64,000 nt of DNA. Origin: Nymphaea colorata (taxonomy: Eukaryota > Streptophyta > Magnoliopsida > Nymphaeales > Nymphaeaceae). The position numbers and the translations under genes were made by a program. Of the stretch, positions 1 through 64,000 are shown one piece after another; the first letter of the stretch is position 1; every line of letters begins with the position of its first letter. The notes beneath the pieces are model-generated. The model saw nothing but the letters and a program-made list of their open reading frames with translations. It searched no databases and was not told where the DNA came from. Location of the stretch: NCBI RefSeq assembly GCF_008831285.2, contig NC_045139.1:5616704-5680703 (forward strand). Direction: 5' to 3'.

Positions 1-669
1 GGCGACGCACCCGGAGGACGACGAAGAACGGTGGGAGAAGATTGCTTCCGAGATCCCCGGAAAGACTGCAGCCGATGTGAAGCACCATTACGACATCTTG
101 GTTGAAGACGTAAGCTCGATCGAAGCGGGTAGGGTTCCGGTTCCCTGCTACGCTCACGACGATGCTCAAGGGAAGGAATCCTTTTCTCCGGCCGCCTCCG
201 AGAGCTCGAAGAAAGGGAGTTTCGGATATGGCGGTGGCGCCGGTACCGGTGGGTATTCCGGTCTGCCCTTGGATGTCAATGGTGGTGGGAAGGGGAGTTC
301 CAAGTCTGATCAGGAAAGACGGAAAGGGATACCTTGGACAGAGGAAGAGCATAGGTATACATCCTCTCTCTCTCTATCTCTCTCTCTCGTTTTGATTTCA
401 GTAGGGGGCAGGTGAGATCTAACATGGGTTTTGTGCGATGGGGAGATCTTGTACTATCCTGTAGCCAAAAGAGGGACTGTTTTTATTCCTGCATTAGAAT
501 AATAGCACGCCGTTTTATGGTATCAGCCTTTCTGCATATGGATTATGCTGCAAAGTTGAATACAAAACTGGGTCACTCTCACCCACCTTGCTTTTCTAAT
601 TTGACACTTGATTACTGTTGCTTCTTTTATGTATTAGTTGTACATCTATTGAGGTTCTCCCTCTCTCTT

Positions 670-706
<37 letters not shown>

Positions 707-1454
707 TGTACTGCCATTAATCATTTACTTATTTTGATATGCTGTGAATAATGGACAGAGATACTAAAAATGAGACTCCAGTACGGTTTCTTCTTATATT
801 GTGGGGTATCTGTTGGTTGCTTCATGTAATTGAATATCCGGCATGATTTTGCTGGTCGCACTTTCCAAGTGGGGGGCGCTTGATTCCGTGAAATTCTGAT
901 GGATTTTCAGTTACAGAAGCTTTTGGTACCAACCAATTATTGGCATCTCATGTATATGGTGGAAGTCTGAAGGATGCTCTTTTTTCTTTTTGGATTACAG
1001 GTTGTTTCTTCTGGGTCTTGACAAATTTGGGAAGGGTGACTGGAGAAGCATATCCAGGAACTTCGTCATCTCAAGGACTCCTACTCAGGTGGCCAGCCAT
1101 GCACAGAAGTATTTCATTCGTTTGAACTCGATGAACAGGGACAGGAGGAGATCAAGCATCCATGATATTACAAGTGTGAGTAATGGAGATGCATCGTCGC
1201 CCCAAGGACCGATCACCGGGCAAAGCAATGCAGCTGCTGTTGCAAGAGCTGTTGGACCTTCTGCTAAGCATTCCCCTCAGCAGACCTTGCCTGGAGTGGG
1301 CATGGGAGGTGTCTATGGCCCGCCAATTGGGCAGCCCATAACTGGCCATGTAATGGCTTCTGCAGTTGGAACACCAGTAATGCTTCCCCCTGGACATGCC
1401 CCTTATGTTGTTCCTGTTGCTTACCCTGTTCCACCACCTCCCATGCATCAATAG
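1..1454 (+). CDS. DIVARICATA-like two-repeat MYB transcription factor, 5' truncated by window edge
   Basis: Exons are <1-354 and 1001-1454 (stop TAG at 1452-1454), joined across a GT-AG intron that splits an Arg codon (AG|G). The first exon enters mid-domain, in the frame starting at base 2, with the end of an N-terminal SANT/MYB repeat ([18 protein letters not shown], then HHYDIL). A linker rich in Gly and Ser follows. The second MYB repeat starts at [10 protein letters not shown], crosses the intron, continues [19 protein letters not shown] and ends in the diagnostic SHAQKYF motif (in [12 protein letters not shown]). The tail is rich in Pro, Gly and Ala. This two-repeat layout is that of plant DIVARICATA/SRM1-type nuclear DNA-binding proteins. 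The start codon and first part of repeat 1 lie outside the window. The intron carries two (CT)n tracts. Family assignment is secure; the exact orthologue is not determined. Confidence 0.93.
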
Positions 1455-1629
1455 CAGCCTGATCTTTGTGCTAGAACTTAGAACTATGACCGAGCTTCCT
1501 AATTGAAAGGCCTCCTCGAATCTCTTTGGTGGCCTGTCAGTTTTAGAGTTTTAGTCTGTTAACTCATCGCGTCACATGTGAACATGTCCCTGTTTTACTT
1601 GCAGCAGCGAAATCTTATCTCTGCAGCGA

Positions 1630-1635
1630 AATAAA
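1630..1635 (+). terminator. possible polyadenylation signal of the MYB gene
   Basis: An AATAAA hexamer lies about 175 bases past the MYB stop codon, in a U-rich context typical of plant 3' ends. Plant poly(A) signals are loose, so this is only a likely site. Confidence 0.35.
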
Positions 1636-4249
1636 TGTACTTAGATTTGAGGCTTAAGGATTGCCTCATCTAATTTCTGCTATGAGTGAGGTACATTTCG
1701 ATTGCATGAATGAATCTGATGATGAACTGCATATCTAAAAATTTTCATCCTTTCATGTCAGACCCATAACAGAGAGTTGCCTGGTAGATGGGCTTGAGCT
1801 ATATTCCTAGCCTGGTTGTGGCATCATGGCCAGTGCTTGCTTATCTGGTGACATACTCTTTAGATTCTTGGTACCTCCTTTCCTGCATTTGTTCCACTGC
1901 ATCAGCTTTCACTACCTACCACCTTTGGTTCTATCTTTTGCAGGTAGTCTACATACTTTAATGTTGCAAATAGTCAATCCAGCATATGTTATTTCGGCTG
2001 CAGCTTCATTTGAAATGCATTACAATCTGTTCCAAAAAGTACTAGTTAGACTCAGCGTTGGAGTCTTGAACTGGTTTCTCCAGCAGCCCTCTCTGTTATG
2101 ACCTGATCCCAACAGTCCGATCGACCAATATCAAACCTACATGCCATCAATTCGATTCAACTCTGCTGATTCATTGTATGCTGCCCTTGCAAGCCTCCGT
2201 TCAAATTGATTACAGGTTTCTCCAGATGAGATGACTATTGCAAACATGCAGACTGCCAATTGTTCCCGAGCAGTAAGAACAGAAACCCCCCTCAAAAAAA
2301 AAAAGGAAAAAGCTTCTTAAAACAAACCAACTGTTTTTTGAAGGTCAAAAGCAGTTGGTTCTCATAAAGTAATTGCAGGGCCATATCTGAACCACTAACC
2401 TCCTTCAAACTGTTTCCATTATGGTCAATCTCCATTAGTAGGGATCAGAATCCTTTGTTATCTCAAAACAGTTAAGGTAGGTTTGATGGTTTTGGATCAG
2501 AGATCTCAGGCTAAACTGAAATCCACATTTTCTGGTGGCCTACTATATAACTAAAAGTGGATTTATGTGCCTTAGAACTTTTATTACCAACCTAGGGTTG
2601 GGTAAAACAAACATAGCCTGTCAGGAAGCGAACAGAAAACCTATGCGCCCTAGAATTTTTGTTACCAATCTGGGGTTAGTTAGTTTACTGCCTGTTTTTG
2701 TCAAAAGACCAATTAAGTATCAAACTTTGGGCCTTGTTCAGTTGTTTTTTGGAATATGGAAGAGCAAAGCAAAACCCAGTTCTAAATCCTCATGGTGGAA
2801 ATTATAAGAACCTTAAGTGTCTCTTTAGATCAGGAGATACACCAGACTTTGGCTTAGATAATTAATATGCACATATTGTCCCCTTGGATTATGGGGTACA
2901 CCAAACTTTGGTTTAAAAGGAAACAGATATCTTATTAAAACCAAAGTTTGTTTTCTTGCCTGCACTATACAGGCCAATATCGACCAAAAACATATATATA
3001 GCTGGCTGATACAAGGGTGAAAAAAGTTTTTTTTATCTAAACCAGAATTTTCATAAAATGCATATAAATTGATTCTTAAATATAACAAAACGAAAATCAT
3101 ATATGATATTTTCATAATATTTACAACGTTCCAAGTTACTGCATCAATCATAGGGAGAAAATTTACTGCTTCTGCGTCTATTCATACGATAGAGACAGAA
3201 GAACATCGCTGCTTTGAAAATCTTTGTCACTTTTTGAGAGTTCATAGTTTGGTATGCGCTCCGATGAGTCAGGACCACCTTTGGTTAACGTCAAAATCAC
3301 CAGCGACAATTTCTGCTTTGGCTTTTTTTTCCAGTACTCGTCCCTTCCTTACTGCCAAGGACATGTTCATCCCTTTCTTATTGTTTCTGACATATTTCAA
3401 GATATCAAGATGTACTCTTTATAACAGTCGGTTTTATGGATGCTTACATACTCGGATTCCAATGTAAATGAACAAAAATCCATGCAAATATCAGAATCCG
3501 ACTTCTACTTTCACAATCAAATTTGATATGAAATTCACTTTTTAAAATTCATATTTGAATCCACCTGTGAAAAACCAACTTTCTAAATGTATGGATATTG
3601 TTATATGAAAACGTAACTTGCCATGTTGATGTTTGTTCTTTAATATGATATGTATACAAAATAGAATGCATATCCAAGTCAATTTCTTAACTGAATATTA
3701 ATTTTTTTTCCATGTCCAACTTATTTAAAGCAGTTCAGTCAATGCCTAGACAAAATCATTTTTAGTTCTACTGGGCAGTTGAAATTAAATTTGCCAATTA
3801 AAATTGTTTTTATTCCAAAAAAAGGGCTTAAAAACCAACAAATAAATCTATTTTCGTCATTATGCTCTAAGGCATTAATTGTGATTAAAATAGCAATAAA
3901 TGTCTAACATGGGAAGGCACGGCCCACCTTTTGCTGGAGGGGCGTTTTGGTAATTTTTATGAGGAAGCAATTTTTTTTTGTTACACTTTTACCCTTCGGA
4001 GGGTCCTCTATTTAGTCAACAAGGGCATTTTAGTTATTTTTAGTTCATATTTGAGTCTCGACCTCACTTCAATAAAAATAATAATAATAAAAAAAATTTT
4101 ACATGTAAATCTTAAAATCAAAATTTAAAAACTTTAATTCGATCTCTCGTAACAATTTTTTGACTCCGCCGCCCCTTATTGTATACCATTTAACTCAAGC
4201 TTTGACTCAAGTGTCATACTTGTTACTGTTTGCAATCCCAAAAAATAAC

Positions 4250-4340
4250 ACTTGTAGTGACGTCGTCAAGATTCAAACCTCAAATGACCTTAGAGGTAAG
4301 CCATCTTACTGCTTGGTTGGGCTTCACCCATTGAGGGTAC
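4250..4340 (-). mobile_element. SINE-like tRNA-derived relic
   Basis: Read on the minus strand, an A-box-like stretch (complement of 4295-4313, AGCAGTAAGATGGCTTACC) is followed by a B-box-like stretch (complement of 4267-4281, GAGGTTTGAATCTTG, compare GGTTCRANNCC). Spacing suits an internal pol III promoter of a tRNA-derived SINE. No target duplication was found; the ends are guesses. Confidence 0.35.
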
Positions 4341-4857
4341 ATTACCCTCAACAGAAAAGTTTCCACTTTAACGCATACTTTTTGACATATTTTCAAATAA
4401 GATTCTAAAGTTTCTAACTTCTCTATTAACTGTTTTACAAATACGGTAAAAAGGTGGTTATGATTAAATTAGTGATACGTTTGAAAATGTGAACATTTAT
4501 CAGTTTCAATATTCTTGTTTTCAGTTAAAAGGTGCTTGTGATTAAAAAGAAAAAAAATCAGATTTTTGTCATTTGCTTCTAGTAGCGAAGCCGAAAGTTT
4601 TGATGAGAGGGCACAAATATTAAAAGAGTTCGATTGAGAAAGAGCACTGATATGAAAATATGCATGTTTTATGTACGTTTTTAAACCTCTATTTGATATT
4701 TATGTGGCTCCACCATCGTTCGGTTCATCATGTCTCCTATTTTAACCAAGTAATAAGGGAAAAATTGACGACCTCTATTTGATATTTGTCAACCTTTATT
4801 TGAAACTTGTCAGTGCAACGAGGCATGCATAAGGAAAAATGAAACATTCCCTAAACC

Positions 4858-5215
4858 TGCGCATCGGGCCCGCCCGACCGAGCCTGATAAGAGTCGAGTC
4901 GGGCCCAGGTCAACCCGATGCCCAAAGCCTGAGTCTAGGTTGGCTTGACGCTCGAAACCCGAACCGGATACCAGATAGCTGAGCCCGAGCGGTCGGGGCC
5001 CGAGTCGATTAAAATAAAAAAAATTATATGTAAAATATTTTTATAAATATAAAATGTTTTAAATAATAATATATATATTATTATTAAATAAAAATAATAA
5101 AAATTTTAAAGAATAATCGGGCTGAGTTGGGCCCATCGAATTGACTCGGGCTGGCTTTTTTAGGCTAGAGCGTAACCCGATCGGACCGGGTACCAGGTAC
5201 CTCGACTTAATGAGA
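4858..5215. repeat. GC-rich dispersed repeat island with AT-rich core
   Basis: Two GC-rich blocks built of GGGCCCGACC/GAGTCGGGC-like words flank an AT-rich core (about 5008-5110). They stand out from the surrounding AT-rich DNA. This resembles decayed non-autonomous DNA elements common in plants, but no matching termini or target duplication are visible. Confidence 0.35.
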
Positions 5216-5614
5216 TGAGAGAAATAAATTTGGATAGTTTGCGAAAACCTACTTGCACATCATCACAGTTAATTGGCTGAAAATATAAAATGTGTTTCCA
5301 ATAAGAAAGTTTGTTTGACAAGAAATACAGTTTTTTTTTACTGACTAACAGTCTAAACTCACTATTTTCCTAGCACAATAATAGATTTTTTGTACAAAGA
5401 AGTGGGTAAAAATAAATTGGTCCTCAATTACCTTTTCTTCCATTATTAGTTTAGTAGTATTATTAATATTGGTATGTCAATCGTTTAAATTAGTCACCAA
5501 ATTTACCTCAGGGATCTATATAAAATATTAAAACGAAAAATAATAATGAGTTTTTTTCAGTTGTGGGTATGAATGAGTAATGGTGGACTCACTTATAAGT
5601 TCAAAATGACATCT

Positions 5615-5700
5615 AACGCCCTAGAATCGGAGACACTAGCCAGGGCCAGTCGCTGGTAAACGGTTAGTTGCTAGTTCGAGTGCCACGAACATCAACTTTC
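5615..5700 (+). mobile_element. SINE-like tRNA-derived relic
   Basis: An A-box-like CCAGTCGCTGGTAAACGG (5646-5663) is followed by a B-box-like TAGTTCGAGTGCC (5672-5684). The pair resembles the pol III promoter head of a plant SINE. No folded tRNA and no clear target duplication; ends are uncertain. Confidence 0.35.
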
Positions 5701-5960
5701 TTTTCCTTCCATCTTTCTTATTTCCTTTTCTTTCCTTCTCATCAAAACATGTTTTTTTTGTTTGTTTGATTTTCTTTCCTTTCTCACTTTAATTAGTCAA
5801 TCAAACACAGGAATAACCATGGTTTCCCTTTATTAGAAATCAGTTGTTTGAATGTCAAGATCTAAGATCCTCAAACCCCATATCATCTTAAGTCTTAGAT
5901 ATGTGGCAGAAATAAATTTTTTGAATGTTAAGACCTAAGATCCTAAAATCCCATATCATC

Positions 5961-5998
5961 TATATATATATATATATATATATATATAATGGTTCACA
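5961..5998. repeat. (TA)n microsatellite
   Basis: Uninterrupted TA dinucleotide run directly following the second copy of a 42-base imperfect duplication. Confidence 0.95.
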
Positions 5999-7686
5999 TG
6001 GGTTGTCCAATTAACTGGTCGATACTCGCGGTTGAGTAACTTATAAATTATTATAGAAATGGAAGTTGATACTTATGCTTTTTGGCAATCTTTTCTTTCC
6101 CATTTGTCTAATTTTTTCATTCACTTTTTAAAGATCAAGTATATAATATAGGAAAATCTTAATTTCAATGTCATGTCTTTCGTGCAATTTCAAAAGCAGG
6201 CATCATATTTCAAAATTTACAAAGGAATGCTAGCATCCTTTTTTTTTTTCTTTTAGAAGAAGTGTCTGCCAAAAAAAAAGTTGGGCTAAGAAGCACTCAT
6301 CGGACATGCAGTAGATTCATTTTGGCTCCAATATTAATTGTTTTTATCTGATTTATTAGCTGTGGGTTGGACTTTTTATTGGGTTTTTGTATTGAATCTA
6401 AAAGATCCAAATTTTCCAGAAAAGCCTATTGAGTTCTTTCACGACGTTGATCACTTGAGTTTGCCCTAATTTCCTCGTTAATTTTTCTTTTCGTTTCCTC
6501 TATTTAGGTCTCTTTTTTTTTTTTTTTTGTGGGTCCACAAAAAGTAATGGGTCTAGTTTTTGTGGAATCCACTTAACTGGATCTCTTCTAATCAGAGTCA
6601 AATTCAGACTCAGACCTGGATTTGAAATTTTTAAAGTTGAACTGGGTTTTCATTGAGATAGAGATGACAACGGATTTGTAAGATCCAGTTGCCGATCAGA
6701 AACTGGATCTATTTAGGTGAATCTGGTAAAGCGCAATAGATTTGGATCCGAGCTTGAACTTGGTATACGGTTTGATTGACAGAATGCATATCCAAATATA
6801 ACACTCGAATATGCATCCAATCTGATGACGTGAAAAGTTTGGACCTTACTCTTGTCAGATCTGGATACGGTTTCAAAATTTCAAGTCCGAATATAAGTCA
6901 GAGACTCATCCTCTTTGCAAAGATACGACCAACTCAAATAAGATCATCAGTGGATCCGACTTTGAACCCGAAACTTTTACATCACTGTTGCATAGATAAT
7001 GCAGGCTTGGAATTTGCGTGTAATTTGAGCATATATCTTTGTGGGGTCTTAGATTTGAGTTCAGATTCAGCCGTAAAACTCCACTGGGTCCCTTCTTCTT
7101 CTTCTTCTACAACTCAAGCCCTGTGAATGTTTTTGAGGAGATGCATTGTGCTTGATCCCCTATGCACATGCGTACCAAGTGTTCACCGAAATGTCTCAGG
7201 TGGAGAAGTTCCTTGAGCTTATTATGGTCAGTGTAAGTGCCGGACGGTTCTTTATCTGATTCATGCGGTGTTGGAGTCTGGAGAGTCGTGCATTAATTCG
7301 CTGACCTTGGTGGGGAATTGAATGACAGGAAAGGTCGTTCGATTTCTTCCATTAGTTGGTCTTCGCTGGGGAACTAAGGGTGCCTTTATTGAGGAGGAGT
7401 TCAAATTGCATGGAAAACATTGGTTTCCTTCTCGATGAATCATCATGTCAACTAAAAATTTTAAGAAGTTTCTCCTGCCATTTTTTTTTCTCTCGATTGC
7501 CAAGCAGTAAAAGTTCGCAGAGAAGCAAATGTGGTTCGCGTACTAGGTGGAAGTAAAGGACTTTAGCCTCCTTGGTTCATGAAGGAGGATTTCTCATGTG
7601 GAGTATCGCAATTCGCAGGATCGTAGTATTGGGAGGCCATAGTGGTTGGAGCTGAGAAGCAGTGGAGTGGATGGTCCTGTGGTAGA

Positions 7687-10600
7687 ATGGGAGCTCATTA
7701 CGTGGAGAAACTCAAAAGGATGATGACTCAGATAGCCCTTACTCCTAATGAATCTTCCTCCTCGCTCTCTATGTTCCAAAAATCTTTGATGCCTATCCTT
7801 TCTGTAGCCTCTTCGATGTACCAAGTCTCCCTGCTTGTTAGACAGCAACTTTACACAACGGGTGTCTTCAACCAAGCCAGGTTGCTGACTTCTCTCTCCC
7901 TCTGATATTGGAACCTCACTCTTAATATATATGAGGCATGCTTTTAATCAGCTACTCCATTCTTAACATTTCTCCCTCACTTTTTATACAATTTACCGTA
8001 CCTTATGAATGTCGTTTTTTTTATATCCAAGGCATCATGAAACTACAAAAAGATGATATTTTTTGAATGTGTAGATAAAATTTTATAACACTTTTTTTTT
8101 TAATAAACCCGATTCCTTTGCTCTTGAAATTCATCTGAAAGCATGTAGTTATATGCTGATTTATTTGTTTTCTTGTTTTGGAAAATGCAAATCGCATCTA
8201 CATAATTGTTTTGCCCAAAGACTGTTAAAAATGCTAGGTGTGACTTACAACGCATCTCTCACCGTCTCTCCTTATGACATATGAGTGTGTGTACTTTCTT
8301 CATTGAATGATCAAAAGTAGATATTTAATGAGAGAAGTAGACGTAAAAGCCGGGGATGTCCCCACAGCTAATTGTTAGGATCTCGTTAACCACTTTTATG
8401 GAAGTTGTGCTGTTTTTTATGAGTCAAGGTATTTGTGCATGTAGGTTGCCTCTTCCTGTTATTAGCGTTGGAAATCTCACATGGGGGGGAAACGGAAAGA
8501 CGCCGATGGTGGAATTTATAGCTCGCCACTTTGTTGAAGATGGCATTTGTTCTCTCATCCTCACAAGGGTGGGACTTCCTGTTTCTAGATTAAAGCCTTT
8601 CCACCTTTTCTGTAGTTTGGTTGGTGGTCATGCTTTATGTGTACTGACTTGTGGGCTATAGCCTATAGTAAAACATCTTTGAGATAATTAAATTAACTGA
8701 TTCCTGCTAATTGAAGACATCACTCTTCAATTAAACTCGGGCATATTTTCTGTATACTTGGTGTCTGGCTTGGCACAATGCAGAAAGCACGGAATATATT
8801 ATTTATGACATTTAGTGAATGGTATCCTGGTTTTATTAGTTATTGTAAATGTTCATGCCACAGCACTATCGTTACTAGCTAGGCATAGCTTTCATTAGAA
8901 ATTTTTTTAATCTCCATTTGATTTTCCTTTGTTGTTTATTTCCGTTTACTTCTAGCTGCTCATGTACTTTGACGAATCTGTATACTTCTCGCCCTGGTCT
9001 AGAATAACCTTGGCCATGAGTGACCTTGAGTAGAGGTTTCTTCTGAAATAATATATCCAGCAGTAAATCAGTTATGTACATGAAAAAAGGAAAAATAATA
9101 GAAGCAAGATATGAACAGTTTTGTTATACATCATGTTATACTCTAAGTCACATGGGTACTTCAGTAAGGTCCACGTACCCGTGTCGCCGTACCCATACCC
9201 AAAATGAGTACTTTGACACTTGGGTACCTATAGATCTAAACTGCTTAATTTTACTTTGATTTAATTTTTTTCACCTTACTTTTTATTTTATTCTTTGGAT
9301 GTGAAAATTCGATTGATGTTCATATTTGACTAAGGGGCTGTTTGGTTGTCCATATGTTTAAAGTTTTTCATAGGTTTCTAAAACACACTGCTACAAGAGC
9401 CGTTGATATATATTTTCTATGTTATTTATTTGTTTATGTTGATGTATATTCTTTATTTTGATATATATTTTCTAAGTATTTCTTATTGTTTATATATATA
9501 TACGGCCGTACCCCCGCACCCAAGCTTTTTGAAAATGGTCAGTACCCGTACCCGCACCAGCACCTGTACCCGTACCTATGTGACATATAGCCATATGGAA
9601 TGGTTTGACTATCATAGTAAATGAGTTTCACTGGATCTTAGTTTTTATTAGTTATTTCCTGAAATTTGCAAAACTTACTCAACGTCCAAAGGAAATAAGA
9701 AAGTAAAAATAACATGAAATTGTATTTTTGCTTATAAATTGGATAAAGCTGTATCTATGCAAGTTATATGAAGGTTTATCTACAGAGAAGACATTGTTAA
9801 ACCAGTAATCCAGTTTTTGATTTGTGAAAGTATGAGGATATGTTACATTTCTACTTTCTGTCATTCATATTTTTGAAATTGACATGATTGGCGCCTTTTT
9901 TCTAACGACTTTATATGACGGATGTCTGCTAAGCCTAACCATATTTTAATCATCTAAGCCTAGCCATATTTTCATCATACATGAGGGAATCTAAATGATC
10001 ACTGCAAATTGGTCTTAGTTGCCTTGTAGCTCTCACTTAAAATTGCTTCACTAAGAATCCATGAAAAGGCTCCAAAATGATCACCTTCTTTGATGCAGTT
10101 TATGTGTCATCTCAGTGTTATACCTGCTCTGGTGCAAAGATTTGGTCTAAATGAGAAAAGAGACCGTGATCAATTCAGATATAGAACATGGTAATTATTA
10201 AGAGGGCCCCATATTTTATCTTTCTCTGCTGGATTCCAGTGTTTTTTAAATTTTTTATAAATGCATAGGAGCCTCACAAGAATACGTTAAGTTGACAACT
10301 CTTTCTCTTGTTCGAAAAGAAAAATATTATGGAAGCATTCAACTTAAATTTGGTGCTAACATCATTTTCTGTTATGCAAAAGGCTGGAAGGCAAAAACAA
10401 CCTGGTAACCAAATTGTGAAATGGCATGTATCAGATGTTTTTAGAGGAGGGAGATCTCACTGATACTGCTCTTACGATGTTAGTCATGGTGGAGTTTTCT
10501 ACATTCATGCAATTTTCACTCCAAATTCAGTACTATTCATGCTGAATGAATCTGTATTTAGAGAAATGGTGCCCCTAAACTTAAAACAATCAGTTCCCTA

Positions 10601-13600
10601 CAAGTGATGGCAGATTTGGCCTCTTACGTTATGTTTCAAAATCAGATTAGATGAGTTAAGTTGAAATCTTCTGTGTTGCTTAATGTTTCTGCTTTTTCTC
10701 CTTTTAAACTCTCATCATGGACATGTTATGTGCATATGGGCACCGAGTCAGGTAATAGCATTGGCAAAAGAGATCAGTAAATAGGCACAAATGCACATTT
10801 GCACATGCAACTGCATATTATTTGTGTGCTTTTATGGATGTTTAGGTATTATAAAAATGGGTTATTGTCAGGGTTATGGTGGTGGAGATGAAGCTAACAT
10901 GCTTCAAAGGCATCTTGTTGGGACTCATGCTAAGATTGGCATAGGAGCAAATAGAGTTGCCACGGCTTCTAGTTTCTTAAGCAGATACGGCTATGTAAAT
11001 AAGTTTTCTGCACCCTGCAGAAGGCAAAAGGATAACATTGATCATGGTGGCAAAATTGGTGCTGTGATCTTGGATGATGGAATGCAGGTAAGTCAAAGCT
11101 GTTGATTAAGCAAGACACCCTTTAACATATGAGTACAGCTATACTAAACTGCATCTTTGAAATTGGTTAGTTTATTCTTTTTTAGATTCTACCTTACACA
11201 GCCTCTTGCAGTAAAATCCACTTGATCCAGCATGATCAAATGGTGCATGCCAAGAGATTTTATATGCGTCTAAGTTAACTATTTCTTGGTTTTGATTTAG
11301 TCTGTACCATACCAGTATTCATGACCTATATCTGCAGTCCAGTGAAATGTAGTCTAACTCACTTCAGGTAAACATGAGTATATTTGCATAGATATGTCCT
11401 TGCAATCTTCGTCCCAAGAATATAGTGTAAGCATATAATGTGGTGGGCGTGGAAATGAAATATATCTATATGAAAACCTTTCACTATAGTTTGCTTTTCT
11501 GAAGAAATATTGGTCATCTTACAAATCATCCATCTTAAGTTAGAATTTGACATATTGATGTACACTTCACTATCTTATCCGAAGATCCTTTCTTCGCATG
11601 CAAATTCAACTTATGCAGTTCTGTTGGACCTGTAAAATGGTGTCTAAACTTTCTGCAGTAATTGAACTGTTTCCTTACAAAGATCAGTTGTCACTCACTA
11701 AAATATTCTATTCTACAATATGCACTTCGTGGATGCCTAGTGCTACTTACTAACAGTATAGATGCTAAAATAATAACTATGAAACTCTTACAGATGCTTT
11801 TGAAATTAGTTTTTTTTTTTCACTTAATTCATGTGTTTCTCTTGAACACAGCATTTGAGATTGGCAAGGAATCTGGATATTCTGATGATCAATGGCATGA
11901 TGCCTTGGGGAAATGGCCGACTGATTCCATGTGGACCTCTTAGAGAGCCTCTTACTGCACTCAGAAGAGTCCACATTGCAGTGATTCACAATGCAAATAT
12001 GGTACTTTTAATGATTTTGTTCTACATTTCCATGCAACATTACTCATGGCAAATTATGACACCCAAAAACCATGTTGTGCATGAGATAATAGTGTCAATA
12101 TCAAACATATCTTTTGCTATTGTGTTTGGGGTCACACTAGTATAGCTATAAGCAGTAGAAGTAGCTGAATGTAGATGAGTTGGTTAGAAATTGAATAAAC
12201 AGGTAAACTTAAGTGATTCAAGAATTGAACACATCCAGCCGTCACTGTCATGAATAAATCTGTTACATCTTGCTGCTGCAGATGAAATTGCTTGTTCAGA
12301 GATAAATATGTAACTCAAATAATTTGAATGCAGGTTCCAGATAGTCAGCTTGAAATGATAGTATCACAGCTGATGAAGATAAAGCAATCACTTCCCATTT
12401 TCTTTAGCAGATTGGATCCTTCTCATTTTTTCAATTTGCAGCAACCTTCTCTCATTTTACCACTAACAACAGTACAGAATATGGCTGTATTATGCGTTTC
12501 TGCTGTTGGGTTTGCAAATGCCTTTGTGCAAACCATAAAAAAGGTGATTCAATTGAAAAGCATCATCTTGTTTGGAGCTGAATGATATGTTATTACTTGA
12601 TTGGTTCAGATTTGGTCGTTATACTTGTTTAGACAAAATCTGGCACCCTCCATATAGGTTGTAGCAACTTTTTTTCAGTTTTCATGCTATCAGTTGTCTT
12701 CCCTTTTAATGTGGCCAGATGCAAAAAATAGTTAATGCTATGTCATTCATAATGCAAGGACCTAAGTCAGACCATAGCTTCCATAATCAGTTATTAGGTT
12801 GTGAAATACTGTCAGCAGATGAAGAATAGTGCAGTCAGTGGTTAGTTCACTATATGATCATGACAAACAAATAAATACATGTTATGTTTGTATACATTCT
12901 TTTCCCCCAACCTGACTCTTTGCGCAAACACTGGCATGCTCATGACAAATTCAGTAGTGTCATAGCCACAAAGATCACAATATTTTTGAAAATATCACAA
13001 TATTAACGAGAAAAATGCCAACAACTTAAAAGCCACCGTCTTTTTGTAAATACATGAAAAATATATTTTCCACGTTTTTATTGCATTTTTTCCCTTTTTT
13101 TGTTTTTATCTTTTATAGATTCACCTTTAACCTTAAACTAAATTTTTTATTATCATTTATGATTAAGATATTTATAATTTTGTTTAATTTTTCAATGTCT
13201 TATTATTAATTTCTTATTTGTTTTATTTTTTTGCATTTTTCAAAAAGTTGCGAAGATCTTTTTGAAACTTTATTGTGGAAAACAACTTTGCCGAAAAATA
13301 CCTGAGAAAAACCTTGTCATTAGAAGCCCGAGAAAAATATTTGTAGCTATGAGTAGTGTTGATAAAGAATCTTCCTGTGTGCTAGGGCTTTTTGCTGTAT
13401 TCCCAACCACTGTTGTGTGAATCACATAAGAGTGGTGCAAGCCACAAGGTTTTAAAGCAGAAGTGTGATATAGTATCTTTTCCGCTCTCTTTGTTCTTCA
13501 TTTTGGTATGCTCTTTCTCCATCTTGATCCCTTCTCTGCAGGAATTGCCTGGATTTTTTTGTTTATTTTTCGTTTCTGGTGTTCTATAAAACATTATGCC

Positions 13601-15042
13601 ATTTTTGTACCAGCTGTTATTACCATGTTTACAGGGGCCGTAGTTGCTTTCTTCAAATACTAAGAATTTATTCTGTTCACAGTTGGGAGCATCATACGTA
13701 GATAGAATGGATTTCACAGACCACCATTCTTTTACAGATATGGTGAGTTAAAATGCTGTAGAGAGTTTTGTTAATGGTTGCTCCTTTCGTTTCGACACAT
13801 ATATAAAAAGGTTATAATCAAACTATTTTGGATTTACTCTTCTAGTGGAAATCATTGTAATAAGTCAGAAATGCTATAACTCCACTGGTGGAGGGCAGCT
13901 GGTAAGGAGGGGCCTGTGAAGGGCCTTGAGGTCAAGACCCTTGGTCAAGTTTCAAGCTCTGTCAGTCTGTATCAGGAGATGTAAGGCATGGCAGCTGTTT
14001 CTGTAAGGCGTGGCAGTCAGGGCTCATCCTTTGTCTGTCTGTCAGGGTGCAAACTAGGTTTACTAATGTGCTGAGACTAGAGCAAAGCTTTTCTCAATTT
14101 TGGCTTTACTGGATCCAATTTTGACCGAACCATGTGCATGCTTGGTTATCCCAAATCTAACTTACTTGTGTATCTAGTACAAACCCATCAAGTGGTCTGA
14201 ACCTTGGGAGAGCTACATGACCAGAGGTACCCAAACAGCAAAGAGCTGAGTGGGAAATGTCCTATATAAACAGGAAGCAAGTTCTACAAGTCATGCTTTT
14301 CTTCTTTCTTTTGTACTTCTGTATTTCTACAATGTTGTACCTTTGTTTCACTTCATGAGTCATGACTAACATTATTACTTAAGGACAAGCATTTCTTTTT
14401 TATTTCTGCTATGTTTTAAATACTTTTTTACCAGGATTTACCCAAAGCCCATCCAAAATCGTAGTTTTTTTTATTTTTTAGATATAGGAGACACTAATAT
14501 TTGTGAATATGCCTAGTTTTCCTTCAAAAACATGCTGCAATTCGTACAATCCTATGAAAACTTTCGGACTATGAAATTCAGCAGTAGCACATTCCGCTTT
14601 TTCTTCAGCATGACTATGGTTATTCAATTTCCCTCTAACACTAGTTTTTGCATTCATATTATAGGACATTCATTTGATTACTGAAAAGGTCAAACAATTG
14701 GAACGTCAGTTTGCTGCCAAGCCGCTCGTGGTGGTGACTGAGAAGGTATCAACTGTTTTATTATACTTGCATTTGTCGTTGTCCTAAATTGCCATGAGAG
14801 TTCATGTTAGTTCTTCGTTTACTGTTTCCTATGATGATTTATGTTCATTTTGTTGTTCCTAGCATTTAATATTGCTCTGCATAAATGGTGCCCAATAGGA
14901 TTATTATCGCGACCAACTGGCGCTTACCAAGATTAACCAAGTGAATGTTCTAGTTCTTTGCTCATCATTGAACATCATCGAGCAACATGGTCAATCGCAA
15001 GATAGCTTCATGAGATTGCTGAGAAGCTTCATAGACTGCTGA
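7687..15042 (+). CDS. LPXK: LPXK, tetraacyldisaccharide-1-phosphate 4'-kinase (lipid A 4'-kinase-like)
   Basis: Eight exons: 7687-7880, 8445-8568, 10872-11087, 11852-12001, 12334-12543, 13683-13742, 14665-14745, 14899-15042 (stop TGA). All introns are GT-AG and every junction keeps phase, giving 392 residues. LpxK phosphorylates the 4' position of the disaccharide precursor to make lipid IVA; in plants the pathway is mitochondrial. Residues 70-85 (VISVGNLTWGGNGKTP) carry the P-loop with K83 and T84. Residues 174-179, split over the exon 3/4 junction, give DDGMQH, the family DDGxQH motif. GNGRLIPCGPLREP in exon 4 and VVVTEKDYYRD near the end also match the family. The ATG at 7687 was chosen because the upstream in-frame codon at 7642 is GTG and because MGAHYVEKLK resembles plant LPXK N-termini. 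An N-terminal hydrophobic stretch lies near residues 34-50. Introns hold repeat relics but no break in the coding sequence. Confidence 0.93.
9147..9584. mobile_element. foldback/MITE-like element in LPXK intron 2
   Basis: The segment starts GTCACATGGGTAC and ends GTACCTATGTGAC, whose reverse complement matches the start at 12 of 13 positions. Inside, both sides carry iterated GTACCCGTACCC-type words on opposite sides of an AT-rich core. This fits a non-autonomous DNA transposon with terminal inverted repeats. No convincing target duplication is visible, so the superfamily is open. Confidence 0.5.
13880..14060 (+). mobile_element. SINE-like relic in LPXK intron 6
   Basis: An A-box-like GCAGCTGGTAAGG (13895-13907) and a B-box-like AGTTTCAAGCTC (13948-13959) are spaced as in tRNA-derived plant SINEs. 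The segment is richer in G and C than the surrounding intron. Ends and target duplication were not resolved. Confidence 0.4.
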
Positions 15043-15659
15043 ACTTGGTGGATCAAACCTATCTCATTGCATCCAACTGTTTCTTATACCTCCATTGATA
15101 TCACACCTTCGGTTTGAAGAGTATAATTTGTGAACAAAGAGTTAGAGAGAGAAAGAGAGAGAGAGAGAGAGAGTGGAAAGCAAAGTTGCTGGAACAAACC
15201 AAAATTTAACAAATTTTGTGGTGCTTAAGCATCGGTAAATGGTTCATTGGTACATTGGTACTGATATGATCCACACACTACCGATATCAGTGACTCCAGT
15301 CTACTCAGTTATTGACATGAGTTTGAATCCATCTAGTTGGGTCTAGAAAAAAAATTTGAACCAACTGATAATCTAGCTTTCATTTGTAATGCAGCTTCGC
15401 TTCTAAATTCAAATTGAAACCGGAATTTGACAAGAATTGACCCTTTCAAGCTTGTCAAACTTGGACCCATTTTTAAAAACTGCAACTCTGAACCTGAATC
15501 AAAATTTAGCTAGAAACTGTACGCTGTACGGCCTGGACCCAGCCCGGACCTGAAGTGCTTGCAGACAGACACAGGTTGGTGCAGACTGAATATGTTGATA
15601 ATAATTTCTTATGGTTTCTTGTAGGTTTTAGTTTGTTTCCTGCTTCCAAATGGGAAGAG

Positions 15660-15830
15660 AAGATTCTATGAAGTTATGTATGGCAAACGATTCTATGACA
15701 TTTTCATTGATGTATCACATACATAAGTGATACTAGAACCTCTCAAATTTACATTGATGGCAAATGATTCTATGAAGTTAATGTTTGTTCATATACACGC
15801 ATCACATACATAAGTGATACTGTAGAAGCA
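15660..15830. repeat. diverged tandem duplication with small hairpins
   Basis: Two related units share GGCAAACGATTCTATGA-like and CATCACATACATAAGTGATACT-like words; the first contains the 7-bp stem GTATCAC/GTGATAC. It lies just downstream of LPXK. No coding content was seen. Confidence 0.5.
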
Positions 15831-15964
15831 TAATAATCTCTCTCTCTCTCTCTCTCATGCAAAACGAAGACAACCTAAATACGATGTCTATCTCTTTCTT
15901 TAACGCGTGTTTTTCTCTTCATCGAATGAATCGGTGAAGGAAAGGATAGCTATAATCAGGAATG

Positions 15965-16355
15965 CAGATGAGAGTCAAGCTCAACTCGACTCGAAAGCTT
16001 GATCTTGGCTTGAACTCGAGTTGAGTTCTATAGAACTACCTCGAGCTCGACTCGACCATACAGGGTCGAGCTCTAGCTCAAATCATTTAATTCGTTTAAA
16101 TTGTTTATGTTAACCTGTCCCATTTCTTTTAAGTCGTTTAACTACTCAACCCATTTAACTCGTTAACTCGTTTAACTAATTCAACTATGATGAACCAGTT
16201 TTACATAGCGAGTCAAGCCAAGCTTAAAAACATTTTGAGCACAAGTTTAAGTTCGTGCTTGGCATGTTTATAAACAAGTCAAGCTTGGTTCGAGTTTTTT
16301 TTCGAGCAAGTTTGAGTTGAGCTTGAGTTGGTTCAACTCAGTGTCGAGCCCTATT
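15965..16355. mobile_element. decayed member of the GAGTCGAGCTCGAG repeat family
   Basis: Dense CTCGACTCGA/GAGCTCGACTCG words at both ends around an ATTTAACTCGTT-like core match the composition of the intact hAT-type element at 17351-17900. The termini are degenerate and no target duplication is seen. Confidence 0.5.
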
Positions 16356-17350
16356 TCAAAGTGAAGGCAGAAGCAGAGTAAGTAGTCCATAATACTCTCT
16401 CTTTCTCTCTCTCTCTGTGTGTGTGTGTGCGTGTGTGACTGTACATGTTTATTTTCTTTAAGGTTCTTAATTTACTCCCCAAGACAAGTAGGGTGATTTA
16501 TTGTTTACCTATGTTGCATTCAAGCTTTTTCATTCACAAGTATTAACTGAATTAAGAACAAAAAGGGTCTTTGCCTCATTGACCAATCTGATCACCTCTC
16601 AAACTTTGACATGTGGGTGAATGCCCCACAAAAAAGGACTTTTCATAAAGATGGGCCCAATATCATTTGCATTGGCAGACCTAGTAGACCCACATTATGC
16701 TGTCCTGTGAGGCACACGCTCATCACGCTTCACATAACAACAACCCCAATAATTCTTGTGTTCAGAAAGCACCTGGACATGAGATGATCCAAAGCTTGAC
16801 ATGTATACAAATTTAGATGGCTGGATGTGAAGCCCTTCTGGACATGCACTTTCAAATCAGCAAGAAGAAGAAAAGAGAGAAGAATTTCTTGATTTTTTTT
16901 TTGCAAAATGTTCTTTGCTTGCCCTAATGAGCCAAGGAAATGAGTTCAATAATGGATGTGAACTGGGCAGGCCACTGGCTGATATTTATAAAGTGCTTTC
17001 TCTTGCTCTAATAAGTCAAGATAAAACCCTCAATCAATGAATGTGAAATGGCAGGTCTTTAGTTGAAGGAAAAACGCCACATGGTTTCCCGGTCGGCCGG
17101 AAAACAACACTCAGTTTCATTTTTTGTGGCCAAAGAATGCTTCATGTGGGTCTCAAACTTGTTAAAGGGCCAAAGACAACAAGGTATTCTGCAAACCGGT
17201 CTTTGCTTTGATGGTAGGTTTACAAATTGAACTTGGTTTCTTATCTTTATCACACACAAAAAAACAAACAAACAAACAAAACAAAACAAAAAATCAAAGG
17301 ATAAAGAGAGAGATTGCATCTTATCTGCTTGAACCTTTGGGACCTTTGAT

Positions 17351-17900
17351 TAGGGGTGAACAACGAGTCGAGCTACTCGAGCTTGACTCGAGTCGAGCTA
17401 CTCGAGCTTGACTCGTTAAAGCTCGGCTCGTGAACGAGTTCAAGCCAAGTCATTTATTTAACGAGTCGAGCTCGAGTTTTTGAGTCGACTCGTTCAAATA
17501 ATCGAGTTGAGTTCATGCTCAACACGTAACTGCTGAGTCGAGCTCGAGCCTTAGTCGAGTTTGTCGAGCTTTAATCAAGCCGATATATTCAAATGAGTTT
17601 ATGACTTTGTCGAGCTTTAATTGAGTCGAGCTCGAGCTCAACACGTAACGATGAATATCAATTCTATTCAAACGAGTTTGTTGAGCTTTAATCGAGTCGA
17701 GCTCAACACGTAACGATGAATATCATTTCTAGTCAAACGAGTTTGTCAAACCTAATCGAGCCGAACTCAAGCTCAACACGTAACTGCCAATTCGAGCTCG
17801 AGTTCTTTTGGTCGAGCTATTCTTGAGCTCAAGGTTTTATTAGTCGAGCCGAATTTGAGCTGACTGAACTTGGGCTCGATTCGGCCTGTGTTCACCCCTA
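17351..17900. mobile_element. complete non-autonomous hAT-type element with 8-bp target site duplication
   Basis: The element begins TAGGGGTGAACA and ends TGTTCACCCCTA, a perfect 12-bp terminal inverted repeat. It is flanked by the direct repeat CCTTTGAT at 17343-17350 and 17901-17908. A TAGGGGTG terminus with an 8-bp duplication is the signature of hAT superfamily elements. The 550-bp interior has no transposase; it consists of iterated GAGTCGAGCTCGAG and CTCAACACGTAAC words in several copies. It is a non-autonomous element that depends on a transposase encoded elsewhere. The perfect termini and duplication suggest a fairly recent insertion. Confidence 0.9.
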
Positions 17901-19320
17901 CCTTTGATCACCTCAAAGAGGTGATATGAAGATATGAGGATCTTAACTTCTTGGATTTTTTTTTTAATGTTTACTTGGGCGAAACTTCTTTCAGCATAAA
18001 ACTGCCAATACCATACCGTTATGCCTCCAAAGTTCTGGCTTGCTTCAGGGCCTGTGTGGACCTACGGTACACCCTTAAACTCGAGTGTCGTGTTGGCTAG
18101 TTCTTGACTTTTACATCCTTGATTTGTAACATGATCCTTTGTTTGAAAGACACAAATGTTAGACCATGGATTTGCAAACCTTAGACCCTCTTCTCTAACT
18201 TGGGATCTATAAAGTTTTAAGCATAATGGTTCTCAAAGCCACATTTTTCCAGAACCATGAACGATCTCATGCTAAATCAGTTTCTTAGGTATAAGATCCG
18301 GTGAGTTTACTTCATCTGAATCAGATATATCTTTGTAATGCAAGAAGGATATTAACTATAGCGAGCTAGCTCTATAAGTATTTTATATGTTTTATGCTTC
18401 TGGAAAGAACTTTTACATACCCAAATTACTACAATAAGCTCAAAACAAATCTGGCTGTTGGTTAATGGTATTATGTAATCAACGTTCTACTTATGTATTT
18501 TATAACGTTTTTCATAAATTTAAAAGTGAGATAATTGTAATTTCTCTTGAACGTCTGACCACATCTTTTACTTTTAAGAAAATGACATCTAGATGATTCT
18601 TAGCAAATCAAATCTAATGAATCGATCTCGAAGTCTGACATATTTGAAACTATATAAAATTTCAAGTGGCACGGATTATGATATGATGAAAGGAGAAAAG
18701 TGTATTGGATCTCTACTATCGGATCCAAATTTTTGCATGTGGCTCATTCATTGAGACAAATAACCACAAGAGCGAACCCTCCCTAGACATAATTGTACTC
18801 TCCATGTGCAAACACGTATATCAAAAGGCATATGGAATTCTTGGCAACAAAAATCTCATAAATCACATGCCATCATATCTTATAGATTTAAAGAACTCTA
18901 TAATTGACTAATCAAGTAGACATATTTTTCCTGGTAGTTGTAGTTTAAATAAGATGTGGTCCATCAGACGTACATGATCCTTTTTAATTTGAACATGCTT
19001 AGTTAGCAATCATGAATAATTGTGCTCTAGAAATAATATTCCTGCAGTGGTACGTTTAATCTTATGTTCGGCTCCTAAGTGATAAAAGAGAGAAGAACTC
19101 ATCTTCTTTCTTTTTTGATTACCTTCCTCGTGTATGTGGGTATGTATAAGACCAAATCCATTCGATTTCTAAAAAGGATTACTAATCCTTAACTTTTCGA
19201 GGAATCCTTCGTCAGTGATGGTGATGGTGAATGACTGACTTTCTCAATCTTTTCGACCTTAGTTCCATAGGAGCAAATCAATAGAACCATCTGAAAGTGG
19301 TTTTTTCTTATCATGTCTCA

Positions 19321-19510
19321 TCTGGATCTATGCCAGCCAAAACAAATATTTGATATTTGTGTCTTTTTTATGATAGTTTTCCCAAGAAAATTTTTGGGTG
19401 TATCAGAATGTTCGTGCACATAAGATCTTTGTTCACTATGTCCAGAAAAAGCGAGGCTGCTTGAAGTTCTATGTCCTTTTCTGATCCTCTGTCTAGATTC
19501 CGGGTGATTG
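19321..19510 (+). mobile_element. decayed Ty1/copia-like polyprotein fragment
   Basis: In one frame, starting at 19330, MPAKT is followed after a stop codon by FPKKIFGC and then FVHI. This order and spacing recall the end of the copia integrase region, where an NRMP-like motif precedes P-x-(K/R)-(I/V)-FGC and FVH. The frame is broken by stops and no long terminal repeats were located, so it is a short dead relic. Confidence 0.35.
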
Positions 19511-21644
19511 GGAAGATTAATCCCATCGCTTCTCCTTTCTCTTAACCTCAGGGTTCAGAGCTGTGTCGGTACAAGATGGTGAAATCTACACATGTTTTAA
19601 CTTCCACATAAGACCCACTTTACTTATGGTCTTGGAACATAGTTCCTCAGGAGTTGAACCAGAGATGCACCGCATAATGCACCCGAATAGTTTGGATTCA
19701 AGTTAACAAAACACATGAGCATTTAAACCTTTCTTCTTTATATATACACCGATTAGGTTAATTAGATCACTACTTGATTATGCCAACATCTCTAGATGCA
19801 CCATGGTGTTGAACTTTTTTTTAACCTTTTTAAGACAGACATGGTGAATTTGAAGCAAGCTGGAGCTAAGCCCAAAAATGACAAAGAAATTGAACTAAAC
19901 AACGAGCTTCTATGGTGGGACAAATCTTGCTTTTTTTCTTTTGGGATATTAATAGATAGCCAAGTGAAATCTGAATATTTACTTAGTAAGAGCCTAACTG
20001 GATCTAATGTGGTTTTGAAAGCAATAGATTTCTTCAAGTCTGGACACAATAATATTTGATTCCAATCTCTGCATGGTGGGAAGACATTATCTTGAGACAC
20101 CAAAAGCAAGTCTGCTACGAGGTGGTAGAATGAAATATTTCTCTTGCTCACCCAACAATTTTAGGCAGATGCAGCAGCCAATATAGGGCTCGCATAGGCT
20201 GTAGCCCCACCTTAAACTTTTTTTAAAAAAAAACCTACATGTAAATTTTAAAAAATTTCACTTGTTTTATATAAAATTTTTGAAAAATGATATTTTAGCC
20301 ATAGTCAAAACCTTAAAAACTTTAATTTTGCCCCCCTCATAAATTTTTTTTGGCTCCCCTCCTGATCTTAGGTATCAAACACTTAGCAAGTCAAACTGAT
20401 CATAGCACTTACCAGTGAATGTTCTAGGTTTCTATAAAAGATCATTTCACATGATAGGCTGTTGTTTAAAGTTGATGAAGGTCAACAGTTCAATACTCAA
20501 GGTGCATCTTTGATCTTTCGAATATCAAGTGTAGCTTGCTTTGAAAAGACGAAGAAAATGAAAGAAGCGTTTGAGTGTTCATCTCGCTTCCAAGCAGTAG
20601 CAGAGCCACATGTAGCCTCCCTGACTCGCCAAAATAGCGACGTAATACGTGTAAGAAATAGACTTTTTTACCCTTTTTCGACTAAAATCTTATATATGTA
20701 TGCCGCCCTGCCGCTATTTCCAAACCCTATCTAGAATTCTCATTCTCCGACGCCACATGACCGGCATTCCCTTTCCTTGTCTACCAAAAACAAACATGGA
20801 GTGCACATGGTCAATATCAAGGGCCCTGCCTGTTTTCGAGCCACACCGGCCGCATTTTCTTGGCTTTCAAGCAGATAGGGCATGCAATTAAAACCATCAT
20901 ATAGACTAAGGAAAGGCGGCCGCAGCCGCTAGTTTCGAGGGGCCGGATACCAGCCCCTTGATTGGCATTAAAACTTGAACACGAAACAGGAGTTCTTGAA
21001 ACCAGGCGGAAGAAGGTGGGCTACACTATCATGTTTTTTTTTTTTTTAATGTTTTCTTAAGAGAAACTGCCTTCGGCATAAAACCTCAAAGCTATACCCT
21101 TAATGCCTTCAAGGTTTGAGTAAAATTTATTTGAAAAATGAAAGATATTAAAATACCAAAAAATACTGGAAATTTCAATTATGTAAGTATATGGATATTT
21201 GTCATTTTTTCTAGCATTGTATTTTCTAGAAGAGATAAATTGTTTGGAAAAAGCCAAACAGGGAAAAATGGTAGTGAGAGAAAAAAGCCTGTGACCCAAT
21301 GGAGCAGTACTTCTGATGGTTTACTTGTCTTTACTCCACAGTGCCCTGTCTGTCCATGAATCAGAATCAGACTTGGATCCTCTGTCCAAGACATTGGATC
21401 AGAGACAAGGAATCCGGTTAAAAAAATTGCTGCCATTCGACCTGTCCTAGCCTGACACTGGCGTGACCGTAAGACCCATACTTCATAATAGGACCTTAAT
21501 GAACAAACTATTATCCAATCTTATAAAAGTCGGCGTCTGAATCGAATCGGAGCATCCGATTCAGAGATTCAGCTGTCTTAATGAACCGTTTTTTAAAAAA
21601 GCATGGATAATCGAACCATGGCCGATATTGAATTTGCCGTCATG

Positions 21645-21963
21645 TAGGGGTGAACAACTAGTGGAGACCTGTTAAAACTCGGCTTGTGAACGAGTTTGAT
21701 TCGAGTCATTTGCTTAACGAGCCGAGCTCAAGTTCATAATTCGATTCGTTCAAATAATCAAGTTGAGTTCGAGTCCAACACATAACTGCCAAGTCGAGCT
21801 CGAGCCTTAATGAAGTCGATATATTCAAACGAGTTTGTCGAGCCTTAATCGAGTCGAGCTCGAGCTCGAATTCAACACGTAACGATGAATACCAATTCTA
21901 TTCAAAAGAGTTTGTCAAGACTTAATCGAGTCGAGCTTGAGCTCGAGCTCAACATGTAACTAT
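21645..21963. mobile_element. truncated copy of the hAT-type element
   Basis: It begins with the same TAGGGGTGAACAAC terminus as the intact copy at 17351 and continues with CGAGTCGAGCTCGAG and CAACACGTAAC words. It stops after CAACATGTAACTATATCAG without the opposite TGTTCACCCCTA terminus. It is therefore a 3'-truncated relic. Confidence 0.75.
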
Positions 21964-22839
21964 ATCAGCTAAATCTTGGATCTGCTGGAACTGTATCAGC
22001 TAAAATTTCACTAATTAACTTTAACCCAACAGAATTAAAATCAAGATTCCGACCCAGAAAGAGATCCTGATCGCAAACATAAAATCATGTTCACAGCAAG
22101 AAAAAGATCCCAAAATTGCTTAAAGAAGATAATTAAACCCATTTTAGATGTAGAGCAGAAGGCTTATCAGATCGAGATCCAAAAGTTTCATGAGAAAATG
22201 TCCACATGTAACTAGGGTTCATACTGTAATATCCACTTCCACAAGACTGCTTAGTTACAAATCTGTATGGATCAAGGTGGAGCAACAACGGTACTTGGTT
22301 GTCCTACATATAAACCTGCTCCATTAATACCCAAAAGCTCAGGTCAGATCCAGAGCTGGCTGGATGTGACTTATCCAGAAACTGTCCTAGATCTGGATTT
22401 CTTTTCTGGGTGTGGTTCCAAACTAACTTTAATCCTTAGTTGCCTATGGAATGACCGGTCCAAGGCAGATTGTTCACGGGTTGTATGACCCAGGATCCAG
22501 AGTCCGGACCCTATTGGCAGTTCACTCAGTAACAGTACAGTTCACTTTTGGAGGTGAAAACTCATTCATACATCATGAATCCTTTGGTATCCGAGTCCAT
22601 TTTAATTAGATCGGGCAGTCTCATTAATTAGATCTGCAATACTGCAGATTGAACTGGATCCTTCTCTGAGATTTTATTCAATACGTGGATGTCCAGAAAT
22701 AGGTCGGCAACAAAGACCTTTACAGTGCAAAAGTAGAGAACTGCCATCTTTCACAGATAGTCCAGATATACATAAACATCAATTATTGAGTTTTTTTTTT
22801 TTGAAATATGTCATGAAAATAATTCTCTTCGTGTACAGG

Positions 22840-23215
22840 GTAGGGATATATCAAAATTGAATTGGACATCCTGAAAAATCAGATATACAAAGAAAAAAAT
22901 TAGTATCCAATTAAGAAATCAGATTTAAGAAATGACATATGATCAGATTTAAATTCAGATTCTGATATACATAAATCTCCAATTGAATTCAGATTTAGAT
23001 TAGGTACAGTTTTAAATAAATGTCCCAATCAACTAGATTCGGTTCAAAACTCGGATTGAGATTTAGATGTGAATATAAAAATGGGTTTCAAATCAGATTC
23101 GGATTGTAAAATTGGATTTAGATATATTTTCTTTGTTCATTTTCGACTCTGAATATAGGAATATCCAAAAGTGGACGTGATTAAAGGTATATGTAATTCG
23201 AATTCGATCCGTTGG
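22840..23215. repeat. AT-rich dispersed repeat of GATTTAGATT-like words
   Basis: Quasi-iterated GATTCAGATTTAGAT and AGAAATGACATATGATCAG-like words recur here and, in related form, near 54.5-54.66 kb and 63.48-63.86 kb. No termini or coding content were identified. Confidence 0.5.
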
Positions 23216-24344
23216 CATCTCTAACTTTATGATTAGCTAGGTTGTGTCCCCATAAAAGAAAACCCAATATAAGCTTACTTTACTTACTAACTGTCATGTG
23301 CTACTTATGCATATCCCTATATGCTAGTTAATGGTGTTCCCCAAACTTGTTGCTTCCTCAAATTTTGTATTCAGTTATCTCATCCTTTAGGATTAATGGG
23401 CATTAAGATCCGTAAACCCGAACGTTAATCGTAAGTTTAATTTCTCCGAAAACTAAGAAGGTGTGTTTAAACCTTCTAATTAAGTCGAACCAGTCTATCT
23501 CGCAATCTAAATCAAACAGAGAGACGAAAATATGAGGCGAAACTTCGAGGCCGGATTAACTCCCTAACACTAAAAAAGCACGAAATTAGTCCCTAATCTC
23601 CGGTTTTCATGTGAAATTTAATGTTTGTTAGCTCTACCATCCCCAGTAGTTAGTCTGGCCACGCTAATTATGTGCTGTTCCTTCTTAGAAAAGTTAAAAG
23701 AGGGACACTCCTTGTAGTCTACTAATCATGTGTTTGTTGGCTCTTATCATTATACGAACGATGCTCTTAACAGAAAAATGTTCCAACCAAAGCATAGAAT
23801 TAAGGCTTTTATATGGCCATCTAAGCTCCCAACCACAAACATCATGCCCCATCTTTATACATACACTTTTCTAACTCCATAAAATTAATTAATATAAATA
23901 AATAAAAGGGCGTTCTAGAAAAGTCATATCCTTTCAATAATTGAGAGCAAAAATTATATTTATTTATATATATATATATTTGTATTTATGAGACATGCCC
24001 CACAAATAATATTTGTTCACTGCACAAACGCTGCATCCGGTTGGCCAAAACGTTGAAGGGTGAGTTGTTAGGTGAGGAACAGGGACGGTGCATCATTGAA
24101 AGGGACAAGCCCCACGTTGGGTCATCTTCAACACTCCCTCCCCCTCATAATTGGGTCAATCGGCTTCGGGCCCTACAACTCGTCGAGGCCCTTCGTGTAT
24201 GTTAAGAGGTCGTTTGGTAACAGTAACATATTATTACTGGTGTAACATATTATTACAGTCTCCCGTGTTTTATGAATTTGCTCTCTTTTTTTCTAACATT
24301 GCTAATTTAGCAATGCAGCCACCAGCCTCAGGGTAGGAGGCAGG

Positions 24345-24732
24345 TAGGGCTGCTTAACGGGCTGAGCCAACTTGGGCTCGACTCAAACTCACTCGAAAAA
24401 ACTCTACTTGTACTCGACTCGTTTATAAACGAGCCGAGTTCGAGCTTATAGTGGTACTCAAAATGATAAACGAGTCGAGTACGAGTTTTAGGAACTCGAT
24501 TCGCAAACCGATACTTTATATAATATTGTCAAAACGGGTGTTATAAGTTACACAAGTTAATGCTTACACCAGTTGAACGAGTTAATGCTTATACGAGTTA
24601 ATGCGTAAACGAGTTAAATAGGTTAAACGAGTTGAGTTGAGCTCGAGCTTGTTATAAGAAGCTCGAGTTTTTTGAGCCGAATCGAGTCCAAGCTGACCAA
24701 GCTCGGGCTCGACTCTACTTTGTGCAGCCATA
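24345..24732. mobile_element. diverged relative of the hAT-type element
   Basis: It starts TAGGGCTGC and ends GCAGCCATA, whose reverse complement differs from the start at one of nine positions. The interior has CTCGACTCGTTTATAAACGAG and GAGTTGAGCTCGAGC words like the intact 17351 copy. The flanking octamers do not match, so the target duplication has decayed or the ends are slightly off. Confidence 0.55.
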
Positions 24733-25495
24733 GAAGTACAAAGAGGTAGGACTTCAACCTTTCGTGAGACTGCCAACTTAGTGAATCAGTCAAAAATTTA
24801 TAAAATTGTTTGAAGAAAAATTAATAAATTTAAATAAAAAATATTTTTCTAAAATATTTATAAAAAATAGCTAAAAGTTACGGTGAGGGGCTCCCCAACC
24901 GACCATGAAATCAGATCAGTTTGCTAGCATTGGATTCGAATGAGCAGCACGCCCCAACCTCCCATGTGTGCACTGAGGGGATACTGATGACAAAGCTGCA
25001 ACGTGGACCAATGGACAGCTTACTTTCTGCTGACGTGGCAACGAATAATGGCCGACAAGGAATATTAGTTGGACTGACGCGTCTGCTTGGGACACGTAGG
25101 CCTTGGATACCTGTACGGGCTAAATCTCAACCGTCCGAATGAGAAATCAAGGGTCGGATGCGCACGGTTGAGGGCCCGGGATCCGAACCCCGCGTAACAT
25201 GGGTCCCACCCATTTTCTCTGGTTTTTTTACGACCGTCCATCTGGTCAGCCGGATGGACGGTAGAGACGAGAGTCAAAGCTGTGTGGGTCTGGACTCTGG
25301 CCTGTGTCAGTGGTGCTGGTGTGTTGTCAAAGCTTTCTAACTCAGCTTGGTTTGGTCCTTTTATGGCTTTTGCGCTGCAGAAGCTGCTGCCTTGTTTTTT
25401 TGCTTTCCATGTGCACTTCTTGACTTGAGAGAAACTCAGAAACTATTTACTGATAAGAATCATGTACTGCTGAGTCAGTTCCAGGTATGTGGTAG

Positions 25496-25545
25496 ACTGG
25501 ATCCGGATCCGGATCCAGATATGGATATGGATATGGATACACCTT
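25496..25545. repeat. short hexamer tandem array
   Basis: Three GGATCC-based hexamers are followed by three ATGGAT-based hexamers, a compact two-phase array. Confidence 0.8.
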
Positions 25546-26830
25546 GTATTGATCCATACTAATGGTTCAGCGGATCATCGTCCGGCCGGACCAATAGTTG
25601 GTAGGTGCCGAGTCTCTCGCTCGAGTTGCACGGTAGAATTATATATCTCGGAGATAGAGAAAAAGGGAAGCTGTTCATTTTAAGGAATGCCCAAGTTGGT
25701 AGTCAGCCATTTCGAAGCTCGAATCTAGTGAACCACATTAGGGGTCTTGGTTCCGGTTGCGGGCTCGGCTCGGCCAGGTCTGGAGTGACCAAATTGGTTC
25801 CGATATTGGGTGGGCTTGGTTCGGACCTAACCCGTTGAGTTCTAGTGGGCTAGGTGATCTCACTTTGGTTGATCAACTAACCACAGTTTTGGCACAGGAA
25901 CCTGCTTCATTTGTTTATTGAAAAGTGTCATTAGTGTGTAAATTTCTTAAGAATATGTCTGCTGATTAATGAAGACATGTAGTGCGTACATCTGCTAGTT
26001 AACGTACACATAGTGAATCATATGGGCTTTAATTAAGAGGGGGTGTTCAGTATATGGCAGAGCTCTTTTATATATATATATATATATATTGCAAATTTCT
26101 GGTAAATTTTGGCCTTCATATGAATCTATGAGATTTTCGAATCTATGAGATTTTCCCGGACTAGGAAAGATTGGATAGCTTATTTGTAGTCCGTTTGGCA
26201 AGTGAAAAGAGCGACCAAGTTCGTGAAGTCTGATTTTCCACCAGCTATGTCTTCATGCAAAAACCTGATTCAAAATCGTGAATCTCCAAGTTCTTGATGT
26301 GAAGAAATGGCGCAAACAAGTTCGTGAACTCTTACATCTCCCAAGCGATTTCTGCATCAAAAATGAATACAGAACCAGCTTTTGGAAGGTAAAATCATGC
26401 GATTTCTGGAACTTGGTCAGCGTTCCGGCATTGCCAAACAGAAAACATGCAGTTGCACCTCAGATCGGGAACCCCAAGCTTTGGTGAATTACTTGGAAAT
26501 TGGAAGCCAGAAAGAACAGAACAAGATTTGCATGATAACAACTCAAGAACAACCTTAGTTCTTTAACTCCGGTATACGTTAGAACAAAAAGTTATCAGTA
26601 TTTACACTCGAATATAAGTCAGTGTACTAATCTAATCTGGTACATAAACAAATCGCTAGTCGCAATCGCCGTCGCCGATTTCCGGCCTGAAGTCGGCAGA
26701 GTAGCCATGCTTCAGTCCTGCAAACCAGGCTAGAGGACCACCAACATCCATAAACAGCTTCCTCTAAATTCACCGCCCCCGAGGTCCGCGTTGTTTTGAG
26801 CGACCAAAATTGTCCGGGCCGGCCGCCGGA

Positions 26831-26965
26831 CTAATCATGCCAACAGAGGAGCATGACGACGCATCGCCGGATAATGTAGAGCCTAGCTCTCTGCTCCCTA
26901 AGAGCTCCCCCCAGTCCCCTGCTGGACCACCTCCGCTTCGAAGGGCTCTCCGCTCCCATCTTCAT
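26831..26965 (-). CDS. DVL/ROTUNDIFOLIA FOUR-like (RTFL) small peptide
   Basis: A single-exon frame of 44 residues starts with ATG at 26965-26963 and ends TAG at 26833-26831. An in-frame TAG lies just upstream, so the start is firm. The C-terminal half, from [10 protein letters not shown] through [13 protein letters not shown], matches the conserved RTF domain of plant DVL/RTFL peptides (EQRARxYIxRRCVxMLxCWHD), including the terminal WHD. The N-terminus is short, basic and rich in Ser. These peptides act at the plasma membrane and limit cell proliferation along organ axes; overexpression gives short, rounded organs and altered fruit tips. The WHD-stop ending and the intact motif argue against a pseudogene. 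The leader is rich in GAAGAAG and a TATA-like box lies about 190 bases upstream. Confidence 0.93.
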
Positions 26966-27151
26966 GTCTCTCTAACTGACTCTTCTTCTTCTTCTTCGCC
27001 GAATTCAGATGCAGGGAAGGCTGCTTGCCGCCGGAGAGATCGACTGAGATCTGCTGTCGCCTCTGATCGATGATGAAGATGCTGCTGACTGGTGATTGAT
27101 TACTTTCTGAGAGCTTGAGTGGTATGGAGGAGATGGAAGGGGAGAGGAGAG

Positions 27152-27158
27152 TTATATA
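27152..27158 (-). promoter_or_regulatory. TATA box of the DVL-like gene
   Basis: On the minus strand the sequence reads CCCTATATAAC. It lies 187 bases upstream of the DVL start codon, implying a purine-rich 5' leader of about 160 bases. Confidence 0.6.
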
Positions 27159-30100
27159 GGGAGGATGTGGCTGTGGAGTGAGTGGTCCAGGCAAGGCCTG
27201 GTCTCTTAAAGCGCCAACTGCAAGGGATAACGCGCGTGTGTTTTGCCCCCCATTTCTAGAGACAGTCTCCTACATATGGTCGCCAACTTGCATCTCTAGA
27301 CAAAAACATTATGATATGATTAAAATTATAAAAAAATATATACATAAATTATAAATAATTTTTAATATTTAAATAAGAGAGAGAGAGAGCAAGAGAGTTT
27401 TTGCTTCATATGCATCCAACTGAAATTCCAAGGAAATGAATACAAAGAAATGGATATGATTAGTTTAATGCAATCTTGTATGGTAGTAGTTGTAGTTTAC
27501 TGCTAGTGGTTGAGAGTATGACTAAAGAAAATGGGTTCCTTTTGTTATCCATTTTTGTGGTTCTTCTTCATGTGGGTGTGAAAGGGTTTGGACCTCTGAA
27601 GGAAGTTTTGTTCTGGACCTCTCTATTGATCTGCATCTTGTTGTGTTCACTGCAGAGAGTTCTGATGATGCTATTGGGACGGCATTGATGTGAAGATGCC
27701 CGGCCGGGTGTAGTATCACAGATCGAGTCCATCTGCCCGCAGATGCAGCAGAATGCACAATGATCAGAATACCCCGGGTCAGTAAAAAGAAGAATCTCTT
27801 TGCAAGACTTAACACACTCTCAACTCTCAAGGACCTTTCAGTAGCTGACCCAGTTCGGGTGGGTAAAGCTGGGTGTGTGTGGACCATGACTAATATTTAG
27901 CTTCTGGAAGAACAGGCCCACTGAATGATCTGGTTTTGTTTCAGTAGTTGGAACAAGTGATGCAGTGTGCTACAGACCTGACCCAGTAGCCGGTCTAATT
28001 TTAGAAAAATAAGCCAAGCCACTTGTGGATTCAACCATGCTCTTGTCTGGTTCATGGTCGAAGAACTCATTTGGACTTTGCAACTGTAAACCAAATATGT
28101 ATGATAATCAGCCACCAAATGAGATCTACCCAACTTGGACACAGCCCTGAACCCAGTAAGCTCATCTTGGGTGCATCTATACCTTATGACCCAGTGAGGC
28201 TTACTGTTTTCTAGATTGGTAGCAATCCAAATCACTAATTGGTACTTAATAAATTCAAACCTTTTTACATCTCAACCTCAGAAAAAGATGCCAATTTGTA
28301 GCTGTAGCTACCAAATTCAAACTTTGCTTTTGAACCCTCAAAATAGATGCTGAAACTGAAAAGAGTGAGTTGGATATCATCAACGTAATTGCTTTTCATA
28401 TTTTTCAAGAAACTATGCACTTTTCCCCTTTATGTGCTGATCAAACAAGTCAAAAGAAGAACAGTGTTTCCTCCTTTTTCCAACAGTTGGAGAGGAAAAG
28501 TGGTGCCCATTGCATAGAAATGCAGGTTGGTGTCGTCTGGTCCACTGAGATGACAAACCAATGGAGGAGAAGTAAAACTGTCATCTCCTCTCCTCCAAGA
28601 CTGCTACCCTCTTGGTTTTCTAAGCAAAAGCATGGAAAGCGACTCCCAACTTATTCTTCTGATGGGTCACACTTCTTGTTCTCACCACTTCCATTAAATA
28701 TTCACAAGTTACTGACTCACATGTTTGTTTACTAAGATCAAGAAAGGGAATGCAATTCCAATGACAAGTACACGAAGGCATGTTCAACTTCAAAAAGTAG
28801 TACCTGTTTTTCCTTACCCACTAAAATTGACTAGCATGATCTTCAATGATGGCACTTTACCAAGCCATGATCCCAGCCTAATAGGCCGAGATCGATCCGC
28901 AGGAGGTGTTTGAAGGAAATTGATGAGATCATGAACCTAGATTAAATATAGACTGCGCCAATCTGCACATGCTGTTGTGCTAGTAAGGCATGATGGTCAG
29001 TGCTCACTCAAGGTTCAATGTCTCTTAAGGTCTGTCTCGCAAACAGAATAGTACATAACCATTCCATAAATATGTCCCAAATATTAGGGTAGTTCATGGA
29101 GCACATTGAAAAGTGCTGTATGAGTCTGCCCCAAAAGTCGCTGCAAATTCATAGAACAGCAATAAATTTTTCCATTTACCAAACGAGCCTTTAAGAAGCA
29201 GTTTCATTAAGTGGTGCGTAGCCAAATATGGATGATTCCTGGCAAAGAAAAAGATCCCTGATCCCAAGCATGGTTGCTGAAAAATTTTGTAATTTCTTAC
29301 AGTATACGTGTTGGAGGACTTGAACATACATATATATATATAGATGGGCTCTCAAATGTCCTGAAGAAATTTCTTAATTATGTCAAAACTTTAAATAATT
29401 TTGAATTCTTAGAAACAATATCGGACATCTAAACTCGTTCAAATTGCCTTCTCATGGTTTTTTCTTATGTTTTTGAGCACTTCAAAGATTCATGTCTTAA
29501 GTGATCATTTGGAAGACCCCATGATGGAAGAAGCCTGGTTTTAGCATCAAAGCTCGCTATGCCACTAAGACCGTAGGTTTTAGAATCATCAAAATGTGTT
29601 CTCTTTCACTTTTCTCGCCTCGCTTCTTTTTTCACCACTTGATTGTCAGTGGTGTCAATTGGATTTCCAATTAGTCATGGAGTCAATTTGATCAAGTTAA
29701 TGATCGATTGCCCATTCCCTGTCTTTGACCAACAACGCAAATGAACTAATCTATGCTTTCTGATTACCAGCTTCTCTCCCGCCGGCCATGAGAAGTTCAA
29801 AAGCAGCACTTCCTGCAAAAATTTAATTCTTTATACTGACTTTCTTCATGTTATGTTGAGCGCTTGTCTCTTCAAGTTCCCATTGAAGCGACAAGCAATG
29901 GCCTCTACCTCGAACTGCCATCCCTGCACCTCGTGGTCTTGTTACACCAAGATGATGATCATGATCATGATCACGATGAGGATGAATCGTCCATGATATG
30001 AAATAGAATAGTCATGCACAGTGGGCCATAAGGTCATGTCATCTCAAGGCACTGCCATTGCCATGTTGATGCATATTCCTCCCATGAATAGTGACAAAAT

Positions 30101-32570
30101 AAAGACATTTAAAAAGAAAAAAGATAACTTTCATTCTTAAGAACTTGAATGTCTAATGCCATTTATTTTATTTTCTCTAAAGATTTGGTTTTATACGTTC
30201 AGTTTAAAATATAAATGTTGCCATCCTACAGATCCTCAAATGCCATCATGAAGCAAATACTTCCTCAGCATGTAACTTGGCAACCATTGCAGCTTTTCCG
30301 CAGAAAAGCTGTTCAAAACAAATTGCAATATGTTTTGTAGATGCAGACAAACACACATAAATAATATGTACAGCACCATCTTGATGTACCTTTAAAATAT
30401 GATAAAGAGCTCTTAAGAGAAAGAAAAAAAGTGTTAAACTTTTTCCTACCATTGAAAACTTGCGTCTCAAAACTTTGTTCGAATATATTTCTTAGCTGAC
30501 CGAGACAACTTTAGTCAGCTAAAACAAAAACTCGGAAGAAAATTTATCTTCAATTTCTCACGATATATTGGTCCTGAACATCCTTAAAGTTCTAGCCATT
30601 TGGTCACCGTGTTAACTCCTAACCACATACTTTTCCCAAGGTAAAGTGTCATCTACTGTGCAGTCCAAGTTGCTTTAAATGTCTCTCACAAATATTTTAA
30701 TAACTGTACTTAACATAGGGCTTTTAACCTGCAGCCTGATAGAGAAAAGTGACTGTAGTCTTTTGCCCCCACTTGGATGAATTATAATGTTGAACGACTT
30801 CTTGGGCAAATCCACAGAAAGCCACAGCTGCCATTTACTACCATGTGAGAGGAGACATGGCCACGAGAGCTATTAATTTATTACTTGAGGTATCAACTTA
30901 CGTGCTTCTGCTCATTTTGCCAGCTGCCATTGAGTAAATGGTGCCTGGGGAAGAAGACGATGCTAAGGTTGGAGAAAAATTAAAAAACTAAAGCTGGGGA
31001 ATTGGGAAATCAATGCATTTTTTGCTGCAGAGCTCATGCCCACAAGCTAGCAGATAAAGAGACTGAAGTTAAATTAAATGGGGAGTTGAGAAGACGATGC
31101 CTTGCTGCAGAACTCAAGAGAGTTGTTTCCTGAAATGGGTTTCCCCACAGCCTACGAAGCCATCACATGCATGATACAACTAAGAATGGTTGTACGCGGA
31201 TGTACTTTGTCCCTTGATTCAGAAGGAAATTATAAGGCCAAAGGTACAATAGTTTTGTAGCAGCTGGAGAGAATGAGGCTTACAGGAAAACTTTAATGCA
31301 GGAGAGGGGTGGTAGTTTGTTGAAAGGAAAAAAAAAAAAAAAAGAATTATAGCAGTCAATTCTCTCTCTTCTAGTTTTTTTCTTGTGAAAGGCAAAAGTT
31401 TTTGTTGGAGCCCTGGTTTTTGCCCTTAATTTCATCAATAAGCTTTATGTTTTGGAATTTCTAAGTTGGAGTGACCGGTTTATTAAGAACTGCCAAAGAA
31501 AGGCCTGAACTCTAGCTAATGGGAAAACTCAAATCTAAGATCGAGGACATGCAAACATGACCTGTAGAAATCTAGGTTGCTTTGATTCAGATTATCTGCA
31601 ATCGTAGGACATAGAACTTAGTTGAAGTTGGCAAAACCCAAAAAAAAAAAAAATGAAGAACAATACAAAGATACCTCTTTCTGAAGTTTCCAGAGAACTC
31701 TACAAGAATATCTAAAAACATCATGCCCAATTTTGAAATATTGGCAAAAAGTTGTCAGTCAGATGAAATTTACCAAATATAAAATACCATTGTCCAAAGG
31801 GCAGCAGCTGGAACCCAATAAAACATAAAAATTGGATCCCCAAGTATTTGTAATATCCCAGTTGTGATATTAACAGTCTATGATTGCAATGGCAAATAGG
31901 CCAATGGTACTGTATGGATCACATGACTGCACATATCTTCACCATATATATGTTTGACAATTATGACATGAAGAATATAAAAATGTGGTCATAAATGTTT
32001 GTAATATCCCAGTTGATGGGTTATTTTACACTGAATTATTAATGTAATTGCAGATGGGCTTATTGCTGCAATACCAGGCACATGATCATACTAAACTACA
32101 AGCTGCATTAAACTAATTAAATTTAATTAGATGATAAAAAAACTTGGTCTCATTCTAAAGAACCTGTAATTCCGCTAATAAGTGATTCGCCTATGATCAT
32201 CTTAGTGGGTCCGATACTAGTCAACTCGGACCAGATCGTGACATCCATATAATTTTATAGTCAGCATGACTTGGATATATAAGCTAATTGTCATTAGCTT
32301 TTCAGCTTATCACTTAGTTTTAAGTGTTCCAAACTTACTTGGATACCATATCTAATTGATTTATGAATGTCCTTTTCTTGTCCTCTTGAGGGAACAATGT
32401 GATGAAAAGTTAAAACAAAAAACAAAAACGCATCCAACTTTCGAATAGGTAACAAAATCATATCTAATTAATTTGAATTTATTTCATTAACAGGCTGACT
32501 TACTTGCAAAAGAGGCAGTTAATATTATTGAAATAAATTTAAACTTAGTGTATTTCGTTGGTGCCAATTT

Positions 32571-32573
<3 letters not shown>

Positions 32574-32641
<68 letters not shown>
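32574..32641. repeat. (TA)n microsatellite
   Basis: About 34 uninterrupted TA dinucleotides, the longest such array fully inside the window. Confidence 0.97.
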
Positions 32642-32648
<7 letters not shown>

Positions 32649-33122
32649 CTAAATGCCTCTAGCCTCTCACACATGGAGGAAACATGGCTCGAGAATTTCA
32701 CCTATGGAACTGAAATCAGCCAGTTAAGGTATATTGTCGAGTGAGTTTTTTTATATTTTAAAAACTGAAAATTGTCGCAAATAGTGCATTTTGTGACGCG
32801 TCAATTCATTAACCATGAGCATTAGTAATGGAATGTACTATTTGTAACACTTTTTAGCGCTGTAAAATGTAAACAAAAAGCCATCCGGCATTGGCTGGCT
32901 GATTCAATTTATGTGTGTGTGTGTGTGTGTGTGTGACTTGACTGTAAGTAGTTAATTTGTTCAAACTTGATTGATAGTTTACAAAATATCACATATCATA
33001 TTTTCTTATAAAAAAAAAGTAAATGACAATTAATAGTTCTAATCCCTCAGTCAATGAATCGATTGATTAATGGCGTAATCAGTTCACATGTGATCTTCAT
33101 ATTTATTTCTTTCATATATTCA

Positions 33123-33127
<5 letters not shown>

Positions 33128-33186
<59 letters not shown>

Positions 33187-33204
33187 TGAGAGAGAGAGAG
33201 AGAG
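33128..33204. repeat. compound (TA)n(GA)n microsatellite
   Basis: A TA run of about 33 bases passes directly into a GA run of about 44 bases with one interruption. Confidence 0.95.
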
Positions 33205-34231
33205 TTCATGCATGTGCATGCAGGTTAAATGAAATTCTATACATGTGGACGAGTGATGCTCACGCAGCCACGCTATTGTGCAAGTTAACTGCTGGTGACA
33301 TTACAATGCCCTAACTTCCAGTAAGAAGCTATTCTTGCCTGATAAATCAATTAATTATCAGTTGTTGCCGTCATGCCTATCTACTTTATAGTTTAATTCT
33401 TCTAGGAAATATTCTTCATATCAAATTGTTGGCTCCGTAGACATGAACGTCATCTGGCATCTTACAAGTAATTCTATGTCAGTGCATTATACGTGCCTTA
33501 GTTCATTATTTTATTTGAACAATTGCTCAAGAATCCCATTTAACTTAATCATTTTCTATTTTGTTAATGAATTTCTCTAGATATAATTTATGAAGAACTG
33601 AAGGATCTCTGAATTTCGACGAAATTTAGTTGTTGGTGCATATTCTTCTTTAAACTTGTCAGTGCATTCTTGAGGTCTTACGGATCTTTCCTACCCAATT
33701 AAAAAAAATAAATATATTTTTCCATGTTCACATGCAATTGAAATTCCTTTCCGCCTTCTGATTATGCACTCAACTAATTAATTAGTCGTTGAGGCTAAGT
33801 TTGTTTAAACTTCTCTAAAAAATTTGCAATTCTCAGCAGCAAGAAATTTCTTGATTTGCCAACATGATTTTTTAATCTAATTATCTGGTCAAAACCACAA
33901 ATTGATCTACTTCCATATTTCGTGGTCAATACCTTTGCCTAAAATAAGAATAATCTTTCTTAAATGAATTAAGTCAACTGATTAGGAAAAATTAAGGGTC
34001 CACGTATTTTTTGATAGGTAAGGTTCAAGAAAGCTCAAAACACAAATCCTTTTCAATCTAGACGTGGGTTTCTCAAGAAAGAGTTTGTTTTCATTTTCAT
34101 TTCCCACAAAATGAGTTTAGATTTCAGAAAGTTTTAACTCAACAATAAGTTCCACCAACAAGTTAAAAACATGCACTGCAGAGAATGTTTATTAATAATC
34201 TTAAGATATGATGCTTATCACATTCCTCTCT

Positions 34232-34262
<31 letters not shown>

Positions 34263-34371
34263 TCCTGCTTGTGTTGCGGTATGTTTTTTTTTTTTGCGGA
34301 TTGTTTTTGTATTTAGGGAACCTCTTGTTCCCAAATTTTGTTATATATTCTCATTTTATCGGCTCTCTCTA

Positions 34372-34404
<33 letters not shown>

Positions 34405-37400
34405 GTGTGTTGAGGGGGTTTTACATGTAATAGCTTAAATGAGTAAGTATTCATGTTGACTGTAATACATCTAATGTATGGACGCCGTCTGTGGAATGTT
34501 GCGGGATGACTAAATATTTAGAAGCTGTAGTTAAATATAAACCATGATTAAAAACACTACAAACCGTATTTATATTATAAATTTTTGCTAATGCTTCTGG
34601 TGTTTTTAGTAGCAGTTTTTAAATATTTTGTCATGGGAGGGGAATTCATCATAGGCCGACTCAGCAGGAAAATTCCACCAATCAACTTAGAATGCTCAAA
34701 TGTCCAAGTTTGAAAAGAACAGCCAAGTTTGATGCACGCATTGAATTTTAAGATCTCTCATTTAAAACAATCTACAACTGTTAAAATCTTCATAAAAAAT
34801 CAGCTCGTCCTTTGGAGTTCAACGATTCTTTCGTTTTCTTTTACCAATAAATTTGGACTTTTCAGTAGATTTCAAGAAACCAGATGAACGGCCATAAATA
34901 GTAGAGCCAAATATATTCAACAGAGGGAGAGACAGAGACAGAGACAAACAGACAGTCAGAGGAGGAGGAACGATGCAGTCCAGTGAACACAAAAAGATTA
35001 AAAACTAATGAAGAAGACAAGGAGATAATTCTTGTAACGTGGCGACATATCGACGTGTTCAAAAGGACATAGATCCACCTATTCCCCTCCCTTTTTTTTT
35101 ACTGTGGTGAATATTTTGGGAAGATGAACGCATGCAGAGCTCCCAAAGAGAAACAGCAGCAGACCTCCCTTCCAAGCGCACTCACCCACCAAAAGAAGTC
35201 TTTGTTTCCTTTCATTCATACCCAACGTTCGAGACTAACACAAATGCAATGTCCAATTCGCCTATGAATTAATGCATCAAGGCTCCAAGCTATTTGTTCT
35301 TCAATATGCGTTGTGAGATTCTGATACCAACCTTGCTGCTAAAGAAGAAGGAAACAAGAAGACGAGAGAGGGAGAAAGAGAGAGAGAGCGAGATCTAAGC
35401 AGTTCAAAAGTTTCAAATCCAGTATTTAATTGAATAGCCCAACATAAGGAGGATTTGTAATTGTTTTCAGTCTGCAATAGAAATCTGAACCAAAAGAAAC
35501 ATTCTGCATCTGCTGGTGAATTAACCAAATTAAGAATAACATACACCCTAGTTGGGTGAGCATGAGGAGTACTTCATCCTATAACCAAACAAGAGAGCCA
35601 AAACACCCTCTTCTTCTTAGGCTACCAGGTCTGCTTCAATGGATCAGGGTGACGCCTATATATGCTTCAACTTGCATATTGATGCTCCTCCCTTTTGCAG
35701 CACAGGAGGTTGACATCCCAGAAATTTAAAACTGGGAATGACTGCCTACTGACCCTACCTGTCCATTGGTCCAACCCCTTGGAGATATAACATACATCTT
35801 AGTTGCTCTTGGGTTTGAAAACAGTGTTACTTTTCAGCTTTTCCTAATGCAGTCCAAAATCTAAATAGGTACAGTAATGTAGTCTAAATAGGTACAATTT
35901 CATATAGTTCATTAAAATGAAATTAAAATGTTTTTGAAAGAGAAACAGTAAACCTGCATTTGTTTTCACATGTGCGGGCGTCTGGCCCGTCCAGACAAGC
36001 TGAGCTCAAGGTCAGCTCATCTTAACTCATGCGGCGAGCCAAGCTCAAGCTGGATTTACAGAAAGCAAGCCAAGCACAAATATGAGATGTTTTCATCAGC
36101 TCGTTTCTCAGCCTTAGTCTTGAGAATTGCCTTATGCTACTTGTAGAGCCTGTGGATTCTACTTTTTTCTTTGTTCTTTTCCCAAAGACCCTATGCCATC
36201 TGTCACTTTGTTTTGCATCTTTCTGCAAGTGGGCAGTTTGATTTAGCTTATTCTAGAGAGGAAGAAACTCTGTCATTCACAGTCCACAAGTTTTTTCAAA
36301 ATAATCGGTCCCTCAATAGTCAATACTGTACCCAATGTGAACTGCAACAAATGTTGGCTAGTTATTAGATCAGATAAACCCCACAAATCAAGCAGTTCAA
36401 GTAGATAAATATTAAATAACGTGCAGTGTGAATCTTACTTGAATAGTGCAACTTCAATTATTGAATGCCTGCATTTGTCTTGCATATTTGGGCTGCATAG
36501 AAATAGCGTCCAGATAATTGACAGTCTGCTGCCAGCCTATTTTCTGTTTGGTTCCTTACAAAAGAAAGGACGTCAATAGATCTGGATGAACGAAGACATG
36601 TACAACAAATTTAGATTGCCTTTTTTCTTCAGTACTGTCGATGCAATTGGATAAACTCAGCTCAAGTATGCTAACGCTTGCAACAGCTCGTGGAACTTGT
36701 GAACTCTCAAGATGTCATGAATCTAAAATCCAGAGTAGCATCCCTTAACATATGGTAGAAGAAAAGAGTATTCAATCGTGAGAATGGAGTCACCAGTAAT
36801 AGAGTTCTTAATAATCTGACTTGGAAAAGGTAAAGAACAAAGTGTTTAGAAAATTTGAACTATTTTAGTTCTTTCTACCGATAAGTTTCCCTTTACGGAA
36901 CAGTTATTATTTTTAAACTATCCTTTTTATCTTATATCTCATCAAAAGATACAGGAAAAATGAACCCCAGCAAGATCGGTGCCGACATATAGCATACTGT
37001 ATCCTCAGCAGCAACTGGCACCACTTCAGCAGAGTTTGTAACTTTGAAGGAGAGCTGTCAAGCATTTACTTGTTGCAGCTGTTTACAGCCAAAATGGCAT
37101 TAAATAGATGTTGCCAAGAACCACCGTCGCCTATTAAGCTTTTACATGCCATACAGATCCCGCAGTTAATATGCCATGCACATATTCAAATTTGCTTCTT
37201 GCTCATTTGCCTTTTGAGATTACTTGAGTAGGCACACGTTACAGAACCAACTCAGGCTCAAGAGACAGACACTTAATATTTGATCAAGGTTGGACAATAG
37301 CACCCTTATTTCGCCCCATTCACACATTTCTATCAAGGTCGTTCTGCATTTCAAGCACATTGGCAAACTCCATGATGTGAGACCTGCACAACACTCAAAA

Positions 37401-37925
37401 TATATTCCTTCTGTTTCTTATTTCATATGATCCTTTTTCAAACTCGAAATTTGTTTAACAAAATTTGGGGTGACAGGAGATGAGTTCAACACTAAATTTA
37501 TCATGCTTGTTTCAAACCATGAATGGTTTTAGAATGTAAGATTCTAGTAGCGTCAATAAACTTAGAAAAAAAATAGCAACCTCGCACAAAGCACACGATA
37601 GTCTAGGCGGACTTTTAATCCGAGTTGAAATGAGTTAATCTGAGAGCTAGTTTATAACAGCCTTTACCTGTTAGATGTTTCTGATTTTTGGTTATTTGAG
37701 CTTTTTAACTTTAGCTGCAAATGCACATTGTATCTTGAGATGTCTTAATTGCAGAATATACGGATAAGTAGCAGTAATGAGGAACTAGGTAGACTGGACC
37801 TAGAAAATCATGTTTGGGCGATGTTATAAAATAAATCAAAATTTGTTTCTTCTACAATTTCCCTTTTACAACTTTTGGGTACTGCGAGTTATATTACAGA
37901 CTCAACCATGGGCATAAAGTGGCTC

Positions 37926-40900
37926 TTATGTAGGTAAGGTCCTAAGCAACTGAAGCGCCCGCATCCATTGTGGACCTTCTGAGAAAACTATTCTCCTCAG
38001 TACAGGAATTGCACCGGCAGCAACTATTGCAGCATGATTCTCACTATCCATGCTCAGATTATACAGAATTGCCAATCCGGCTTCTCGGGTTCTTTCTCCC
38101 CCTTCGTCAATCGCCTTGACTAGAGGGAATATGCCTCCTCTGGCAGCTATTTCTCTAGCATATTCAATCGCCCCTTCTGATATGATATGATTTAGTTCCA
38201 CAACAGCTTCCTCTTGTCCACCTGACTCTGAGCTCTCAATCTCTTCAATCAGTCTTGGAATGGTACCATGAAGAATTACCTCCTTGTTGATAGGGTTCTT
38301 AAGGTCCATGTTCGGACCAGCCAGTGATTCAAGTTTAATGAGGCATGCAGCGACCCAGTCCTTAGTATAAAGAGGGACATCAGATTTAAGTATATCATGC
38401 AGTAGACGTATGAATTTAACAGTGTCAATAGCACTCTGACACTGCTGAAGAGAAAGCAGCTTAACAAACAATCGAGAGGCAGCACTGATTGCACGCCCAG
38501 ATTCTTCTACTACTGCTGGATTTGGTTCCGGTGAGCCACTGACTGATCAAGGAGACAATGAGAAAATGGGCAATATTAGATAAATCAACTTAGATAGTGG
38601 ATGGAAATAATTATGAATATCCAAAAAAAAAAGCAGCAATAAAGAAGCTGAGGCCAAAGAGTAAAGTAGTCGAAGTAAAATTGCAAGAGAGGAGGAATTA
38701 CCGTAATCGTACATTCTGCAGATTCTACAGTAGGAAGAAATCTCTAATTTGGATATTTTTAATTGTTTAGGCATAAGCAGGAATTTTCAAACAGATTCAC
38801 TAAAAAAATCTTCATGAACCACAGGCTGCCTTAGCTTCCAGCAGACTCCGTAAACCATTAACTCTGATAGTTTGGCTCTCAATTACAACTTCTTTTAAAA
38901 AATTTGAAAGAAAAAGAAAAACTAAATTAATTTTAGAAAAGGCATCCATTTTTTTTACTGTTCCTCATTTAGTATGATATCAAATAATGATGATCCTACC
39001 AGATTCCTCTCAACCAATGTGGATGACACGATGCATGAACATTTTCTAGAACACAAGTTCAAGATTAGGTGTAACCCACTAATGTAGACAAGATCGTTTC
39101 GTCCCATTTTTTGAGGGGAGTTACTCCCTACAGAAGTCTTTCTGACCAACTTTTATTTTGCTCTATCAATAACCCCTTCTCAAGACTTCCTCAGTTTGAA
39201 ATCCAATAACAGACTTTTGTTTCTTTATCATGACACAATCTCGCGGTCATGATTTTATCACCTTTTCATGTCTTGTTCACTTAATCCATATCTTTTTTAT
39301 GACATTATTCATCTTGACAAATAAAATCTTGCATCCCCATAAATTATAAAACACAATATCGTAAACAACTATATGCATGGCAGGGGCCAGTCAAAATTGT
39401 AAAACGCAATCAGAATTGCATCTGGCCGTTTGACTAGTCAAGTAATACAAGTTGTTGGTCAAATGACTAGTAAAAGGCTGCCAGTCAATGTCGCTCTAGA
39501 AAGTAGAAAGACTAGTCAGTCAACTACATCAACTAGTTGGGACTTGGTAAGGTTTAACTTTTCAGCCGTCTTTTTCGTGTCTCGTGTGCTTTTTTTTTTT
39601 TCTCTTCATTTCAAACTAGACTTAGTTATTATATATTTGTCAGTAATCATGTAACTGTTATTATTTGTATACACTTTGAAATTAAGAATATATCTTCTTC
39701 TAATTCATACCTGTGGTTTGTTGATTATCTGATTATTATGTATACAACATTGAATTTTTAATGTATCATTTTGAGTCTTGAACTTGACAATAATACCACC
39801 TAAAACAACCTTTCCTAATGACCCGAGGGTCGACTTTGCTGAATCCCAACTTGCCCTGTAGCCAGCTTCAGTCCACACCTTGAAAAGGCCATCAATCAGG
39901 GCACGACGTTACATGAGATGCAGGTATATAAGTCTCTTGAGATTTCTCAAAATCTTCCATATATTACCAAGTCCTTTTCCTACAAACTGGCTGTCACCTC
40001 AACACGGCTGTTTGTTCTCGGTATATGTTTTTTTGTTCAACCCTTGATTACACAGTGTTTTAAATGTATTTTTATGATTGTTTGTGTCCACATGTGTAAA
40101 GATGCATGTGTCAAATACTCAAATTCATCATGGTCCTCATATTCACTTAGTCTGTATACACATAATATATATGCCTTAGACTGTGCTGCCCGATTTATCT
40201 GGGCATCTAAGATCCCTCTAGCTTTTTCTACCATTCTTATGTCATCTTCTGCAGATACAATCATATAGTTGCATGCATAATATTAAAAATCAATAAATCT
40301 AGGGCCTAGATCAGGTTTTGTAAAGGTTTTACAATTCACTGTTTTACTTTTCTCAGCTCATGAAATCTGCCCCCTAACATCAAATTTCATTAATTCTTTT
40401 CCTATATTTTTCAACATTAGCACATTCGTACAGTTAGATTTTCAAAAGGTTTCATGAAAGAAAGACACAGCCCAGCTGATGGGTGGCAAAAACTAAATTC
40501 TTATGTGTGTGTCTGGATACTGTGGATCAATCTGGTGACATTTTTTGTTCAATTGTTCTTGTTATTAGACCAGTGACGTCACTTATAAGGCTCTTAGGTA
40601 GCGTCAGATACTTACGATCCAGTCCAATACCTCTGATGTAACACACAATAAGTTATGATATGTTCAAAGTTTCAAACATTATTACTTTTTAAGCTAGTGC
40701 ACTTTTGTTCACCTTCCCTGTGGAGATTCGGAGAATGACTTTGATCAACTAGCAATTTTGAACAAAATAAGTCAAAACTAAATGAGTTTGTCAATAATAA
40801 AAAATGTCCTTCCGAAAGTAATAGCATTTCAAAGATCAGGAAAGAAAAGGAAATAATGCATGATCTTGGAAAGAGAACCGAAGTGAAAACTATAATGTGT

Positions 40901-43900
40901 TTGTCAATTATAAAAATGTCCATTCAAAAGTAGCAGCACCCTGAAGAACGAGAAAGAAAAGGAAATAAAATTTTAATATGGACGAACTTCGAAAGGGAAC
41001 ATAAAAATTTGATCCTTACAGTCAAATGGGAATTAAAAACAAATGTACTTGTACCATCTTTTCCTCGTTGAAGGAAAATTGCACTTAGTCCTGATTGAAC
41101 ATCTGCTGCAACTATTGCACTGGTATATGGTTCATCATCAGCCAGGTTCTCAAGAATGATGGCCGCCTTTTGTTGCAAATTAGGATTTTTTCCCTTTAAA
41201 ATTGCAACAAGTTTTGGAATAACACCGGATTCTAACACCTTTTCCCTTGGGAAAACAAAGAGACAACAAAAGATCAGCATGATTCTAGAGAGTAGTCTCA
41301 CTATGTACTTCTAATTTCATGTCCAAGTCACTTTTAATTTCAAGTCATCTTAGTTACTGACCTTTCCTAGTGCCTTTAATACATAACCCAAAAAATGAAC
41401 ACTTAAGACATTTTTTAACAGTTTGTCTACAAGACCATATTAATGGATCAACTGAGACTAATTGTATTTTACTGATTTGAACAATGATAAGTAAAGGCAG
41501 CGAAAGAAGATGGCAACTGATGACATCACATTGCTAATGATTATGATATAGCCGCCTAGACTTTTGTACTACTAGTGACAAACTACATGTGGAAAAAAAA
41601 AACCTCTATTAGACAACTTGGGGTTGCAGGTGGAGATGAAAAACAGAAAAAATCATGTAAACTGTATGCCCTCTGTTAACTTAGGAAAGGAAAACCTTTG
41701 ATATAAATTTTTTAATTATGGTATCAGAAAAAGAAAAAAATAGAACACTAAGAGAAACAGAAATTCAGATCAGTTGCAGATCAGGGAACTTAACAAACCT
41801 AAAATCTTCCTTTGATAAAGGCGTTCTGTCCACCTTCTCTCCCAAGTCAGAGGTGCCTACAGAACTTCTGCTCATACCATTTATTCCTTTCTTGACTCCA
41901 TGAAAAGACGCACCATCAAACTGGAAAATAGTCAAACTCAAGTGTTAAAACATACAGAGATGATGATTCTTCAAAAACCTAGCTCATTGGAGTGTAGTGT
42001 TTATGATATGGATTGACATCTAAAAACTGGAAGGCTGAAATTCAAAACTGAAGCTTCTAATAATTTTACCATTGATTTCATTTCTTTGACAGGATCAAGA
42101 AACCGAGAAACAATATCCAAGATCTGCATTTCAAATGTTTGTTGTTAGTAGAAATAAAGTTCAACTATGAAGTCCAGAGACTGCAATAAATTGCAGAAAG
42201 GGAAAAAAAAAGAACCTTTTCAAGCAAATCTTCAGATGTGTCATTTTCCACTAGAATGTCAACAAGCGTGTCCATGGCACCACAGGATGCAATTGCTTGG
42301 CATACTACATTGCTGCAATTGGAGCAATAGAAGTACAATATGTCAATATCTATAACAAATTTAAAAACTCAACTAAGTGCAAAAAAGTTAAAATCATATG
42401 CATTTTATAAAATCCTCTTAGAGATATCCCTAAAATGCTGCCTATAGTAAGAACTTTCTAAAAGCAAGCATAAACTAATCACAAAGTTGACCAGACATTA
42501 ATAAGGTGCTGGTAAAATCTTCAAACTATAGAACATATACCTGATTGATAGCTTCTCCAGTGCATGAGCAGCAGCCAGTCTTACAGCTTCAGCATCATAT
42601 TCTAGTAAGCGAACTAGGTTCTTCAGTGCACCAGCCTCCTTGAATAAAACACGCATGTGCTCATTGATACAGGCATCAGCAATGGATAGTGCGGCTCTCT
42701 CAAGAGCTGATACATCTTCAAGACCAAGTATTAAAACTAGACGTGCAACACCATCAATCCACGGTAAAAATGTTGACTGCTGCTTCATGGTAGGTTGTGA
42801 ATCAGGTATGCTTCCCTCTTCAGTGTCTATGGCTCCAAGTCGAGCCAGAAATTGTTGTGTTGTCCTTCCAACTATTGCATTCTTCTGTGCTTCCTCCAGT
42901 CTAGCATCCTCATCTTGAACATTCAGACCAAGAAGCAATTCGGAAGCACCAAATCTTGAAGGAACAGATGAATAGCGTTCAAATTCAGTCCCATCAGGCA
43001 AAGAAGGCCATGAACGGGAAGCAGGTGTAAGGGATTTATATGCTGCAGCACCAATTATGGGTACTAAGATAAGACCAGCCTCAACAATAAGAATTCTGTA
43101 GTAGTCATCTTTCGCTAGCTCCGAGAGGATATTTCTCGCTTCTTTTTTAACTACTTTTGACCCTTCATTACATTTTAAGATCTCGGCCTGAACAATGTCC
43201 AAGTGTCAGAAAGATAAAGTAAACAATTCTTGCATATCAGTGATCAATATATTAACTGGAGATTGCCAATAACTAACAGAAGGTATGCTAAGCACGTAAC
43301 TATCTTACATTCATCATAATCAAAATTACCATATTCATTACATAAAACTGAGGTTACCAAGTGTGTCAGCTCAAAGGTTATTGAAATTTCTAAATCAAAG
43401 AAGCAAATTTCCAAAGAGCGGTATAATATATTTGCTCACTATGCTCCTAAATATCCATTGAGAAGAACAAACCAACACCATTTGATTGTGTAGGAACCCA
43501 CATAACAAAAGAAGAATGTTTGCTTCAAAGTTCAAACACACACACACACATAAGTGAATCTGTAGCAGAGAATGATGAACATATGAAAATATGCCAGCCC
43601 TGCTTGCATACTGCTATAGAAAGATCAGATGGAAGCATAGGAATGACCATATCCAATATAATTCATTGCCATTTAGGATAAGGTATGCTGACTGGATTAG
43701 CAACTAGAGTCCAATTATAATTTTAACCTAGAAAGGTACAAATGAAGATCAGCTGAAACAAGGTCTACCGTCTGCATCATAATTAGGAGAAGAAAATAAT
43801 CTCATTCACCCACCAGCTTTAGAATGATTCCTTCTTCAACCATGAGACCATGATTACACTGACTCAAGGCCAGGTTTGCAAGTACTCCTCCCGATGCTTC

Positions 43901-45827
43901 CTTTACCTTGATGTCTTCATCATCAAGGCATTTGATAAGAGCAGGCAGAAGAACAGAATTTGATATCTTCACTCTAAGATGCTCATCAACAGACAAGTTC
44001 CACAAAGTGCATATAGCTTGTTCCTTCACCTGCTAAAAATAAATTAAGAGAAGTTAGCCACGGGAGGGGGCATTCATAACAGGCAACTGGACGAGCATAT
44101 TCTTGTGGAAGCATACATGTACCCATCTGTGTGTCTCTATATTCATATAGTATGCAAGCAAACGTCATATACCTCCGCACATACAACAGATCTACTCAAA
44201 AGACCAGTTATTTCTTCAATGGCTCCCCCTGCTGATACTGAAGTTCGGTACAAGTTGACTGCTGAAATGCTACGCAAGAGGCCTGCAGCTGCTTCACTTG
44301 TGGTTTTAGACTCCGACTTCAGAAGGCTAACAGCAAGGTTGATACAACCTGGAAATTTCATGATCTCATCAATGCATTCCTTTCCACCCAGCGAGTACTT
44401 CCAAAGAGCATTTATTGCTTGTTCTCGGTCAAGAGGATCATTGTCTAGCCCAAGCATTCTGACAAACAGGCCAACATACCCATCTTCAAGACGGCCTTTT
44501 CTGTTTTCTGATGAACCTGTCTCCTGAAATGGTATGTCATGTTAGCACAAAACCTTACCCTTTTCCCCGGATATACATAAACATCAAAAAGCAAAGAGAT
44601 GCTGGCATGTGTTAACGCAAGATCATAGTAGGCCCTATTCCAAGAAGTTAATTTTGTACAGGATAAACAAGGGTTAAAAGTATACAGGCCTAGAGACAGT
44701 TATAAATTCATAAAATTTCCGTTGTTTGTTTCATTGGAGACATCCAATAAAATTGAAATTGCATGGAGAAGATTAGCATCGCCCCAACACAATGATGCTT
44801 TCGTTTCAAGAACTTACAATCTGCAAGTTGCGCAAACGATGATTCGTTTGTTTTTAATTGTCTTATTTACGAACTTGTGCTTAATTAAGACCCTAAGGTG
44901 AGATGAGGTCCTCAGGAGCTCAAACCAAGTGGACCAGATATTAAGTATTTTCCTTGATAACAGACTCCAAGCTATAAGAAAATTTAAACCAACAGAATAA
45001 ACAGCAACCTGTTTTGCGGTTCTAGAGAACTGAGCTCGGCAACCCTCTTACTTATACATATAAGCTTCAATCTCAATTTCATTCATCTGAGGGCATATTC
45101 TGATGGAAGCCATGAAATCGCAAGTGTTAGATCACATCACCTTCTGTGCTCAAAACGCATATGAAATCATGTAAGCGCCCCACAACAACTATTAGTTTTC
45201 AACTGTGGTGCTCGCAAGAGAGTCGGACTAACATGCTGTAAAGAATGTCTCGGGAAGAAATTCAATTTTTTTTAGTAAGGGAAGAGCCATAATCACAAAA
45301 CATTGCTCAGACAAAAGATTTTTCGACCATAAAACAAGCAGGATGATGCACATTCGAATTCGTGCTCCATCATCCAATCATAAATGCATTATTTTCTCCA
45401 CTTTCTGAACAACATAAGAGGCAATTCGGACCTTGGAAAGATAAAAAAAATGGCACCACAAAAGAAGGGGGCAAGAACCACTAAGCAGCTTTGGCGCTTT
45501 GAGGAATAAAAACAAGAACGAGGAACGAAGAAGAGAGGATTAGATCGAGCTCACAAAGGACGGTGACGCTTGGCTCTCTGTTTCAAGAGTGGTACCATCA
45601 TCAGCAGAGGCGTCGAAGCGAGTAACGCCAACACGTCTACCACCACCAAAATCATGCTTTCTCCTGCAAAGAGAAGATCGACCCAAAATTTTGAGGTTGG
45701 TGAGAGGCCTTGGATAACGGAGTCTCTGCCTGGTGAATTGAGACAAAGTAGACAAATGGGAGGTGGGTTTCTGGTGGACGAAGAGATGGGGAGGCTTGAA
45801 ATAGGCTGCTGCAGATGAGTTAGCCAT
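37926..45827 (-). CDS. armadillo-repeat protein, plastid-type (At1g23180-like)
   Basis: Nine exons on the minus strand: 45827-45555, 44523-44173, 44029-43814, 43187-42541, 42312-42216, 42123-42070, 41920-41799, 41245-41055, 38542-37926 (stop TAA). All introns are GT-AG and phases agree, giving 855 residues. The first 75 or so residues are rich in Ser, Arg and Lys with few acidic residues, like a chloroplast transit peptide. The body is alpha-helical with armadillo-type units, for example EQAICTLWNLSVDEHLRVKI, KEASGGVLANLALSQCNHGL, QKAAIILENLADDEPYTSAI and EAGLAILYNLSMDSENHAAI. Length and order match, from memory, the single-copy plant ARM protein of the At1g23180 group. Such repeats form a protein-binding superhelix; the partner is unknown. 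Exon 3 is preceded by TAGCAG, a NAGNAG acceptor that could add one Gln. Intron 8 is about 2.5 kb. Confidence 0.92.
39428..39535. repeat. cluster of ACTAGT palindromes in the armadillo gene's last intron
   Basis: GACTAGTCAA-like words recur about four times (near 39432, 39465, 39510 and 39531) with intervening GTCAA words. The cluster is clearly non-random but has no recognised function. Confidence 0.5.
39785..40264 (-). pseudogene. unidentified coding-like fragments inside armadillo intron 8
   Basis: Two minus-strand stretches read like real protein. The complement of about 40264-40150 gives EDDIRMVEKARGILDAQI then NRAAQSKA; the complement of about 39905-39785 gives ALIDGLFKVWTEAGYRAS then WDSAKSTLGSLGK. 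They have normal amino acid composition and the same orientation as the host gene, but no start codon and no plausible splice sites linking them to it. They may be remnants of a degraded inserted gene. The family was not recognised. Confidence 0.3.
44728..44812 (+). pseudogene. U6 snRNA-derived pseudogene in armadillo intron 1, antisense to the host
   Basis: The segment GGAGACATCCAATAAAATTG, followed after a short diverged stretch by GAGAAGATTAGCATCGCCCC, matches the U6 spliceosomal RNA core (GACATCCGATAAAATTGGAAC and AGAGAAGATTAGCATGGCCCC) in order and near-exact spacing. The 5' stem-loop also aligns, with changes, from 44728. The catalytic ACAGAGA box is altered (CATGGAGA), the ISL region is diverged, and no U-rich terminator follows at the right place. 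It is therefore a dead copy rather than a functional U6 gene. U6 relics typically arise by LINE-mediated retrotransposition. Confidence 0.75.
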
Positions 45828-45972
45828 AGATGAGTGCCCTCGTCACTCGTGAGTAACTGGGTGGGAAAGAACGGCTTCCCGATATGATAGTGGGCGCGTC
45901 TTTCTGCCTCCAAATTTCAATCAGTAACACGATATCAGATTTCTTGCATCAGCACCCAAACAGACCTCCGGG

Positions 45973-46044
45973 ATTTATCATTGTTCTCCTCACCTTTGAA
46001 CGAATAAGATTTATCATTGTTCTCCTCACCTTTGAACGAATAAG
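45973..46044. repeat. 36-bp perfect tandem duplication
   Basis: Two identical 36-base units starting ATTTATCATTG and ending ACGAATAAG lie head to tail, about 150 bases upstream of the armadillo start codon and so in its likely promoter or leader. Confidence 0.95.
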
Positions 46045-47373
46045 ATTGTGATGTACCAAAATCACGACTTCTGGTTTCTGGAAGGATCTCGACAAATCGA
46101 GACTATGGAAGGTTGGGATCGGATGTATCATGGATCATCGTTTCTTTGGCTCTGTTGGATTGATAGAAAAAATAGGGGTCTGCCTTTTAAAAGATGTTTC
46201 AGAATCACCACATTTTTGTTCCAAAAAGCGTCGATTCATAATATAAAAACAGCATCTATAGTTACAACATATCTTTTAAATTAATAATATCGTTTAAGAA
46301 CAGGCTGGTTTTTCTTATGGAACACCATCTAAGTGTGAGTTCCTTAACATTTATAAGGTCGAGCGAAATGGACAAATACACGTCTGGTGCTGTAAAAATC
46401 ATTCTTAGAATCAAAAGCTTGCATAGGAAATCAGTTAAGTCGATTGGGAATAGGCAAAATATTAAAAATCTTTTTTTAAAAATCAATAAATATATAAACT
46501 CAAAATATTTTTCAATTGATTCAAGATGACATGTGACACTATTGAAACAGTTACCAAATTGAAATGGTTAGCTACTAATTCTATTCGTATTGACCTGTAA
46601 CATTGCACGCATTATGCATGTCCCGTGTTTGCATCGACTGCATTAAGCAAACATGCAAGTTTCAGAAATCAAACACCCTCTAAAGGGGTAGGTAACAGCT
46701 TTGGGACTTAAAAGTACCCATCTAGGTGAATGTGTTAATGGATCTCAGACTCGGATCATAATATAAATTGTTCATCCCGGAAAGGAGAAATTACGGTTGA
46801 ATCTGAACCTGAAATACTAATAGTTTTTGTCCGAATATAGAATCGAATGAGACCCTCCTATGTAAGCTTGAATGGCAGCAGAAACACAAAAAAGATTAGC
46901 TCTGGATCCAGTAAAAATGGTTGGAATACATGTTAAGAATGGCAGTTTTAAATTATATCTTTGGACGGGCAGGAGTTGTCTGGCATTTGCATGATATGTT
47001 GCCAAGTTCCAAACTGTACTCAATGGAAATATTGATCCAAATACAGTTAGAATGAGAATAAAACTAATCTGTTAACTTGGCATCTTTACTCGTGCTTCAG
47101 TGATCTGTTCCAAACATTGGAATCGGGTGTCTCAATATGCCAGATCCATCTGCAGATCTAGTTCTAATACGTAAGGCTAACTAATGAACGAATTGAGGAG
47201 CTCAATTTCTAGCTTGATCCTGTCCACCTAAAGATTCTGTACCCGGTATTCGCTTCATGTGAGACTCTACACGGATGACCTTTTGCCAGAAAATTGTATT
47301 CAGTATCATATGCTTATTTATTAAGCAAATTAAGTAAAAAAAGTATTAAAAAGCTGAAAATATCATGCAAATA

Positions 47374-47607
47374 AGATTTAGTGTCTGGCGTATCTGTCAG
47401 ATGTGAGTTTAAAAAATACCAATAGACCTTCTTCCTGCTTAGCTCCTTTACTTCAAAACATTGGCAGCTTGGTCTCAGCTCATGTCGGGCGCTAGCCATG
47501 AGCTGAGACCAAGCTGCCAATGTTTTGAAGTAAAGGAGCTAAGCAGGAAGAAGGTCTATTGGTATTTTTTAAACTCACATCTGACAGATACGCCAGACAC
47601 TAAATCT
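47374..47607. repeat. perfect inverted repeat, 111-bp arms, 12-bp spacer
   Basis: The left arm 47374-47484 is the exact reverse complement of the right arm 47497-47607, with no mismatch over 111 bases. The spacer 47485-47496 is TCGGGCGCTAGC. Beyond a 2-base bulge the pairing continues five more bases (ATAAG at 47370-47374 region, CTTAT on the right). A transcript would fold into a long perfect hairpin. No target duplication was found. It may be a young siRNA or proto-miRNA locus, a foldback transposon, or an assembly or cloning artefact; the sequence cannot decide. Confidence 0.95.
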
Positions 47608-48848
47608 CTTATTAACAATGTTTTACCTGGGAACGAAACGGACACTCGGTACTTAATTCTAAAAGAAGAACTTCCAACTTGTAGCTCTTTATGAAATTGT
47701 TTTAGAAAGAACTCACTGAAAGATGATTTGCAATAACCTTTCGAATATCAGCAGACAATGTAATGGTCTAGTTAGGTTATAAAAAAACATTTTTTTTCAT
47801 CCCTGCTATCTATGAATTCCTAAGTAAGTTGGACGAAATGCTTGAAAAGTGCAGCTTATTAATGTACCTCGAGAACATAATCAGGTAGTTTCATTCAAAC
47901 CAAGAGAAACTAACCCAAGCTTGAAGGCAGCCACCACTGTGCTCACTCCTGATCTGTACATCAACAGCAACAGTGAGACGCAATCCCAGACCTAAAACTT
48001 TGTAGACAAGAAAAAAGCACAATGAACACAAACTTGTTCCTGCGGCTCAATGGAACGAGGAGACAAGCCAAACAAATGAGTCAATGCAGCAAATATGATT
48101 CATTTATCTGGTGGAGCTGCAGAATAGATCGGACTAACACCAAAGAGTTGACCAAGTCCTGTCCAGGCACTCATCTAGCTCAGACCAATACCAATCCTTC
48201 CAAGCGCCAGAAGACTTGGTCCATTTGGGCGGCACAGTAAGCTGCAAAAGGTGCCAATGTCTTGGCCTTCAACTCTTGACCAGCTTGGACCCATTATGAG
48301 CATCTGGGAGCGCATGTGTACAAGGCCTATCCATCTCAAGTAGGTGAGTTACAATTCAGAAGTTAAGATCATACCACAGCAGCTATTCGTATACATAAGC
48401 AAGCAATGTAGATAAAATTTCTCAGCTGTTGACTGCGATTCACTTAGTTTTTCAACTATTTCTTAGCTGATTAAATATGATACCCCAAGCATCCAGAATT
48501 TTTACTCTTTAACAAATTACAAAACTAAGAAGAAAAACAAATTTCAGTCGCCGGGACAAAAAAATCCTCACCCTCTGCCCAATCCCCATATTTTTCATAC
48601 CCAGAAAAGGCTAACCGAGGAAAAAAAAGATCGGAAAAGGAAAGAAAAACTCTATGGGCACCTAGAAATTGCATGAAGTTAATCCTAGTTTCTGCAAAGA
48701 AAAGATGGTCAGACTTCATCTTCTTCGTTGCTGCTACAGAAGGCAGCAGAGGGAACAAAGAAGGAAGACCGGTGGTATACGCTAACATGACACATCATAG
48801 CATGCAGCCACTCTCCCGAACGTGTCATTTCCTGTTCCTTCAGCAAAT

Positions 48849-49865
48849 TCATATAGATTGAGGGGATCCAAACAGAACTGAGAGTTTCTCCCAGTCCCAT
48901 GAATCTGGATTTGTTGATGCAACGGCATAAACAGCAACTCCAACTGCAAGGGTTATTAGTAAGCTTGTCTTGACACAACCTCCACGGCTTGTCAGCCTTG
49001 CCAGTAAAGCTTTGCACAACTTATCTGCATCTTTAATCAAACCTATACGGTCTGCACCAGATTCCGCATCATTCAAGGCTTGCTCATTCTGCCGAGCAAA
49101 ACAAGACATCTTTATGATGGGAGAAAACTAGGAATCAGGCAGCTGCAAGAAGGGAGGGATGCATTATCAAGTTACCTTCAGCCTCAGATTCTTAAGTGTC
49201 AGTCTCATGTTTTCTAATGGGGCGAGTCTGGTAGAGTGTTGCTTCCATTCTTCAGAGAGTTTCGTAAGAACAACCACGCTCCGATCAATTTGTTCAAGGT
49301 ATACCTTTTCCTGTTGGCAATTTGAAATTTTGAAGTAATATCAATGTTTCATGACCGTATGACTCAGAAAATGTGAAAGATTAGAGAGAACAAATGTCAG
49401 AAAACAAACCCAATGCTTGTAACATTCAGAATTCTGAGATAAGCACCATATGAATATTCCAGCAGCTTCCCCTGATAGTTCTGGATTGTCTGTAAAATAA
49501 GGTTCCTAGGTAAGTTTCATGCAGATGGTACAGGGAAATGAATTTGCTTTTAAACTGTATGTTTAAAATTACAAGCCTTGAACCAGCCATGACATTGCTG
49601 GTGAGTGCAATTTGAATGTGGATTTCCTCAACAAAAAATAACATAATTGTGTTCAATCTCTCTGCATGAGAGAGTTGACAATAGAATATTAAGATAACTT
49701 AGATCCCAAAAAGCCATTCAAAATAGTAAACTTTCTCTTTATTAATATACATAGAAATTCTTCACTAAATAATACTCAAATATGTTCTTGGAATTATAAT
49801 TACCTGCCCACTCCGTTCCCCTTCTCAGTCATACCCCTTGTCTTTTTATCCATGCACGTGAGCAC

Positions 49866-49903
<38 letters not shown>

Positions 49904-52900
49904 CTTGGTAAACATATTTACTTGGGGGAAAAAAAATCCTGATTACCACAGAAAGGCTAAATATTTCAGACTCCCAACTCACTTTTGCTAATTGCTGAGA
50001 ATGACATAGGGAAAATTTGCATTGCAACTTGCTTCATGGCTTTACTTCCAGGGGAACCTGCAAGAGCTAGTTCCTTCAGGAACGGATAGACACTTTCAAA
50101 CCTTTCAGTTGCCTGTAAAACCAAACCATTAGTAATTGATTGAAAAGTAAGCCCAGTCTGCCTGATCAGTAAATAAATTGATGGATATGCAAGAGAAGTT
50201 TACCTTGATCCGAGCTGAAGAACTAGGGAAGGTAGCTTGCATCAACAAATCCAGTGCAGCTGGTGGTACCAGGCGCTCTCCCTTTCTCACAGCACCATTC
50301 AATAGAACAGGCTTTGCTTTAGGGCTTGACAAGATTCTATATAGGAACGTGTTTCAGAAACAATGTAAACCTTAAGGCACTTGGACTGGAAACTGAACAG
50401 CACGAACCTTTCCAATAATTGCAGAGCCAGGTCCCTTGAATGGGGATTGCTTGATTTCCCTACAGCCAAAGGCAGCAGGATTTGGACCCACAAAGCCATC
50501 CCTACAGCAATATCACCCTGACATGCCTAAGAACAACAAAGGCAAATAATCAATAGTAAGTTCATTGCACTCATAAAGATATGAAAGTAACAGTTAAGAA
50601 ATAAGGTTTACCTGGGCAATAACCCATACTAAGACAGGAAGTTTATCTTGCCCTTGATACTTTGAACTGGTTTTGAGTGTTTGCAACAGGTTGAATAATG
50701 CATCAGGTTTCCGCCTTAGCACCATAGCCAAAACAAGAAAAATGGCTACCTGCAGTTATAATATGAATATTCAACAATGCCACAAAAGCAACTGCTAGAA
50801 TGGAAAATTCATATATTTGGATGTGACCTTTGTAAATATCATAACCGAACCAACCCACCCCCCCCCCCCCACCAACACACAAAAAGAAAAAACAACAACA
50901 ACAACCTTCCCAATTCCTCAATTAAAATAACTGGCCCCACCCCTGAAATTTTATCAGAAAAATCTACATATTGTCTGCAACACAACAAAAGAAAAAGACT
51001 CCATGCATGATTTAGGAAATCTAGAGAAGACTAGAAAAGAGATGGTATCTCTTTGTCAAGCAACTGTATCATACAAATCTGTTGAAGCAGAACCAGCAAT
51101 ATCTCTTTGTCAACTGAAGAAATATGAGGGTAAAGGAGGAGCCAAAGGTTGAAGATAGGCTTGGGAATGACACAAGGGTAGTTAGAACTAGAAGGGACTT
51201 CAGCCAATGCATATAGCCTGGCAGTGAGGTCTAGTCACTCCGTTTTGTGATCTATGGAAGTGCTAGTCTACTTGCCTACTTAAATTGCAAGAATTTGATC
51301 AGGTATGAATAACTGGCACTCATTTTAGTGGCATATTGTGGGAACTGGGAACCTCATTTATAGGATCACTCCATTCTGTCGCGCTTTCTTTTACGACTAG
51401 TGGATGCATGGCTACCCATAGGTCTCAAGGAAGTCTGCATCGTACAGTCTAGACTCCAGAAAGGCAGAAAGTATTTCTAGAAAAGTGCAGTGTGGCAGTG
51501 CTTTGTTTTTCTATTGCAATTTACTCTAGAATGCTGATGTAAATTGACATGGTCTATTATTTCACAAGAAACAACTATTCCTATACCAGCCTCCAACAAA
51601 CTGAGTAGGCAAAATTTAAAGATGAGGTATAACAAAATTGACCTTCCCAAACAAGGTCAGCAAAATTTCAAGATGAAATATAACAAAACTGTCATTAATT
51701 ATTTAAACAAAAAATATTTGAAGAAATCACATGGAAACGTTACATGGAAGATGTCTCAGGGAAAAGAATATGACCTGTGCCTTGGAAGATGGCTGCTGAG
51801 TGGATTTCTTTGAGCCTTTAGCAGTTCCCTGATGGGCTACAAGGTCAGCGATTATACTATCCAATCCCCACAAAACAAAGTCACTAAGGGCATCTATAGG
51901 TATGTGGCCAATCCAGTCAACAGATGTTTTGTATACATCTTCGGCAATGGAATTCAATGGGACCTGAAATTTAAGAAAAAATGAAAATGAAATAATTATA
52001 ACATGTGGACAAAAAATCTCTAACGCATAGTGAATGTTCTACCAGAGAAAAAGAGAATGTGCTGAATGTTCATATGAGCAAGACATCAGAAAAACTGTTT
52101 CGTTGGGATGAATTTCTAATGATTTCAGGAAGTTATTCACAAAGAAAATAAGATTATTCTGAACATAAACTAGACATCTTTCAAAAAAATAATATTAACT
52201 CGTTTTATTTTCTCATTCTACACAATCAAAAGTATTTAGACAATCCACCAATATGTTATCTCATAAGACATTGGTGAAAAAAACCTAATGGCTGAACAAT
52301 GGTGCTGAATCACCAGTCAATAGAAAATCAATGAGAATTTAAGCATTCACAATCCAATCAGCTCACAAACAATACAGACAGGTCAACATGAAAGCAGCTT
52401 CAAGTATGCTAAGGTTCAGTTCATGAACGACAAACATGAATGATGCTGCAGAAGCTCCTTTGCACCATTCAAATAAAAAGCAAGGAATACACCGACTAAG
52501 ATAAATCAGAAAGTAATGGTCGAATTTGCTAAACATAAAGCTTCAAGATAGCCCATCATAATAAGTAGGAGGACCAAGAACAAACAGATAATGACCGTTC
52601 TTTAGTTTACTTCATGAGTAAAGTAATCAAAACTTGCAGCAAAACCTCATAATGAAAGTATTTGTTGTTGGACACAAGCACATTCATCAATGTAACAAAG
52701 ACAACAACTGACTATAGGAGAAAAGTAGGAAGAATCTGATCAACTACTATATTTACACCCGTAACAACTAACAAATGTATTCTATAATGTAGAAGCAGGT
52801 TATCTAAAACCAACGTAACCTTTGCTAGAAAAAAGCTCCACAACGTCCACATTTTTATACTAGAGTAACTTATGCCCGAAACAATGAAACCATGATTACC

Positions 52901-54150
52901 CATTAAACATTCTATTTCAGGCCGACTTGAAAATTTTCTTGGGAAAACTGACTCCAAGAAATGGATAAATGGAAATGCATGCGAAAGAAATTTAGGAACT
53001 CAATAATCAAGATTTTGTGGAACAGATATCAATCTGTAACTACGCAAGTTATCATCGGCATCTTTCAGTCGATGTTAGTTCCTACAGGCATGTTGCACTC
53101 CATTTATCCGTACAACAGGGACAAGTGAGCACGCATCATTACGGAGCTCGATCAATCCAATTTCATAGATAAGCGGGTTCATCAAAGCCCACCATGGGAA
53201 ATAAAAAGATCGAAGCTTCTCTGTAATGCTTAACTGGCACAAAAAAACTGTACCAGAAGATATCACGATCACGTTCCAAACAACCATCACCCTGCAAGAA
53301 CTACAACTAAATTCGGAATTTGCATCAGAAGTAACTTCAAGAAATCGAAACCTATGCATGCACATGTTCTATTCACCAACAACAGCAGTTCCCAAATTCT
53401 CAGCAGCAATCGACTCACATCCACGATCTTCGAAACGGGAGATTCTTTGAACATCTTGGTCCATGGGAACTGAGACGAGCTGACCGCGGAGAACGCCCTC
53501 GCATAGTAATCTGCAAATCTCATCAGCTGAATATCCGGCGCATTTTGATATGAACCCTAATTCATAAACCCAAAAACACAAAAATCAAGACTTTTTCAAA
53601 GTCTACTCCTCCAGGAATCAAAGTTCCACAAATCCAAGACCAGAAAACGCATGGATCACGATAAACCGCTGGAAACGACAAGAAAGAACCATAGATCGAG
53701 ACACACGGAGATATCCACGAGGAAAGCCGAGAGATTTGAAGGGTCAATCTTGGAGGCAGCCTCTGCAACGGTGACCTTCGGTTTCTTAGCCTTCTTCTGC
53801 TTCATCTTTTTCTCCTCCGCGGCGGTGGCCCCGTTCGGGTGCGAATTCTCGGCGTCGCTGTCCTCATCGGAGGTCCCAGCAGCGGCGGCCGCGGCTGGCT
53901 TCGCGAGAAACTCGGCCTGAAGGGAAGCCTTCTGGGCCTCTACTACGCGTTTCCGGCGCTCCTCAGCGTGCTGCTCCACGGATCGGAAGACGTTTCCGGC
54001 CTTATCGCCGTTAGCACGGATCGTGTCTCCGGAGGTGGAATTCTCGGGCTTCGACTTCCGCTGGCGCTTGTGGTAGACGACCTTCTGCCATCCGTGATTG
54101 CTCTGGGAATTCTCGACAGCTTCCACATAATTCGCAGAGCTTTCCTCCAT
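48849..54150 (-). CDS. TMEM214/DUF2359 family membrane protein (At1g23170/At1g70770-like)
   Basis: Ten exons on the minus strand: 54150-53707, 53556-53419, 51963-51775, 50749-50612, 50526-50408, 50336-50204, 50112-49983, 49489-49410, 49310-49176, 49088-48849 (stop TGA). All introns are GT-AG, phases agree, and the product is 581 residues. The first ATG is at 54150; the upstream in-frame codon at 54168 is only GTG. The N-terminus has NHGWQKVVYHKRQRK, then an Ala/Lys-rich low-complexity linker, then PDIQLMRFADYYARAFSAVS with FPWTKMF. Later come FVLWGLDSIIADLVAHQG, KPVLLNGAVRKGERLVPP and the FIWCLSQNSECYKHW stretch, all typical of plant DUF2359 proteins. A C-terminal membrane helix lies near residues 543-560 (TSLLITLAVGVAVYAVAS). 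Family members are ER-associated; their plant role is poorly known. Confidence 0.92.
49867..49902. repeat. compound (TG)n(AG)n microsatellite in TMEM214-like intron 7
   Basis: A TG run passes into an AG run within the intron between exons 7 and 8. Confidence 0.9.
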
Positions 54151-57100
54151 CTTGAAAGTTGAAACCACAGAAAGAAGAGGAAGAAAAAAGAAAGAAGAAG
54201 ACGCAGAAGAGAAAAACGGAGAAACGCACGAGCTTTTATATCGCTACATTTGCGCTTCGCTTACCAAAATAGCCTCGTCATTTATTATATACCTACAGAG
54301 TATTTTTATTATCTCTATCTTACCATGAATTCCTTTAAATATCATTATTTTATTATAATTGATTTTAACAAAAAAAAAATTGTACATGTGGCTCTGGAAG
54401 ATGGGATACTTGTCTTTTAAATAGGTAAAAAATTTCAAATTTTATTATTTCGATTATTTTAGTGAATAAAAATGCATCCCCTTTCCTCACTAATGTTGAC
54501 GACCCTATTGACGATATTCGATTGAACTGTTCTAAAGAAAATTAAAAAAATTAAATCGAATACATTTTATAAACAAAATCAAATTGGACTTTAATTTAAG
54601 AAATGACATCTAAATGGATTCAAATTCAGTTTCAAATAAATATTCAATGGATTTTTTAATATGATAAAAATAATGGAACGCGGTTAATATCCAAAAAGTC
54701 TTTTAAAGATTGGCCGCGTAAATTCGTTTTCAGTAAAAATGTTAAAAAAAGAATAAAATAAAAAAAATAAATGGTGGGGTATGTTGGGCAATAAGTGAAA
54801 AGAAGTGGACATTGTTGGGAGTCCAAATATGAAATCCAAAGCCGCCACACGTCAAGGGTGACCAGATCCGATTAAGGCGAGGATCCACGTTCTTTCCATT
54901 TTCTCAAAACTAAAATTTGTCATTTTAGATTCACCGGAATCAATTATCCGTCTTTCATGGGTCCCCGGTTCGGGGCAGAACTGCTGACCGGTTCGATCTA
55001 AAATCCGATGGAGATTCCCCTCTTGGTCCACCACTTTTCGTTAGGAGTCCATAATTTATTCTAAATTGGACATTTTGCACCTCTTTTTAATGTATTCAGG
55101 AAAACCGCTTAAAGCTTAAAAAAATTTGCTGCTTACTGGCTGAGACAGCGAGACTGAGAGACTTCTGCCTCCTACTTTTATTAAAACTGAATGAAAGAAT
55201 ACAAACAAATCAAGAAAAACTAGAAGAGATCGCAACAGACCCACTCAACAGAGACCATATGTCATATTTCATCCCAAAGATTAAAGCCTTTCCTCCCTTA
55301 GGTAAGATCTAAATGCAAACTTCTTTTATCTTTTCAATTATTCCATTTATATGGAATAAACTTGAAACTAAGTCAGATATTACATTTTAAGGAATGTTCC
55401 GTAATGATTGAAGCTCACTCTTACACCAGGCTCAAGCTCCTGGTTTGGTAGATCTCAACGTGCTCCCTAACTCTTCTTTCTCTTAAGAGAGAAGAAAGTC
55501 AGGGCAATTTTACTGATTAATTAATTGTCTCCTTTATATGTCTTTTGAAGATTTTTCTCAGACATTCATCCATTCTCCCTCTTACGCGACCCCAATTTGA
55601 AATGTTAAATCAGCTCTGCTACCAACTTTCACAATATGACTTAAGATACACGTGACCCCAATTCGAAATGTTAAATCAGCTCTCCCACCAACTTTCACAA
55701 TACGAACACACTCTCCACAGCAGGTTCAGGCTCCTAGTCTTGCAGGTCTCAATCTACCCCCTAGAAGCTTCAATTCCTCCTTTGAAATGAATAAAAACCA
55801 ATGCATTCTACCTCCTAACCGACCACTTAATTTGTATGCTTTTAAACCAATACATTTTACCTCTTAACCGCCTACATAATTTGTATGTTTTTAAATATTT
55901 CTCTTCATCTTCGATATGAGACTAAACTTTCACATGTTTATACTTACTCCTCAGGGTAATTCTGATTCCAAAAACAAATCAGAATTTAAAATGTCTGCCA
56001 CCAAACTGCCCATCAAGAAATTGGCTGCATTCCTTCATATTTAACTCTAAATGAAAACATTTAGCTGACCATTTATCATACCAAAATTTAATCATTCCTT
56101 CTCCAATTCTCTAGACTGCTTGACTAGACCAATGTCTTTCCATTCAGGGGCGAAATCAAGATTTTCTTTAGGAACAGGCCGACAGTCCAACCTCTGAATT
56201 TGGGTAGGGCCAACTGAATTCAAATACAAAAAAAACCATGGTGTAATTAAAAAAAAAGTATTTTTTTCATTGGCCGGGGTGGATCTATGGCTTAAGCTCC
56301 CTCCCCCCTGTTTCCATCTCGGACAACTCCTCCCCAAAACCAAGAACTTCTTTTGTCCCCTTAAACCATTTGCCCTTTCATAGCATTTACCGACAACAAG
56401 TTTGACGCAAAAAATAGAAGTGCAGTGCCTGTATTTGGCATCACAGTAAAAGAAGTAGGCCTGAAAATGAAAGGTTTTTCAACCGAATGGAAGCGATACG
56501 GATCGGTTCTCAGTGAGACGAGTCGTAGCTGGTCCGGTGTTGGCTCTAAGAACGTGTACGATTTGGAGCCTTGACCTTCGCTGGGACTGCATTCTGACCC
56601 ACCCAATCTTCATCGGATCCGGTAAGTAGGATCCGGATCTTCGGACCGATACCGGGTCTTACCTAACCAAAAAGGTAGATGATCTCTCTTTGGACCTTTG
56701 ACTTGGAATGGGTCAAACCAAGCCAGCAGTTTTTTATTTAATTTGTCAAAACTTTTTGAAAAAAAAAAAGTTTCAATTACGACAACTTAAAATCTTGTGG
56801 CTAATGCTTTTTTTTAATTTTGAGAGAGAGAGAGAGTTCCTCTTATGTATAAAGGTTGTTTTCTGTGTCGTAAACGATGCACTTGCTATACTTCAACTTG
56901 CATATTGATATTTTCCTTTTGTCTCTCTTGCAGATTCCGTTAATGTGTTTCTTCACCAATTCATGTGACTTGATGCCAATTACAAATGTTAAAAATTTTA
57001 AAATATATATATATATATATATATATAAAGTATTTTACAAAGTAAAAATGAAAGAAAAACATGAAATGTGGAAGTTTTAAGTTAACTACAAAATTGAATG

Positions 57101-60052
57101 GGATACCCTGAAGAGGTGGTGAAAGTTTGCTTTCTTTTTTTAGGATTCAGGGTTGCAATTGGCTATAGTGTCGTGCATCTACCATTTACAATTTAAAGAA
57201 ATAGCATTTTATGAAAATCACGAGATCATTTCAATTCAAATAAGCCGATTGAACATGAACCGAGCTGATTTTCCGCTAAAACCAACACTGATTAGGTAAC
57301 AAAAAAACAACACTAAAGTATCTTCAAATTATTGTCGTAACGTATGTAATCTCGAATGATATTGTGATAGGATTTGTATCTCTGCACATTCTGAAAAGAA
57401 TGAAGATTATTTATACGTTGAAAGTTTCTGCATCCATTTTCTTATTTAATATTTAGAAAATTGTGGTTCTTTCTTTATGATTTTGAGAGAAAATACTGCA
57501 AAACCTATTGTCATTATTATGATATTATTTAATATTCTCTTTTTCCTTTTGGTCTTTGCAGTTTTTAAACAATATGAGTCCAGTTTTAGGTTCCAACATT
57601 CTTTTAGTAAGGTAACTTAACCAAAGTAATTGAAATCGATCTTGGGAATCTAAAACACCTTATGATATAATTGGAAAAACAAAACAGTCAGATATCCTGA
57701 GAATCTAAGCATTGAGATTAAGATCGTTTTTTAAATAGATGCCTTTGACGCCTCCTGAATTTTGTCAAACAAGATAAATGGTTCTGATTCTGCATTTGCC
57801 TTTTTCCGACCACCCACTTGACAAAGTGGTGTTCTTGCTCCGTCAGATCCGCACCAGTAACCTCTTGTTTCTCTTTCTCCTATCCTGAAGCGCTTCATTC
57901 TTCCTTTCGCTCTGCCTTTCACTTACTTCCGGTGTTGCATCGACTGCATCATGAGGTCGCCTTCCGGATTCAATGGCTTCAAGCGTTCTCGTACGCTTGA
58001 ACCTTGCAGGTGTTTCTATTCGTGAGGATGATCTTAATTCTTAAACGATTGGGGTCTGGTAGCGGACGCCTTGGGAGACTAGAGAAGCACGGATGTTATG
58101 GTCAGGTTCCTTCAACTTAATTGAAGTTGTTGATTCTCCCACCTTGAGGTATCTGCATTGGCCATACCCCCTCCTGTGGCTGCTGCTGCTTCTCATGGTC
58201 GTTGTTCCTGTTTGAGGATGTTCCGCTCTGCATGCAGAGATCTGGGCACCAATCGTTTTGCCTTAGTAAGTTGCCCGGCTTTCATCTGCGACTCAAACAG
58301 GGGGTGATCTGATCCCATTTCCCAGAACCATTGTTTCATCTTGATCCATCGTTGCTATTTTGGACTTCCAATCTTTTGTGGAAGCCAGCTTTGATTCAGA
58401 CATCTTAGCTACAGGCCGGGAAGTGGCACATTCACTATTGTTCGGTTCCACAATCCAATCAATATCCTCCCCTTTCCATCTGAAATATACTCTAATTCCT
58501 TAGTTTTTATCATTTAGCTTTCATATTTTGAGTCAACGCCTATGCAGATCATGTGCTTGAAGAAATGAACCGTTTTGTCATTTTTACCTTTTAACCATAG
58601 TTCGAATTTTTATGGCGGTAGCTTCTTCTCAGGTTGCACGGTTTTCGAAAAATATACCTTGCTGAAGTAGCCATCACCGGTTTCCATTGTGAAACTTGTA
58701 CTATTGTTGCAAAGTTCAAGCTTATCTATCCAAGGGCTGTTAAAAGAATGATCATTAACTGCTCGCCTTCACTGAATAGTTACCGAAAGAAGCTGAAGTT
58801 GAGATGCAGTTTGATGCCTTCTGCACGCACGCAGATCATCGTCTGCAACTGCTTTGGAGTTTAAGTGATCTGTCTTCCACATCATCGAGCAAAGCTATTG
58901 GGTCTAGTTGGTAAATCATTGCACTACTGCTGCTCTTTTGCCTTTTCAGTCGGTCCTGTAAATGGTTCACTTTCTTTGTTTTATTTGACTTTATTTGATG
59001 AGAAAAAAGAATCAAACAAGTTCAAGTCCGTAGGTTATATCTTGATGTTGCAGCACTCCCCTGTTTCTTCATATGGCTGACTAAGTTCTTACAGTGCTCC
59101 AACTAAGGAATGAGATACTTTTTTATAGATTTCCAACTCTGAGGAGTGAGAGACTCTGATTGTGTGTTTATTTCCTTCCATCAAGTTAGTTGAATGAGTT
59201 TGCAAGTTAGAACTGGAGTCAAGATGCAAAAGGCATTAATTAGTGAATTTCGTTATGGTTGCCTAATGAGATGTGCTTTATCATGAAATCAGGCCTCAGA
59301 AGCTGGAATTTGCTCAAGTTTTTGACGGAAATTACCTAGGGAAGTCTGCTTGGATCAAAGACGATGGGGGGTAGCATCTAATTCATGACCCTAAAACATC
59401 TAATTCATGACCTTAAAATCCTTCTCTTCATGGGCATACAAAAAAGTGAAAGTTTTGATAGACAAATTCACAGCAGAACTGCCCCATTCTCCCATATATC
59501 ATCATTGTAAGGCCACTATCCTTTTGATTTACTGGTAAGAAAAGGACCTCAATGTACTGGTAACTTGAAAGTTGAGAATGTTGTAACACAACTTGGTCGG
59601 CAGCAGGTGGGTGGTTGTATTTTTCATCTAAGCGGCAGGCAAATTAATGTCATATACCCAACATCGTTCCAGCTGCTTTCCCCCATTGATTACTGCTTTT
59701 TTTTTTTTTTAACTGTATTAAGCACGTATTAATACAGTTTTCTTGAGTAATAAAGGTTGCAGGCCAACCTCCAGCAGGACTATTTCTTCTTCTTCTTAAT
59801 GTTTTAGACCTTAAAAGGTTTGGTTGTCATAAAAGAGAAAAAAAAGTTAATAAGGATGAATGCGTTCCTCATCTGCTGATTTGCCATCAAAACTCTGTAT
59901 AATAGTTCACGCGTACGTCTAGCTCTAAAGTGGCACAAGATTTGGAATATAATAGAAATGTAATAGAAATAGTAGACCAATGCATTCAAAATTTTCAACA
60001 TCTTCTTATGAGTATACAACGTAATGCAGGAAGGCTTTGATTCTCTAGTAAT
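54151..60052. other. intergenic region between TMEM214-like and F-box genes
   Basis: It begins with the TMEM214-like leader and promoter. An AT-rich repeat related to those at 22.9 and 63.6 kb lies near 54.5-54.66 kb. The phrase AATTTGAAATGTTAAATCAGC recurs near-identically at about 55600 and 55657. GC-richer repeat words occur near 56.5-56.65 kb and a (TA)n run at 57002-57028. The 57.78-58.95 kb stretch is less AT-rich and has exon-like composition, but I could not build or recognise a protein there. Confidence 0.55.
54233..54240 (-). promoter_or_regulatory. TATA box of the TMEM214-like gene
   Basis: On the minus strand the sequence reads TATAAAAG, 83-90 bases upstream of the start codon. 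This places the transcription start roughly 50-60 bases before the ATG. Confidence 0.6.
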
Positions 60053-62093
60053 TCAAGGATTGTGGTGCAAATGTGAAACAATACGGACAACAGACCATCC
60101 TAGAGAAGCCTCAACAGAATTATGGCCCAATTTTTCAAATATCAGAGCAACACGAGGAGAAGCTTTCCATGTAGACGCCAGTTCATCTCTAATCTGCAGC
60201 TTCTCTCTATGATTGAGCAAATTGCAGAACTTAATCTTCATCTGCCTAAGTGCCTGTGAGTTGGATAGCATGAATTTTGCGAAACTCATGTCAACTTTGT
60301 CACTGAAGTCATTTATTGTAACTTCTTTGAGGTGTTCATGACAAGCAAAGCGCTTCTGATTTTGCCAGTAGTCTTCTGCACTGATGAGCTTCTGACCACA
60401 AATAGGTAAACCAGTCTGGGAAAAAAGAAAAAACATATGAAAAGAGATATTAGCAAATATGAAATCCCTGCAAAAATACATTTTTAGATTAATGACTTCA
60501 ATAGGAATCATGTATGTGATTTGTGAGTATGACCTTCATAACTAGCTTCTGCAGGATGGGTGAATTTTGCAGCAAACAGGCAATCAGTGTCATCTCTGAC
60601 GGTGTCTTCAACTTCAAATCCATAGACAAATTCAATTCTACCAAAGAGTAGAAACCACCATTGCCTGTGCTATTGTAGACACATGGACAAATTGGACCCT
60701 AAAATCAAACAAGAAAGAGACCAACATTCCATAAGAAAAACCAAAAGAAAACCAGAAGAAGTACTCTTGGCAACTGATTTTTGCTTCTATCGTAAGGATA
60801 GTAGAAAGAGAAGCAAAATAACGAGTGCTGGAGCTAAATGTCAGAATTATGAAAGAGGATTTGGAATATTTTTGCTTTTATCTTCAGTTACTCGCAGCTG
60901 ATAAAATGCAGTGGAAAACATGAAATCTAAAAAGAACAATTGACAAAAACAAGATAAAATTTGAATGAATAGCAAAAACAAGCTCATGGTTGGTTGTTCA
61001 TATTTACACGCTGCAATTAAGGTATATACAACACAAATTAGGCAGTTAATAAAAAAATTTGAAACTTGGATGTTTTTGTTATTGCACTAGCAGTTAGGTG
61101 CCTTCCTGTAATGTTTAATATCTATTTATTTTGAAAATGCCATGTTACTACCAATGAAAACTAGCCTGACAAAAATAGTTCTTTATTTTTCTCATGCTAT
61201 CCGTACGTGTTTGACAACTTTATGCAAAATACAATATTATTGCAACATCAACAAGAAACATCTCTGACTACGTACTATAGAAGTAAATAAAACTGCAATT
61301 AGTTACGATAACTAGATCTGTGCTAGGTAAGGGAAATTTGGCATCTCACCTTGAAGTATGTGTTTATGCATAAGGTGATCCTCTTGAGACAAGGGAAGGC
61401 GCTCATGAATTTGATTAACCCATAACCAATTCCTCCATAGCCACCAAAGTGAATTGCATTAGGCTGTTCAACAGACCAAGAAACATGCTTAGTATCTGTG
61501 ACCACAGGCACACTGCAAGCCACCTCTAAGGACCTTAAGGTCTGCAACTCGACGCGCAGCGCGCCGAAGGATTCAAATCCAGAGCACTTGATCATCTTTA
61601 AGCTCTCAAGGCAGCGACAGCCAGAAAGCAGGCGGCGGAACTGATCAGAACTGAAGGTGGTGCAAGTGAGCTCCAAGGTTTTGAGGCTTCTGAAGTTGTT
61701 GATCTGCTCATGAATCACCTTGATCGCACAGTAGGTCAACTTCAGTGACTTCAGGAGCTTTCCATCTTTCTCATCACAACTGGTTAAGATCAGGTTGGTG
61801 CTTACAACGTTTATGAGGCTAGGTAACTTGGGAGTTCGACGATGCAATTGTACCCGTCTCTGATCACTGTCCTTGGCAATCGGAGTAGTCTGCCATGAAA
61901 GCAGAACTTGTTCTTTGACTCTGAACCTTCCCCAGGTCACGAAGACAATGCCGGGCACGAGGAGCCATGCGTCCTTCCACCTCTTCGACAGGATGGAGGT
62001 TGCCACTAAATCCTTCGTGGGCAAGCGAGAAAGGATGCAGGCGAGTATGTCATCAGGCAAGTCTGAGATGCGGTCACAGTTCTCCTCCTCCAT
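60053..62093 (-). CDS. F-box/FBD/LRR protein
   Basis: Three exons on the minus strand: 62093-61350, 60698-60534, 60415-60053 (stop TGA), all GT-AG and phase 0, giving 423 residues. The N-terminus is an F-box, with DRISDLPDDILACILSRLPT at residues 7-26 continuing to SKRWKDAW, the SKP1-binding motif of SCF ubiquitin ligases. LRR-like strands follow (SLKLTYCAI, SLKTLELTCTTF, CLESLKMIKCSGF). The C-terminal FBD region has HLKEVTINDFSDKVDMSFAK near residues 331-350, then a QALRQMKIKF stretch. The ATG at 62093 was chosen because the longer open frame upstream begins only with TTG, and plant F-box proteins usually start just before the F-box. The exon 2 donor (AAG|GTCATA) is weak. The product would be a substrate receptor; its target is unknown. 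Confidence 0.88.
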
Positions 62094-63494
62094 CTCTGTC
62101 TCTCTCTGTTCCTCTGTTGCACTCTTAACAAACTGAGAAGGAAAGACTAAAAACTTCTCTGAGTTATCTGCAGAGAGGATGTGCACAATGGGAACTCCTT
62201 TTCTCTGAGTACAGTGCAGAAAACCATGCAAGCTTCTAGAGAGAGATTATGAGATTACTCGCCAAGAGCAACATAAATACATACAAACATCATTAACTTC
62301 AAGAAAGGAAAGTTACTAAAAAGTAAAAACTAATAGCTGCCGATGAGAGAGTTGTAAGGAGTTTCCAGATTTCGTTTTCTTGCTTTTAATCACTTGATTA
62401 CTTCACAGATTTTCACTGTTTTTGCGGGACCATAAACGTTCAAAAAGCTAGAGGAAGAAGGAGCGGTTGCTGTAATACCGAAGAAGTCAAGCCTGGTCGT
62501 CTAAGTGTCTAACTACCTCATGCCTGAAGAAGAAACTGCCCTTTTCGACGTGAAATCGAGTTAATTTATCGACTGTCACTCGTGATCTTAAACAAATCAA
62601 AATAAAAATAATGTCTGATCGCTATATTTAAGTTTCTAAAAAGAATTATTTTGTCATGGGTAGTGACCAGTAAGATAAGAAAAATCTGGAAGACCAACTA
62701 AGCAGACAAATTCTTTGTTACTAAAAACGCATCTTAAGCGAAAAGAGGGGGAGAGAATCTGTTCCTTCCTGTGCCAATGAATTCGGAAAGGACGAAAACG
62801 GGAACTTTCTATTTTACAGCAATGGAAAAAGTTGGCAGAAAAAGCAGAAAGTTGCTTGCGTGCGAAGAACTGATTATAATGTTTTTCAAATTATGTTTTG
62901 GAAACTTTGCTTTTTTGGCCAAAATACAATGTCTCCTAATACCAAGCTTTCTTTTACACTAACTGTTACTTTTTTATGCGGAGTTCTTTCTTTTTGTTCA
63001 GGTCGATACGATCCCGGCTTGAATCAAATTCAACAATCGAAGTGACCAAAAAAAAAAAAAAATCTTTCATTAACTGACAAGCTTTTTTGAAATTGAGAGT
63101 CAGTTTGGACCAACATTAGGAAGATAAACCATGGATAATATGACAGAGATAGAACCCGACACTATTATAGATTTAAAAATCCAAATTGGTGCAATGGAAA
63201 ATGGTAATGGCCGCACAAAGATAAGATTGAGATTGAAATTAAGAGAGACAAACGGATCACACTTGCCCAAATGCAATCAAAATGTTATTTTATTAAAAGA
63301 AGCAGTGGAGATATGTCAAAGAGGTATCATGTCCCTACACAAGGGTGCACATTTTCACATAAATCATTGTAAATAGAACATCCTAACTGAATCAACCTCC
63401 ATTGTCCGTGTCCAACTTTCGCAATATAGGTTCCACTACTGTCTATACCCGACCATTTTCAAGATGGATCATATAAATCGGATTATTCGCTAAG

Positions 63495-63616
63495 AATGTC
63501 AATATATTTGATTTATATCGGATACTTGATTAAACTGTTCTAAAGGAAACTGGATAATGTCAATATATTTGATTTATATCGGATACTTGATTAAACTGTT
63601 CTAAAGGAAACTGGAT
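63495..63616. repeat. 61-bp perfect tandem duplication
   Basis: Two identical 61-base units, starting AATGTCAATATATTTG and ending GGAAACTGGAT, lie head to tail (63495-63555, 63556-63616). Confidence 0.95.
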
Positions 63617-63955
63617 ATGAAAAAAAAATTAATACTTGATTAAGAAATTGGATCAGATTTAAATTTAAGATACGACATCTGATCAGATTCAAAGATACAT
63701 AAATATCTAATCAAATTTGGATCAGATTTAATTTTATAACTATCACACATCTAATGCTTTTATATTTTGAAAATCAATTATATTCAATTCAAAAATCAGA
63801 TTCGGATTGGATTTAGATCATGAAATAGGATTTACGATTTTGGATTCGTATATGCCTTTTCTTTGTTCATATTTGAATATGAATAAGTGAATATTTGAAA
63901 AAGCGGATACAACAATAACAGAGTAGCATTCACAGATTTCTATATTCAAAAAGAT

Positions 63956-63960
<5 letters not shown>

Positions 63961-64000
<40 letters not shown>
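63961..64000. repeat. (TA)n microsatellite running off the window
   Basis: An uninterrupted AT dinucleotide run occupies the final 40 bases; its true length is unknown. Confidence 0.97.

Follow-up and report, generated by a model that had tools for sequence, protein, structure and literature searches.

A hairpin in the genome of Nymphaea colorata, made of two perfectly paired arms around a short spacer, is probably the product of one recent inverted duplication made in place by template switching or fold-back priming. It lies in a window of 64,000 nucleotides, the whole stretch of DNA that was analysed (C2:5616704-5680703, within an assembly whose 783 contigs total 407,766,735 bases), and its parts are listed in Table 1 together with open frames of the neighbouring genes. 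The first-pass annotation had described a perfect 111-bp inverted repeat with a 12-base spacer, and comparison of the two arms bears this out, with 111 of 111 arm positions paired, 100% reverse complementarity, and no differences. Extending the inverted repeat without gaps gives 128 nt at 94%, in which the additional 17 columns are flank. Each arm is closed by CATG, on either side of the spacer TCGGGCGCTAGC, and which arm is the original and which the copy cannot be told from the sequence alone. Nine of the 12 spacer bases are G or C, as against 36% G+C in the neighbourhood, and 16 of the 2,223 12-mers within the surrounding 2.2 kb are as G+C-rich; the spacer could be original sequence, or it could have been added during the switch. 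We note that GCTAGC is contained within the spacer (47485-47496).

A perfect repeat of 111 bp is far beyond chance expectation. We surveyed 264,000 bases, made up of the window and a further 200 kb of its chromosome in 20 stretches of 10 kb, with every piece scanned separately, for perfect inverted repeats with arms of at least 12 bp and spacers of at most 5 kb. A total of 3,875 pairs was recovered, of which 3,636 are of low complexity and were set aside, including 1,455 with arms of at least 25 bp and 392 with arms of 21 to 24 bp; every set-aside pair with an arm of at least 21 bp has a complexity of 0.23 or less on a scale of 1. Among the 239 pairs that were kept, the hairpin at 47374-47607 is the longest (111 bp), and the runner-up has arms of 20 bp. 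The predicted RNA fold of 47357-47624 is similarly extreme on the two strands, at -213.8 kcal/mol (plus) and -214 kcal/mol (minus), where shuffled sequences average -60 and -59.6 (z of -31.1 and -32.0, respectively), and none of 200 shuffles folds as well as the hairpin on either strand.

Table 1. Parts of the hairpin and open frames of the flanking genes, in window positions
Feature	Position	Strand	Remarks
Left arm	47374-47484	+	111 bp; exact reverse complement of 47497-47607
Spacer TCGGGCGCTAGC	47485-47496	no strand	12 bases, 75% G+C
Right arm	47497-47607	-	111 bp; inverted copy of the left arm
Open frame, likely first exon of ARM-repeat gene	45540-45842	-	putative ATG near 45827; itself without Pfam match
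ARM-repeat gene open frame	44143-44541	-	Pfam Arm, below cut-off
ARM-repeat gene open frame	42498-43205	-	HEAT_2, below cut-off; resembles PDB armadillo chains
ARM-repeat gene open frame	37926-38546	-	Pfam Arm, above cut-off
Open frame, likely last exon of other neighbour gene	48849-49127	-	
Open frame, looks like first exon of other neighbour gene	53656-54243	-	

The hairpin is intergenic and is flanked by two minus-strand genes. It is located about 1.55 kb upstream of the putative start codon (near 45827) of a gene with ARM repeats and about 1.24 kb downstream of the stop (near 48849) of the other neighbour, a putative TMEM214/DUF2359-like gene. The ARM-repeat gene appears to extend down to about 37926, as judged from a predicted start codon and a predicted joining of open frames, and one of its three scanned frames passes the Pfam cut-off. 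No Pfam family is at or above the cut-off in the four open frames scanned of the other gene. The earlier description of both neighbours as housekeeping-type thus stands in part: Pfam and PDB matches point to ARM repeats in one of them, and the other lacks Pfam confirmation across its four frames. Open frames across the window as a whole match the Arm, F-box with FBD-associated LRR, Myb, and LpxK families of Pfam, a gene content that suits a flowering plant.

The locus has no visible relatives in its own genome. An arm together with six spacer bases matches only its own two copies across the assembly (E <= 0.001), the whole hairpin has no place but its own within the 407.8 Mb (E <= 10), and the surrounding 1.9 kb finds only itself and the hairpin's own reverse across the assembly, with no second similar region (E <= 10). 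Because the arm, the hairpin, and the 1.9-kb region each fall at one place, neither a parent gene nor a transposon family nor a second copy is seen, and the parent gene or other copies that the first-pass annotation had proposed looking for in the same genome did not emerge beyond the locus. The search skips very common words and scores only the best first-look candidates (one per search here), such that it could miss a repeat present in many copies or a parent that has diverged strongly. A parent inside the window was also considered, and the next-best match to the arm there (E of 0.11, 66% identity) was taken as chance; across the window and the survey stretches, the best ungapped 40-base matches to the arm elsewhere are 27 of 40, in stretches L019 and L013. 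Words from the arm have no matches in viral_contigs and none in genome_contigs, as expected for plant DNA.

The hairpin likewise reaches the threshold of no known RNA family. Rfam covariance models identify no family at the gathering score within the window, and the best match below threshold reaches 53.2 bits against a cut-off of 80. The nine sub-threshold matches come from five miRNA families with different names, of which four hit both strands and the fifth the plus strand only; since all five match the same stem, the matches say only that the stem is long, and we judged them non-specific. No tRNA genes were found. A coding fragment was also dismissed, as the 37 codons over which one frame of the right arm stays open are nothing unusual for that length, and the arm matches nothing else. 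A scan for bacterial-type promoters and terminators, which is ill-suited to plants, returned 1 and 0 sites, compared with averages of 2.0 and 0.6 in shuffles.

We favour in-place reverse copying because the perfect arms, the sharp edges, the tiny spacer, and the single place fit one event. During replication or break repair, the end of a strand would have folded back and paired near CATG-TCGGGCGCTAGC-CATG, or switched over to the opposite template, and the polymerase would then have copied about 111 bases backwards before the strand resumed on its own template, so that the 12-base spacer came to lie between two perfect arms. Both this polymerase mechanism and the recency of the duplication are what we infer from the present structure. 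The CATG match at the spacer, only 4 bases long, may have been copied along with the arm instead of having been there beforehand. De novo miRNAs reportedly arise from template switching as well. The locus has the form by which template switches are recognized, a perfect reverse-complement copy that adjoins its source and has sharp edges. Template switching is described as often generating perfect inverted repeats in great apes (PMC7954356), and as creating new hairpins, microRNA loci included, in an account of primate microRNA genes (PMC8794818). The largest template-switch-like pattern mentioned in the available part of that account is up to 59 bp (PMC8794818), so that 111 bp is long by comparison and counts against template switching. 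The hairpins in the available portions of the two reports (PMC8794818; PMC7954356) are likewise perfect local reverse-complement copies with sharp edges and in single copy, whereas they concern microRNA loci, rRNA, and great apes, and ours is a plant hairpin of 111 bp that is known from its present-day sequence alone.

Perfect arms had been regarded in the first-pass annotation as a sign that the repeat is very young or maintained, and the absence of differences in 111 pairs, together with the sharp edges, fits that expectation. If the neutral rate is put at 7e-9, 2e-9, or 1e-9 per site and year, zero changes in 222 sites limit the age to at most about 1.9, 6.8, or 13.5 million years, respectively, limits that hold unless conversion between the arms resets the differences. 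Such arm-to-arm conversion could keep the arms identical, and youth is thus not proven.

Several other origins need to be weighed. An artefact of assembly or sequencing, with a fold-back or chimeric read taken into the consensus and a real chromosome that is one-armed, is unlikely: perfect arms, a very short spacer, and a single copy are the shape that a fold-back read gives, but such a read must return to the next true base and be favoured by the consensus, and to either side of the hairpin the assembly carries on with unique sequence that reaches a gene. A foldback or MITE-type mobile element whose terminal inverted repeats make up almost its full length would share the two long arms, the short centre, and the AT-rich surroundings, and about 68% of the gene-near inverted repeats of Arabidopsis are given as likely TE-derived in the available part of a review (PMC12595863). 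The MITEs near genes that it treats are likewise short inverted repeats less than 3 kb from genes (PMC12595863), but the hairpin differs from them in that it occurs at one place in 407.8 Mb (E <= 10, in a best-candidate search that skips very common words) and in that no duplication of 2 to 9 bases abuts both arm ends. The foldback element proposed in the first pass is therefore unsupported as a mobile element, and we consider it very improbable. No shared word of at least 4 bases abuts both arm ends either. TA adjoins the left arm end and a second TA lies two bases past the right arm end, which speaks for an element, and a TA target-site duplication displaced by two bases, which would have been added, is possible. 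TATTAA is present in both flanks, 24 bases away from the left arm end and 2 bases away from the right one, and we take this as chance.

It is also rather unlikely that an older quasi-palindrome was perfected here, whether by template switching or by arm-to-arm conversion. The change from a near-perfect to a perfect inverted repeat is the traditional outcome of template switching (PMC7954356, in its available part), and TATT, two bases beyond the right arm, matches the left flank if two bases are skipped. The similarity nonetheless stops sharply at the arm ends. Compared outward from those ends, the flanks have a best local score of 10, which is reached by 298 of 300 shuffles, and an anchored score of 3, which is reached by 25 of 100; similarity past the arms is no better than in shuffles, and thus no older, longer imperfect repeat is visible. 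That the hairpin is a selected small-RNA locus, either a proto-miRNA or an siRNA hairpin, with perfect pairing kept because it is useful, is similarly doubtful. The exceptional RNA fold of both strands and the position between two genes would suit such a locus, as would the hypothesized origin of MIRNA loci from inverted duplications that at first pair perfectly (PMC12825306, as far as its text is available), but there is no parent gene or other copy to imply a target, no Rfam family is identified at the gathering score, and sub-threshold matches to five families are as expected of any long perfect stem.

We therefore return to a single inverted duplication by template switching or fold-back priming as the preferred reading, and note that the hairpin is most likely without selected function. 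A transcript crossing it would form a perfect RNA duplex of 111 bp, which Dicers of the siRNA type (DCL2/3/4) would cut into mixed siRNAs of 21 to 24 nt, and these siRNAs would perhaps methylate the hairpin itself. Transcribed endogenous inverted repeats are reported to be processed by DCL2, DCL3, and/or DCL4 (PMC12825306). In Arabidopsis, 634 of 885 inverted repeats are within 3 kb of a gene, and about 486 of these 634 make 24-nt siRNAs, according to the available portion of the review (PMC12595863). Guided by these figures for gene-near repeats (PMC12595863), we put the production of some siRNA in some tissue at somewhat less than an even chance; with about 68% of the Arabidopsis gene-near repeats likely TE-derived, the siRNA rate may be different here. 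A useful effect on a neighbouring gene would be highly unlikely. If the hairpin is transcribed, it would resemble plant proto-MIRNA loci and IR71 in having a perfectly paired stem that serves as a substrate for DCL2/3/4; IR71, however, yields dsRNA of about 3 kb and makes siRNAs, in the available text of PMC12825306, whereas the hairpin is known as sequence and no founder gene was found.

Taken alone, the hairpin is a sequence curiosity and a clear-cut case of a kind already known. New small-RNA genes in plants are described as usually coming from inverted duplications, often of their target genes, or from MITEs (PMC12825306; PMC12595863, both in their available parts), and a perfect single-copy hairpin without a visible parent lends itself to a clean test of a third route, in which replication switches template within non-genic DNA. 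A copying accident of this sort could seed a small-RNA gene. That the hairpin is already a plant small-RNA locus at birth, derived by one template switch from non-genic and non-transposon DNA, founderless and making siRNAs, is an outside chance.

Some smaller features of the locus and the survey are also of note. Immediately beyond the left arm, 16 bases (47357-47372) have an inverted match about 360 bp leftward, at 46985-47000, with 15 of 16 bases matching and 13 consecutive bases exact. An exact inverted match of at least 13 bases outside the hairpin is seen in 4 of 200 random controls, and this match may have arisen by chance or record a further template jump. The third longest of the kept repeats, at L019:6466-6580, has perfect arms of 19 bp (TTAAGGCAATGGGAACAGT) with a 77-bp spacer, and is perhaps a small MITE or a hairpin. 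The inverted-repeat list of the window is dominated by long AT and AG microsatellite runs at 32567-33218. Short elements of the CTCGAGCTCGACTCG / ACTCGACTCGTTTA type are present in both orientations in the window, at 16004-17777 and 21940-24649, and in another survey stretch (L012:518-696), and are probably fragments of a dispersed repeat family.
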